DNA of 45,863 bases from a bacterium (GTDB lineage Bacteria > SZUA-79 > Acidulodesulfobacterales > Acidulodesulfobacteraceae): assembly GCA_003232385.1 (NCBI GenBank), contig QIJE01000036.1:1-45863 (forward strand), in the 5' to 3' direction. Every line of letters begins with the position of its first letter. Positions within the stretch are counted from its first letter, which is position 1. Below are positions 1 to 45,863 of this stretch, piece after piece. The position numbers were made by a program, and so were the translations under genes. The notes beneath the pieces were generated by a model. It had not been told where the DNA came from. It made no database searches and saw only the letters and a program-made list of their open reading frames with translations.

Positions 1-216
1 CATTGAACCCGAGGTATCTAAAAATATCAGCACATTGGGATTATTAAGGTTTGTAAGTAAAGAGGTGTCCGATGCGTAAGACTGCCCGACGAATAAATTA
101 AAACCTAAAAATATTATAAGAATAACCGCAGAGATTATTGTTTTAAAAAATCGTGATTGCCTCATTCTTTCATCGGATTCGTCATATTTGCCGATCTTAG
201 TGATTTTTCTATTCAT
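1..216 (-). CDS. pilY1: PilY1-like type IV pilus tip adhesin, N-terminus only
   Basis: Only the first 72 codons are in the window; the gene runs off the left edge. ATG at 216 follows a strong GGAGGGG ribosome site. A basic N-terminus and a hydrophobic stretch (about residues 26-45) ending in SYA look like a Sec signal peptide. The last residues in view, VLIFLDTSGSM, carry the DxSxS metal-binding (MIDAS) motif that opens a von Willebrand factor A domain. A secreted vWA protein directly after pilV-, pilW- and pilX-like genes fits PilY1, the pilus-tip adhesin and regulator of pilus extension. The C-terminal beta-propeller is not visible, so another vWA surface protein remains possible. Confidence 0.72.
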   Translation of the reverse strand, partial: MNRKITKIGKYDESDERMRQSRFFKTIISAVILIIFLGFNLFVGQSYASDTSLLTNLNNPNVLIFLDTSGSM

Positions 217-257
217 CCCCTCCCCTCCCATTTTTTAAGTCCTCGCCGGAACCCTCT

Positions 258-851
258 TTAGTAGCCCTCATGGACGGGTCCGTAACTAAACGTCATTCCG
301 GTTCTAACCGTCTTTGAAGCGCTTTGATTCTGCGCTATAGTGTCATTCTTCCCGCTATAAAAGTAGTATGTTAAACTATAACCGGGGAAACTCCCGTAGG
401 CTCCTTCATACTCAAAGCCGAATTTCCCGCCATCTACCGTAAAACCGAGAATGTTAGAAAACCCGGGATCTATATTTGCCTTAGTCAATTCAATATACTT
501 GCCGCTTTGTTGAAGCATACCGTTTACGGCAGGCGTATAATAATAGATATTCGCTATGGGCAGTCCTATCCCTGCGTTGGTTTGCCGATCTGTATCCAAC
601 TGAGAAATAGCAATATTCATAGCCGAATTAGATATATTCAATACCTGCTCGGAAGACGTATAATCTCCGGCATTGATAATATCCGAGCCGGTAGATTCGA
701 TGGCTATCGCGGCCAATATCCCCAATATTGCGATAACTAATATTACGACAACTAAGGTTATACCGCGATTATTATTTAATACCCTATTTGTCCGCTGAGA
801 ATCGTTGGTTTTTAAATCATATTTTTTGCTTTTAAAATATTTATTTATCAT
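258..851 (-). CDS. pilX: PilX-like minor pilin
   Basis: 197 residues. A 30-residue basic leader ends in NNNRG and is followed by ITLVVVILVIAILG, the prepilin-peptidase cleavage site plus hydrophobic helix of a type IV pilin. Position +5 after the cleavage Gly is Val instead of the usual Glu, as in many PilX_N proteins. The rest is a poorly conserved soluble domain. Minor pilins prime pilus assembly at the inner membrane and carry PilY1 to the tip. The gene starts 2 bases after the pilW-like gene and precedes pilY1, so the four genes form one minus-strand operon. Family and position support PilX; the exact name is by context. Confidence 0.7.
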   Translation of the reverse strand: MINKYFKSKKYDLKTNDSQRTNRVLNNNRGITLVVVILVIAILGILAAIAIESTGSDIINAGDYTSSEQVLNISNSAMNIAISQLDTDRQTNAGIGLPIANIYYYTPAVNGMLQQSGKYIELTKANIDPGFSNILGFTVDGGKFGFEYEGAYGSFPGYSLTYYFYSGKNDTIAQNQSASKTVRTGMTFSYGPVHEGY

Positions 852-853
852 AT

Positions 854-1957
854 TTATCTTCCGTAATAAACGTTTCTTAAAAAGACGTTAGAATTAAGAA
901 CCTTTAATACGTTATTTCCCACAATCTGTCCCGCATTCCCCTTAGCATCGGCTCCGTTAGGATTGGAATTATACGGAACATGAACGCTGTAGGAAGGCGA
1001 ATCGGACAGCGCTACATTAGATTCGCCGGTGATGGAAATATCATATGCATAAGGCTGGGGAGGTTTATGTTGGTTTTCCAGCTTCTTGAACGCCGAAACT
1101 TTAAAATTATTTACGTAGTCGCTGAGCATAACGGTGGTATTTGCCACGCATATCGGAGCCGTATAGTCTGAGGGAGCCTTTTCAATTATAATCGGATTCA
1201 CTGTGCATTTATACAAATTCCCGGGAATATCAAACGGGGGATTGAAATTATAGACGGTATTTCCCCAATAAAACAATACCTGGTTTACCACTGATACGTC
1301 GCCGCCACCGATGCTCCTCGGGGGTACGGGATTAGCCGCACACATGCCTCCCTTTCCGGGGTTTACCTGTATACTGCCGGGATTTTTTTGAACCGACGTT
1401 ACGCAAAAAACTATGGGCGGTGCCGGAAGCGGGCTGCCATTGAGCGGAATAGAGTTCGTAATGTTCAATGTTTGACCGGCATAAAAATTATTTATGTTGC
1501 AAGAACCGCTCAAATCAAACTCCGACGATGCCGCACTTGCGTTTGCATTAGACACCGGGGTTAACGTGCATGGATTGGAACCGTTGACTATAGTATCGTA
1601 ACTGACCAAAATTTCATAAGGATTAGTCGGATATTCCGGTTTTACAATCTGCACGGGAGGAACGGCGTCTTTCTGGATAAAATATTTTTGTCCATAATCA
1701 AAACCGGCCATCCGAAACGAATACCTAACCGTACCAAACGCCATATTAAGCCTTTGCTGCTCTGTTGAAACGGAGCGACTGAGCCTTATAACCCCCGACT
1801 GAGTCAGCAAAATAAATCCCGCTGCGGCAACAATTATCACGGAAATAGCTAATGCTACGATAAGCTCTATCATAGTGAACCCGCTTGAGTTCGGAACAAC
1901 GGGCCTCTTTGCCGTATGAGGTTTGACGAAATCCTTTATTTTTGCTTTTAATTTCAT
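854..1957 (-). CDS. pilW: PilW-like minor pilin
   Basis: 367 residues, a usual length for PilW. The leader ends in NSSG and is followed by FTMIELIVALAIS, a classic class III signal peptide with Glu at +5 and a 20-residue hydrophobic helix. The large C-terminal domain has scattered cysteines and Pro/Asn-rich loops typical of these minor pilins. It would sit in the initiation complex of the type IV pilus with PilV and PilX. It lies between the pilV-like gene (37-base gap) and the pilX-like gene (2-base gap). No strong ribosome site is seen before the ATG at 1957, so an internal start is possible, but the leader needs this start or one close to it. Confidence 0.72.
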   Translation of the reverse strand: MKLKAKIKDFVKPHTAKRPVVPNSSGFTMIELIVALAISVIIVAAAGFILLTQSGVIRLSRSVSTEQQRLNMAFGTVRYSFRMAGFDYGQKYFIQKDAVPPVQIVKPEYPTNPYEILVSYDTIVNGSNPCTLTPVSNANASAASSEFDLSGSCNINNFYAGQTLNITNSIPLNGSPLPAPPIVFCVTSVQKNPGSIQVNPGKGGMCAANPVPPRSIGGGDVSVVNQVLFYWGNTVYNFNPPFDIPGNLYKCTVNPIIIEKAPSDYTAPICVANTTVMLSDYVNNFKVSAFKKLENQHKPPQPYAYDISITGESNVALSDSPSYSVHVPYNSNPNGADAKGNAGQIVGNNVLKVLNSNVFLRNVYYGR

Positions 1958-1994
1958 TTTATAATGTTTGCATATAATATAATAAACAAATTAT

Positions 1995-2495
1995 TTATGA
2001 AATTATATCGTTCATTACTATAATATGCCTTCCTATATCCCGCCAGCCGACTTCAATCTGAGCATTAATAAGGGTCGAGGAGAAAGGATTGGGATTATTG
2101 AAAAAATTAATAGTAACGGTATAGGGAATCGTAACGCCTAAAGAAGAATCTGGGGCGTGGCCGCCTTTGCTTAAAGCCTCCGTGATACAAGATGTCACGG
2201 TATTTCTTTTATCCGGAGTAGACACAGTAGGATTTACCGTATAAGTGTACGTCCACGGACTTATTTGCGGAAAATTTTGCAATATTCCGCTTGTTCTAAG
2301 GCAATTAAGCTGACTGACTTCCGCCTGCGCAATAGCGGTTGCGGTATTTATTTTACCCGCCGCAGCGTTGTTATTGGTGAGTACAAGCGCCAATGCTATT
2401 ACCCCCAAAAAGCCGATAGCAAGAACCACCATCGCAATCATAACCTCTAACAACGATGCACCGTTATCGTTATTTTTAAAATCGACTAAATTCAT
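1995..2495 (-). CDS. pilV: PilV-like minor pilin
   Basis: 166 residues. The short leader MNLVDFKNNDNG is followed by ASLLEVMIAMVVLAIGFLG: Gly at -1, Glu at +5, and the VLAIG(x)LG pattern common in PilV (type IV pilus modification protein). It is the first gene of the minus-strand minor-pilin operon in this window and is divergent from ssb. The 238 bases between the two genes are AT-rich and must hold both promoters. No FimT/GspH-like pilin gene is seen upstream, so the cluster is shorter than in Pseudomonas. Confidence 0.72.
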   Translation of the reverse strand: MNLVDFKNNDNGASLLEVMIAMVVLAIGFLGVIALALVLTNNNAAAGKINTATAIAQAEVSQLNCLRTSGILQNFPQISPWTYTYTVNPTVSTPDKRNTVTSCITEALSKGGHAPDSSLGVTIPYTVTINFFNNPNPFSSTLINAQIEVGWRDIGRHIIVMNDIIS

Positions 2496-2652
2496 AATAA
2501 ATCAATTTAATGAATCCGATTTACTTTTAAAACAAAAAGCTATTTTAAATTATACTATAATATTTATAAAAGTGAAATAACCAAATAAAATGTAATTATT
2601 AATTTAACAAAATTGCAACATAAACGTAATAAAAATTTAAAACAATTTTAAC

Positions 2653-2681
2653 TTGCCAAAATAATCGACTTAAATTATCAT
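2653..2681 (+). promoter_or_regulatory. Candidate sigma-70 promoter of ssb
   Basis: TTGCCA at 2653-2658, a 17-base spacer and TATCAT at 2676-2681 lie about 50 bases before the ssb start. This is pattern reading only; the region is AT-rich, so chance matches are possible. Confidence 0.45.
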
Positions 2682-2733
2682 ATAAGCTGTAAATGGTTTT
2701 TTTAATTTTATAATTAAATTTTGGAGGTATTAT

Positions 2734-3162
2734 ATGGGGAGTCTTAACAAAGCGCTTTTAATAGGTAATTTAGGGAAAGACCCGGAGCTCCGCTACACGC
2801 CGGACGGTCTTGCGATTTTAAGTTTCTCTATTGCCACGACTGAATATTTTAACGACAAATCCGGTTCTAAAACCGAAAGAACTACTTGGCATAATATTAC
2901 CGTTTTCGGAAAGATGGGGCAGAGTATCGCAAATTACTTAACAAAAGGAAAACAGGTTTTTATCGAGGGCAAGATAAGAAACTCTTCTTATGACGATAAA
3001 GAGGGGATTAAAAGATACAAAACAGATATAGTTGCGAGCAATATCGTCTTGCTGGGTGCCAAGGGCGGCGGCGGCGACAACGGCTATACCGCTCAGAAAA
3101 AAAACACCGAAAATGATTTTAATCCGGCAGACAAACAAGAAGACGACGATATTCCGTTTTAA
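2734..3162 (+). CDS. ssb: Single-stranded DNA-binding protein
   Basis: 142 residues. The N-terminal OB fold (residues 1-105) opens with MGSLNKALLIGNLGKDPELRY, a match to bacterial SSB. A Gly- and Asn-rich linker follows, and the protein ends in the acidic tip DDDIPF that recruits replication and repair partners. It protects single-stranded DNA as a homotetramer. ATG at 2734 follows a good TTTTGGAGG ribosome site. It is a single gene that converges on glnA and shares a terminator with it. It is not next to rpsF or rpsR, as ssb often is. Confidence 0.95.
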   Translation: MGSLNKALLIGNLGKDPELRYTPDGLAILSFSIATTEYFNDKSGSKTERTTWHNITVFGKMGQSIANYLTKGKQVFIEGKIRNSSYDDKEGIKRYKTDIVASNIVLLGAKGGGGDNGYTAQKKNTENDFNPADKQEDDDIPF

Positions 3163-3286
3163 GGTACGCTTGATAATAAAGCGTAACAATCAGATTTTAC
3201 ATATAAATAACGAAAATACGATACGTCATTAAACGAATTCGGTTGAGAGAATGCACAACATAAGATGACTTATCGTATTGTAAAAT

Positions 3287-3329
3287 AAAAAGGCATTATA
3301 CCTTTAACAGAGAGGTATAATGCCTTTTT
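3287..3329. terminator. Bidirectional terminator between ssb and glnA
   Basis: Perfect 17-bp stem (3287-3303 with 3313-3329) and a 9-base loop. The arms begin with AAAAA and end with TTTTT, so each strand ends in a U-run: a shared intrinsic terminator for the convergent ssb and glnA transcripts. Confidence 0.93.
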
Positions 3330-3342
3330 ATATCAAACGTTG

Positions 3343-4755
3343 TTAAATATCGTAATACAATGCAAATTCATATGGAACCGGTCTCGTACGAATGGGGATG
3401 ACGTCATTTTCCATCTTGCGGTCAATCCATGCCCGAACGATGTCCTCGTTAAATACATCTCCCTGAAGCAGAAACTCATGGTCTTTATCGAGCTCTTTTA
3501 ACGCTTCTTCTAAGGAACCGGGAGCAACAGGGATACCCTTAAGTTCCTCATTGGACAGGGTGAATAAATCACTATCGGTAGGCTTGCCCGGATTAATCTT
3601 GTTGACTATGCCGTCAATACCCGCCAAAAGCATTGCGGAAAAAGCAAGGTAACAATTTGCAGTCGGGTCGGGTGTCCTATATTCTATCCTTTTTGTCCCG
3701 GGAGATTTAGAATACATCGGAATTCTGACGGCGGCGCTCCTGTTTCGTGAGGAATAAACAAAATTGACGGGCGCTTCAAAACCGGGTATTAATCTCTTAT
3801 ACGAATTTGTCGTCGGATTGGTAAAAGCGCACAAAGCCTTTGCATGCTTTAATATACCGCCGATATAATAAACTGCAATCTCCGACAATCCGGCATATTC
3901 TTTACCGGCAAAAAGCGGTTGTCCGTTTTTCCATAGAGATTGGTGAACATGCATACCGGAGCCGTTATCGCTGAAAAGAGGTTTCGGCATAAAAGTAGCG
4001 GTCTTATCGTATCTTCTCGCCACATTCTTGACTATATACTTGTACCACATGAAGCTGTCGCCCATGGACATTAAAGAATCGAATCGCATGTCTATTTCGG
4101 CTTGACCGCCGGTTGCAACTTCATGATGAGCCGCTTCCACTCTAATGCCCACATTTTGCAGCTCTAAAACTATTTCATTCCTGATATCCGTCTGAGTATC
4201 AAGCGGAGAAACAGGGAAATACCCTTCCTTATGTCTCGGCTTATGTCCCAAATTAGGCATCTCGTCTCTGCCGCTGTTCCATATACCTTCTTCGGAATCG
4301 ATATAATAATAACCGCTGTTTACAGTCTGGTCATATCTTATGTCGTCAAAAATAAAAAATTCCGCTTCCGGACCAAAGTATACTGTATCCGCAATACCCG
4401 TTGATTTCAAATATTCTTCCGCCTTCTTGGCAATGTAACGCGGATCCCTGTCATAATACTTTTCCGTAATAGGGTCCTTAATATTGCAAGTCAAAGATAA
4501 CGTTTTAGCCTCTATAAAATTATCTATTACGGCAGTAGAAGCATCCGGCATAATAAGCATGTCCGAAGTATCAATTGCCTTCCAACCCCTTATACTCGAA
4601 CCGTCGAATCCGAAACCCTCTTCGAACGACTCTCTTGAGACTTCACTAACGGGTACGGTAAAATGTTGCCATGTTCCGAGAAGGTCGCAGAACTTTACAT
4701 CGATAAACTGAACCCCCTGCTCTTCAATAAATTGCATTACTTCGTTTTCCGTCAT
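3343..4755 (-). CDS. glnA: Glutamine synthetase, type I
   Basis: 470 residues, the length of dodecameric GSI. It makes glutamine from glutamate, ammonia and ATP in the cytoplasm. Visible motifs: the N-terminal [10 protein letters not shown] region (about residues 50-60), the ATP/metal region [26 protein letters not shown] and the C-terminal EFALYY. At the adenylylation loop E. coli has NLYDLP; this protein has DLFTLS, placing Phe at residue 398 where Tyr is expected, so GlnE-type adenylylation should not be possible. It follows glnB by 51 bases and shares its sigma-54 promoter. It ends in a strong terminator shared with ssb. Confidence 0.96.
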
Positions 4756-4806
4756 TTTCCCTCCAAAAAAAATTAAACAATTAGAATTTATTTAAATAAT
4801 AAAAAA

Positions 4807-5157
<351 letters not shown>

Positions 5158-5167
5158 CTAAATTTTT

Positions 5168-5183
5168 AGCAATAAACATGCCA
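5168..5183 (-). promoter_or_regulatory. Sigma-54 (-24/-12) promoter of glnB-glnA
   Basis: On the minus strand the site reads TGGCATG-TTTA-TTGCT, a full match to the RpoN consensus TGGCAYRNNNNTTGCW. It lies 23 bases before the glnB start, placing transcription start near 5157. This implies activation by an enhancer-binding protein such as NtrC. Confidence 0.88.
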
Positions 5184-5231
5184 TGTTATTATAAAGAAAA
5201 CCCGACAAGAATGTAAAATCAATTATAAAAA

Positions 5232-5278
5232 TGCATAAAAATTACACAACGACAAAAAAAATGTATAAAAATTACACA
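5232..5278. promoter_or_regulatory. Tandem activator-like sites upstream of the glnBA promoter
   Basis: Two 17-base near-dyads, at 5232-5248 and 5262-5278, differ at one position. On the minus strand they read TGTGTA-N5-TATRCA, the same 6-5-6 layout as NtrC sites (TGCACC-N5-GGTGCA) but with different half-sites. Their centres are 30 bp apart, about three helical turns, and about 83 and 113 bp upstream of the predicted sigma-54 start, where enhancers usually lie. Identification of the bound regulator is inference. Confidence 0.6.
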
Positions 5279-5283
5279 TACAT

Positions 5284-5769
5284 TTAATTTCTAAAATTTA
5301 TATAAGAGAGTTCTACGTCCAACGGAAAGGATTTTAAATCGGCAATAATACTTTGAAGCCCGTTTTTGGATTTAGAACTGACCCTGAGGTGGTCCTTGAG
5401 ATTTTCTATCGCCGCCTTAGGATCGACCTTTTTTATCTCATCTATTATTTTTTTCGATGAATCTTTGTTTACGCCCTCTTTAATCTCTATCTCTTGACGC
5501 ATCATTCCCTTCGATGCCTTTTCTTTCTTTTTGAACTCTAAGAACTTCACGGAAACTCCGCGCCTTATAAGCTTTCCTTTTAGTATATCTACGACGGCAT
5601 CTAATTTATAATCGTCGTCTCCCAGTAATATAAGAATATTATCTTGTCTCTTTATTTCACTTTTCGTCCCTTTAAAATCATACCTGCCCGTCATTTCTTT
5701 TATAGCCTGATTAATGGCATTATCTACTTCCTGAAGGTCGGCTTTGGAAACTATATCAAAGGATGGCAT
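5284..5769 (-). CDS. yajQ: YajQ family nucleotide-binding protein
   Basis: 161 residues, full length for the family (UPF0234). It opens with MPSFDIVSKADLQEVDNAINQ and the TGRYDFKG motif and ends in DVELSYINFRN, all hallmarks of YajQ. Family members bind cyclic-di-GMP or other nucleotides or RNA and act in the cytoplasm; the target here is unknown. It is the last gene of the serS-ftsK-lolA-yajQ run and lies just upstream of the glnB promoter region. Confidence 0.93.
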   Translation of the reverse strand: MPSFDIVSKADLQEVDNAINQAIKEMTGRYDFKGTKSEIKRQDNILILLGDDDYKLDAVVDILKGKLIRRGVSVKFLEFKKKEKASKGMMRQEIEIKEGVNKDSSKKIIDEIKKVDPKAAIENLKDHLRVSSKSKNGLQSIIADLKSFPLDVELSYINFRN

Positions 5770-5801
5770 TTTAATCTCCGTCTTAAATTTAAGATTAGTT
5801 T

Positions 5802-6479
5802 TTATCGATTCTCTTTCATGATTTCATAATCCAAGGGAAAATGAATGCTAAAAACAGAATCTTTAATATACTCGTTAAGTTTTACGTCTTTATAGCGGAA
5901 CATTATTATCTGCCCCTGATACGTAATAATTTTCAATGATTCCACCTTAAAATTCTTTCCGTTAAAATCTATATAAATCCTTTTTGCCCTTTGTATCACT
6001 AACGGCTTTAGTTCTATTGTTACGGTTCCGGAACCAGAATTCGCCGATACGGCCTCAACTTTAAAATATTTCGTTAAATTACCCAAAACTTCAACGACAT
6101 TGGGCGGAAACCCACCCTTTTTCTTTCCCATATTTATGACCGAAACTTTTTTTATTTGATTATTAACAATATAAAGCTTATTATTTTTAAAAATCTGCTT
6201 TTTATGAAACGGGTATTCATAAAACCATGTCATACCATCCCCGTGTTTGTAATAGAAATATCCCTTAAAAACCATATTTTGCGAATAACCGGGTATTATT
6301 TCCTTTTGATAAAAATATGCACTCATTGAATGCACGTTTTTATATCTGCTTTCTATTTTCTTAATTATAGGATTTGACGGGGGAGCGGCATAAGATGTTT
6401 GCGCAAAACCTAACGAAAACAAAAAAGGCAGAATTAAGAAATAAATAAAGAACCTCATAATCATACTATTGCCATTCAC
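5802..6479 (-). CDS. lolA: LolA-family periplasmic lipoprotein carrier
   Basis: 225 residues. A hydrophobic signal peptide (about residues 9-31) ends in SYA. The body, beginning IIKKIESRYKNVHSMSAYFYQKE, matches the LolA fold, which carries lipoproteins from the LolCDE complex across the periplasm to the outer membrane. Start is GTG at 6479, overlapping the ftsK stop by 4 bases (GTGA), with an AGGAG site 9 bases upstream; ATGs at codons 6 and 8 are alternatives. Position just after ftsK is a common order for lolA. Sequence is divergent, so the family is surer than the exact partner set. Confidence 0.82.
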   Translation of the reverse strand: MNGNSMIMRFFIYFLILPFLFSLGFAQTSYAAPPSNPIIKKIESRYKNVHSMSAYFYQKEIIPGYSQNMVFKGYFYYKHGDGMTWFYEYPFHKKQIFKNNKLYIVNNQIKKVSVINMGKKKGGFPPNVVEVLGNLTKYFKVEAVSANSGSGTVTIELKPLVIQRAKRIYIDFNGKNFKVESLKIITYQGQIIMFRYKDVKLNEYIKDSVFSIHFPLDYEIMKENR

Positions 6480-8674
6480 CTTGACGTTCTCCTTTTTTTT
6501 GCCAATATTCCGTCGTTTTGAAGCCTCTCCATAATCCTCGCCGCCCTGTTAAAACCTATGCGAAACCTCCTTTGGATATATGATATGGAAATACCGTCCC
6601 CGCCGTCAGAGGCTTGGACCATATTTATAACCTCATTATATATCTCATCGTCGGGGTCGTCCGTAATTATTCTATCAAAATTACCGACATTGTCAAATTC
6701 ATTTATTAATCTTTCGTCTTTCTGGGATGGAAAATTCTTTTCCTTTATAAATTCCAACACCTTTTTAATCTCGTCTTCGGAAATATAAGAACCGTGAATC
6801 CTGAAAAGCCTATTTTGTCCGGGGGGCATAAAAAGCATGTCTCCGTTCCCAAGAAGGTCTTCCGCCCCGTTGGCGTCCAATATCGTCCTCGAATCTATTT
6901 TAGAAGAGACTAAAAATGCAATACGGGAGGACATATTTGCCTTAATAACACCGGTAACGACGTTAACCGAGGGTCTCTGTGTAGCAATTATAAGATGAAT
7001 TCCGCATGCCCTCGCCATCTGGGAAAGCCTTATTATCGAAGTCTCTATATCCTTCGGACTTGCAAGCATTAAGTCGCTCAACTCGTCTATTACGATTACC
7101 AAATAAGGCATGCATTTTAAATCCTGTTTCCTGGACATTTCGTTAAACTGCTCTATATTCTTAACGCCTGCAGCCTGTAGTTTTATGTATCTTGCTTCCA
7201 TTTCCGAAACCGCCCACTTAAGAGCGATGCCCGCTTTTTTCGCATCATAAATCACGTCGCTTATCAGATGAGGCAAATTTTCAAACGGTGTCAATTCCAA
7301 TCTTTTGGGATCAATCATTAAAAAATTAAGTTCTTCATAGCTCGCCTTGAAAAGAAGGCTTAATATTAATGTATTGATGAATACGCTTTTTCCCGCCCCC
7401 GTCGCTCCGGCTATTAATAAATGAGGTGCTTTTGCGATATCGAACGAAATATCGGCTCCGGTCGTATTTTTACCTAAAATTATCGTAAGCAAAGACTTTG
7501 AATCTATGAAATCCTTGGAATTCAAAATTTCCGAAAATAAAACCATCTCTCTCTTGTTATTAGGAACTTCAATGCCTATGGCGGATTTGCCTTCAATAAC
7601 CCCGGACATTCTCACGGGCTTAGATTTTAAAGCCATAGTAAGGTCTTCCGATAGAGATAAGATTTTCCCCACCTTAACGCCGCTTACCGGCTCAAACTCA
7701 TACATAGTTATAATGGGTCCGGGGTTTATTCCGGTAACCTTCCCTTTAACTCCGAAATCCATTAATTTTTTTTCGATTAGTGCCGCATTTCCCAAGAGAG
7801 ATAATTTATCCGGTCTTTGAACGTCTTTCGCTATTCTTTCGATATTGATTAGGGAAATAGGTGGAATTTTAGATTTTCTATCATCTATGAAATCGAATGT
7901 TCCGACCTTCTCCTTGATAGATTCTTCGTTCGCTTCGGTAACATCGTCTCTTCCGTCCAAGTTGTCTATCAGGTCTTCCCTCGAACCGCCGAATAATTCT
8001 TTGTTTATGATAAAACTTTTTTTCCTCTTCTTAAACCCTTTCCTTTTTTCTATTTTTAATCTTAATGAAGAAAAAAATGCGGCTAATTCTCTCGGTAAAA
8101 CACTCAATTTAAATAATCTCATTTCTTTTATATACACCTTAAGCATATTGTAGGCACGATAATAATACCCGAAAAGGCTTTTAAGTCCGATTCTTTTAAA
8201 AATAAAATAGATCGAAATTATAAAAAGTATAAAGCCTATTATTACGCTTCCGGCTTCTCCGAAAAATTTAAGAAGATAGCCGTAAATCCCGCCGCCGATT
8301 AAACCGCCGCCGGATGTTATGAATCCATGATATGAAATTTCCGGAAATAATAGGCTTAAAAAAATCAAAGCGGTAAGGAACGCGGTAAAAATTCCGGCAT
8401 GAAACCGTAAGCTGAATGTTCTATTCAATATCAAGAATATACCTGCCGATAAAATAAGAAGAACTATTAAAAAAGAAGACATTCCGAATGCGATTAGAAA
8501 ATAGTTAGACAGAATACCACCGAAAAACCCGCCTAAATTAATCTCTCGTGCGGTAGAAATCGAATATGAATTATAGGTTTCCTGAAGTATATTATAAGAA
8601 TAGAGAGATAGAAAGGAATATACGGAAAAAAATACTATCAAGACTCCAAATATTATTCTTTTGCCGCTTGACAT
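6476..8674 (-). CDS. ftsK: DNA translocase FtsK/SpoIIIE
   Basis: 732 residues. The N-terminal 160 residues form about four membrane helices, followed by a short Lys-rich linker and the alpha-beta motor domain with Walker A GATGAGKSVF and the Walker B region YLVIVIDELSDL. The C-terminal 65 residues are the winged-helix gamma domain (ISISYIQRRFRIGFNRAARIMERL) that reads KOPS-type sequences. FtsK pumps chromosome ends through the division septum and helps dimer resolution. It is on the short side because the linker is short. It sits 3 bases after serS and overlaps lolA. Confidence 0.96.
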   Translation of the reverse strand: MSSGKRIIFGVLIVFFSVYSFLSLYSYNILQETYNSYSISTAREINLGGFFGGILSNYFLIAFGMSSFLIVLLILSAGIFLILNRTFSLRFHAGIFTAFLTALIFLSLLFPEISYHGFITSGGGLIGGGIYGYLLKFFGEAGSVIIGFILFIISIYFIFKRIGLKSLFGYYYRAYNMLKVYIKEMRLFKLSVLPRELAAFFSSLRLKIEKRKGFKKRKKSFIINKELFGGSREDLIDNLDGRDDVTEANEESIKEKVGTFDFIDDRKSKIPPISLINIERIAKDVQRPDKLSLLGNAALIEKKLMDFGVKGKVTGINPGPIITMYEFEPVSGVKVGKILSLSEDLTMALKSKPVRMSGVIEGKSAIGIEVPNNKREMVLFSEILNSKDFIDSKSLLTIILGKNTTGADISFDIAKAPHLLIAGATGAGKSVFINTLILSLLFKASYEELNFLMIDPKRLELTPFENLPHLISDVIYDAKKAGIALKWAVSEMEARYIKLQAAGVKNIEQFNEMSRKQDLKCMPYLVIVIDELSDLMLASPKDIETSIIRLSQMARACGIHLIIATQRPSVNVVTGVIKANMSSRIAFLVSSKIDSRTILDANGAEDLLGNGDMLFMPPGQNRLFRIHGSYISEDEIKKVLEFIKEKNFPSQKDERLINEFDNVGNFDRIITDDPDDEIYNEVINMVQASDGGDGISISYIQRRFRIGFNRAARIMERLQNDGILAKKRRTSR

Positions 8675-8677
8675 AAT

Positions 8678-9943
8678 TTAAATGAACTCTTCCGTTCCAA
8701 AATATGATTTTAAAGCATTAGGAATCCTTATGCGACCGTCTTTCGTCTGGTAATTTTCGATTACAGCAATCATCACCCTCGGAAGTGCAAGCCCGGAACC
8801 ATTCAGCGTATTTACATATTCCGCTTTAGAGCTTTTATTCCTTTTAAATTTTATATTTGCCCTTCTTGCTTGAAAAGACCCGAAATCGGAACACGAACTT
8901 ACTTCAAGCCATTCGTTTATACCCGGGGCATAAACCTCTATATCAAATTTCTCACTCGCGGTAAAGCTCAAATCTCCCGTGCATATACGTATAAGTCTAT
9001 GCGGAATATCAAGCCTATTCAATATGTCCTGCGCATCGGCAATAAGACTCAACAACTCCTCTTTTGCGGCTTCCGGGGTCGTAATCTTTACAAGCTCGAT
9101 CTTGTCGAATTGATGACCTCTTTTTATACCCTTGGTGTCTTTACCCGCAGACATCTTTTCCTTTCTGAAACAGGCGGTGTAGGCGACATGCTTTATCGGA
9201 AGGTCTTCGGCATTAAATATTTCGCTTCTATACATATTTGTAACCGGAACTTCCGCCGTCGGAACGAACCATAACCCCGAATCTTCGTCTTTATATAAAT
9301 TATCCGCAAATTTGGGCAACTGCCCTGTTCCTATTAAGCATTCCTCATTAATCATATAAGGCGGATATACCTCTTCGTAATCGTGGTATGTTACATGCAC
9401 GTCCAACATAAAGTTAATAAGCGCCCTCTGAAGCCGGGCAAACCCTTTTTTCAATATATAAAAACGCGTTCCGGAAATCTTGGCTCCCCTTTCGAAATCT
9501 ATTAAATCCCTTTTCTGCCCTATTTTATAATGAGTTTCAGGTGTGAAATCGAATTTTTTCTTTTCGTTGAAATATGAAACCACCGCATTTTCGGTCTCGT
9601 CTTTGCCTACCGGCACATCGCGTCCCGGCAGGTTAGGAACGCTTAACATCAATGTTTTAAACCTTCCGCCCACGATATTTAGTTCATCTTCCTGAAACTT
9701 AATAGATTCGTTTATCCTTTTTACCTTCGCCTTTTTCATTAAAATTGTTTCTTCATCTTTTTCGGACGCTATTTCCTTAGAAAGCGTCTTCCTCGCATTT
9801 CTAAGGCATTCGATGTCGTATAAAAGCCTCCTTTTAGACTCGTCAAGCTCAAAAATTTCATCAATGGGAACCGAAACAAAAAGCTTTTCCATCTCCTTTT
9901 TGACGTACTCTCTCTGTTCCCTAATAAGTTTAATATCTATCAT
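8678..9943 (-). CDS. serS: Seryl-tRNA synthetase
   Basis: 421 residues, the usual length. It opens with MIDIKLIREQREYVKKEMEKL and a long N-terminal coiled coil that grips tRNA-Ser (about residues 25-105). The class II aminoacylation core contains TAEVPVTN, ACFRKEKMSAGKDTKG (motif 2), EVSSCSDFGSFQARR and the motif 3 segment NGSGLALPRVMIAVIENYQ. It charges tRNA-Ser (and tRNA-Sec) with serine in the cytoplasm. It lies 56 bases after atpC and 3 before ftsK; no terminator is seen after atpC, so read-through from the ATPase operon is possible. Confidence 0.97.
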   Translation of the reverse strand: MIDIKLIREQREYVKKEMEKLFVSVPIDEIFELDESKRRLLYDIECLRNARKTLSKEIASEKDEETILMKKAKVKRINESIKFQEDELNIVGGRFKTLMLSVPNLPGRDVPVGKDETENAVVSYFNEKKKFDFTPETHYKIGQKRDLIDFERGAKISGTRFYILKKGFARLQRALINFMLDVHVTYHDYEEVYPPYMINEECLIGTGQLPKFADNLYKDEDSGLWFVPTAEVPVTNMYRSEIFNAEDLPIKHVAYTACFRKEKMSAGKDTKGIKRGHQFDKIELVKITTPEAAKEELLSLIADAQDILNRLDIPHRLIRICTGDLSFTASEKFDIEVYAPGINEWLEVSSCSDFGSFQARRANIKFKRNKSSKAEYVNTLNGSGLALPRVMIAVIENYQTKDGRIRIPNALKSYFGTEEFI

Positions 9944-9999
9944 AATTTAATTATTTTATACCCTATATATTCAATATATAATTTATATCTTGTTCCGCT

Positions 10000-10251
10000 T
10001 CAGGAATTTATCATGACGTTAATGCAATCACCGCTTATTTCTACGAATCCCCCTCCGACAATATCTATTTCGTTTACCGTTTCACCCGTTTTATATCTTA
10101 TTTTACCTTCTATTAAATTTGATATAAAATTTATATGCCCCGGCAATACGCCCTCTATGCCCGCTTCGGTCGGAATTTCGCAAAAATCCGCAAACCCTTC
10201 AAAAACAAGTCCTTTTTTATCGACTACCTTTATTCTAATATTAAGAGACAT
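10000..10251 (-). CDS. atpC: F-type ATPase epsilon subunit, short form
   Basis: 83 residues against about 130-140 in E. coli. The whole length fits the N-terminal beta-sandwich: PTEAGIEGVLPGHINFIS and the IDIVGGGFVEISGDCINVMI strand are clear. The two-helix C-terminal domain that inhibits ATP hydrolysis is absent. The 56 bases after the stop encode no helical continuation in any frame, so this looks like a naturally short protein. Short epsilon subunits are known in some bacteria, for example green sulfur bacteria. It starts directly after the atpD stop and is the last atp gene. Confidence 0.9.
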   Translation of the reverse strand: MSLNIRIKVVDKKGLVFEGFADFCEIPTEAGIEGVLPGHINFISNLIEGKIRYKTGETVNEIDIVGGGFVEISGDCINVMINS

Positions 10252-11673
<1,422 letters not shown>

Positions 11674-12567
11674 TTATTTTACGGCGTTTACTCCGTTTAT
11701 AATATCGAGAATTTCAAGGGTGACGGCCGCCTGCCTCGCTTTATTGTAAATTATCGTCAACTTATTTATGAGTTTTCCGGCATTTCTTGTGGCGTTATCC
11801 ATGGCATACATTCTTGACGCCTGTTCTCCGGCAAAAGATTCTAAAATTTTAAAATAAATCTTAGTACGTATATAATCTTTGAAAATCTTATCAATTATAT
11901 CATCTTCGTAACTAACCGGTTCCGTTAAATAACCGCCGCTGTTTTTATTCTCGCCGTTATCGTAAGAATTCAACGGCAAAAGCCTTTCCGCTACGGGTCT
12001 CTGGTGCAGCACGGAAATATAGTTATTTGATATTACGTAAATCTCCCCTATTTTCCCCTCGGTAAAATCATTCAACATTACATCAGACAATTGAACGGAA
12101 AGATCATATATAGATTCGCTTTCCGAATAAAATCCCTTGAAGGCAATATCATAATCATTTTTTTTAAAAAAATCGAAACCCTTTTTGCCGAGGATGTACA
12201 GCTTCGTCGAATCGGCATTCGGAACCGTCGTTTCTAATCCTTCGAAAAAAAGCTTAAACAAATTCACATTAAAAGAACCGCAAAGCCCTCTATCCGTCGA
12301 AATTATCAATATTCCTCTACTAATTTTATCGCCGTTCTTATCGTTATCAAGTAAATTTTTCTTATAAAACGGATGAGAATATAATACCGTATTTTTGGAA
12401 ATATTATTTATAACGCCGTCAAAACTGCTTGAATAAGTCTTAAATTCGTTCATGGCTACCTGATTTCTTTTTAGCTTGGCTCCCGCAACCATTTTCATGG
12501 CCTTGGTTATTTGTCTCGTATTTTTAACACTCGAAATTTTTCTTTTTATCGATTTTAAGTTAGGCAT
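11674..12567 (-). CDS. atpG: F-type ATPase gamma subunit
   Basis: 297 residues, normal length. N- and C-terminal helices form the rotating central stalk: MPNLKSIKRKISSVKNTRQITKAMKMVAGAK at the start (given here as family hallmark over residues 1-31) and the C-terminal RNAGKLINKLTIIYNKARQA are diagnostic. The middle is a Rossmann-like domain with ISTDRGLCGSFN. It couples proton flow in Fo to catalysis in beta. It lies 7 bases after atpA and 18 bases before the chosen atpD start. Confidence 0.97.
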   Translation of the reverse strand: MPNLKSIKRKISSVKNTRQITKAMKMVAGAKLKRNQVAMNEFKTYSSSFDGVINNISKNTVLYSHPFYKKNLLDNDKNGDKISRGILIISTDRGLCGSFNVNLFKLFFEGLETTVPNADSTKLYILGKKGFDFFKKNDYDIAFKGFYSESESIYDLSVQLSDVMLNDFTEGKIGEIYVISNNYISVLHQRPVAERLLPLNSYDNGENKNSGGYLTEPVSYEDDIIDKIFKDYIRTKIYFKILESFAGEQASRMYAMDNATRNAGKLINKLTIIYNKARQAAVTLEILDIINGVNAVK

Positions 12568-12574
12568 GCTATTA

Positions 12575-14086
12575 TTAATCTTCTAAAAAAATATTTTTAA
12601 ATTTATCTAAAACGGCTATGAGGCTCGTTTTGACGATATCGTCTATAATTTTTTTCTCTCTAATATCCTTATATATTCCGGGATTATTGTTTTCTATATA
12701 CAATAAAAGTTCTTTTTCATACTTTTTTATAGCGGAAAGTTTATAGTCCTGCAAATAACCGCCGGCGGCGGCAAACAATATCACTACTTCTTTTTCAACC
12801 GGCATCGGCTTATACTGACCCTGTTTAAGGAGTTCCGACATCATTCTGCCCCTGGCAAGCATTTCTTGCGTCGTCTTATCAAGGTCGGCCCCAAACTGAG
12901 AAAATGCCGCCAATTCTCTATATTGTGCCAAAGAAAGCCTTAAACCGCCGGAAACCTGTTTCATTGCCTTAATCTGAGCATCCCCTCCCACCCTTGATAC
13001 GGAAAGCCCCGCGTTTACCGCCGGTCTGACACCGGCATAAAAAAGATCCGTCTCCAAGAATATTTGTCCGTCCGTGATAGATATAACGTTAGTAGGAATA
13101 TATGCCGAAACGTCTCCGGCCTGAGTTTCAATTATAGGCAATGCCGTGAGCGACCCTCCACCATGCGCATCGTTCAGTTTCGCCGCCCTTTCTAAAAGCC
13201 TTGAGTGTAAATAAAACACGTCTCCGGGATACGCCTCTCTACCCGGCGGCCTCCTAAGAAGCAGGGACAATTCCCTGTAAGCTACGGCATGCTTTGATAA
13301 ATCATCGTAGACGATAAGGCAGTGCATGCCGTTGTCTCTGAAATATTCGCCGATAGTAGCCCCGGTATAAGGTGCAAAATATTGAAGGGTGGCAGGGTCG
13401 CTCGCATTAGCTGCGATTATGGCGGTATATTCCATCGCCCCTTCCTGCATCAGGCGGTCATAAATGAAAGAGACGCTTGATTGCTTCTGCCCTATCGCCA
13501 CATAGATACAGTAAACATCAGAATTCTTTTGGTTTAATATCGCATCTATGGCTATTGCCGTCTTTCCGGTCTGTCTGTCGCCTATAATAAGCTCTCTTTG
13601 ACCCCTGCCTATCGGCATTAAGGCATCTATTACTTTAATTCCGGTATATAGCGGTTCATTAACCTTTTTTCTTTGCACTATACCTATCGCTTTTTTCTCT
13701 ATTGCCGAATATTCAGTCGCTTTAATAGGATTTTTGCCGTCTATGGGTCGCCCGAGTCCGTCAAGAACCCTGCCTAAAACCCCCATACCTATCGGAACCT
13801 CGGCAATATTGCCGGTTCTTTTTACCGTATCGCCTTCTTTAACTAAAAACTCTTCGCCTAAAATTGCAACACCTACATTATCCTCTTCCAAATTCAAAAC
13901 GTAACCGTAAACATCGGGAGAAAATTCCAGCATTTCACCTATCATGGCATTTTTAAGCCCATATATTTTTGCAACGCTATCCCCGACAGATAAGACTACT
14001 CCTCTCTCGCTTATATCAATATTTTTAGTATAAGACTCTATCTTGCTTTTTATTATATCCGTAATCTCAGAAGCCTTAATTCCCAT
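12575..14086 (-). CDS. atpA: F-type ATPase alpha subunit
   Basis: 503 residues, normal length. Visible: the N-terminal beta-barrel with [13 protein letters not shown], Walker [47 protein letters not shown] and [21 protein letters not shown], all highly conserved. It is the non-catalytic nucleotide-binding subunit of F1. Its start overlaps the end of atpH by 11 bases, a sign of translational coupling, and it leads into atpG by 7 bases. Confidence 0.98.
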
Positions 14087-14636
14087 AAATAAATGCCCCT
14101 TGTTTTAAGTAATTATAAAAACTGCTTATTTGAGCTTTTATACTGCCGTCGTACGATATATTTTCTGCGTTTATAATATAGCCGGCTATTATGGATTTAT
14201 CGGTTCTATTTGTTATAATCACCGTTTTATTTAACGCTTTTTCTATAATACACTTTATTTTATCAGTCTCATTATCATCCAATTCTTTTGCGGAAACGAC
14301 ATCTACCCTCAGTATATTCATAAAATCATCCCTAAAATTGGAGAATCGTATAAAAATTTTAGGTAAATATTCCACTCGTTCGTTTTCTATCAGGAGATGC
14401 AAAAAATTTATGAATTCGGCGCTTAACGATAATTCTGCAGCTAATAAATTTACAATCTCAAATCTTTCTTTCTTATCTATGTAAGTTTGCGACAAAAATT
14501 CTTTAAGGCACAAATTATCGTAACAGATATCAATGAATCCGTTAATATCTTTATAGACCTCCTCTATTTTATCTGAATGCCGCGCAAATTCAAAGAGTGC
14601 TCCGGCATATCTTTTACTTATTTGATCGTCTATCAA
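14076..14636 (-). CDS. atpH: F-type ATPase delta subunit (OSCP)
   Basis: 186 residues, normal length. It begins [13 protein letters not shown], the signature of the delta N-terminal six-helix bundle, and ends in a weakly conserved beta/alpha C-terminal domain with [22 protein letters not shown], corresponding to the conserved GG(x)xIRxGDxxIDGSI segment. It joins the peripheral stalk to the top of F1. It overlaps atpF by 23 bases and atpA by 11, so the three genes are tightly coupled. Confidence 0.93.
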
Positions 14637-15102
14637 ATGCTTCCTCCTGCAATTTAAGAAAACTATCGTTTATCCTGCCGTAAACCTCAGGGGTCATTTC
14701 TCTTTGCATAATATCCCGCATGAATTTAAAAGACATGTTTAAAGCCTCATCAAATAGCTGCTTTTTTTGTTTATCGATTTCAGATTTAGCCTGATTAATA
14801 TAATTCCCTAAAATTTTCTCCGCCGCCATTTCGGCATCTTTTATAATATTGTTCCTTTCCGTTTCCGTCTCTTTTATTGCCTCTTCTTTGATATTCTCTA
14901 CCTCTGACTTAACATCTTTAAGTACATCCATAGCTTGTTCGTAAAGCTTTTCCGCCTCTTTCTCATATTCGGCGGCTTTTTTTAACGATAATTCTATGTC
15001 CTTTTTTCGATTATCGAAAAAAGGGATTCCGTATTTAATAAATATATAAACAAATCCACCTATTAATATGAGAGTATCGAATATCCGCCAAAAAATTTCC
15101 AT
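14614..15102 (-). CDS. atpF: F-type ATPase b subunit
   Basis: 162 residues. One N-terminal membrane helix (FWRIFDTLILIGGFVYIFIKY region) is followed by a long charged coiled coil. This is the peripheral-stalk b subunit. The next gene upstream encodes a second b-like protein, so the stalk is probably a b/b' heterodimer as in many deltaproteobacteria, cyanobacteria and alphaproteobacteria. It overlaps atpH by 23 bases and lies 11 bases after the b' gene. Confidence 0.9.
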   Translation of the reverse strand: MEIFWRIFDTLILIGGFVYIFIKYGIPFFDNRKKDIELSLKKAAEYEKEAEKLYEQAMDVLKDVKSEVENIKEEAIKETETERNNIIKDAEMAAEKILGNYINQAKSEIDKQKKQLFDEALNMSFKFMRDIMQREMTPEVYGRINDSFLKLQEEAFDRRSNK

Positions 15103-15113
15103 AAATAAGCTAA

Positions 15114-15539
15114 TTACTCTAATATTTTTTTGTAAATTAAATCTGCCAATTCTTCGGATTTAGATTTATAATGATTAATTATAGAAGTTTTTTCTTTGTC
15201 AAAATCTTTCACTATACGGCTGAATTTAGAAGAAGCATCTTTTTTTGCGGATGAAATAATTTTTGCAGTTTTAATCATAGCCTCTTTACGATAGGTTTCT
15301 TTTATCTTATTTATTTCTATTTTTAGGTCCAACTTCTCTTTCCTAACGTCTTCATTCAATTTTGCCGCCGATTCTTCGAAATATTTTTGCTTTTCATTAT
15401 GCAAATTTATATTTTCCCGTCTTTTTTTTAAGATAGCCCTTATCGGTTTAAATAAAAACAGATTTAAAAAGTAGGTAAATATCAGAAACGTTACGGCTTC
15501 AAACAGGAGTCCCTGCCATGTTATGATCAGCTCTTTCAT
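15114..15539 (-). CDS. atpF': F-type ATPase b' subunit
   Basis: 141 residues. An N-terminal membrane helix (about residues 8-27) is followed by LFKPIRAILKKRRENI, the conserved hinge of b-type subunits, and a long Lys/Glu-rich coiled coil. It is the first gene of the ATPase operon in this window, behind a sigma-70-like promoter at 15583-15612. The Fo genes for subunits a and c are not here, so they must be encoded elsewhere on the chromosome. Which of the two b-like proteins is b and which b' rests on order and length. Confidence 0.87.
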   Translation of the reverse strand: MKELIITWQGLLFEAVTFLIFTYFLNLFLFKPIRAILKKRRENINLHNEKQKYFEESAAKLNEDVRKEKLDLKIEINKIKETYRKEAMIKTAKIISSAKKDASSKFSRIVKDFDKEKTSIINHYKSKSEELADLIYKKILE

Positions 15540-15582
15540 GTCATTTATCGTATTTTCATATTTTAGTTTGACTATTAGTTAA

Positions 15583-15612
15583 ATTATATATCAAAAACAC
15601 AAAAAATATCAA
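15583..15612 (-). promoter_or_regulatory. Candidate sigma-70 promoter of the atp operon
   Basis: On the minus strand: TTGATA (15607-15612), an 18-base spacer, and TATAAT (15583-15588), about 44 bases before the b' start. The gap between this operon and the divergent PilZ gene is only 143 bases. Confidence 0.55.
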
Positions 15613-15682
15613 TTTTAATTTACTTTATACGAATATTTTATGATAATATTTAAATATAAATATTTGACGAAGATTTTTAATT

Positions 15683-16408
15683 ATGGACGAAAACGAACAG
15701 AAAACGGATAACACAAGCAATTCTACCGTGAATACTATCCGAATTAAAAAAAACAAAATAATCGAACAAATAATAGATAATATTCTTACGTCAAAAAGGG
15801 AACTCGGCGTCACATTATTTCCCTATAACCAATTTTTTAAATCATATATGATAGAAATAAAACATAAATACTTAGTTATAGATAGCCTTATTCCGTTTTA
15901 CGGCAACAAAATATTACCGAAAACAGAATATATAAAGATAAATGCCGAATCCAACAAGCACGAAATCGATAGACATTTTTTGACGAAATATAAAGACGAG
16001 ATAATTTTAGGTGAAGAACATAACTTTTTGGTTTATAAACCCGAAGAGATAGTCTTAATCGAAAAGAGAAGCGTTCTAAGGGTCTCCACGAATGACTCGG
16101 ACATGGCTTACGTTTATATCTTATATAAAAATAACAACCTTTTTTGCATAATACGAGACTTATCGTGGAACAGCATATCGTTTACTTCGGAAATACCCAT
16201 CGAGACCTACTATCCGTTAAAAAACGCCATGGTTAAATTTTTCAATAAGACTATTAGGATGGACTTAAGGGTTATTCATTCAACTTATGCGGGCGGCAAA
16301 TATCAAACCGGATGCTCCATTACAAAAATATCCGATAACGATAGAGACCTATTGATAAATTTTATGCTTGGGATAGAAAGGAAGGATATCCGGTCTAATC
16401 TCGGGTAA
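15683..16408 (+). CDS. PilZ-domain protein, probable c-di-GMP receptor
   Basis: 241 residues. The C-terminal half reads like a PilZ domain: RSVLR (RxxxR motif, about residue 133) followed some 30 residues later by DLSWNS, the position of [D/N]xSxxG, with Ser in place of the final Gly. The N-terminal 110 residues resemble a YcgR-like flagellar-brake domain only in general strand pattern. Such proteins bind cyclic-di-GMP and alter motility, pili or polysaccharide. The gene is divergent from the atp operon and converges on parB, with a 14-base overlap of the two 3' ends. PilZ call is by motif; the function is inferred. Confidence 0.72.
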   Translation: MDENEQKTDNTSNSTVNTIRIKKNKIIEQIIDNILTSKRELGVTLFPYNQFFKSYMIEIKHKYLVIDSLIPFYGNKILPKTEYIKINAESNKHEIDRHFLTKYKDEIILGEEHNFLVYKPEEIVLIEKRSVLRVSTNDSDMAYVYILYKNNNLFCIIRDLSWNSISFTSEIPIETYYPLKNAMVKFFNKTIRMDLRVIHSTYAGGKYQTGCSITKISDNDRDLLINFMLGIERKDIRSNLG

Positions 16409-17315
16409 TCAGTTTAATTATTCTTTCTAATTCCTCGGCGGCATAAAACTCTATCTCTATTCTACCTTTTAATTCACCGTCTCTGTCTTTGTAATCTATT
16501 TTGACTCGCGTTTGAAGTTCCTCAAGCAATTTATCTTCATAGCTCCTAATCTGAGAAGATACCGCCAAATCTTTTTCCGGTTTTCGTTTATTTCCCCGTT
16601 TCTTTATCTTAATCGACTTAACGGCGCGTTCGGTCTCTCTTACGGTCAACTTTTCACTGGAAATTTTATCCAAAAGCACACTCGCTTCATCATCTGAAAG
16701 GCCTATGAGATTTCTTGCATGGGATGGAGTAATTTTTCCATATATAAGGTCTGTCTTAATTCCGTCCGGCAACGAAAGAAGCCTAATCATATTTGTAATA
16801 GTTGCCCTGTCTTTGCCGACCTTAACCGATAATTCCTCATGAGTTATTTTATACTCCTCTATCAGCCTCAAATAACAACCCGCTTCTTCAATAACATTCA
16901 GATCCTGGCGCTGAATATTTTCTATCAGGGCAATCTCAAGCGCTAAAACACCGGAAATATCCTTAATTATTACGGGAACTTTTTTAAAATCTAATTCCTT
17001 TGCGGCTCTGTATCTTCTTTCACCGGCAATTAAATCAAAAACATCTCCATTTTTAGATTTAGATACTATCAATGGCTGAATAATACCGTTTTCTTCTATA
17101 GATCTTTTCAGTTCGGCAAGCTTAGCCTTGTCAAAATACCGCCTGGGCTGATAAACGCCGGTGTTTATTTTATCTACATCTATTTCAAAAACCGAAAATT
17201 GATTATCGTCGCCTGCCGTCCTATCCGTATCCCGATTAAGGGCATCCGTTAAAAGAGCGCCCAACCCTCTTCCTAACACACTTCTTTTCTTGATGGATTT
17301 TTCTTTTTCTTTCAT
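16395..17315 (-). CDS. parB: Chromosome partitioning protein ParB
   Basis: 306 residues from ATG 17315; an in-frame TTG at 17321 is less likely. Order: a short N-terminal segment RGLGALL that contacts ParA, the CTPase/sulfiredoxin-like domain with IVSKSKNGDVFDLIAGERRYRAAK, a helix-turn-helix region (ELSVKVGKDRATITNMIRLLSLP) that reads parS, and a C-terminal dimerisation domain. ParB clamps onto DNA at parS and works with ParA in origin segregation. It lies 26 bases after parA. Two parS-like sites are present at 18629 and 24226. Its 3' end overlaps the convergent PilZ gene. Confidence 0.96.
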   Translation of the reverse strand: MKEKEKSIKKRSVLGRGLGALLTDALNRDTDRTAGDDNQFSVFEIDVDKINTGVYQPRRYFDKAKLAELKRSIEENGIIQPLIVSKSKNGDVFDLIAGERRYRAAKELDFKKVPVIIKDISGVLALEIALIENIQRQDLNVIEEAGCYLRLIEEYKITHEELSVKVGKDRATITNMIRLLSLPDGIKTDLIYGKITPSHARNLIGLSDDEASVLLDKISSEKLTVRETERAVKSIKIKKRGNKRKPEKDLAVSSQIRSYEDKLLEELQTRVKIDYKDRDGELKGRIEIEFYAAEELERIIKLITRD

Positions 17316-17341
17316 AATCAATTAATTAAACTAATTAAAAA

Positions 17342-18109
17342 TTAAGCAACCCTGGCCAAAAACTCCTTGGTCAGTTCAAGATAATAAATTGCTCCCTTAG
17401 AATTTATATCGTACAATATTATAGGTTTTCCGAAACTTGAGCTTTCCGGAAGTTTAATATTTCTCGGTATGACGTTTTTATAAATTTTTTGCCCGAAATA
17501 CTTTTTAACTTCGCTTACGACCTGATTTGTAAGGTTCGTCCTTCCGTCGAACATTGTAAACAAAACTCCTTCTATATATAACGTTTTATTGAGTCTCTGA
17601 TTTACAAGCTTAATGGTTTGCATCAGCCTGGATACCCCTTCTAATGAATAATACTCGCACTGCATAGGGATTAAAACACTGTCGGATGCAGTCAAGGCGT
17701 TAATGGTCAGCAATCCAAGCGACGGCGGCGTATCTAAAAAAATATAATCATAATCTTCCCTTACCTTGTCTATTATGTTTCTCTTAATATAGTATTCTCT
17801 TGCCTCCATATTTACAAGTTCGATTTCTATACCGGCAAGGTCTGACGTAGCCGGAATGACATAAAGATTTTCCATTTGCGTGGAATACACCGCATTAGAA
17901 ACATCATAATCTTTAATGAGACACTCATAAATTGTAGGATTAGATTTTTCTACTATAACATTCAACCCGCTCGTAGCATTAGCTTGCGGGTCTGCATCTA
18001 TTAAGAGGACCTTTTTCTCATATGCCGAAAGACACGCCGCGATATTAATAGCGGTAGTAGTCTTTCCCACCCCACCCTTTTGATTTGAAACGCATATAAC
18101 TCTTGCCAT
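17342..18109 (-). CDS. parA: Chromosome partitioning ATPase ParA (Soj)
   Basis: 255 residues, the size of chromosomal Soj-type ParA without an N-terminal DNA-binding domain. Deviant Walker A KGGVGKTTTAINIA at the start, DADPQANATSGL and the Walker B region YIFLDTPPSLGLLTINAL are clear. ParA binds DNA nonspecifically and moves ParB-parS complexes. It is first in parA-parB, and next to the atp operon as in many bacteria near the origin, although gidB/rsmG and mnmG are not in the window. Confidence 0.97.
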   Translation of the reverse strand: MARVICVSNQKGGVGKTTTAINIAACLSAYEKKVLLIDADPQANATSGLNVIVEKSNPTIYECLIKDYDVSNAVYSTQMENLYVIPATSDLAGIEIELVNMEAREYYIKRNIIDKVREDYDYIFLDTPPSLGLLTINALTASDSVLIPMQCEYYSLEGVSRLMQTIKLVNQRLNKTLYIEGVLFTMFDGRTNLTNQVVSEVKKYFGQKIYKNVIPRNIKLPESSSFGKPIILYDINSKGAIYYLELTKEFLARVA

Positions 18110-18340
18110 TAATCTAAACTCACTGGAATTTTTAAAATTACTTATTAAAAAATAAGATTTAACGAAAATGATTATAACATTAATTAAATTAATAAATCAA
18201 AATTTTTAGAAAGTGAAGATATTTATTCATCTTTTACCATATGTAATAAAAACTTAATAAAACCTTAATAATATTGTAACAGACGCGATGTATAATAAAA
18301 AAGTCTATACTACTAACTCAATAGCATATCGGAGGTTAAA

Positions 18341-18616
18341 ATGAACGATATAAAATCAAGTTCTTTTTTCGAAGAAGTCCTTAAAAAGGTTTCTCTAAAT
18401 GCCATTGCCGTCAGATCCAAATATATGAATTTGATAAAGAACAAGATCTCATCGTCACATTCGAAAAATGCCATAATGAATTTGAAATGCAAATGTAACG
18501 AATATGACATGAATGTCTTAGTGACCGAATCGGATGTCGAAAAGATTTATGAAAGATTTGTGAAAAAATGCCTTAATTGCGACGATATTATAAAAATAAC
18601 TTTTAAATTTAAATGA
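18341..18616 (+). CDS. Small Cys-containing protein of unknown function
   Basis: 91 residues. I do not recognise it. It is real by its ribosome site (TCGGAGG 7 bases before ATG) and by lying alone between parA (divergent) and a parS-like site 12 bases after its stop. It is basic and has two close Cys pairs, CKC (about residues 48-50) and CLNC (about 78-81), which could form one zinc site, as in small zinc ribbons. No signal peptide or membrane helix is seen. Position beside parAB could mean a role at the origin region or simple chance. Confidence 0.65.
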   Translation: MNDIKSSSFFEEVLKKVSLNAIAVRSKYMNLIKNKISSSHSKNAIMNLKCKCNEYDMNVLVTESDVEKIYERFVKKCLNCDDIIKITFKFK

Positions 18617-18628
18617 TTTACTAATTAA

Positions 18629-18644
18629 TGTTTCACGTGTAACA
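18629..18644. promoter_or_regulatory. parS-like ParB-binding site 1
   Basis: TGTTTCACGTGTAACA differs at one position from the near-universal parS TGTTTCACGTGAAACA. The dyad extends outwards (ATTAA on the left, TTAAT on the right). It lies about 0.5 kb from the parA start, in the 33-base gap between the small Cys gene and the PHP gene. Confidence 0.82.
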
Positions 18645-18649
18645 TTAAT

Positions 18650-19351
18650 TTAATTATCCCTGTTTGAAAAATATTGATAAAACGATTTTACGCTTTGCAA
18701 CAGGTTAAGATTAAACTCCAATAAAGAATAATGACCGAAATGAGCCGTCGCCTTCTTCTCTATTATCTGATTTTTTAAATCAATTGCGGATTTGCCTTGA
18801 AACTGCGTATAGCCCTTGCCGACAAATTCTTTGGTATGGGCATCACTTGCACCTACCTGAGGAAAACCGATTGAAACATTTACTAACGACGTAACGGCAT
18901 TAGAAAATACGGCAAACGTACTTGAGTTATTAATAACCTCTATCGCATCAAAATCTAAGTTTTTGAGATGTCTCCTTATCGGCTCATATCCCTTTTTGGC
19001 ATAAGAAAGAAGATAATAGGGATGCGGCGCAATCGCTAACCCGCCCTGAGCATGTATCGCGTCAATTGTATCCATTGCCGTCATTCCTCGAACAATCTTT
19101 TTCTCCAAAAATAGGCCTATTACGTGTCCGTTCTTTGTCGAAATTTCCTCACCGATTATAACGTCTACTTCAAGGAAATCATTTTTTAAAGCGTATTCTT
19201 TTGCCTTATACGCCCCGTCAAGACGATCATGATCGGTTATGGCTATTACTTGAAGTTTTCCGGCAATAAACTCTACGATGTCTTCGGGCGAACTTATCCC
19301 GTCATCACTATAGCTTGTATGAACATGAGTATCAGCTTTTGAATATAACAT
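18650..19351 (-). CDS. PHP-domain metal-dependent phosphoesterase
   Basis: 233 residues. The PHP metal-site motifs are in order: DTHVHTSYSDDG (His9, His11), ITDHDRLDG, IIGEEIST, APHPY and GASDAHT. PHP proteins hydrolyse phosphoesters; stand-alone members include RNase AM-type and nucleoside 3',5'-bisphosphate phosphatases and histidinol phosphatases, and the sequence alone does not decide among them. The start MLYSKADTHVHT puts the catalytic motif at the N-terminus. It is 13 bases after the phosphate transporter on the same strand, so the two may share the Pho-box promoter, which would fit phosphate scavenging. The last inference is mine. Confidence 0.88.
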   Translation of the reverse strand: MLYSKADTHVHTSYSDDGISSPEDIVEFIAGKLQVIAITDHDRLDGAYKAKEYALKNDFLEVDVIIGEEISTKNGHVIGLFLEKKIVRGMTAMDTIDAIHAQGGLAIAPHPYYLLSYAKKGYEPIRRHLKNLDFDAIEVINNSSTFAVFSNAVTSLVNVSIGFPQVGASDAHTKEFVGKGYTQFQGKSAIDLKNQIIEKKATAHFGHYSLLEFNLNLLQSVKSFYQYFSNRDN

Positions 19352-19364
19352 TTTGCCCTCCGTT

Positions 19365-20807
19365 TTATTTAATATAAGTATTATGCCGGGTGACTGAATT
19401 GCCCTCTTCTGTATATTTTTCCTCCTCGCCCACGACTCTCAAGGATTGTCCCTTGGGCTCCGGCAAGGCAAATATCGTTAAGATAGCCCCTGCAAAAGAT
19501 ATTATCGTAAGGATCATAAACGTCCCTCCCATCTTAATCGATACTATCAAAAAAGGAAAAAGCAAGGTTCCGATAAATGCTCCTATTTTGCCGGCACCGG
19601 CAGATATGCCGTCACCTAATCCCCTTATAGGCGTCGGAAAAACCTCTGACGGATATATAAAAGTCGTAGTATTCGGACCAAATTCGGTAAAAACGTAACT
19701 CATACCAAATATCAGTACAAACATGGCCGGAACGAGTACGTATCCGCCTAAATTAGTCAAAGAAATTATTAGATATGCCGCCGCCATTCCAAAAAAACCC
19801 AGTATTTGAATGAATTTTCTGCCTAATTTATCCATGGCAAAAGCGGCAATCCAGTAAAACGGCGCTGCAAACACTATAAAAACAATAGTAGATAACGCAA
19901 GTTTATGTATGAGGTTTGCATTGGGCATGACGGATTTCATCACCAAAGGCCAACTTATGGAATTTCCGTAAAAAGCCCAATCCATTAAAAACCAGCTCCC
20001 CGCCGTTCCGATAAGTCTCAAATTATTAGGATATTTGAATAAATCATACCATCTTGTTTTTAACTTCGCTACATTCTTCTTACCGTATTCATTCTCGTCT
20101 ACTTTTATTTTTGTTCCTACGATATCATTAATGGCTGCTACGGTTTGATTGACGTCGCCCTTCACGTTTATGCTATAATAAGGGGTCTCTTTAATTTTTC
20201 TTCTTAAGTATATAACGCTTGCCGCCGGAATCGCGCCGAGCCCCAAAAGTATTCTCCATGCCACGTCATGAGGAACCCCAACCGTCAAAACAAGAATGGC
20301 CACTATGGGTCCGGCTATCAGACCTAATCCTTGAAGAGAAAATACCATCGAAACAAGTTTGCCCCTATCTTTTCTATTTGCATATTCGCTCATTATAATC
20401 GCGCTTATCGGGTAGTCCCCTCCGATACCGATACCTAAAATTATCCTCCATATTATCAACTGCGTAATATCTTGAGAAAAAGCGGAACCTATCGCTCCTA
20501 TGGTTAAAATGATAACTTCAATTCCATAAACCGCCCTTCTCCCGAAAATATCGGCAATCCTGCCGAAAAAATATGCCCCAAATGCGGCGGCAAGTAGAGA
20601 CGAACTGCCTAAAATGGCTATTTCGGATGTATTTAAATGCCATATCGGCGCCAAAAGCGCTATAACCACGCCTATAATAAAAAGGTCGTAAGCATCGGTA
20701 AAAAAACCCATTCCTGCCGTAAACATGGTTCTGAAATGATGATGGACAAGACCGATCTCATCGACTTTATCCAGCAGGTGATTTCTTAAATTGCCTGCCG
20801 TTTCCAT
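19365..20807 (-). CDS. MFS transporter, phosphate:H+ symporter family
   Basis: 480 residues and about 12 membrane helices with a long central loop (residues about 210-260). GFFTDAYDLFIIGVV near the start, GIGIGGDYPISAIIMSEYA and FTEFGPNTTTFIYPSEVFPTPIRG are characteristic of the PHS family (TC 2.A.1.9, Pho84-like), which imports phosphate with protons. AAGGAGG precedes the ATG. A sugar or aromatic-acid carrier of a related family is less likely because a PhoB/PhoP-type box lies upstream. It is probably co-transcribed with the PHP phosphoesterase. Confidence 0.85.
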   Translation of the reverse strand: METAGNLRNHLLDKVDEIGLVHHHFRTMFTAGMGFFTDAYDLFIIGVVIALLAPIWHLNTSEIAILGSSSLLAAAFGAYFFGRIADIFGRRAVYGIEVIILTIGAIGSAFSQDITQLIIWRIILGIGIGGDYPISAIIMSEYANRKDRGKLVSMVFSLQGLGLIAGPIVAILVLTVGVPHDVAWRILLGLGAIPAASVIYLRRKIKETPYYSINVKGDVNQTVAAINDIVGTKIKVDENEYGKKNVAKLKTRWYDLFKYPNNLRLIGTAGSWFLMDWAFYGNSISWPLVMKSVMPNANLIHKLALSTIVFIVFAAPFYWIAAFAMDKLGRKFIQILGFFGMAAAYLIISLTNLGGYVLVPAMFVLIFGMSYVFTEFGPNTTTFIYPSEVFPTPIRGLGDGISAGAGKIGAFIGTLLFPFLIVSIKMGGTFMILTIISFAGAILTIFALPEPKGQSLRVVGEEEKYTEEGNSVTRHNTYIK

Positions 20808-20868
20808 AAAGATACCTCCTTAAATTTAGATTAATCTTTATTCTTCCTCAATCAATTATTTAAAACTT

Positions 20869-20927
20869 ATTATATTTTAACATTACAGTATTACATTTTT
20901 ATTACGTTAATGTTAAATTTTTGTTAC
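20869..20927 (-). promoter_or_regulatory. Pho-box-like promoter of the phosphate transporter
   Basis: On the minus strand four 7-base repeats (GTAACAA, TTAACAT, GTAATAA, GTAATAC) are separated by 4-base spacers (AAAT, TAAC, AAAT), giving the 11-bp period of PhoB and PhoP boxes; the units resemble the Bacillus PhoP TTAACA type. The last repeat ends 16-17 bases before TATAAT (20869-20874), so the box replaces the -35 element, as in PhoB-activated promoters. It lies 62 bases before the transporter start. Confidence 0.72.
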
Positions 20928-21175
20928 GGTATTTATATCGCGCCATTTGCAATATCGTATAGTGTGATGCCGTCAGGTTTAATTCGATCATGATATAAAA
21001 ATTGATATATGAGGAATATGGGCGGGCTTATAAAATAGTGAGGCCTACCCTTGCAAATATTGTTGATTTTACGGTACGTGACAAACACGGGGAAAGTTCA
21101 AAAAATAGGGAGGCTCTAAGGCGCGCCGGGTTCATTTACGGAAGAATAGTTGTATTGCTTTGAATAATTAGAATG
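20928..21175. other. Intergenic stretch with no assigned gene
   Basis: Together with the Pho-box region this makes a 368-base gap between gltX and the transporter. A 41-codon plus-strand open stretch (GTG 21038 to TGA 21163) has no ribosome site and no recognisable relative; it may be a gene relic. No hairpin terminator for gltX is evident. Confidence 0.3.
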
Positions 21176-22630
21176 CTAAACGGACAGCCTTTCCATAACC
21201 CTTTTTCTACCGAGAAATTTGATTATTTTCAATATGGAAGGACCGCTTAACTTCCCGGTTATTAATAATCTCAGCGTCTTGTAACATTCTTTAGCCGGCA
21301 CATTGTGTATAGAGACGGTGTTGTTTATCATATTTCTGATTGAATTCTCGCTGAAATCATCGATATTTTTAAGGTTGTCGGCAAAAATTGATTTTAATTC
21401 GGAATTATATTCGGCATCGTTTAATTTAACCCTATAATCATCAAGAAATAATCTTAATTCCTCCGTTATTTCACGTACGGTCTTAAATTCATTTTTTAAG
21501 AAATCGATTATTTCTAAAAATACCTCTTGCGGATACTCGTTTTTAACCCTTGCCGTCAGAGACTTTCCTGCAAATTTTTCAGCTATAATATCTATTAAGG
21601 CATCGGCGGATATTGCATTGAGCCATTTCTCATTGATAAATCTCAATTTATCTTCGTTAAAAATTGCGCCCGAGCTCTTTGCTCTCGTAATATCGAAAAA
21701 AGCCGCCATTTCCGAAACATCAGCGAATATCTCTTTATGTCCGGAAACGGCAAATGTATTACCGGTTACGGCAAGATAATTCAGAAGCGACCCGGGAAGA
21801 TAACCTTCTTCCTTATAATATTCGATATTAGAAATTAAATCTCGTTTCGACATTATTTTTCCGTCTTTGCCGTATAATAGAGAAATATGGGCAAAAACAG
21901 GCACCTCTTTGCCGAGGGCTTTAAGTATAAGAATCTGTTTAGGCGTATTGCTTATGTGGTCTTCGCCCCTTATTACGTGAGAAATATTCATATCGCTGTC
22001 GTCAATAATAGAGGCAAAATTGTAAGCGAACCCGCTGCTTTCGGTTCTTAGGATAAAATCCCCTATAAGTTTCGGATCAAAAATGAGGCGGCCGTGAACC
22101 AAATCATGAAATTCAACGGAATTTAAATCCTGACCGCTATGTTTTAAAACATTGGCTACGCTTAAACGAATTGACGGGGATAAATTGTTTTCTTTTAATT
22201 CGGAACGCAATATTTTTCTTTCTTCGGATGAAAGTTTATGGCACTTTCCGTTATAAACATACGGTTTTTTTGACTTGATAGCAAGTTCTTTGGACTTTAA
22301 AATATCTTTTCGAGTACAAAAACACTCGTAAACCAAACCCTTTGTTTTCAAAATATCGAGGTAATTTTCATAAACCTCCGTTCTTTCCGACTGCCTATAA
22401 AATTCATTCCATTTGATATCAAACCATTCCAGATCACTTATGATAGAATTTTCATATTCCTTTTTGTTTCTAAGCTTATCAGTATCGTCTATCCTTAAAA
22501 TAAAATCCCCTTTATTTTGTAGAGAGAACAGATAATTAAACAATGCCGTTCTCACTCCGCCTACATGGAGATTACCTGTCGGACTCGGTGCAAACCTGAC
22601 TCGCGTCCGATTAATCAAGCCTTCTTTCAT
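21176..22630 (-). CDS. gltX: Glutamyl-tRNA synthetase
   Basis: 484 residues, normal length. Class I signature RFAPSPTGNLHVGG at residues about 12-25 and the KMSKS-type segment GKIMSKRD (about 250). TNTPKQILILKALG-type helix and the C-terminal anticodon-binding domain follow. It charges tRNA-Glu, and in organisms lacking GlnRS also tRNA-Gln for later amidation; which form this is cannot be told from sequence by eye. ATG at 22630 is used. It is apparently monocistronic. Confidence 0.96.
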   Translation of the reverse strand: MKEGLINRTRVRFAPSPTGNLHVGGVRTALFNYLFSLQNKGDFILRIDDTDKLRNKKEYENSIISDLEWFDIKWNEFYRQSERTEVYENYLDILKTKGLVYECFCTRKDILKSKELAIKSKKPYVYNGKCHKLSSEERKILRSELKENNLSPSIRLSVANVLKHSGQDLNSVEFHDLVHGRLIFDPKLIGDFILRTESSGFAYNFASIIDDSDMNISHVIRGEDHISNTPKQILILKALGKEVPVFAHISLLYGKDGKIMSKRDLISNIEYYKEEGYLPGSLLNYLAVTGNTFAVSGHKEIFADVSEMAAFFDITRAKSSGAIFNEDKLRFINEKWLNAISADALIDIIAEKFAGKSLTARVKNEYPQEVFLEIIDFLKNEFKTVREITEELRLFLDDYRVKLNDAEYNSELKSIFADNLKNIDDFSENSIRNMINNTVSIHNVPAKECYKTLRLLITGKLSGPSILKIIKFLGRKRVMERLSV

Positions 22631-22773
22631 TATAATTCAGCCTTTTTATATTTTTTTTGGTCCTAAATTTATTATGACTATTCAAACTAAGCAAGTTTTT
22701 CCGTATAGGATTTTAATTTTACAAAATGGATTATACCGCCGATAGAAATAGCGATTTTTCAGACTTACGACAA

Positions 22774-22813
22774 AATAAGCAGCCGTTCCTATAAATGGGA
22801 GCGGCTGCTTATT
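22774..22813 (-). terminator. Intrinsic terminator of the CDGSH gene
   Basis: A 16-bp stem (22774-22789 with 22798-22813, one G-T pair) with an 8-base loop, starting 4 bases after the CDGSH stop. On the minus strand it is followed by TTATTTTG. Confidence 0.85.
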
Positions 22814-22817
22814 AAAC

Positions 22818-23012
22818 TTATAATTTTACCCTCTTGTCCCCGTCATATACATAAACGGCCGTATCGGCTTCATCTCTAGTACGATCATGCGAGCCGTCGC
22901 AATACGGAAGATTGCGGGAAAGACCGCATGCACAAATGTGCATCGGAAATTTCGCATCCTTTTCTTCTATCACAATCGGCAATTTCTTTTCGTGTTTAAC
23001 GATTCTCGGCAT
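22818..23012 (-). CDS. CDGSH iron-sulfur domain protein
   Basis: 64 residues. The single CDGSH motif is complete: CACGLSRNLPYCDGSH, giving Cys27, Cys29, Cys38 and His42, the 3Cys-1His ligands of a labile [2Fe-2S] cluster. Bacterial single-domain members are small soluble proteins thought to transfer electrons or clusters; no specific partner is known here. The gene stands alone between gltX and the divergent hldD and has its own terminator. Confidence 0.93.
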   Translation of the reverse strand: MPRIVKHEKKLPIVIEEKDAKFPMHICACGLSRNLPYCDGSHDRTRDEADTAVYVYDGDKRVKL

Positions 23013-23229
23013 AACAACACCCCCATTTTTAAGTTGTTCATAAATATCTAAAATTTACATCAATCACTTCATAAACGTTTTGTTAATAGTAAAACATCAA
23101 ATGCCTTATGTCAAATTGCATGCCGCATGTCGTAAAAAAGGGGTTGCATCACATATATTTTCGCAAGCGCGTATGTTATAATAATTTATTCAAAAATTAA
23201 TAATGATCGATTTCAAGGAGGGTATCCTT

Positions 23230-24204
23230 ATGATTATAGTTACCGGCGGTGCCGGATTTATAGGTTCTAATATCGTCGAGGCTCTTAATGAAAAAGGCAA
23301 AACGGATATTTTGGTCGTAGACGATCTTGCCGACGGCAAAAAAATGCATAATCTGGCAGATTTAGATATTTTGGATTATATGGATAAGGATGATTTTCTA
23401 ATAAATATTAAATCAGGATATAACTTTGGAAATATTGAGGCAATTTTTCATGAAGGAGCATGCTCTTCCACTACGGAATGGGACGGGAGGTTCATAATGA
23501 AAAACAACTTTGAATACTCTAAGGAACTGCTGAAATGGTGCATGAAAACGGGAGCACAATATATATATGCATCCTCCGCTTCCGTATACGGTACCGGCAA
23601 AAAAGGATTTATAGAAAACAGGTCATGTGAACATCCGATCAACATGTATGCCTATTCTAAATTTCAATTTGATCAGTATGTCCGAGGCGTCATGAAAAAA
23701 GGCGGGTTAAAATGTCAGATTGTCGGCTTCAGATATTTTAATGTTTACGGGCAAAGAGAGACTCATAAGGGGACCATGTCGAGCGTTGCATTCCACTTTA
23801 ACAATCAGATACTTGCAAACGGGAAGGCAAGGCTTTTCGAGGGGACCGACGGGTATAAAAACGGAGAACAAGAACGCGATTTCGTGTATGTCGAAGACTG
23901 TGCCGGGGTTAATTTGTGGTTTTTGGAACACCCCGAAAAATCCGGCATATTTAATGTAGGAACCGGAAAGGGACGATCCTTTAACGACGTTGCGAATGCC
24001 GTTGTTAAATGGCACGGTTCCGGGAATATCGAGTATATTAGCTTCCCCGATAACCTGAAAGGCGCATACCAAAGTTTTACCGAAGCAGATATAACCGCTT
24101 TACGCAATGCAGGATACGAAAAACCCTTTCTTTCCGTTGAAGAGGGGGTTAAAAAATACTTAGACCGGCTGAATAACGGAGATAAAGACCGATTGCCGCG
24201 TTAA
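23230..24204 (+). CDS. hldD: ADP-L-glycero-D-manno-heptose 6-epimerase
   Basis: 324 residues from ATG 23230, chosen because AAGGAGGG lies 7 bases upstream and because [16 protein letters not shown] is exactly the E. coli HldD start; an upstream in-frame ATG at 23203 lacks a ribosome site. Rossmann motif [22 protein letters not shown], the YAYSK catalytic pair, and [11 protein letters not shown] match closely over the whole length. It is an SDR enzyme that makes the heptose donor for the LPS inner core. It converges on nfo; a palindrome with a parS-like core lies between. Confidence 0.96.
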
Positions 24205-24214
24205 AAACATTACA

Positions 24215-24252
24215 TTATACCTTAATGTTTCATGTGAAACATTAAGGTATAA
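24215..24252. promoter_or_regulatory. parS-like site 2 inside a 38-base palindrome
   Basis: Core TGTTTCATGTGAAACA (24226-24241) differs at one position from consensus parS. It is extended by perfectly complementary arms (TTATACCTTAA on the left, TTAAGGTATAA on the right), so the whole is a near-perfect palindrome. It sits between the convergent hldD and nfo genes and could also act as a terminator hairpin, though no long U-run follows. Confidence 0.8.
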
Positions 24253-24303
24253 GATTGTAAATATATTACAAATAACAACTTAGAATAATTTATAGACAGA
24301 AAA

Positions 24304-25140
24304 TTATTTTCTTATCATACCCTTCAAAATATCTAAATCTATTTTATGTTCATCATCACTTCCGGGTGTCTCGACTATTAACGGTATGCCTTCAAGCCTT
24401 TTGTCGTTCATTATAAACCCGAAAGCATCCGGGCCGATATAGCCCTTCCCTATCGAAGCATGTCTGTCTACTTTAGAACCTAAAGGTTTCAGTGAATCAT
24501 TAATATGAATCGCCCTCAGCCTATCAAGCCCAATAATATTATCAAAATCATCCATGTATTTATTATATGCCCGTAATGTCCTTATATCGTAACCCGCCGC
24601 AAAAATATGGCACGTATCGATACAAACGCCAAGCCTAATACTACCCTCAAGTAGTTCGATAATCTTAGCAATATGTTCCGATTTATATCCTATTTGATTA
24701 CCCTGTCCGGCGGTCGTTTCCAAGACTAAACTTACATCCCCGGATTCTTCTGTTTGCTTTAAAATTTCGCTTAAATTTAAAGCTATTTGCCGCATTGTCT
24801 CTTCCTCGGTTAAATGCTTGTTTGAACCGGGGTGAAATATTAACGATTTTATGCCAAGTAGCCTGCATCTTTTAATTTCATTTATGGCGGCTGCCACAGA
24901 TTTTTCTCTCACAGATTCCTCTGTGCTTCCAAGGTTGACTAAATAGGAAAGGTGGGCAACCACCGTTAATTCATCCTTTAATACGCATCTTTTAAAAGAA
25001 TCGTCAAGTTCCTTAGCAGACCACTGCAACTGATTCTTCGTAAATATCTGAATGGCATTAGATGCAGTATTTCTTGCATGCAGACAGGCATTCGCCAACC
25101 CTCCCGCAACAGAAACGTGCGCGCCCAATAAAATTTTCAT
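24304..25140 (-). CDS. nfo: Endonuclease IV (AP endonuclease)
   Basis: 278 residues, full length. MKILLGAHVSVAGGL at the start, LVLETTAGQGNQIGY, GVCIDTCHIFAAGYD, RAIHINDSLKPLGSKVDRHASIGKGYIG and PLIVETPG are the AP_endonuc_2 / Nfo signatures with the trinuclear zinc ligands. It cuts DNA 5' of abasic sites in base-excision repair. A second base-excision enzyme (nth-like) is encoded at 36148. No close partner gene; the upstream 245 bases show no other gene. Confidence 0.96.
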   Translation of the reverse strand: MKILLGAHVSVAGGLANACLHARNTASNAIQIFTKNQLQWSAKELDDSFKRCVLKDELTVVAHLSYLVNLGSTEESVREKSVAAAINEIKRCRLLGIKSLIFHPGSNKHLTEEETMRQIALNLSEILKQTEESGDVSLVLETTAGQGNQIGYKSEHIAKIIELLEGSIRLGVCIDTCHIFAAGYDIRTLRAYNKYMDDFDNIIGLDRLRAIHINDSLKPLGSKVDRHASIGKGYIGPDAFGFIMNDKRLEGIPLIVETPGSDDEHKIDLDILKGMIRK

Positions 25141-25385
25141 TATGAATTAAGAAATAAAATTTATTTATTACTCTTTAGTTTGAAAAAATTATATCACGAT
25201 TATGCAATAAGATAAACAATACGAATTAGGATCTTTAATTTCAGCCATCATCCCCCTACTGTTAAATTTTACCGATTTTTACTTGACAAAAATTCAGCAA
25301 ATAACTTGGAATAGTTGCAATACCTGCAGTAAGGGTTTACAACAAAAATTATCTTACGTGCTAAAGTATTTCGCACCCGCGTAAT

Positions 25386-26006
25386 CTAAATTATGCTGGA
25401 AATTTTTATCTCAATATCTTCCGGCTCAAGCATGGCATTGATAAGCGATATCTTTTGAAAATACGGCAGGTCGACGGTTGAAATTTTTTTTTCTTCTATA
25501 TCACCCTTATCCAAAAGATAACGCCTCTTTATTCCATTCAGAAGGCAAGTATTCGGCGTGATCCATTTTTGTCCGTCAAATAAAATCACATTGGAAAACG
25601 AGGTATCGGTTATCAAGCCATTTCTCGTAATAAGCACATCGGTTGTATCATCTAATCCGGACAAAAAACAGTTAATGCAGGTTCTGTCTTTATATTTAAA
25701 TTCATAATTTAACGGTTTGCATCCCGAAGGAAGATCTATCTCATCCGAATCCATGATCTTTAATTTCGTTATCGTCCTTTTTACATAAGGGGTGATTTGA
25801 ATATTATCTACGCGTTTAGCGTAAACCAACCTGCACTTGTAAGTTCCGATTTTATATTCGTCAGGTGCCGGCATAATGGTCTTGATATTTATTTCGAACC
25901 CTGCTCCGAAAAAATGCCTTATCGTGTCGTTAACCCTGCGGTTATGATAATCAATAAGCTTATAATTTCCATCCGCCAGTTTAATTGTATCTATAAAATG
26001 AGGCAT
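25386..26006 (-). CDS. Class IV aminotransferase-like protein (PabC-like)
   Basis: 206 residues, shorter than the usual 260-280. The second half is recognisable: DDTTDVLITRNGLITDTSFSNVILFDG, then ITPNTCLLNGIKRRYLL, the PLP-enzyme segment of aminodeoxychorismate lyase (PabC) and branched-chain aminotransferases. The N-terminal part has YKCRLVYAKR and a possible PLP-Lys in YEFKYKDR. PabC releases 4-aminobenzoate from aminodeoxychorismate in folate synthesis. pabB lies 7.5 kb upstream on the same strand; in many bacteria the two are adjacent or fused, so they may have been split by an insertion. Confidence 0.72.
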   Translation of the reverse strand: MPHFIDTIKLADGNYKLIDYHNRRVNDTIRHFFGAGFEINIKTIMPAPDEYKIGTYKCRLVYAKRVDNIQITPYVKRTITKLKIMDSDEIDLPSGCKPLNYEFKYKDRTCINCFLSGLDDTTDVLITRNGLITDTSFSNVILFDGQKWITPNTCLLNGIKRRYLLDKGDIEEKKISTVDLPYFQKISLINAMLEPEDIEIKISSII

Positions 26007-26099
26007 ATAATATATTTATCTTGTTAAACTTTTCTATTTTGCCATCAAAACGACATTTTAACATATTATGATCAAATTTCATTAATCTACCCACAATAC

Positions 26100-26350
26100 C
26101 ATAAAGAAACAATGCAAGCCATAGAGAAAGCAGAAAAAGATGTAAATTTAGAAGAGGCTACTTTTAAACAACTCAAATAAGAAGCAAAAGAGCGAATAAA
26201 AGGTCTATTAGAGACATCAAAAAACTTTCCTTAAGCGATACTCGATACAAAAATACATTTCAAAACTATTGAACGAAGGCCCTTTGCCGCCGAAAGCTTA
26301 AGGCTATCAGTTATTAAGTAAATATGAAAAATTAGGGTATATTAATAAAT
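26100..26350 (+). pseudogene. Degenerate gene relic of unknown family
   Basis: Within the 512-base gap before katE, plus-strand reading from ATG 26112 gives a charged helical sequence (QAIEKAEKDVNLEEATFKQLK), a stop, then in-frame KERIKGLLETSKNFP, and in another frame NEGPLPPKA and LLSKYEKLGYINK. Frameshifts and stops suggest a decayed gene. I cannot name the family. Confidence 0.35.
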
Positions 26351-26422
26351 TTTTGTCCATTATCATTTTCGTACACTCGCTGTTAACGACCACGGTTATG
26401 TCAATTTGATGCACAAATTTTA

Positions 26423-26431
26423 TGATATAAT
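26423..26431 (+). promoter_or_regulatory. Extended -10 promoter before katE
   Basis: TGATATAAT is an extended -10 element (TGnTATAAT) 88 bases before the katE start. No good -35 hexamer is at the right distance, which suits an extended -10 or activator-dependent promoter. Confidence 0.45.
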
Positions 26432-26518
26432 ATAAGCATGTAGCAGACAAGGGTTTTGCGTATAACAATCAAATTATAATTAGCTGCATGAATTAAAACT
26501 TTAAAAGAAGGAGTGGCT

Positions 26519-27964
26519 ATGAAAGACGAAAAAAATAAGCTGACTACCAATACCGGTGCCCCGGTGCCCGACAATCAAAATGTGCTGACTGCCGGACCTC
26601 GCGGACCGCAGTTGCTGCAGGATATATGGTTCATGGAAAAACTCGCTCATTTTGACCGTGAGGTTATTCCGGAAAGACGTATGCATGCCAAAGGATCCGG
26701 AGCATACGGAACCTTTACTGTGACCCACGACATCACACGCTACACCAAGGCAAATATTTTTTCCGAGATAGGCAAAAAAACAGAGCTTTTTACGCGTTTC
26801 TCGAATGTGGCGGGTGAACGAGGTGCGGCAGATGCGGAACGGGATATTCGAGGATTTGCCGTTAAGTTTTACACCGAAGAGGGCAACTGGGACCTGGTGG
26901 GGAATAACACTCCCGTATTTTTTCTGCGTGATCCGCTTAAATTTCCGGACCTCAATCATGCGGTAAAACGAGATCCCAGGACAAATATGCGCAGCGCCGC
27001 CAATAATTGGGATTTCTGGACATTATTACCGGAAGCGCTACATCAAATTACAATAACCATGAGCGACCGAGGTATTCCGTACTCATATCGTCATATGCAC
27101 GGCTTCGGCAGCCATACCTTCAGCCTGATTAATGCACAAAACGAACGATATTGGGTCAAGTTCCATTTTGTTACTCAACAGGGCATCAGAAATCTTACGG
27201 ATGCCGAGGCTGAGGCTGTTATTGGAAAGTCCAGGGAGAGCCAACAGCGTGATCTCTATGAAAGCATTGAAAAAAAAGACTTTCCGAAATGGAAATTATT
27301 TATACAGGTAATGCCGGAAAAAGAGGCCGCCGATTGCCGGTACAATCCCTTCGACCTGACAAAGGTATGGCTTCATAAAGACTATCCGCTGATTGAAGTG
27401 GGCATTATGGAACTGAACCGTAATCCTGAAAATTATTTTGCCGAGGTCGAACAGTCTGCTTTCAACCCCGCCGACGTTGTACCCGGTATCGGCTTTTCAC
27501 CCGACAAAATGCTGCAAGGCCGTCTATTCTCATACGGCGATGCTCAGCGCTATCGGCTTGGCGTAAACCACCATCTGATTCCGGTCAATGCACCACGTTG
27601 CCCTGCTCACAGTTACCACCGGGACGGCGCAATGCGGGTCGACGGCAACCATGGCAGCACTATTGCCTATGAACCTAACAGCTATAGCGAATGGGGGCAA
27701 CAGGAGAAATACTCGGAACCGCCTCTCAACCTGAACGGCGCTGCCGATCATTGGAACCATCGTGAGGACAGCGATTATTATACCCAGCCCGGCTTACTTT
27801 TCAAGCTGATGACAACAGAACAGCAGGAAGCACTCTTTGCGAATACCGCGCGCGCATTGGATGACGCCCCGGAGGAGATCAAGCGGCGTCATATCGGCAA
27901 TTGTATGAAAGCCGATCCGGATTATGGAAAAGGTGTGGCCGGTGCTTTAGGTATTTCTGCTTGA
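26519..27964 (+). CDS. katE: Monofunctional haem catalase
   Basis: 481 residues from ATG 26519; AAGGAG lies 5 bases upstream, and the in-frame GTG at 26513 overlaps that site. Small-subunit (clade 3-like) catalase: the distal His56 in [12 protein letters not shown], Asn129 in [10 protein letters not shown], and the proximal haem Tyr in [14 protein letters not shown]. It breaks hydrogen peroxide down to water and oxygen. It is visibly richer in G+C than its neighbours (40 of 60 bases in 27601-27660 are G or C) and lies beside IS3 and other gene relics, so recent transfer is likely. Its own promoter and a strong terminator make it a self-contained unit. Confidence 0.97.
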
Positions 27965-27984
27965 CCAATACATATTGCTCCGTT

Positions 27985-28035
27985 AACATTGCAAACATTA
28001 GTGAGACAAAGATTCTCACTAATGTTTGCAATGTT
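27985..28035 (+). terminator. Strong intrinsic terminator of katE
   Basis: Perfect 22-bp stem (27985-28006 with 28014-28035), 7-base loop, followed a few bases later by a run of six T (28041-28046). It starts 20 bases after the katE stop. Confidence 0.92.
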
Positions 28036-28043
28036 TCAATTTT

Positions 28044-28300
28044 TTATAAGCTATGCTGAGCCCTGTTATTAAGACATATTTTAAAAAAGTTTAAGGTGTG
28101 TTCTCCTATGCCGCATTGTCTAAAGTCAAAATATTCAAGCGATTGATGAAATAGTTTCGTATTGTGAAGCATGAAATATCTCTTAACCCCTTCCTTTAAC
28201 TCTTTTGCCGTCTCATATGATTTTATATATATCTTCATACTTTAGACTACTGTATCGTTCTACATAAATATTATCCGATACCCTGCCTTTGCCGTCCATA
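28044..28300 (-). pseudogene. IS3-family transposase remnant (C-terminal part)
   Basis: Reading the minus strand gives ISMDGKGRVSDNIYVERYSSLKYEDIYIKSYETAKELKEG in pieces, then YFMLHNTKLFHQSLEY, the unmistakable end of the IS3/IS150-type DDE integrase core including the last acidic region and the NTxRxHQSLG box. A stop codon lies just before ISMDG, the usual LWR of ERLWRSLKYE is changed, and the sequence runs out of homology after QSLEY. Only the last third of the transposase is left; no terminal inverted repeats were found. Confidence 0.8.
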
Positions 28301-28324
28301 CTTATCTATACACGGTATTCTTTA

Positions 28325-28553
28325 AACCTGCCTGACGCTCCCTCCAATAATCATATCTCTTCCATTTAGGTGCATCATATCCCTCCTGTCTGTTTTTGTG
28401 CTTATAAAGTCAACAGTTTCAAAAACTAAGGATTTGCCAGAATTATTATCACCGACAAAAAAATTTACCCCTATATCAAAAAGACGAAAAGTCAAGAATC
28501 GATTACTTCAAAAAAAGGTTAATTTAAGTATCGGAATTTCACGGACAAGACTT
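28325..28553 (-). pseudogene. AAA ATPase (OLD/RecF-like) N-terminal remnant
   Basis: The minus strand encodes FDIGVNFFVGDNNSGKSLVFETVDF, a P-loop of the kind at the N-terminus of OLD-family and related overcoming-lysogenisation ATPases, with an in-frame stop before it and loss of homology after about 30 more residues. It joins directly to the IS3 remnant. OLD-family ATPases are often phage-defence genes, but only the first 70 codons remain, so function cannot be assigned. Confidence 0.6.
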
Positions 28554-28555
28554 GC

Positions 28556-28618
28556 TTAGACCAATTTGTACCTGATGCCGGCACCTGCAGAAACGACAGG
28601 AATTAAAACGGAAAAAAC
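28556..28618 (-). pseudogene. Possible C-terminal relic of a beta-barrel outer-membrane protein
   Basis: The minus strand encodes SVLIPVVSAGAGIRYKLV followed by a stop, resembling the last strand of a small outer-membrane beta-barrel. Twenty codons only, so this is a weak call. Confidence 0.3.
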
Positions 28619-28744
28619 ATGTTCATATATCTATATGCAAAGCTATTTGCACTTACAATGGATGTGACCGTTGGCATTCTTAGGTAAATAATACAAAATA
28701 AAGGCTGCTTTTCGTAAAAACAACGGGCATATCGGCGAATCGTC

Positions 28745-29030
28745 AAACAGCGCTCTCAAATTGACAAGTGGAGACTTAAAACCTTATATTGAAAGTATCT
28801 TACAAAAAACAGTCTATCCGAATCATGAAATAACGGCATATTTATCACAGAGAAGTAGCCGTTGAAACGTATAGCCATAAGATGCCTGAGGAAGACCTAT
28901 GTTTTTTGCATAGAGCAAAACTTCACAGAAATGTTTCTGCAACAACAGGAGCGCGCATGGGGATAAAAAGCTCCGTTTTCGAAGAAGTCGGCGACTTGGA
29001 TAAAAATTTGTCAATGCTTTGAATGGCATA
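28745..29030 (+). pseudogene. Family 2 glycosyltransferase remnant
   Basis: Two pieces read as GT2: LKPYIESILQKTVYPNHEI (N-terminal nucleotide-binding segment) and, 50 codons later, NVSATTGARMGIKSSVFEEVGDLD, matching the acceptor-side ACxxIRRxVFEEVGGLDE region. Stops and frame changes separate them, and the sequence ends in a 24-bp inverted repeat. A rhamnosyltransferase-like gene decayed here. The following 29059-29284 stretch holds further open but stop-interrupted sequence (SDNLFEKIESFRIKCKN) that I cannot place. Confidence 0.65.
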
Positions 29031-29058
29031 AGCCTATGCCATTCAAAGCATTGACAAA
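29007..29058. repeat. Perfect 24-bp inverted repeat
   Basis: Arms 29007-29030 and 29035-29058 with a 4-base spacer, no mismatch. It cuts off the glycosyltransferase remnant. There is no T-run, so it is not a typical terminator; it looks like an inverted duplication or a mobile-element scar. Confidence 0.85.
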
Positions 29059-29284
29059 AGGCTATAAATAATTTATACTCCCTTTTGCGGAATTTCATCA
29101 TTGATAATCAAAAACAAGAAAGTATGCAACCCCATAAGGACAAGATCAAGAAAAGAGAGTGAGCATCCTTTAAGCAAGATGAAAAGACCTTGGTAGAATA
29201 CGATAACATTGCAATGCAGAATACTAAAAAACCGAAGATTAAGTCGGATAATTTGTTTGAAAAGATCGAATCTTTTAGAATAAA

Positions 29285-30562
29285 ATGCAAAAATATAAGA
29301 GAATTTTAATAGATTGCTCGGATACATACAGCCGTGATTTAAACACGGGGATACAGAGAGTCGTGCGAAACATTGTCGAAAGAAGAAATTTAATGGAAGA
29401 CATATTGGGCATCCCTGTCATTCCCGTTGTCCTTACAAAATCCGGCTATATCGGTTTAGATGAATTTTTAAGAAATAATAATGACAATGGTAAAAGTTTA
29501 AAGGAAAAAGCTCGAAAATTTCTTGCTTCAAAAGTTAAAAACGATGTTTTGAATAGCATAATAAAACTGCTTTGGTATGAATCGTCCGGGATATATTATT
29601 TTTTAGATTTTCTTCTGTCCCGTTTCAGAAAAAAACAAACAAAGATACGGCATCAAAACGGCGATGCGCTATTGGTTATAGATGCATCTTGGATGTCTGT
29701 CCATACCACTCGTTATCTTTGGGCATTCATAAAACAACTTCATGTCGAAAATTCGTTCTTTATTCCTTTGATATACGATATAATATTGATCAACAATACG
29801 GGTTTTTTTGAACTGGCAACTGTAAAAAAGTTCAATAAATCTTTCAACAATGTCGTAAAATACGCAGATCATATTATAACCATTTCAAAAAGTGAGAAAA
29901 AAATCATAGAGAATCATTTGAAATCTTTAAATACCAAAAAAAATATAGAGTATTTTTATCTGGGATCAAATATAAACAACAGCAATGATATGCCGATAAG
30001 GGATAGCTTAAAAAAGTTCCGGGACAAAAAATATTTTCTTACCGTAGGGACGATAGAACCCAGAAAAAATCTTGGATTTGTTCTGGATGTATTTGAACAA
30101 TATGCGTGGAACAACGGCCTCGACAAAAGCGTTGTGATCTGCGGCAAGGTAGGCTGGAAAATGAGAAGATTGATTAATCGCATTGAAAATTCATCATATC
30201 TAAACGATAAATTGTTTATGTTTAACGACTTAAACGATAGCGAACTTGATTTTCTATACGGGCACGCACATGCTTTGATCTTCGCGTCCGAGAGAGAGGG
30301 CTTCGGGTTGCCCTTGGTGGAGGCTATTAACAAAGGATTACCTGTTATAGCAAGCGATATAGACATATTCAGAGAGGTAGGCGGAAATTATCCCGTTTAT
30401 TTTAAATTGAACGATAAAAATTCTTTGTTTAATGCCATAAAAACGCTTGATAATGGCACCGACTGTAAACAGAAAGGATTACCTAATAATAAGGTCTTAA
30501 CTTGGGATGAATCCATAGAGATGCTGTGCGATGTATTAAGGGGTTTTAATGATATAGGATAA
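29285..30562 (+). CDS. Family 4 glycosyltransferase
   Basis: 425 residues, GT-B fold. The C-terminal donor domain has LTVGTIEPRKNLGFVLDVFEQY, VVICGKVGW and EREGFGLPLVEAINKGLPVIASD with the E-x7-E motif of GT4 enzymes. The N-terminal domain (LIDCSDTYSRDLNTGIQRVVRNI) is the kind found in mannosyl- and O-antigen transferases. It transfers a sugar from a nucleotide donor to a glycan or lipid acceptor; neither is known. No clear ribosome site is seen before ATG 29285, so translation may be weak or the start lies elsewhere. It is the only intact gene of a decayed polysaccharide set. Confidence 0.85.
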   Translation: MQKYKRILIDCSDTYSRDLNTGIQRVVRNIVERRNLMEDILGIPVIPVVLTKSGYIGLDEFLRNNNDNGKSLKEKARKFLASKVKNDVLNSIIKLLWYESSGIYYFLDFLLSRFRKKQTKIRHQNGDALLVIDASWMSVHTTRYLWAFIKQLHVENSFFIPLIYDIILINNTGFFELATVKKFNKSFNNVVKYADHIITISKSEKKIIENHLKSLNTKKNIEYFYLGSNINNSNDMPIRDSLKKFRDKKYFLTVGTIEPRKNLGFVLDVFEQYAWNNGLDKSVVICGKVGWKMRRLINRIENSSYLNDKLFMFNDLNDSELDFLYGHAHALIFASEREGFGLPLVEAINKGLPVIASDIDIFREVGGNYPVYFKLNDKNSLFNAIKTLDNGTDCKQKGLPNNKVLTWDESIEMLCDVLRGFNDIG

Positions 30563-30594
30563 TTTTACTGCTCTCTTTTGAGAACATATATGAA

Positions 30595-30765
30595 ATGGAT
30601 TCAGTAAAACAGTGTGTTAAACCTTCCGGATATTACAATCAAAAGGCTATGCTTATGATTTTAGGGAAGTTGAATGAAATGACCTCTCATACCTGCTTCC
30701 CGCAACCGTTTTCGGGCTTTTGTTCGGAGCATATATTAACCAAAAAACATTTTATTATTCGGCAC
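30595..30765 (+). pseudogene. Scrambled partial copy of the nth-tauE region
   Basis: Three short colinear blocks match the region 36.4-37.5 kb: 30622-30644 with 36391-36413 (nth, CCTTCCGGATATTACAATCA), 30651-30738 with 37017-37106 (tauE, about 90 bases with a few mismatches) and 30739-30758 with 37493-37512 (tauE end). The intervening sequence is deleted. It is a decayed duplicate and not a gene, although 119 codons are open. It runs into the 3' end of arsA. Confidence 0.85.
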
Positions 30766-30811
30766 GGTTTCTTCTTCATGGCCACTAGAATACACACATA
30801 CTGCCACCTGT

Positions 30812-32575
30812 TTAAACTACGGCTGAGTATAATAAGTCTAAGGCATTCGGACTATTTATTTCCCCAATGCATTGCGGCATCAAAAAAGCGGGAACGTCAA
30901 ACTTCCGTTGTATGGAAAGAAGATAAGACTCCTGTAATTTTCTCCTATTTTTAAAAATGCTGTCGCTAAAAATATCGTTAAGTATATAATTGACGACTAT
31001 AAAGGATACATTTACTCCGGCTAATTTCAAATCGTCGTAAGCCCTCTTGGCTTCCTCAATGGGACTAAATTCAGGATAAAGACAGAGTGAAAAAATTGTC
31101 TTCTTCTCATTTTTGAGAATATTTATAAACCTCTCTAATTTTGGATCCTTCTTGTCCGCTTTAGCATATTCCATACTTATATATAAAAGCCTTAAGGCGT
31201 GACCGGTAGGGGCGGCATCAAATATTATCACGTCAAAGTCTTTATATTCGAAAAAATAGCTGCTGAATTTTTTAAAAACGGCAACCTCTTCCGTACATGG
31301 AGAATTCAGCTCTTCCTCTAAGACTTTTAAGGAATCTTCATTGCTTGAATGTGATTTGAAATATTCGACCGTCTCTACCTTGTATTCATCTATCGCCTGA
31401 GCCGGCGATATTCCTGCAGCATAAAGTTCATATTTTCCGTCTAATTTTTCAGGAACCTCGTTTAAACCGGTAAGCCCCATTATTTCGGCAATATGATTTG
31501 AAGAATCGGTGGATACGATCAATGTTTTTTTACCTATAGAGGCAAAATATTTTCCGAATAAAAGAGAGGATGTAGTTTTTCCAGTTCCGCCTTTGCCGGT
31601 AAAAAAGAAATAAAACGGCGTTTCCGTCGGGGTTATATTTTTAATAAGTTTATTATTTTCCTCTTTAATATTCTTTAAGTCATCGTTAAAACAGGAAAAC
31701 TTTTCATCCGGTCTATCTTTTTCGATATTATCGGAGAAAAAATTAATCAAAGAAGCTATACCCTTAACCTCACCATCTTTTAAATATATTTTAGATGTTT
31801 TATAGTTTAATAAATTAACCTGCCTTAAAATTTCTTGCTGTGATGAAATAAGCCCCTTGAAATCATTATTGCCAAATAATATATATGGAAAAACGGCGTT
31901 AACCATGATTTCTATATTAGTTATGCCGAGTTTTTTAATCTCGTTTGCAGAGGATTTAATCTCTTTCAGATCCAACTCTTGCGGATGCATTACGAAAACA
32001 AATGTCGTTAATTTAGGATTTTTTAAAACATTTAGGGCGGCCTTATAACTATCGTAATATTCGCCTAGATTAACGACCGGTCCCATACAGGTCATACCTG
32101 CTCCCTTTTTGACCTCGTCTATGTACACGGTCCATTCGAGAGGAAGCTCAAGCAGTCTAAGCGTGTGAGCGGATGGGGCGGTGTCGAATATTATGTTGTC
32201 ATAATCATTTTTTAAAAAAAACTCCGTAAAGCCATTAAAAAAAGCAATTTCAGAGGTGCACGGGGATCTAAACTCCTCTTCTATCATGCCTACTACTTCC
32301 TGCGGCAAAATATCTTCGCTATCCCCCAAAATCTTTTTTTTGTACTTTAAAATCTCGGTGTCCGAATCCATCTCTACTGCATAAAGATTGTTCAACCCTT
32401 CTATTTTTTTTTCCGCTCCACCGATATTTTGCTCAAAAACATCGCCGATATTAGATGCCGGATCGGTAGAAACAATCAATGTCTTTTCGCCGTTAAGCGA
32501 AAGTTTGACGGCAAAAGCAGAAGATATGGTTGTCTTGCCGACCCCGCCTTTTCCGTGAAAAAAATAATAATGCAT
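30812..32575 (-). CDS. arsA: Arsenite-stimulated ATPase ArsA, two-domain form
   Basis: 587 residues with two tandem ATPase halves: Walker A HGKGGVGKTT (residues 7-16) and TGKGGTGKTT (326-335), each followed by the DTAP(S/T)(G/A)H signal segment (131 and in the second half DAAPTGH). The three cysteines that bind As(III)/Sb(III) in plasmid R773 ArsA are present: Cys106 (SPCTSEIA), Cys163 (MTCMGP) and Cys427 (SPCTEEVA). It normally powers the ArsB or Acr3 efflux pump, but no pump gene is in this window. It follows arsD by 13 bases in arsR-arsD-arsA. Confidence 0.96.
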   Translation of the reverse strand: MHYYFFHGKGGVGKTTISSAFAVKLSLNGEKTLIVSTDPASNIGDVFEQNIGGAEKKIEGLNNLYAVEMDSDTEILKYKKKILGDSEDILPQEVVGMIEEEFRSPCTSEIAFFNGFTEFFLKNDYDNIIFDTAPSAHTLRLLELPLEWTVYIDEVKKGAGMTCMGPVVNLGEYYDSYKAALNVLKNPKLTTFVFVMHPQELDLKEIKSSANEIKKLGITNIEIMVNAVFPYILFGNNDFKGLISSQQEILRQVNLLNYKTSKIYLKDGEVKGIASLINFFSDNIEKDRPDEKFSCFNDDLKNIKEENNKLIKNITPTETPFYFFFTGKGGTGKTTSSLLFGKYFASIGKKTLIVSTDSSNHIAEIMGLTGLNEVPEKLDGKYELYAAGISPAQAIDEYKVETVEYFKSHSSNEDSLKVLEEELNSPCTEEVAVFKKFSSYFFEYKDFDVIIFDAAPTGHALRLLYISMEYAKADKKDPKLERFINILKNEKKTIFSLCLYPEFSPIEEAKRAYDDLKLAGVNVSFIVVNYILNDIFSDSIFKNRRKLQESYLLSIQRKFDVPAFLMPQCIGEINSPNALDLLYSAVV

Positions 32576-32588
32576 TTTTAGACCCCTC

Positions 32589-32921
32589 TTATTGCAATTT
32601 CATTTTTTTAGAAATATAGTCGTAAATTTCTTTTACCTCCGGATACCTTCCGTATGTTATAACCTTGCCGTCCAAAATGCACACGGGTAATGCCGCCTTA
32701 CCTTCATTTTTTATCAGAATCTGCACGGAAAAGTTTTCAAGGAATTTCTTGGGCTCCTGAGATATGGATTGTCGTTTAATTTCAACACGTTCTCCGAAAT
32801 CCGATTTTAATTTGTCTATCAAATCCCTCATTTTTATAAGCTTTTCATCTGAATTAGGACCGCAAACTCCGGTAGAACAGCAAAGTGCCGGATCGAAAAT
32901 TTCAAAAACAATCTTATTCAT
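32589..32921 (-). CDS. arsD: Arsenic metallochaperone ArsD
   Basis: 110 residues from ATG 32921, chosen because AAGGAGG lies upstream; an open extension to 32981 has no ribosome site. The Cys motif FDPALCCSTGVCGP (Cys14, Cys15, Cys20) equals the CCx4C site of R773 ArsD (Cys12, 13, 18). It takes As(III) from thiols and hands it to ArsA, and may weakly repress the operon. The C-terminal Cys pairs of R773 ArsD are absent, as in most ArsD proteins. Confidence 0.95.
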   Translation of the reverse strand: MNKIVFEIFDPALCCSTGVCGPNSDEKLIKMRDLIDKLKSDFGERVEIKRQSISQEPKKFLENFSVQILIKNEGKAALPVCILDGKVITYGRYPEVKEIYDYISKKMKLQ

Positions 32922-33030
32922 ATTTAACGTCCTCCTTAAAAATAACCTTTTTATAAGACTCCCCTGCCTATATGAAAACAATAATTCACACGCATCCGTC
33001 GGGACGCTACCCTGCGGGCGGCATATATGC

Positions 33031-33354
33031 TCAATCTTTATCGGCGCAATTAATGCTTTGAACTTCTTTCATACTTTTCACGCCGAGTATGTCGCCGTAA
33101 ATATCCTCAATTTCTTTAAACGCACCTTTATTAAGAGAATAATAAACCCATCTTCCGGTCTTCCTTCCGTTAATTAATCCTATTTTTTTTAATGCGGACA
33201 AATGGTGCGATACCAAAGTCTGATCAAGCCCAAGCTCTTTATATATAACACATACGCATTTCTCTCCGTTTTTTAATGCGGAAACGATTTTAAACTTGCT
33301 TTCGTCGCCAAGCAATTTAAAAAACGTTACAAGTCGCAGTTCGCCTTTATTCAT
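33031..33354 (-). CDS. arsR: Arsenical repressor ArsR
   Basis: 107 residues. Winged helix-turn-helix of the ArsR/SmtB family; helix alpha3 carries EKCVCVIYKEL with Cys33 and Cys35, the As(III) site of the ELCVCDL type (the third Cys of R773 is missing; Cys103 near the end might complete it). LDQTLVSHHLSALKKIGLI is the recognition helix region. It represses its own operon until As(III) binds. A 19-bp-arm palindrome lies 33 bases upstream over the -10 element. arsD follows after a 109-base gap. Confidence 0.94.
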   Translation of the reverse strand: MNKGELRLVTFFKLLGDESKFKIVSALKNGEKCVCVIYKELGLDQTLVSHHLSALKKIGLINGRKTGRWVYYSLNKGAFKEIEDIYGDILGVKSMKEVQSINCADKD

Positions 33355-33386
33355 ATAAATTTATAAAAATTAAAAGATTATGAAAA

Positions 33387-33428
33387 ATCATATAAATATA
33401 TGAATTACAATTCATATATTTATATGAT
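33387..33428. promoter_or_regulatory. ArsR operator palindrome
   Basis: Perfect 19-bp arms (33387-33405 and 33410-33428) with a 4-base centre, AT-rich, containing the ATATATGAAT / ATTCATATAT halves common to ArsR/SmtB operators. It overlaps the -10 hexamer at 33424-33429, so bound ArsR would block polymerase. Confidence 0.87.
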
Positions 33429-33453
33429 ACAATTTTTACGTTTAAATTGTCAA
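33424..33453 (-). promoter_or_regulatory. Sigma-70 promoter of arsRDA
   Basis: On the minus strand TTGACA (33448-33453), an 18-base spacer, and TATCAT (33424-33429), about 70 bases before the arsR start. It abuts the end of pabB at 33473. Confidence 0.75.
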
Positions 33454-33472
33454 TGCTTTTTATTTAAGGAAA

Positions 33473-34471
33473 TTAAATCGGAATATATATCTTTTTAATC
33501 ATTTCGTCATATTCTTTTTCTACATTACTATATACCGTTATGCCGCCGCCGCTTCTATAAAAACAATCTCCTCCTCTTTTTTCGATAAACCTTATCATAA
33601 TGGAACTTTTAAGATTTTTTCCGTCGTACATACCGAAAACGCCGGTATAATACCCCCTTTTACCCAATTCGGTTTCCTTAATAATATCCAAAGTCTTTCT
33701 CTTGGGAGCCCCGCAGATAGAGCCTGCAGGAAGCATACTAAAAAGAATATCGCCGAAACGCCGCACTAAATTCGGTTTGACCTTGCCTTCTATTTCGGAA
33801 GTCATTTGCAACAATCCGCCAAAATTCGTCTTTATATTCTCAATAAAACAAAATCTCTTAACCTTTACGCCGGAACATACAACATTTAAATCATTTCTCA
33901 AAAGATCCACGACCGTTAAGTGTTCCGCTATCTCTTTTTTATCATTCAAAAGAATTTTCCGCGCATCGGGAACATCTGTGCCTATCGTTCCTTTGATTGG
34001 ATAAGTAAAAATTTTATCTTCCGTTATATTAATAAACGTCTCCGGAGAAAAGAGCACAAATTCGCTTTCTTCGTCCTTAAAATAGAGTTTATATTGCGAC
34101 GGGCTTTTAAAAAATATCTTTTCTAAACTAAAATTTATTTTAACGGGATTTTTAAAGGTCAAATTCAAGAGGTATGAGTTGCCGTCTTTCTGATTTCCGA
34201 TAACATTATCAAATGCTTTTTTATAAATTTCAAAGGGGACGGGGTGTTTTTCAATCCTTAGGTTTTTTTCTCCGAAGGCATTATCACGACTTACATCATA
34301 ATTTTTTGCCCCGTCTATAAAATATTTAATACAAAAAATATTTGTCTTCGATAACTCGGATAACTTTAAAACTATGGGACGCTCCATCTCATAATCAATA
34401 ATGAAAATGAATTTGATGCCGTTTCTTGTATAAAAATTTATTTTTTCAACCCAGTCCGACTCTAAAAACAT
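33473..34471 (-). CDS. pabB: Aminodeoxychorismate synthase component I
   Basis: 332 residues, shorter than the usual 450 because the N-terminal regulatory region is reduced. The chorismate-binding core is clear: YPIKGTIG with the PIKGT lysine typical of PabB rather than TrpE, LLRNDLN, LPAGSICGAPKRKTLDII, RGYYTGVFG and FYRSGGGIT(V/x)YS. It makes 4-amino-4-deoxychorismate for folate with a glutaminase (PabA), which is not in the window. It lies 10 bases after the PLD gene and just upstream of the ars promoter. The matching lyase-like gene is at 25386-26006. Confidence 0.9.
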   Translation of the reverse strand: MFLESDWVEKINFYTRNGIKFIFIIDYEMERPIVLKLSELSKTNIFCIKYFIDGAKNYDVSRDNAFGEKNLRIEKHPVPFEIYKKAFDNVIGNQKDGNSYLLNLTFKNPVKINFSLEKIFFKSPSQYKLYFKDEESEFVLFSPETFINITEDKIFTYPIKGTIGTDVPDARKILLNDKKEIAEHLTVVDLLRNDLNVVCSGVKVKRFCFIENIKTNFGGLLQMTSEIEGKVKPNLVRRFGDILFSMLPAGSICGAPKRKTLDIIKETELGKRGYYTGVFGMYDGKNLKSSIMIRFIEKRGGDCFYRSGGGITVYSNVEKEYDEMIKKIYIPI

Positions 34472-34481
34472 TAATAAATCT

Positions 34482-35105
34482 TCAATTAATAACTATATTT
34501 GATTTTCTGTCCCAGATACGATAGAAATTATGCAAGGCGATATTTATTTCTCTTTTATCGGTTATATATGTCGCATTGTTGTCCTGATTTTCCGACGGGC
34601 CGCAATTCCCGTGATAGCAAGATGCCCCCTCGGCAGACGGCGACCAGTTTGCCGAACCCTCTCTGAATACAATACCGGGGATTATGAACATCTTATTGTG
34701 CATGATATTCCAGAAACCCTTGTCTCTTTTGGCTTCTATATGGATATTCCGTACGTTTTCGAGCATATAAGTCTTGTCGGTTCTGTCTTTCATCTGCTTA
34801 TCGTCTCTATACAGATAAATTTTAACGCCCTTATGAGCCAAATAAAGAAGGTCTTTTGCAATTCTATAATCGGTAAAAGAATACATTGCAATATAAAGCC
34901 TTTTAACTTTTAACGATTTATTGAGCCAGTGAATATCGATATTTTGAAGGTTGGTTTTCGGAGAAAAATAAGTAGCCGTCCGTGCATATGCCGGTATAAA
35001 CATGACGGACGTAAATAATATCGAAAATAAAATAAAATAAAAATATACCCGATTTATTTTATTTATCCCATGAAACATTATCGCAATAGCCTTTAAGATC
35101 GCCAT
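34482..35105 (-). CDS. Secreted phospholipase D-like nuclease family protein
   Basis: 207 residues. A membrane or signal segment (about residues 18-40) ends in AYA. The PLD-family half-site HNKMFIIPG(x)VFREGSANWS is present, but the Asp of HxKx4D is replaced by Pro, which may weaken activity; the GSxNW segment is intact. Single-HKD secreted proteins such as Nuc are endonucleases active as dimers. WSPSAEG, IALHNFYRIW agree with that group. Start at 35105 is uncertain; an ATG at 35078 would give a better leader. It is next to pabB by 10 bases, with no clear functional link. Confidence 0.72.
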   Translation of the reverse strand: MAILKAIAIMFHGINKINRVYFYFILFSILFTSVMFIPAYARTATYFSPKTNLQNIDIHWLNKSLKVKRLYIAMYSFTDYRIAKDLLYLAHKGVKIYLYRDDKQMKDRTDKTYMLENVRNIHIEAKRDKGFWNIMHNKMFIIPGIVFREGSANWSPSAEGASCYHGNCGPSENQDNNATYITDKREINIALHNFYRIWDRKSNIVIN

Positions 35106-35203
35106 GGTCTTTCACGCGGAACCGCTTCTAACATATAAATTCCGGCATTATAGTTTCAAAATTATTTTAAATGAATGTTATCGCTTAAGCCTTTTAATCT
35201 CTA

Positions 35204-35596
35204 TTATTTTTTTTCGATCATAGGGCAGATCGAGGAACCCGAATCTGCTGTTTTTTCCTTTAAACATTTTTTAAGCTTTGCATTTAATTCCTTAAGTCCG
35301 CTTATCTTCAACTCTATTTCGTTTATTTTATTTTTAATTAATTTTTTCGTATAAGCACACGGTCTTTTGCCTTCATTGTAAATATTAATAATCTCTTTAA
35401 TTTCATTTAATCTAAAACCCTGACTTTTAGCTTTTATAATAAAATTAATTCTTTCAAGGGTTTTATCCCCGTATATCCTGTATCCGTTCTCCTCTCTTGC
35501 CGGCTCAGGCAAAATTCCTATAGATTCATAAAATCTTATTGTCTTGGGGTTAATATTAAATTTTTTCGATAAGCCCCCTATAAAATATCTCTTCAT
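35204..35596 (-). CDS. MerR-family metal-sensing regulator
   Basis: 130 residues. N-terminal MerR winged helix (LSKKFNINPKTIRFYESIGILP, RIYGDKTLERINFIIKAKSQGF), a dimerisation helix, and three cysteines at 80, 111 and 124 (RPCAYT, KKCLKEK, SICPMIE). These correspond in place to the Hg(II) ligands Cys82, Cys117 and Cys126 of MerR, although the last spacing is longer. It should twist a 19-20 bp spacer promoter when metal binds; exactly such a promoter precedes the next gene upstream, the thioredoxin-like gene. Metal identity (Hg, Pb, Cd or other) cannot be read. Confidence 0.88.
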   Translation of the reverse strand: MKRYFIGGLSKKFNINPKTIRFYESIGILPEPAREENGYRIYGDKTLERINFIIKAKSQGFRLNEIKEIINIYNEGKRPCAYTKKLIKNKINEIELKISGLKELNAKLKKCLKEKTADSGSSICPMIEKK

Positions 35597-35684
35597 AAAC
35601 CACGCTCCCGGTAAAGGGTATCATGATCGACCCATTTTACGCTATATATCGAATATAACATATTTTATATAATTTCAATATCTT

Positions 35685-35729
35685 AATTATAACCCCTCTC
35701 CGCCTTGACGACAGAGAGGGGTTATAATT
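35685..35729. terminator. Hairpin after the thioredoxin-like gene
   Basis: Perfect 16-bp stem (35685-35700 with 35714-35729) with a 13-base loop and five CCCCT/AGGGG pairs, 20 bases after the thioredoxin-like stop. The T-run is on the plus strand (TTTTTAG); on the minus strand the tail is only AATTAAG, so termination before merR may be partial. Confidence 0.7.
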
Positions 35730-35749
35730 TTTAGCGACATTTTATCGCA

Positions 35750-36013
35750 TTATACGGGCTTTCCTATTCCTGCCGCCTTCAAATCTTCCGCCGTCGGCTT
35801 TCCTCTTTCACAACAATCAAGAATTTTTCCATTCACGACAACGGTAGGAACGGAATTTATCCCATATTCGTCAGATTTTTCAATCCCATTTTTATGCAAA
35901 TCATAAATCGTTACGTCACAGTTCGGACATGAAAGTTCCTTTACGAGTTTAACCGTTTCATCGCAAATCGGACAACCGGCGGTAAAAACCTCCACCTTAC
36001 GTTTTTCACTCAT
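35750..36013 (-). CDS. Cys-rich thioredoxin-like protein
   Basis: 87 residues from ATG 36013 behind GGGGGTGA; an upstream in-frame GTG overlaps that site. Thioredoxin/glutaredoxin fold: VEVFTAGCPICDE with a CPIC redox motif (Cys14, Cys17) and SVPTVVV with the cis-Pro at 56. Two extra Cys pairs, CPNC (29, 32) and CC (67, 68), suggest metal or arsenic thiol binding. It follows a MerR-type promoter and precedes merR, so it is likely the regulated target. It would reduce or carry a bound metal or disulfide; the actual substrate is unknown. Confidence 0.82.
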   Translation of the reverse strand: MSEKRKVEVFTAGCPICDETVKLVKELSCPNCDVTIYDLHKNGIEKSDEYGINSVPTVVVNGKILDCCERGKPTAEDLKAAGIGKPV

Positions 36014-36068
36014 TTTAATCACCCCCTTAATACCGATAGTATTATTTGATAAATTAATCTATAATCTA

Positions 36069-36100
36069 ATTATAAACTATCCAGTATACTGGAATGTCAA
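36069..36100 (-). promoter_or_regulatory. MerR-type promoter with 20-bp spacer and central dyad
   Basis: On the minus strand TTGACA (36095-36100), a 20-base spacer and TATAAT (36069-36074). The spacer holds the perfect 14-base palindrome TCCAGTATACTGGA (36080-36093). An over-long spacer with a central dyad is the hallmark of MerR-family promoters. It lies about 56 bases before the thioredoxin-like gene. Confidence 0.85.
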
Positions 36101-36147
36101 GAGTTTTCTATAATACCTGAAATAAAATTTAAAGAAACCGACAAGAA

Positions 36148-36819
36148 ATGACCGATAAAAATAAGGGCAACATTTTACATGTAATTTATGATATCTTGCT
36201 CGGTGAATTCGGGCATATGAACTGGTGGCCGGCAAAATCGGATTTTGAGGTCATGATAGGGGCAATACTAACGCAAAATACCGCATGGACAAATGTCGAG
36301 AAAGCTATAGACAACTTAAAGACACACGATCTTTTATCCTTTGAAGCCATTTATAAAATTGATTCCAATTTATTAAAAGAGCATATTAGGCCTTCCGGAT
36401 ATTACAATCAGAAGACGTTAAAGATTAAGGCATTTATAAATTTTGCAAAAAAAGAATATAATTTTTCCATAGATTTGATGAAAAAAGAGAACACATACGT
36501 GATGAGAGAAAAGCTTTTAACTATTTTTGGCATAGGCGAAGAAACGGCGGACAGCATTCTCTTATACGCACTAAAAAAACCGGTATTCGTAATAGATGCA
36601 TATACAAGAAGAATACTCGAAAGGCATAATATAATCGAAAACGCCTTTAAGGAAAAATATGAGCATATACAAAGATTCTTTACGGCTAATATCCCCCGGG
36701 GTAAAGCAAATGTCTCCTTATATAACGAATATCATGCCCTAATAGTAAAAACGGGAAAGATGTTCTGCAAAAAAACCCCTCAATGTGATGATTGCCCCTT
36801 AAAAAAATTACAGGTATAA
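36148..36819 (+). CDS. HhH-GPD DNA glycosylase, endonuclease III-like
   Basis: 223 residues. FEVMIGAILTQNTAW is the endonuclease III / MagIII family start; the helix-hairpin-helix GIGEETADSIL and VIDAYTRRIL with catalytic Asp150 follow. The lyase Lys (Lys120 of E. coli Nth, in GVGRKTA) is replaced by Glu132, so it should be a monofunctional glycosylase, as in the MagIII 3-methyladenine type. The C-terminal cluster shows three cysteines (207, 213, 216) and no fourth, so a [4Fe-4S] cluster may be incomplete. Ends 9 bases before tauE. Confidence 0.85.
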   Translation: MTDKNKGNILHVIYDILLGEFGHMNWWPAKSDFEVMIGAILTQNTAWTNVEKAIDNLKTHDLLSFEAIYKIDSNLLKEHIRPSGYYNQKTLKIKAFINFAKKEYNFSIDLMKKENTYVMREKLLTIFGIGEETADSILLYALKKPVFVIDAYTRRILERHNIIENAFKEKYEHIQRFFTANIPRGKANVSLYNEYHALIVKTGKMFCKKTPQCDDCPLKKLQV

Positions 36820-36827
36820 AATACGTT

Positions 36828-37571
36828 ATGCACCCAATATCCACATTTGACATAATAGCGGGAATCGTAATAGTTTTGATAGCTTTTTTCGTTAGAGCTA
36901 CTATAGGTTTCGGTTCCGGATTAATTTCCGTATCGCTATTGACAATATTTATCCCGATAAGTATCACCGTTCCGGCAGTTTTCGTACTTGATTTTCTGGG
37001 TAGTATTTTACTCGGGGCTTATGATTTCAAGGAAGTTGAATGGAATGACCTCCCATACCTGCTTCCCGCAACCGTTTTTGGGCTTTTGTTCGGAGCATAT
37101 ATATTGAAATACGCAGACCCGCAAAAACTAACCGTCTTTCTGGGGATTTTTATTTTGGCATATGTAATATATGCCATGAGTATTAAGCAGGATAAGCTTC
37201 CTTACGCAAAAAATACCGTAGGTGTACCCTTGGGGTTTTTAGGGGGATTCATCGGCAGTTTGTACGGCGGCGGTGGCCCGCCTATAGTGGCTTATCTGCA
37301 AATGAAACATCATGGAAAACGCACATTTAGGGCAACATTTCAAATAGTTGCAATCACGGACAGTGTTTTTAGATTAATGATTTACACCTTTCTCGGGCTC
37401 TTAACCGTCAAGGCATTAAAACTGTCCGCTGTTCTAATACCACCCGTATTAATAGGTCTTTTTTTAGGCAATAAGTTTCATTTTGTCATAAACCAAAAAA
37501 CATTTTATTACTTGGTAATGATAATTTTATCATTAGCGGCAACAGCTTTGATAGTACACTCTATTATCTGA
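36828..37571 (+). CDS. TauE/SafE-family sulfite/anion permease
   Basis: 247 residues from ATG 36828, 8 bases after the glycosylase stop; an in-frame TTG at 36792 overlaps that gene and is less likely. Seven to eight membrane helices. The two repeats of the family are visible as FFVRATIGFGSGLISVSLL and LGGFIGSLYGGGGPPIVAYL. Members export or import sulfite, sulfonates or sulfoacetate; substrate here is unknown. A decayed partial copy lies at 30651-30758. Next gene is a DsrE protein, so a sulfur theme is possible. Confidence 0.85.
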   Translation: MHPISTFDIIAGIVIVLIAFFVRATIGFGSGLISVSLLTIFIPISITVPAVFVLDFLGSILLGAYDFKEVEWNDLPYLLPATVFGLLFGAYILKYADPQKLTVFLGIFILAYVIYAMSIKQDKLPYAKNTVGVPLGFLGGFIGSLYGGGGPPIVAYLQMKHHGKRTFRATFQIVAITDSVFRLMIYTFLGLLTVKALKLSAVLIPPVLIGLFLGNKFHFVINQKTFYYLVMIILSLAATALIVHSII

Positions 37572-37653
37572 ACCATATTGTCAGATTTTTCCGAAGGTCA
37601 GAAGGTACTGTAAAATGTTATCCCGTCTTGATAAGCTCGTGCTATAACTTAAA

Positions 37654-37683
37654 TTGACCGAGATTCGCTTGCCATGCTATAAT
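37654..37683 (+). promoter_or_regulatory. Candidate sigma-70 promoter of the DsrE gene
   Basis: TTGACC (37654-37659), an 18-base spacer, and TATAAT (37678-37683), about 54 bases before the start of the DsrE-like gene. Confidence 0.65.
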
Positions 37684-37736
37684 AAATTTGCTTAGTTTTG
37701 CAAAAAATCAATTAAATTTCAGAGTGAGGATGATTT

Positions 37737-38087
37737 ATGGCAAAAGCAAAGGCTTTGATAATTATTCTATCCGGCGCTGACGATCCGATAAAAGTCAAAT
37801 TAGGCCTTACCATCGCGTGGAGAACAAAAAACAGCGGGGCTTTTGAAGATGTACAGTTAGTGTTCTTCGGTCCGGGAGAAGATCTTATCGCTAAGACCGA
37901 CGACGAGGGTATTTTAGAGGCTTACAAGCAGGTGCTTGCGAACGGCATTGCCCCTCAGGCATGTATCTTTGTAGCCGAGGAATATGGAGTCAGCCAAATA
38001 CTGACGGATAAAAAGATAGAGCTTGTTCATGCAGGGCAAGCGATAGCGTCATTCATGGCAGACGGATACCAGCCGTTAACGTTTTAA
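37737..38087 (+). CDS. DsrE-family small protein
   Basis: 116 residues. It has the alpha/beta DsrE/DsrF-like fold pattern: KALIIILSGADDPIKVKLGLTIAW at the start, VQLVFFGPGEDLI in the middle and IELVHAGQAIASFMADGYQ at the end. Family members handle sulfur (TusD/DsrE) or serve unknown roles in sulfate reducers. The active Cys of sulfur-carrier DsrE is not in the usual place; the single Cys lies in QACIFVAEEYG. Own promoter; converges on adh with a 68-base gap and no clear terminator. Confidence 0.78.
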   Translation: MAKAKALIIILSGADDPIKVKLGLTIAWRTKNSGAFEDVQLVFFGPGEDLIAKTDDEGILEAYKQVLANGIAPQACIFVAEEYGVSQILTDKKIELVHAGQAIASFMADGYQPLTF

Positions 38088-38155
38088 CGTTTTTTACTAC
38101 GATACCTTTATTAATTCTTTTGAAGGGGTAACCCGCTGAAATATTACGCTTATTA

Positions 38156-39181
38156 CTATATCTTTAAGACTTTTGCCCCTTCAATTCTTTTTTCTTTTAT
38201 GTCCGTTATAGCCTTATCGGCATCGGCAAGGTCGTATAATTGATATGCCGGTTTTATATCGTAAATATCCGCGATGTTTAAAACCTCTTTTATATCGTTA
38301 AAAGTAACGTTTGCAACCGATTTTATTTCTTTTTCCATCCATAAATCTCTTGAATAATCTATGCTTACGAGTTTATCCTTATCAAAGTCCTCTTTCCTGA
38401 TATTATTTATGACAAGCCTGCCGTTCGGCTTTAAATTTCTCATCGCTTTCACGATCGGCATCCAGACCGGCGTAGTGTCTATAATCGCATTTAACTTTTC
38501 CTCCGGAGTTTCTTCAATGTTGCCGCACCAGTATGCCCCGAGATCTTTAGCGAGTGCTCTTTCCTTTTCCGACCTTGCAAAGACAAACGATTTTAACTTC
38601 GGATAAACGGCTTTTGCTATTTTTAGGACCAAATGATTCGAAGCACCGAAGCCAAGAAAGCCCAAATTCATTTCATTCTTGACGTTTGTTAATTTCAAAG
38701 CCCTATATCCTACGGCACCTGCACAAAGCAGTGGCGAGGCTTCTTCGTCGGTAAATTTTTCAGGAATTGGAACGGCGTAATCTTCGCTTATTTTTGTATA
38801 TTCGGCATAACCGCCATCTGTATCCTTGCCGGTTGCCACAAAATTCGGACATAAATTTTCAAATCCGCTCTTACAATAAACGCATTTGCCGCATGCCGAA
38901 TTAATCCAACCGATCCCTACCCTATCTCCGTTTTTAAGTTTTTTTACTTTGCTTCCTATTTCGATTACCCTACCGACTATTTGATGTCCGGGAATAACCG
39001 GCAACTTAATCGGTTTGATTCTACCCTCTATTTCATCTAACTCGGTATGACATACCGCGCAGGTATTTACTTTTATTAAAACCTCGTTTTTATCAATCTT
39101 GGGAACGTCGGTTTCTTTATAAGATAAAGGATTCTTATTAACTCTTAAATCTGATATTTTCGTTAACACCATGCATTTCAT
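38156..39181 (-). CDS. Zinc-dependent alcohol dehydrogenase
   Basis: 341 residues, medium-chain dehydrogenase family. Catalytic zinc ligands Cys44 (AVCHTE), His66 (PGHQ) and Cys153 (LLCAG), structural zinc ligands Cys97, Cys100, Cys103 and Cys111 (CGKCxYCxSGxENLC). The cofactor domain has LGFLGFGASNHLVL, where the usual GxGxxG is GFGASN. It resembles AdhA-type enzymes that oxidise alcohols or reduce aldehydes with NAD(P)H. GGAGG precedes ATG 39181. It is monocistronic, 159 bases from the YHS/TRASH gene. Confidence 0.93.
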   Translation of the reverse strand: MKCMVLTKISDLRVNKNPLSYKETDVPKIDKNEVLIKVNTCAVCHTELDEIEGRIKPIKLPVIPGHQIVGRVIEIGSKVKKLKNGDRVGIGWINSACGKCVYCKSGFENLCPNFVATGKDTDGGYAEYTKISEDYAVPIPEKFTDEEASPLLCAGAVGYRALKLTNVKNEMNLGFLGFGASNHLVLKIAKAVYPKLKSFVFARSEKERALAKDLGAYWCGNIEETPEEKLNAIIDTTPVWMPIVKAMRNLKPNGRLVINNIRKEDFDKDKLVSIDYSRDLWMEKEIKSVANVTFNDIKEVLNIADIYDIKPAYQLYDLADADKAITDIKEKRIEGAKVLKI

Positions 39182-39340
39182 AAATAACCTCCTTAATCAT
39201 TCCAAATACTAAGGCAGAAACTCATATTATTCTTTTATTTGCAAACCCCTTCTCCGGCGGTCAATAAAAACGTCTAAAAGACGAACCGGCGTATAACGTT
39301 CACCGAAGTCGACGGCGTTGTCAAACGTCTTCTCTATGTA

Positions 39341-39715
39341 TTACGAACAACATCCTCGTCCTTCAGAAAAAACACCGGAAAATTCTATTTCGCCGGATAG
39401 ACGCTTTACATAATATTCCGGATCTTTCTGAAAAACAGTCATACAATGCGGACACTTGCAAAAATTGAATCTCTCACCCCGATAGTTGATTTCCACAGTT
39501 TGACTTACCGGTTTTTCCGCTAAACAACTCGGACACACGACTATATCGGTAGTCTCCTTGAGCAGTGCCTCGGGATTTTTTTCGAACATAACGGCGCATC
39601 CGTCGCAGCAGAACGAATATTTTTTTTCTCGGTATTTCCGCGTTACCGCACTCTCCCCTTTAATGCCCAATCTTACGAGGGAACAACCGCATGTAAAACA
39701 AATCGGCGTCTTCAT
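39341..39715 (-). CDS. Double YHS/TRASH-like Cys-rich metal-binding protein
   Basis: 124 residues with 13 cysteines. Two similar modules: C6-x2-C9 then FCCDGCAVMFEKNPEALL (Cys36, 37, 40), and C61-x2-C64 then FCKCPHCMTVFQKDPEYYV (Cys86, 88, 91). FxxxxxCxxxFxxNPE is the YHS/TRASH signature of copper and heavy-metal binding proteins. It ends in GRGCCS, adding a third Cys pair. No signal peptide. It is likely a soluble metal sponge or chaperone. GGAGG and a TTGACA promoter lie upstream. Family is clear; metal and partner are unknown. Confidence 0.82.
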   Translation of the reverse strand: MKTPICFTCGCSLVRLGIKGESAVTRKYREKKYSFCCDGCAVMFEKNPEALLKETTDIVVCPSCLAEKPVSQTVEINYRGERFNFCKCPHCMTVFQKDPEYYVKRLSGEIEFSGVFSEGRGCCS

Positions 39716-39837
39716 TTTAATACCTCCTTATAATCCTTAATATATTCTATTCCAACATTAAACTTTGAACAATACCTTATTCAACAACATTCGACTAACG
39801 ACGAGCCGTGTCGCAATCACGTGAAGGCGTTCCACCC

Positions 39838-39866
39838 GATATCATGCCGATTATTTGCAGTGTCAA
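39838..39866 (-). promoter_or_regulatory. Candidate promoter of the YHS/TRASH gene
   Basis: On the minus strand TTGACA (39861-39866), a 17-base spacer and GATATC (39838-39843). The leader would be about 115 bases long. Confidence 0.45.
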
Positions 39867-39944
39867 GATTTTTAAATATATGAAAAAATATGTTATGCTA
39901 TTAGTCATACGTATAAAAACAAACATTTAAGGTAAACCAAAAAG

Positions 39945-40340
39945 ATGGAAACCTATACTTTTTCGGTTAAAACAAATAAAGGAACAGAGTTAATTGATGT
40001 TACTGCAACAATCGAAAACTTTGCTTCAAACTATTCCGAGACTGCAGGAATATGCATAGCTTATTCCCCTCACACGACTACCGGTATTATTATTAATGAG
40101 GCATATGATGCAGACGTAGCCTTCGATATAAATAATTTTTTGGACAGTTTAGTGCCGAAAAAACTTAACTATCGTCACTGCGAGGGAAATTCAGCTGCCC
40201 ACATAAAATCGTCTATAATCGGCAATTCAAGAATTATACCTTATTCTAACAATAAATTAAATCTTGGAAGATGGGAGGGTATTTTTCTTTGTGAATTTGA
40301 CGGGCCGCGACAAAGGAATATAAATTTAACATTTATTTAA
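39945..40340 (+). CDS. yjbQ: YjbQ family protein (UPF0047)
   Basis: 131 residues, full length. The family pattern is plain: IAYSPHTTTGIIINEA (His in SPHTT), Asp-rich DADVAFDINNFLD, YRHCEGNSAAHIKSSIIG and LGRWEGIFLCEFDGPRQR. Members bind metal through the His residues; some have weak thiamine-phosphate synthase activity, but the true role is unknown. It stands alone and leads into a long stretch of decayed sequence. Confidence 0.93.
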   Translation: METYTFSVKTNKGTELIDVTATIENFASNYSETAGICIAYSPHTTTGIIINEAYDADVAFDINNFLDSLVPKKLNYRHCEGNSAAHIKSSIIGNSRIIPYSNNKLNLGRWEGIFLCEFDGPRQRNINLTFI

Positions 40341-40404
40341 TGTTATTTACTACAGTCTGTAAGGTATAAGGGTTTTCATATTACCAAGCAATGCAGGTAA
40401 CGTT

Positions 40405-41130
40405 CTTATCTATATGCTCAGCTTTTTTTGATCTCATCCTTAATATTGATTATATCGTCGGGTTTAATAGTTTGGCACGCTTTTTAATGTGTCCTTTTAT
40501 TCTCCTTTTTCATCTATAATATTTTTAGACGTACCGGCAAGGAAGCTCTTAGTAGTGCGCCGTCCCAAATCTGCCTGTAATACCGAAATTTTATAAAGCG
40601 TATCCGTTTCACTATCATTCACTTAATCCGAAGATTTACATTCCGGCATATAGAGCTCATCATTGCGCGTAAACAAAACATCAAATTAATTTTCTGTCTT
40701 GGCATCAAAGGTATTCCGTACATTGACATTAATGTTAACATTATCAAGGATCTTATCTCCTTTTAATTCTAAAAGCTCATAAAACAAAATTGCTCAAGCT
40801 ACCCTCCCTTCAAAAACTCACACTCATCTTCCTTAAGATCTCCCTTTATGGTAATTTGATCGTTTTTGTATTTAACGTCAAGATGATTTAAGTAACCGGA
40901 TTCAAATATATAGTCAAAGCATTCATTAAAATCATTTGCGGGTTTATTGATTCCAAGAGGAAAACTAACATCTATAGCATAAGGATGATATGTTTCTTCA
41001 TTTCTCTTTTTCTATCTTTATCGTCCATTTTTTCATAGAGTGCAGTAAAGAACAAAATAACATCCGGCTTACAATGCCATGTGCATAAAACATTAAGGAT
41101 CGTCTCGTTACTTATCGGCAATATTAAAAG
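40405..41130 (-). pseudogene. Decayed Card1/Can2-like CRISPR ancillary nuclease (CARF plus PD-(D/E)xK)
   Basis: The 804 bases between yjbQ and the methyltransferase hold one broken minus-strand gene. Reading across frames gives ILPISNETILNVL and CKPDVILFFTALYEKMD (like the N-terminus of DUF1887/CARF proteins), then AIDVSFPLGINKPAN, EDECEFLKGG(stop)LEQF, FYELLELKGDKILDNVNINV, FDVLFTRNDELYMPECKSSD and LYKISVLQADLG, TKSFLAGT. The D...ECK spacing and the GGWLEE-like junction fit the nuclease domain of Card1/Can2 (DUF1887), type III CRISPR effectors switched on by cyclic oligoadenylate. At least four in-frame stops and two frameshifts. No CRISPR array or other cas gene is nearby. Confidence 0.55.
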
Positions 41131-41144
41131 TTTTATATATCACT

Positions 41145-42167
41145 CTATTTGCTTCGCATGCCGGTAACGACCACATCGCGCCCACCTGCGATAGAAAATA
41201 CCTCCGGCTTAAGACCCACGGCATTAAGCTCGGCAACTATTTCGTCGGCATGGAGAAAATGGTTACCCAACACATGTTCGCTTAAATTTTGAAAGGCTAA
41301 TGCGCGGCGATCGGGCATCCGCAAGTCTCTGTATTCCAACGGCCAGTCAGGCTCCCAGATCACTACCGATCCTCCCGGACATAAATGATCGCGAAGGATG
41401 GCAAATATTTTTTTCTTTTGATCCCAAACATGATGTAGCGACCTATTCATGGCAATAATATTGACCGGTTCATCGACATGAAAATTATATATATCACCAA
41501 CTGCAAAAGTAAGACGATTCGTCAACCCTTCGCGTTCTGCCGCTCTAACTGCTTGTTCAATATTCTCCTCGAAACCGTCCAGCCCGATACCGCGCAGCTT
41601 CGGATAACGACCGATTATTGCGCGCAGATACCAACCGTTACCGCATCCCAAATCAATGATCGTACCACCTTGGGCATTAACTTCACTAAAAACCGACACT
41701 CGATCGATAACTTCACTTTTTAATAGAGGACCGAACATATGTTCAAGCATCGGCCCGAACCATGGCAAAATTGTCTCCCACTCGTTCAATATTTTTTCTC
41801 CGGGGCATTCTCCCGTTCGCATCAAACCGGCGGTGCGTTCCGCCATATGCGCCGACAGCACACTCTGGACGGCAAAAGATATCAAATTACCGGGCTGATC
41901 ATCGAGAAAAGTATGCCCCAGCGGGGTCAAGCCGAATGTGTTCTCAGCAGGTTGTTCAAGATATTCGAAGGCATATGCGGCATCACACCAGCGGGCCACG
42001 TAATCGGCATTCATACCTGTTTTTTTCGCCAGCCATGTCGGAGCGGCCGAATCTGCATCGGCAAGATGAGCAAATAATTGATTGACTACACCGATATATG
42101 CAATGCTCATACTAAGCGCACCCTGCGCTTGCTCCATAATGCGTTTGCGTAATTCTTCATTCTCCAT
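41145..42167 (-). CDS. Class I SAM-dependent methyltransferase with N-terminal winged helix
   Basis: 340 residues from ATG 42167, chosen because GAGG lies 8 bases upstream. Residues 1-90 look like a winged-helix dimerisation domain (TWLAKKTGMNADYVARWCDAAYA). The Rossmann methyltransferase core follows: TIIDLGCGNGWYLRAI (SAM loop), GIGLDGF, VNIIAMNRSLHHVWD and VIWEPDWP. The layout is that of O-methyltransferases acting on small aromatic or quinone-like substrates; the substrate is not readable. It is visibly richer in G+C than its neighbours and stands beside gene relics, so transfer is likely. Confidence 0.82.
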   Translation of the reverse strand: MENEELRKRIMEQAQGALSMSIAYIGVVNQLFAHLADADSAAPTWLAKKTGMNADYVARWCDAAYAFEYLEQPAENTFGLTPLGHTFLDDQPGNLISFAVQSVLSAHMAERTAGLMRTGECPGEKILNEWETILPWFGPMLEHMFGPLLKSEVIDRVSVFSEVNAQGGTIIDLGCGNGWYLRAIIGRYPKLRGIGLDGFEENIEQAVRAAEREGLTNRLTFAVGDIYNFHVDEPVNIIAMNRSLHHVWDQKKKIFAILRDHLCPGGSVVIWEPDWPLEYRDLRMPDRRALAFQNLSEHVLGNHFLHADEIVAELNAVGLKPEVFSIAGGRDVVVTGMRSK

Positions 42168-42327
42168 AACATGCCTCTTTATTTTCAATATATAAGTTTA
42201 ATTTGCACTCGCTTCAACCTCATAACTGCGCAATACAAAACCGCACAAGCCCATTTAGGGTTAAATGATAGCACAGATTTAGCATTTGTCAAGAAAAACA
42301 GCGGTATTACATTGCCTCACTTTTACA

Positions 42328-42359
42328 TAGATACGGTTAAACGGTTCAGCTCATAAATT
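42328..42359. repeat. Direct repeat, copy 1
   Basis: TAGATACGGTTAAACGGTTC then RCTCATAAATT; copy 2 is at 45086-45117 with one mismatch. Weaker similarity continues to both ATTGCCGGT segments, about 50 bases in all. The two copies bracket the decayed sugar-gene region. Confidence 0.85.
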
Positions 42360-42565
42360 TATTATTGCCGGTCATTAAATATTTATAAATTGAGCCACTT
42401 GCAAATTACCAAAAACAACCCGCAATTTAAGCTAGATTAAATTTGAAAAAGCCTTTTAAATCCCATAAGTGCCATAATTATCTACCAAGAAAACAATAAC
42501 ATCACAACATTCATACCAACATGAGTACCAAGGCTTTTTATGAAAACTATTAAACTATAAACTTA

Positions 42566-42775
42566 AAAGATAATTTTCATATAGCATTGACAGATATAGA
42601 TGGACTTATAGTTGTAGATACTCCCGATACACTTCTCATAATACAAAAAGGTAATTCTCAGGAAATAAAAACCGTAGTGAAAGAGTTGAAAGGTAGAGAT
42701 AGTGATTTGCACCATGTTCATCTTAACTGCACATCGCCCCCGGGGAACATACACTATTTTACGATAAAATCCTGA
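42566..42775 (+). pseudogene. manC: Mannose-1-phosphate guanylyltransferase fragment
   Basis: KDNFHIALTDIDGLIVVDTPDTLLIIQ in the open frame, then SQEIKTVVKELKGRDSDLHHVHL, matches the end of the nucleotidyltransferase domain of ManC/AlgA (VVDTPDALLV...). Everything before and the isomerase domain after are missing. The gene made GDP-mannose when whole. Confidence 0.75.
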
Positions 42776-42950
42776 GTATAAAATAAAACGAATAGTAGTT
42801 AAGCCATAGAAAAGACTTAGTTTGCAAAAACATTTCCATAGAAGTGAGCATTGGATAGTTGCATAGACCAGAAAACCCTGGAAAAGTTGATGCGGCTCTT
42901 GTAGAGGCACGAGTTGGCGAGTATCTTGGTGAAGATGATTTTAAGAGAAT

Positions 42951-43386
42951 ATGATGAATCAAGAGAATAAAATCGCATTTATAACAGGAATAACAGAACA
43001 AGATGGTGCATATTTAAGTAAATTATTACTACAAAATGATTATAAAGTTATAAGATTAGTCAGAGATTCTCAAAATATTAATGATAAAAAATTAAATTAT
43101 TTAGGAATTACCTCTAAAACTTTATTTGAAGAATGTTATTTACTTGATATTGTAAATCTAATTAATAAATATAAACCGAAAGAGATACATAACTTAGCTT
43201 CACAAAGCTCAGTTGGTACATCTCTTTCGGTATCCAATTAGGACATTAAGCTTCAATATTATGTCAGTTGTGAACTTGTTTGAAAGTATTAAAATCACTG
43301 ATAAAAGTACTAATTTTTATCAAGCCTTAAGTAGTAAAATATTTGGTTCGGCAAATAAAATGCTATTAGTTTTAAATCAGATATAA
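42951..43386 (+). pseudogene. gmd: GDP-mannose 4,6-dehydratase-like fragment with frameshift
   Basis: Starts MMNQENKIAFITGITEQDGAYLS, the GMD Rossmann motif, continues to EIHNLASQSSVGTSLSVSN and stops at 43241. The +1 frame then continues the homology (IRTLSFNIMSVVNLFES, NFYQALSSKIFG) before stopping at 43384-43386. The catalytic YxxxK region and the C-terminal half are lost. GMD makes the precursor of GDP-fucose/rhamnose from the ManC product, so the two relics belong together. Confidence 0.78.
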
Positions 43387-43462
43387 TCTGTGCTTTCTTT
43401 GCATAGTTTGCATATTCATTTACTTTAGAATTATTTTGTTTAAAAGCAAAATCAAAACATGA

Positions 43463-43540
43463 TTATTTTGAATATGTTAATTCTTTCAGCAATTTTTTAA
43501 CACCATGGTTTCGAATCTCTTGTATAACCTTTTTTATCAT
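43463..43540 (-). pseudogene. Short truncated coding start
   Basis: A strong AAGGAGGAAG ribosome site precedes ATG 43540, but only 25 codons are open (MIKKVIQEIRNHGVKKLLKEL). It looks like the 5' end of a polysaccharide gene whose rest was deleted. The 43387-43462 and 43541-43620 stretches hold nothing else I can name. Confidence 0.4.
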
Positions 43541-43620
43541 AGCTCTTCCTCCTTCCTTTTCTCCGAATAGTATGAACGCACTAAAGGATTAACACCTGAC
43601 TCCAAAACATCAGGATTGTT

Positions 43621-44289
43621 TTATATACTTAATTCATATATAAATTGATACACTTCTCCATTTGGCAGTTTTTCTAAGTACTTTGATATAGAGGTATCAA
43701 ACTCAGAATACGAATAAGCAAATTCCGTTTCTCGAGGCGGAACAAAAGTTGCTGTTTTATAAACACTAAAAAAACCAACTTCATCTATCATTTCATCTAA
43801 AGTTGTTTTTGTAAAAAATCGTATATGTGTTTCATCAAGTAAACCGGTTGACCTATATGTAAATTTTCCTTGTAACAAGTCCATAATAACTGCATTATGA
43901 GCTACATTTGGTATTGAAAGAAGAATGCTACCTTTATCTTTTAAAAACAATTTTGATTTCTCCAAAACTTGTTTTGGAGAATAAAGGTGTTCCAAGACAT
44001 CTGCAAAAATAATGTAATCAAACTTAGTCTCGCTAAACTCCTTGCACCATGTATAGTTTTCTATGGAATCAACAAGCATTTTTTCTGCATAAGGTTCTGC
44101 GTCCTTTGCACTCTTTTCGTCAAGCTCAACACAATATACTTTACAATTCATTTGCTCTTTTAAATGCCTTGTCAGCCGACCATTTGCCGGACCAAATTCT
44201 AAAATAGTGCTATTCTCTTTTATTCGAGAGATAATTAAAGACAAGCTATTTTTTGTCTCTAGATCTAAAGGTACATTATAATTGCTCAT
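43621..44289 (-). CDS. Class I SAM-dependent methyltransferase (O-antigen type)
   Basis: 222 residues from ATG 44289; AAGGAGG lies 12 bases upstream. SAM loop ILEFGPANGRLTRHL, YCVELDE, and FDYIIFADVLEHLYSP (the DVLEH motif), then SIPNVAHNAVIMDLLQGKF and GLLDETHIRFFTKTTLDEM. The last two segments are typical of methyltransferases of O-antigen and surface glycan clusters, often next to or fused with glycosyltransferases. It is the only intact gene among the sugar relics. The preceding open reading segment ends (TAA 44276-44278) inside this gene. Confidence 0.82.
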   Translation of the reverse strand: MSNYNVPLDLETKNSLSLIISRIKENSTILEFGPANGRLTRHLKEQMNCKVYCVELDEKSAKDAEPYAEKMLVDSIENYTWCKEFSETKFDYIIFADVLEHLYSPKQVLEKSKLFLKDKGSILLSIPNVAHNAVIMDLLQGKFTYRSTGLLDETHIRFFTKTTLDEMIDEVGFFSVYKTATFVPPRETEFAYSYSEFDTSISKYLEKLPNGEVYQFIYELSI

Positions 44290-44465
44290 ATTTAAACTCA
44301 ACCTCCTTGGGATATAAAGATACAACACATGCATTTATAAAGTCTTTTGCAACAATATTTATTGTCATCGCTTCATGAATCCAATCTATGGTAATAACGT
44401 CACAAGGTATATCGCCTAAATTGTTAATCGACTCTATCATTGCATCTGTCTGTTTATTGATAAGG
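44276..44465 (-). pseudogene. Unrecognised gene fragment before the methyltransferase
   Basis: The minus strand encodes TDAMIESINNLGDIPCDVITID, WIHEAMTINIVAKDFINACVV and ends YEQL, overlapping the methyltransferase start by 14 bases. No start codon or ribosome site fits. It may be the tail of a lost gene once coupled to the methyltransferase. I do not recognise the family. Confidence 0.4.
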
Positions 44466-44483
44466 TCTCAAAACGAATATTAT

Positions 44484-45010
44484 CTAAATATAAGCTAAAT
44501 CTTCTAAATCTTCAAGCTTAATATCTGGAATCCTTAAATCATTGTTAAAATTTTCAACCTTTATCACTGTGACTGTCTTGTCTCGTCTTCCATCTATTGT
44601 AAGTTGCAAAAAAGAATGCCGGTCAGTCGGTCCTGTGATGCCAATTGGGGTAAACCCTTGCCTCGTATTGTTGGTATCAATCTTTCCAAGGCTTCTCCCC
44701 CCCCCTAGAGTTAAATATATCATTTGCTAAAACCCTCTAATCTTGAAGAGTAAGAAAGTACCGCATTAATATTAAAACTATTTTTATACCGTAAAAAAAT
44801 CGTCATGAACTTTTTTGCACTACTTGGTAATTCATCAACATCTATGTCAACAATAGCCGAAGGTAAAAGTCCAACAGCACAAAATACCGAAAATCCTCCA
44901 CCTACATTTTTTGGTATAGTAAAACTCTGCATTTCATTTGCATCTGTATAGGCTTGGAGTTTTAGGTCATCTTCCGTAGCGACTACTGTATTTGTTCTAT
45001 CACATTTGAC
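44484..45010 (-). pseudogene. pgi: Glucose-6-phosphate isomerase remnant
   Basis: Two frames of the minus strand carry the middle and end of a Pgi: IPKNVGGGFSVFCAVGLLP (44720-44932), matching the IPENVGGRFSVLSAVGLLP box, then GFTPIGITGPTDRHSFLQL and GRRDKTVTVIKVENF (44484-44723), matching the TDxHSxLQL...GPRDK box. A frameshift at about 44720 and loss of both ends, including part of the C-terminal domain, mark it as broken. Confidence 0.78.
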
Positions 45011-45085
45011 AAGAGAGTTTATGTATTTAAAAATCGAGAAAGTGACTACCCTTGCGAAAAGCTTAGCATTGTCCCCTTTTCATTA

Positions 45086-45117
45086 TAGATACGGTTAAAC
45101 GGTTCAACTCATAAATT
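45086..45117. repeat. Direct repeat, copy 2
   Basis: Same orientation as copy 1 at 42328-42359, one mismatch over 32 bases. Together they flank 2.7 kb of manC, gmd, methyltransferase and pgi sequence. Confidence 0.85.
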
Positions 45118-45155
45118 ATTTCATTGCCGGTTATCATTTAGTGCCGGCAAAAAAT

Positions 45156-45206
45156 ATTTATACCATAAAAACAATATTTCGGAAATATTGTTTTTATGGT
45201 ATAAAT
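45156..45206. repeat. Perfect 25-bp inverted repeat upstream of the outer-membrane protein gene
   Basis: Arms 45156-45180 and 45182-45206 around a single central base, no mismatches. Ends 91 bases before the porin-like start. It could be a terminator for rightward read-through, a regulator site or a mobile scar; no T-run follows directly. Confidence 0.85.
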
Positions 45207-45297
45207 CACAATTTTATCGCATAGTGATTAATGTAAATAAATTGATTTTGTATTGCAACACTAATTAATTTTTAGAATTTAATTAAATTCTTTAAGG

Positions 45298-45863
45298 ATG
45301 AAAAGATCTGCTTCTATTCGAACCATCGGCATTAGCTCGGTCGCATTAGTATTGACTTTGGCATTTTCGTTAATGTTTTTTATGCCTAAAGCTCATGCTC
45401 AAGGTAAGTATTTTAATAGCTATTACATAGGCTTTAATCTAGGTGTTATTAAAACAAGCTTCAGCTCCAGCGGATCACCGACCCTCTCCGGCGGAACAAG
45501 CAATCTGTCTTTTGGGAAAAACATTAATATTAACAACATCGTAATCGGAGGCGATGTAGCTCTCGGTTACTCAGACAACGGCTCATATACCGAAGATAAT
45601 TTCGACGGATACGGAGATAATGCAACATTAAAGCTTTCATCAACCTATTTTGCTGTTGCATTAAAGGCTGGGTATGTATTTAAAAAGGTAATGCCTTTCG
45701 TGAAATTAGGTTATATAGGCGAGCGCTATAAATTAAAAGGTTCTGCCACCGGACCATACAGCAGCAGCTATCCATCAGCCTCCATTTCCAAAACCGGAAA
45801 TGGTATACTGTATGGGGCAGGTGTAGAATATATGTTTAACCGTACATGGGGCGTAATTGCACA
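45298..45863 (+). CDS. Outer-membrane beta-barrel protein, N-terminal part
   Basis: 188 codons in view; the gene runs off the right edge. A signal peptide (about residues 1-35, VALVLTLAFSLMFF, ending KAHAQ) is followed by alternating polar/hydrophobic strands: YYIGFNLGVI, VIGGDVALGYS, YFAVALKAGYVF, VMPFVKLGYIGERY, ILYGAGVEYMF. This is the pattern of small OmpA-like/porin-family barrels. ATG 45298 has only a closely spaced AAGG before it, so the start is moderately sure. Function beyond membrane barrel is unknown. Confidence 0.78.
   Translation, partial: MKRSASIRTIGISSVALVLTLAFSLMFFMPKAHAQGKYFNSYYIGFNLGVIKTSFSSSGSPTLSGGTSNLSFGKNININNIVIGGDVALGYSDNGSYTEDNFDGYGDNATLKLSSTYFAVALKAGYVFKKVMPFVKLGYIGERYKLKGSATGPYSSSYPSASISKTGNGILYGAGVEYMFNRTWGVIA

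Follow-up and report, generated by a model that had tools for sequence, protein, structure and literature searches.

The question raised by this locus is what a MerR-type regulator and a small, cysteine-rich thioredoxin-fold gene do as a pair, and which signal they answer. Regulators of the MerR family act on a dyad in an over-long promoter spacer and activate upon metal-ion binding, and among bacterial metal resistances the Mer systems have been studied best. We analyzed a 45,863-nucleotide stretch of contig QIJE01000036.1 from a member of the Acidulodesulfobacteraceae (the whole stretch is referred to as the window), together with the rest of its genome and related loci. Our preferred reading, to which we assign a probability of roughly 0.55, is that the locus is a MerR-activated unit whose six-cysteine thioredoxin-fold protein (Trx, gene trx) would serve as an Hg(II) or soft-metal carrier or reductant. 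An earlier note had described a TTGACA-N20-TATAAT promoter with a perfect dyad, followed by a cysteine-rich thioredoxin-like gene and a MerR, and these coordinates and sequences were verified. The features are as follows:

36069 to 36100, minus strand: MerR-class trx promoter, TTGACA-N20-TATAAT (TTGACA at 36100-36095, 20-bp spacer, TATAAT at 36074-36069), called from sequence and from an architecture that recurs before the trx operons of many phyla
36080 to 36093, no strand assigned: perfect operator dyad, TCCAGTATACTGGA, inside the 20-bp spacer between TTGACA and TATAAT
35750 to 36013, minus strand: trx, 87-aa thioredoxin-fold protein (ATG at 36013, stop at 35750), assigned from Pfam, a structure model, Foldseek and cysteine conservation
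35688 to 35726, minus strand: hairpin between trx and merR, possibly a terminator or attenuator, with a weak U tract (-29.5 kcal/mol, z = -7.25)
35204 to 35596, minus strand: merR-type regulator, 130 aa, of a two-cysteine subclass (C80 and C124, with an additional non-conserved C111), assigned from Pfam, a cysteine table and a tree

Read along the minus strand from 36100, the order is promoter with dyad, ribosome-binding site, trx and merR, with the strong ribosome-binding site (GGGGGTGAT) directly upstream of the trx ATG. Because the hairpin 3' of trx is strong, the trx transcript may stop there, and merR may be expressed by read-through or from its own promoter. The palindrome by itself was dropped as evidence, since 14-bp palindromes occur at chance frequency in the window (7 perfect examples seen versus 6.3 expected). 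The exact promoter with a 19- or 20-bp spacer and a 7/7 dyad was found once, versus 0.03 per window simulated under a first-order (dinucleotide) null model, and the motif, with up to two mismatches allowed, also occurred once, versus 0.05 expected. When the trx operator was searched genome-wide, the only zero-mismatch match was the window site, and the two-mismatch matches resembled background.

Stronger evidence than these chance statistics was provided by the conservation of the promoter among relatives. We assessed 28 sites from many phyla, located upstream of trx operons or of partner merR genes, and found that 23 combined TTGAC[ACT] with a -10-like hexamer at a spacing of exactly 20 bp and with a dyad of at least 6/10 symmetry; among random 360-bp segments drawn from these loci, 4.7% satisfied the same criteria, part of them overlapping the true sites. 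Most trx operons of the relatives begin at a MerR-type promoter with a 20-bp spacer. Half-sites of the TCCAG/CTGGA type, as in the window, precede trx or its operon at five loci (L009, L010, L011, L053 and L057), and the linked MerR at L009, L010, L053 and L057 belongs to the clade of the window MerR. Judged from this architecture and its conservation, trx is very probably under MerR control, and the window MerR is predicted to bind the window dyad.

The regulator possesses the N-terminal MerR helix-turn-helix and the MerR DNA-binding domain that define the family (PF00376, 51.5 bits; PF13411, 60.1 bits; PF09278, 53.5 bits; all above cut-off), and its presumed target promoter, TTGACA-N20-TATAAT enclosing TCCAGTATACTGGA, has the dyad and the 19-20 bp spacer of the family. 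The earlier note had credited it with Hg-type cysteines, a description that was not borne out. Its cysteines are C80, C111 and C124; in an alignment with Tn501-type MerR, Bacillus-type MerR, ZntR, CadR and CueR as references, which also served for the tree, the equivalents of Tn501 C79 and C123 were kept and that of C114 was replaced, so that the three ligands of the Tn501-type Hg(II) regulators (C79, C114 and C123) are incomplete. C111 matches none of the Hg-ligand positions, and the closest orthologue lacks it. In the tree, the window MerR did not group with known Hg regulators and formed with nine other rows a separate clade (support 100/97), apart from Tn501 MerR, ZntR, CadR and CueR, in which all 10 rows lack the C114-equivalent cysteine. 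Its score against the Hg(II) MerR model (TIGR02051) was 102.5 bits versus a curated cut-off of 150.85, and an Hg-type MerR was rejected on cysteines, score and tree.

The missing third ligand bears on a rival explanation, namely that the signal is not Hg but another metal, either Cu(I)/Ag(I) or Cd/Pb/Zn, and that Trx handles this metal or its redox damage. The two-cysteine clade is consistent with such a metal, and the top NCBIfam scores of the regulator, for CueR and MerR, were equal and both under cut-off (CueR, 103.2 bits versus 147.4). However, a CueR assignment did not hold, as the selectivity position that separates +1 from +2 ions carries Cys and not the Ser of CueR, and only one of the two C-terminal cysteines is present. 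A cysteine at the C79 position has been described for regulators that respond to +2 ions and, wherever it was tested, proved essential (PMC3431237). C80 of the window MerR occupies this same position, and its retention makes a divalent soft metal likely as the signal. Cyanobacterial and Hymenobacter relatives adjoin multicopper oxidases, RND or P-type pumps, and a Cys/Met-rich exported peptide sits between trx and merR in one genome (G009), yet the commonest neighbours in an unbiased sample were Mer-specific transport genes and not copper genes. We regard a non-Hg metal as possible but unlikely, and from the sequences we would put Hg(II) as the main signal at about even odds.

Trx possesses three cysteine pairs, C14PIC17, C29PNC32 and C67C68. 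It passed the gathering cut-off of Thioredoxin_3 (PF13192; 35.5 bits versus 24.8) and none of the NCBIfam curated cut-offs, reaching 31.2 bits with the MJ0307-type small thioredoxin model (cut-off 92.75) and 24.8 bits with the MTH895/ArsE thioredoxin-like model (TIGR00412; curated cut-off 62). An AlphaFold2 model, computed from an alignment built without plasmid-record rows, displayed a minimal thioredoxin fold (E-H-E-H-E-E-H; mean pLDDT 75) whose Foldseek matches were thioredoxins, and the closest PDB sequences were the mini-thioredoxins 1fo5 and 1nho. Among 24 family members, C14 and C17 were each conserved in 24/24, C29 in 22/24, C32 in 23/24, C67 in 21/24 and C68 in 20/24, which makes the six cysteines a family signature and not a peculiarity of the window gene; the cis-Pro position is conserved alongside the CxxC. 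The window gene thus belongs to a MerR-linked six-cysteine Trx family, defined here by the CxxC, C29/C32, the CC pair, a MerR neighbour and a promoter with a 20-bp spacer, whose members carry no annotation more specific than "thioredoxin family protein", "thioredoxin" or "glutaredoxin".

The weak likeness to the MTH895/ArsE model raises a second alternative, an arsenic resistance unit in which Trx would be ArsE-like or a reductant and would act with the arsR, arsD and arsA genes on the same strand 1.9 kb downstream (33354-30812). The model cut-off was missed, and two unrelated genes intervene, encoding a PLD nuclease-like protein and, by inspection, a chorismate-binding-type enzyme. Trx was beside arsD or arsA in no relative examined, and an Acr3 match was not found in the genome. 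With the relatives lending no support and no Acr3 match in the genome, the arsenic module was rejected and is considered quite improbable. The arsR-arsD-arsA cluster of the window (30812-33354) encodes a two-domain ArsA and lacks an adjacent arsenite permease.

To determine how widely the pair is distributed, we searched a Trx profile against 386 genomes, 30 of them from the home family and most of the others representing one bacterial family each. This search recovered 17 matches, of which 14 were strong (>100 bits) and sharply set off from the rest. A metal-type MerR lay within about 1.3 kb of all 14, versus 0/11 control loci, four of which surround other, unrelated thioredoxin-fold matches. 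The survey that the earlier note had proposed as its check thus came out in favour of the pair, with both the MerR adjacency and the promoter with its dyad conserved. A further alternative, that Trx is an ordinary house-keeping thioredoxin or glutaredoxin lying beside MerR by chance, agrees with the standard fold and the kept CxxC and cis-Pro position; however, the 14/14 adjacency in diverse genomes, the conserved MerR-type promoters, the six-cysteine signature and a sporadic distribution (2/30 in the home family) make it the least probable of the readings considered.

Mercury-resistance genes were frequent in these neighbourhoods. Genes for MerT, MerP, MerF, MerC-like proteins or MerA were found within about 5 kb of 10/14 strong matches, comprising MerT, MerP or MerF in three genomes (G371, G258 and G249), MerT with MerA in another (G136), and a MerC-like membrane protein, encoded between merR and trx, in six (G265, G232, G283, G362, G085 and G208). 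The Pfam MerC model was passed by G283 and narrowly missed by G232 and G362, and the call in G265, G085 and G208 is based on 45-53% identity to the G362 protein. At two Nitrospirae loci (L010 and L011), trx is surrounded by genes for MerR, MerT, MerP and a P-type ATPase; Chloracidobacterium (L012) carries MerR-Trx-MerA; and annotated plasmids carry Trx-MerR-MerF in Stanieria, Trx-MerR-MerT-MerP in Burkholderia and MerR-Trx in Halobacillus. Two exceptions were noted: a Hymenobacter locus with a CsoR-type repressor instead of MerR and copper genes around trx, and L013, where a MerR was not found at the trx locus.

The constancy of the partner suggests yet another role, in which Trx acts mainly on the regulator, reducing or demetallating MerR to end the response. 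MerR is the sole constant partner in most small pairs, and in Chloracidobacterium MerR and Trx share one open frame. The same Trx, however, is partnered by MerR proteins of two distant clades and in one case by CsoR, and it often lies beside transport genes, so that we view this role as very improbable. The Chloracidobacterium frame (L012 485-1192, from a metagenome-assembled genome) is 235 aa long, contains an ambiguous base, and may represent a fusion or overlapping genes.

Several additional features were observed around the relatives' trx genes. A MerR - MerC-like - Trx operon recurs at L056, L058, L059, L060, L062 and L063; MerA was not found in the stretches examined of these six loci, and in the genome of L060 (G362) it lies about 6.6 kb from trx. 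The MerC-like protein of L058, L059, L062 and L063 bears an additional N-terminal cysteine-containing domain. Small exported Cys/Met- or CP-rich peptides are encoded beside trx in three unrelated genomes (L009 1627-1896; L010 4814-4939; L029 2738-2935 and 3862-4059), and a Pfam match was not found for those of L009 and L029. A Phenol_MetA_deg-type putative outer-membrane protein is encoded directly 3' of trx at L057 (2839-3735), L053 and L056. A Cys-rich double-YHS protein of the window (39341-39715) has a 56% identical homologue in an unrelated genome (G034), about 1.8 kb from trx (L034 3534-3896).

The window itself holds no mer operon, that is, no merR together with merA or a mer transporter in one cluster as in the relatives. 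The earlier note had stated that no mer reductase or transporter is present, which stands for the window and fails for the genome. On another contig, a MerA with an N-terminal HMA domain was identified (G000:C10:6803-8215; 485.7 bits versus a curated cut-off of 454.45), and its promoter is TTGACC-N20-TATAAT enclosing TTATAGTATAGTATAA. A MerT-like frame of 180 aa at the start of contig G000:C3 (L077 792-1334) scored 19.7 bits, under cut-off, and is preceded by TTGACC-N20-TAAAAT with a dyad closely resembling that of the unlinked merA. A three-cysteine MerR was found on contig C8; MerC was not found in this genome. Because MerA, the MerT-like gene and the three-cysteine MerR are on separate contigs, the source organism has a scattered mer regulon, to which the module is probably an accessory. 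The suggestion that a metal is answered by a single redox or carrier protein must accordingly be revised, as relatives link Trx to mer transport and sometimes to MerA, and the genome itself possesses MerA and the MerT-like gene. The half-sites nevertheless differ, TCCAG for trx versus TTATA/TATAAGG for merA and the merT-like gene, and with its different operator and regulator class the trx-merR pair may form its own regulon, answering a signal that is related yet distinct.

MerA was not tied to trx, and the co-occurrence of the two was weak: outside the home family, MerA above cut-off was recorded in 2/12 trx-positive versus 1/55 trx-negative genomes, and a dependence of trx on MerA was dropped. 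Most genomes of the home family contain MerA and lack trx, with trx in only 2/30, which indicates that trx is accessory and probably mobile. In G009, trx is close to a transposase-like gene (by inspection). In the window, a decayed partial copy of the neighbouring nth-TauE pair lies at 30568-30762 (86 nt at 94%, 47 nt at 81% and 28 nt at 89%), and together with the intact pair (36148-37571) this remnant flanks the block from ars to merR-trx, a hint of insertion with duplication. A phage origin of the locus was set aside, as no match was found in phage records.

In the preferred reading of a MerR-activated soft-metal unit, the activator would bind the dyad in the 20-bp spacer and, upon binding a thiophilic divalent ion, would untwist the promoter, switching on trx transcription. 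With its three cysteine pairs, the thioredoxin-fold protein made from trx would act in the cytosol. Its most likely task is to take up Hg(II), or a soft metal like it, at the CxxC pairs, to hold the two-coordinate ion on a CPxC pair, to pass it along further pairs and, in the source genome, to hand it to MerA. It might also, or instead, keep thiols reduced under metal stress. Metal identity, metal binding by Trx and transfer to MerA are predictions from sequence comparison; metal carriage seems to us about evenly balanced against pure redox work, and a plain redox-repair role may apply. Counting against the preferred reading are the missing third Hg ligand, the distinct operator, the weak tie to MerA, the CsoR of Hymenobacter and the absence of MerR at L013. 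A more tentative variant is that the minimal trx and merR form is a stand-alone thiol-based defence without MerA, within an unrecognised, widespread Hg or soft-metal class that combines a dedicated six-cysteine Trx with a MerR subclass sensing through two of the three classical ligands.

Compared with known systems, the locus resembles mer operons (MerR, MerT, MerP, MerC, MerF and MerA) in its MerR-type activator and its dyad promoter with a 20-bp spacer, and the relatives' Trx lies inside or beside such operons; it differs in that the window holds only the regulator and Trx, with MerA and the MerT-like gene on other contigs. Trx is a small Cys-pair protein with a proposed role in binding Hg(II) and relaying it, and may be the thioredoxin-fold equivalent of the carriers NmerA and MerP, whose fold is the ferredoxin-like HMA fold with GMTCxxC instead of a thioredoxin fold with CPxC. 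It shares the minimal fold of Thioredoxin_3 (PF13192) and the small thioredoxins MTH895/ArsE and MJ0307, but falls below the cut-offs of the latter two and possesses conserved C29/C32 and C67/C68 and the MerR linkage. PMC6741143 describes MerA and the MerR-type regulator Slr0701 as unlinked in the Synechocystis genome, resembling the scattered mer regulon seen here. The MerA-like enzyme of Synechocystis depends on glutaredoxin 1, a thioredoxin-fold partner (as cited in PMC8261052), a precedent that makes such a partner of MerA plausible, although the Synechocystis partner is an ordinary glutaredoxin and ours is a MerR-linked six-cysteine protein. A description of this Trx family, or of any thioredoxin-fold member of mer clusters, was not found in the open-access literature searched, in agreement with the earlier note, which knew of no such described system.

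We would class the family, which is present in many phyla and usually sits among mercury-resistance genes, as an accessory, undescribed in the literature searched, to a type of system already known. A conserved thioredoxin-fold gene is linked to mer across phyla and has so far been annotated just as "thioredoxin family protein". The two-cysteine MerR clade raises the question of how such a regulator senses with one ligand missing. If Trx carries Hg(II) or feeds electrons to the system, it would represent a second fold among the known Hg relay proteins, and this would make it easier to understand why a Mer-type transporter in a cluster without a nearby MerA does not poison the cell.
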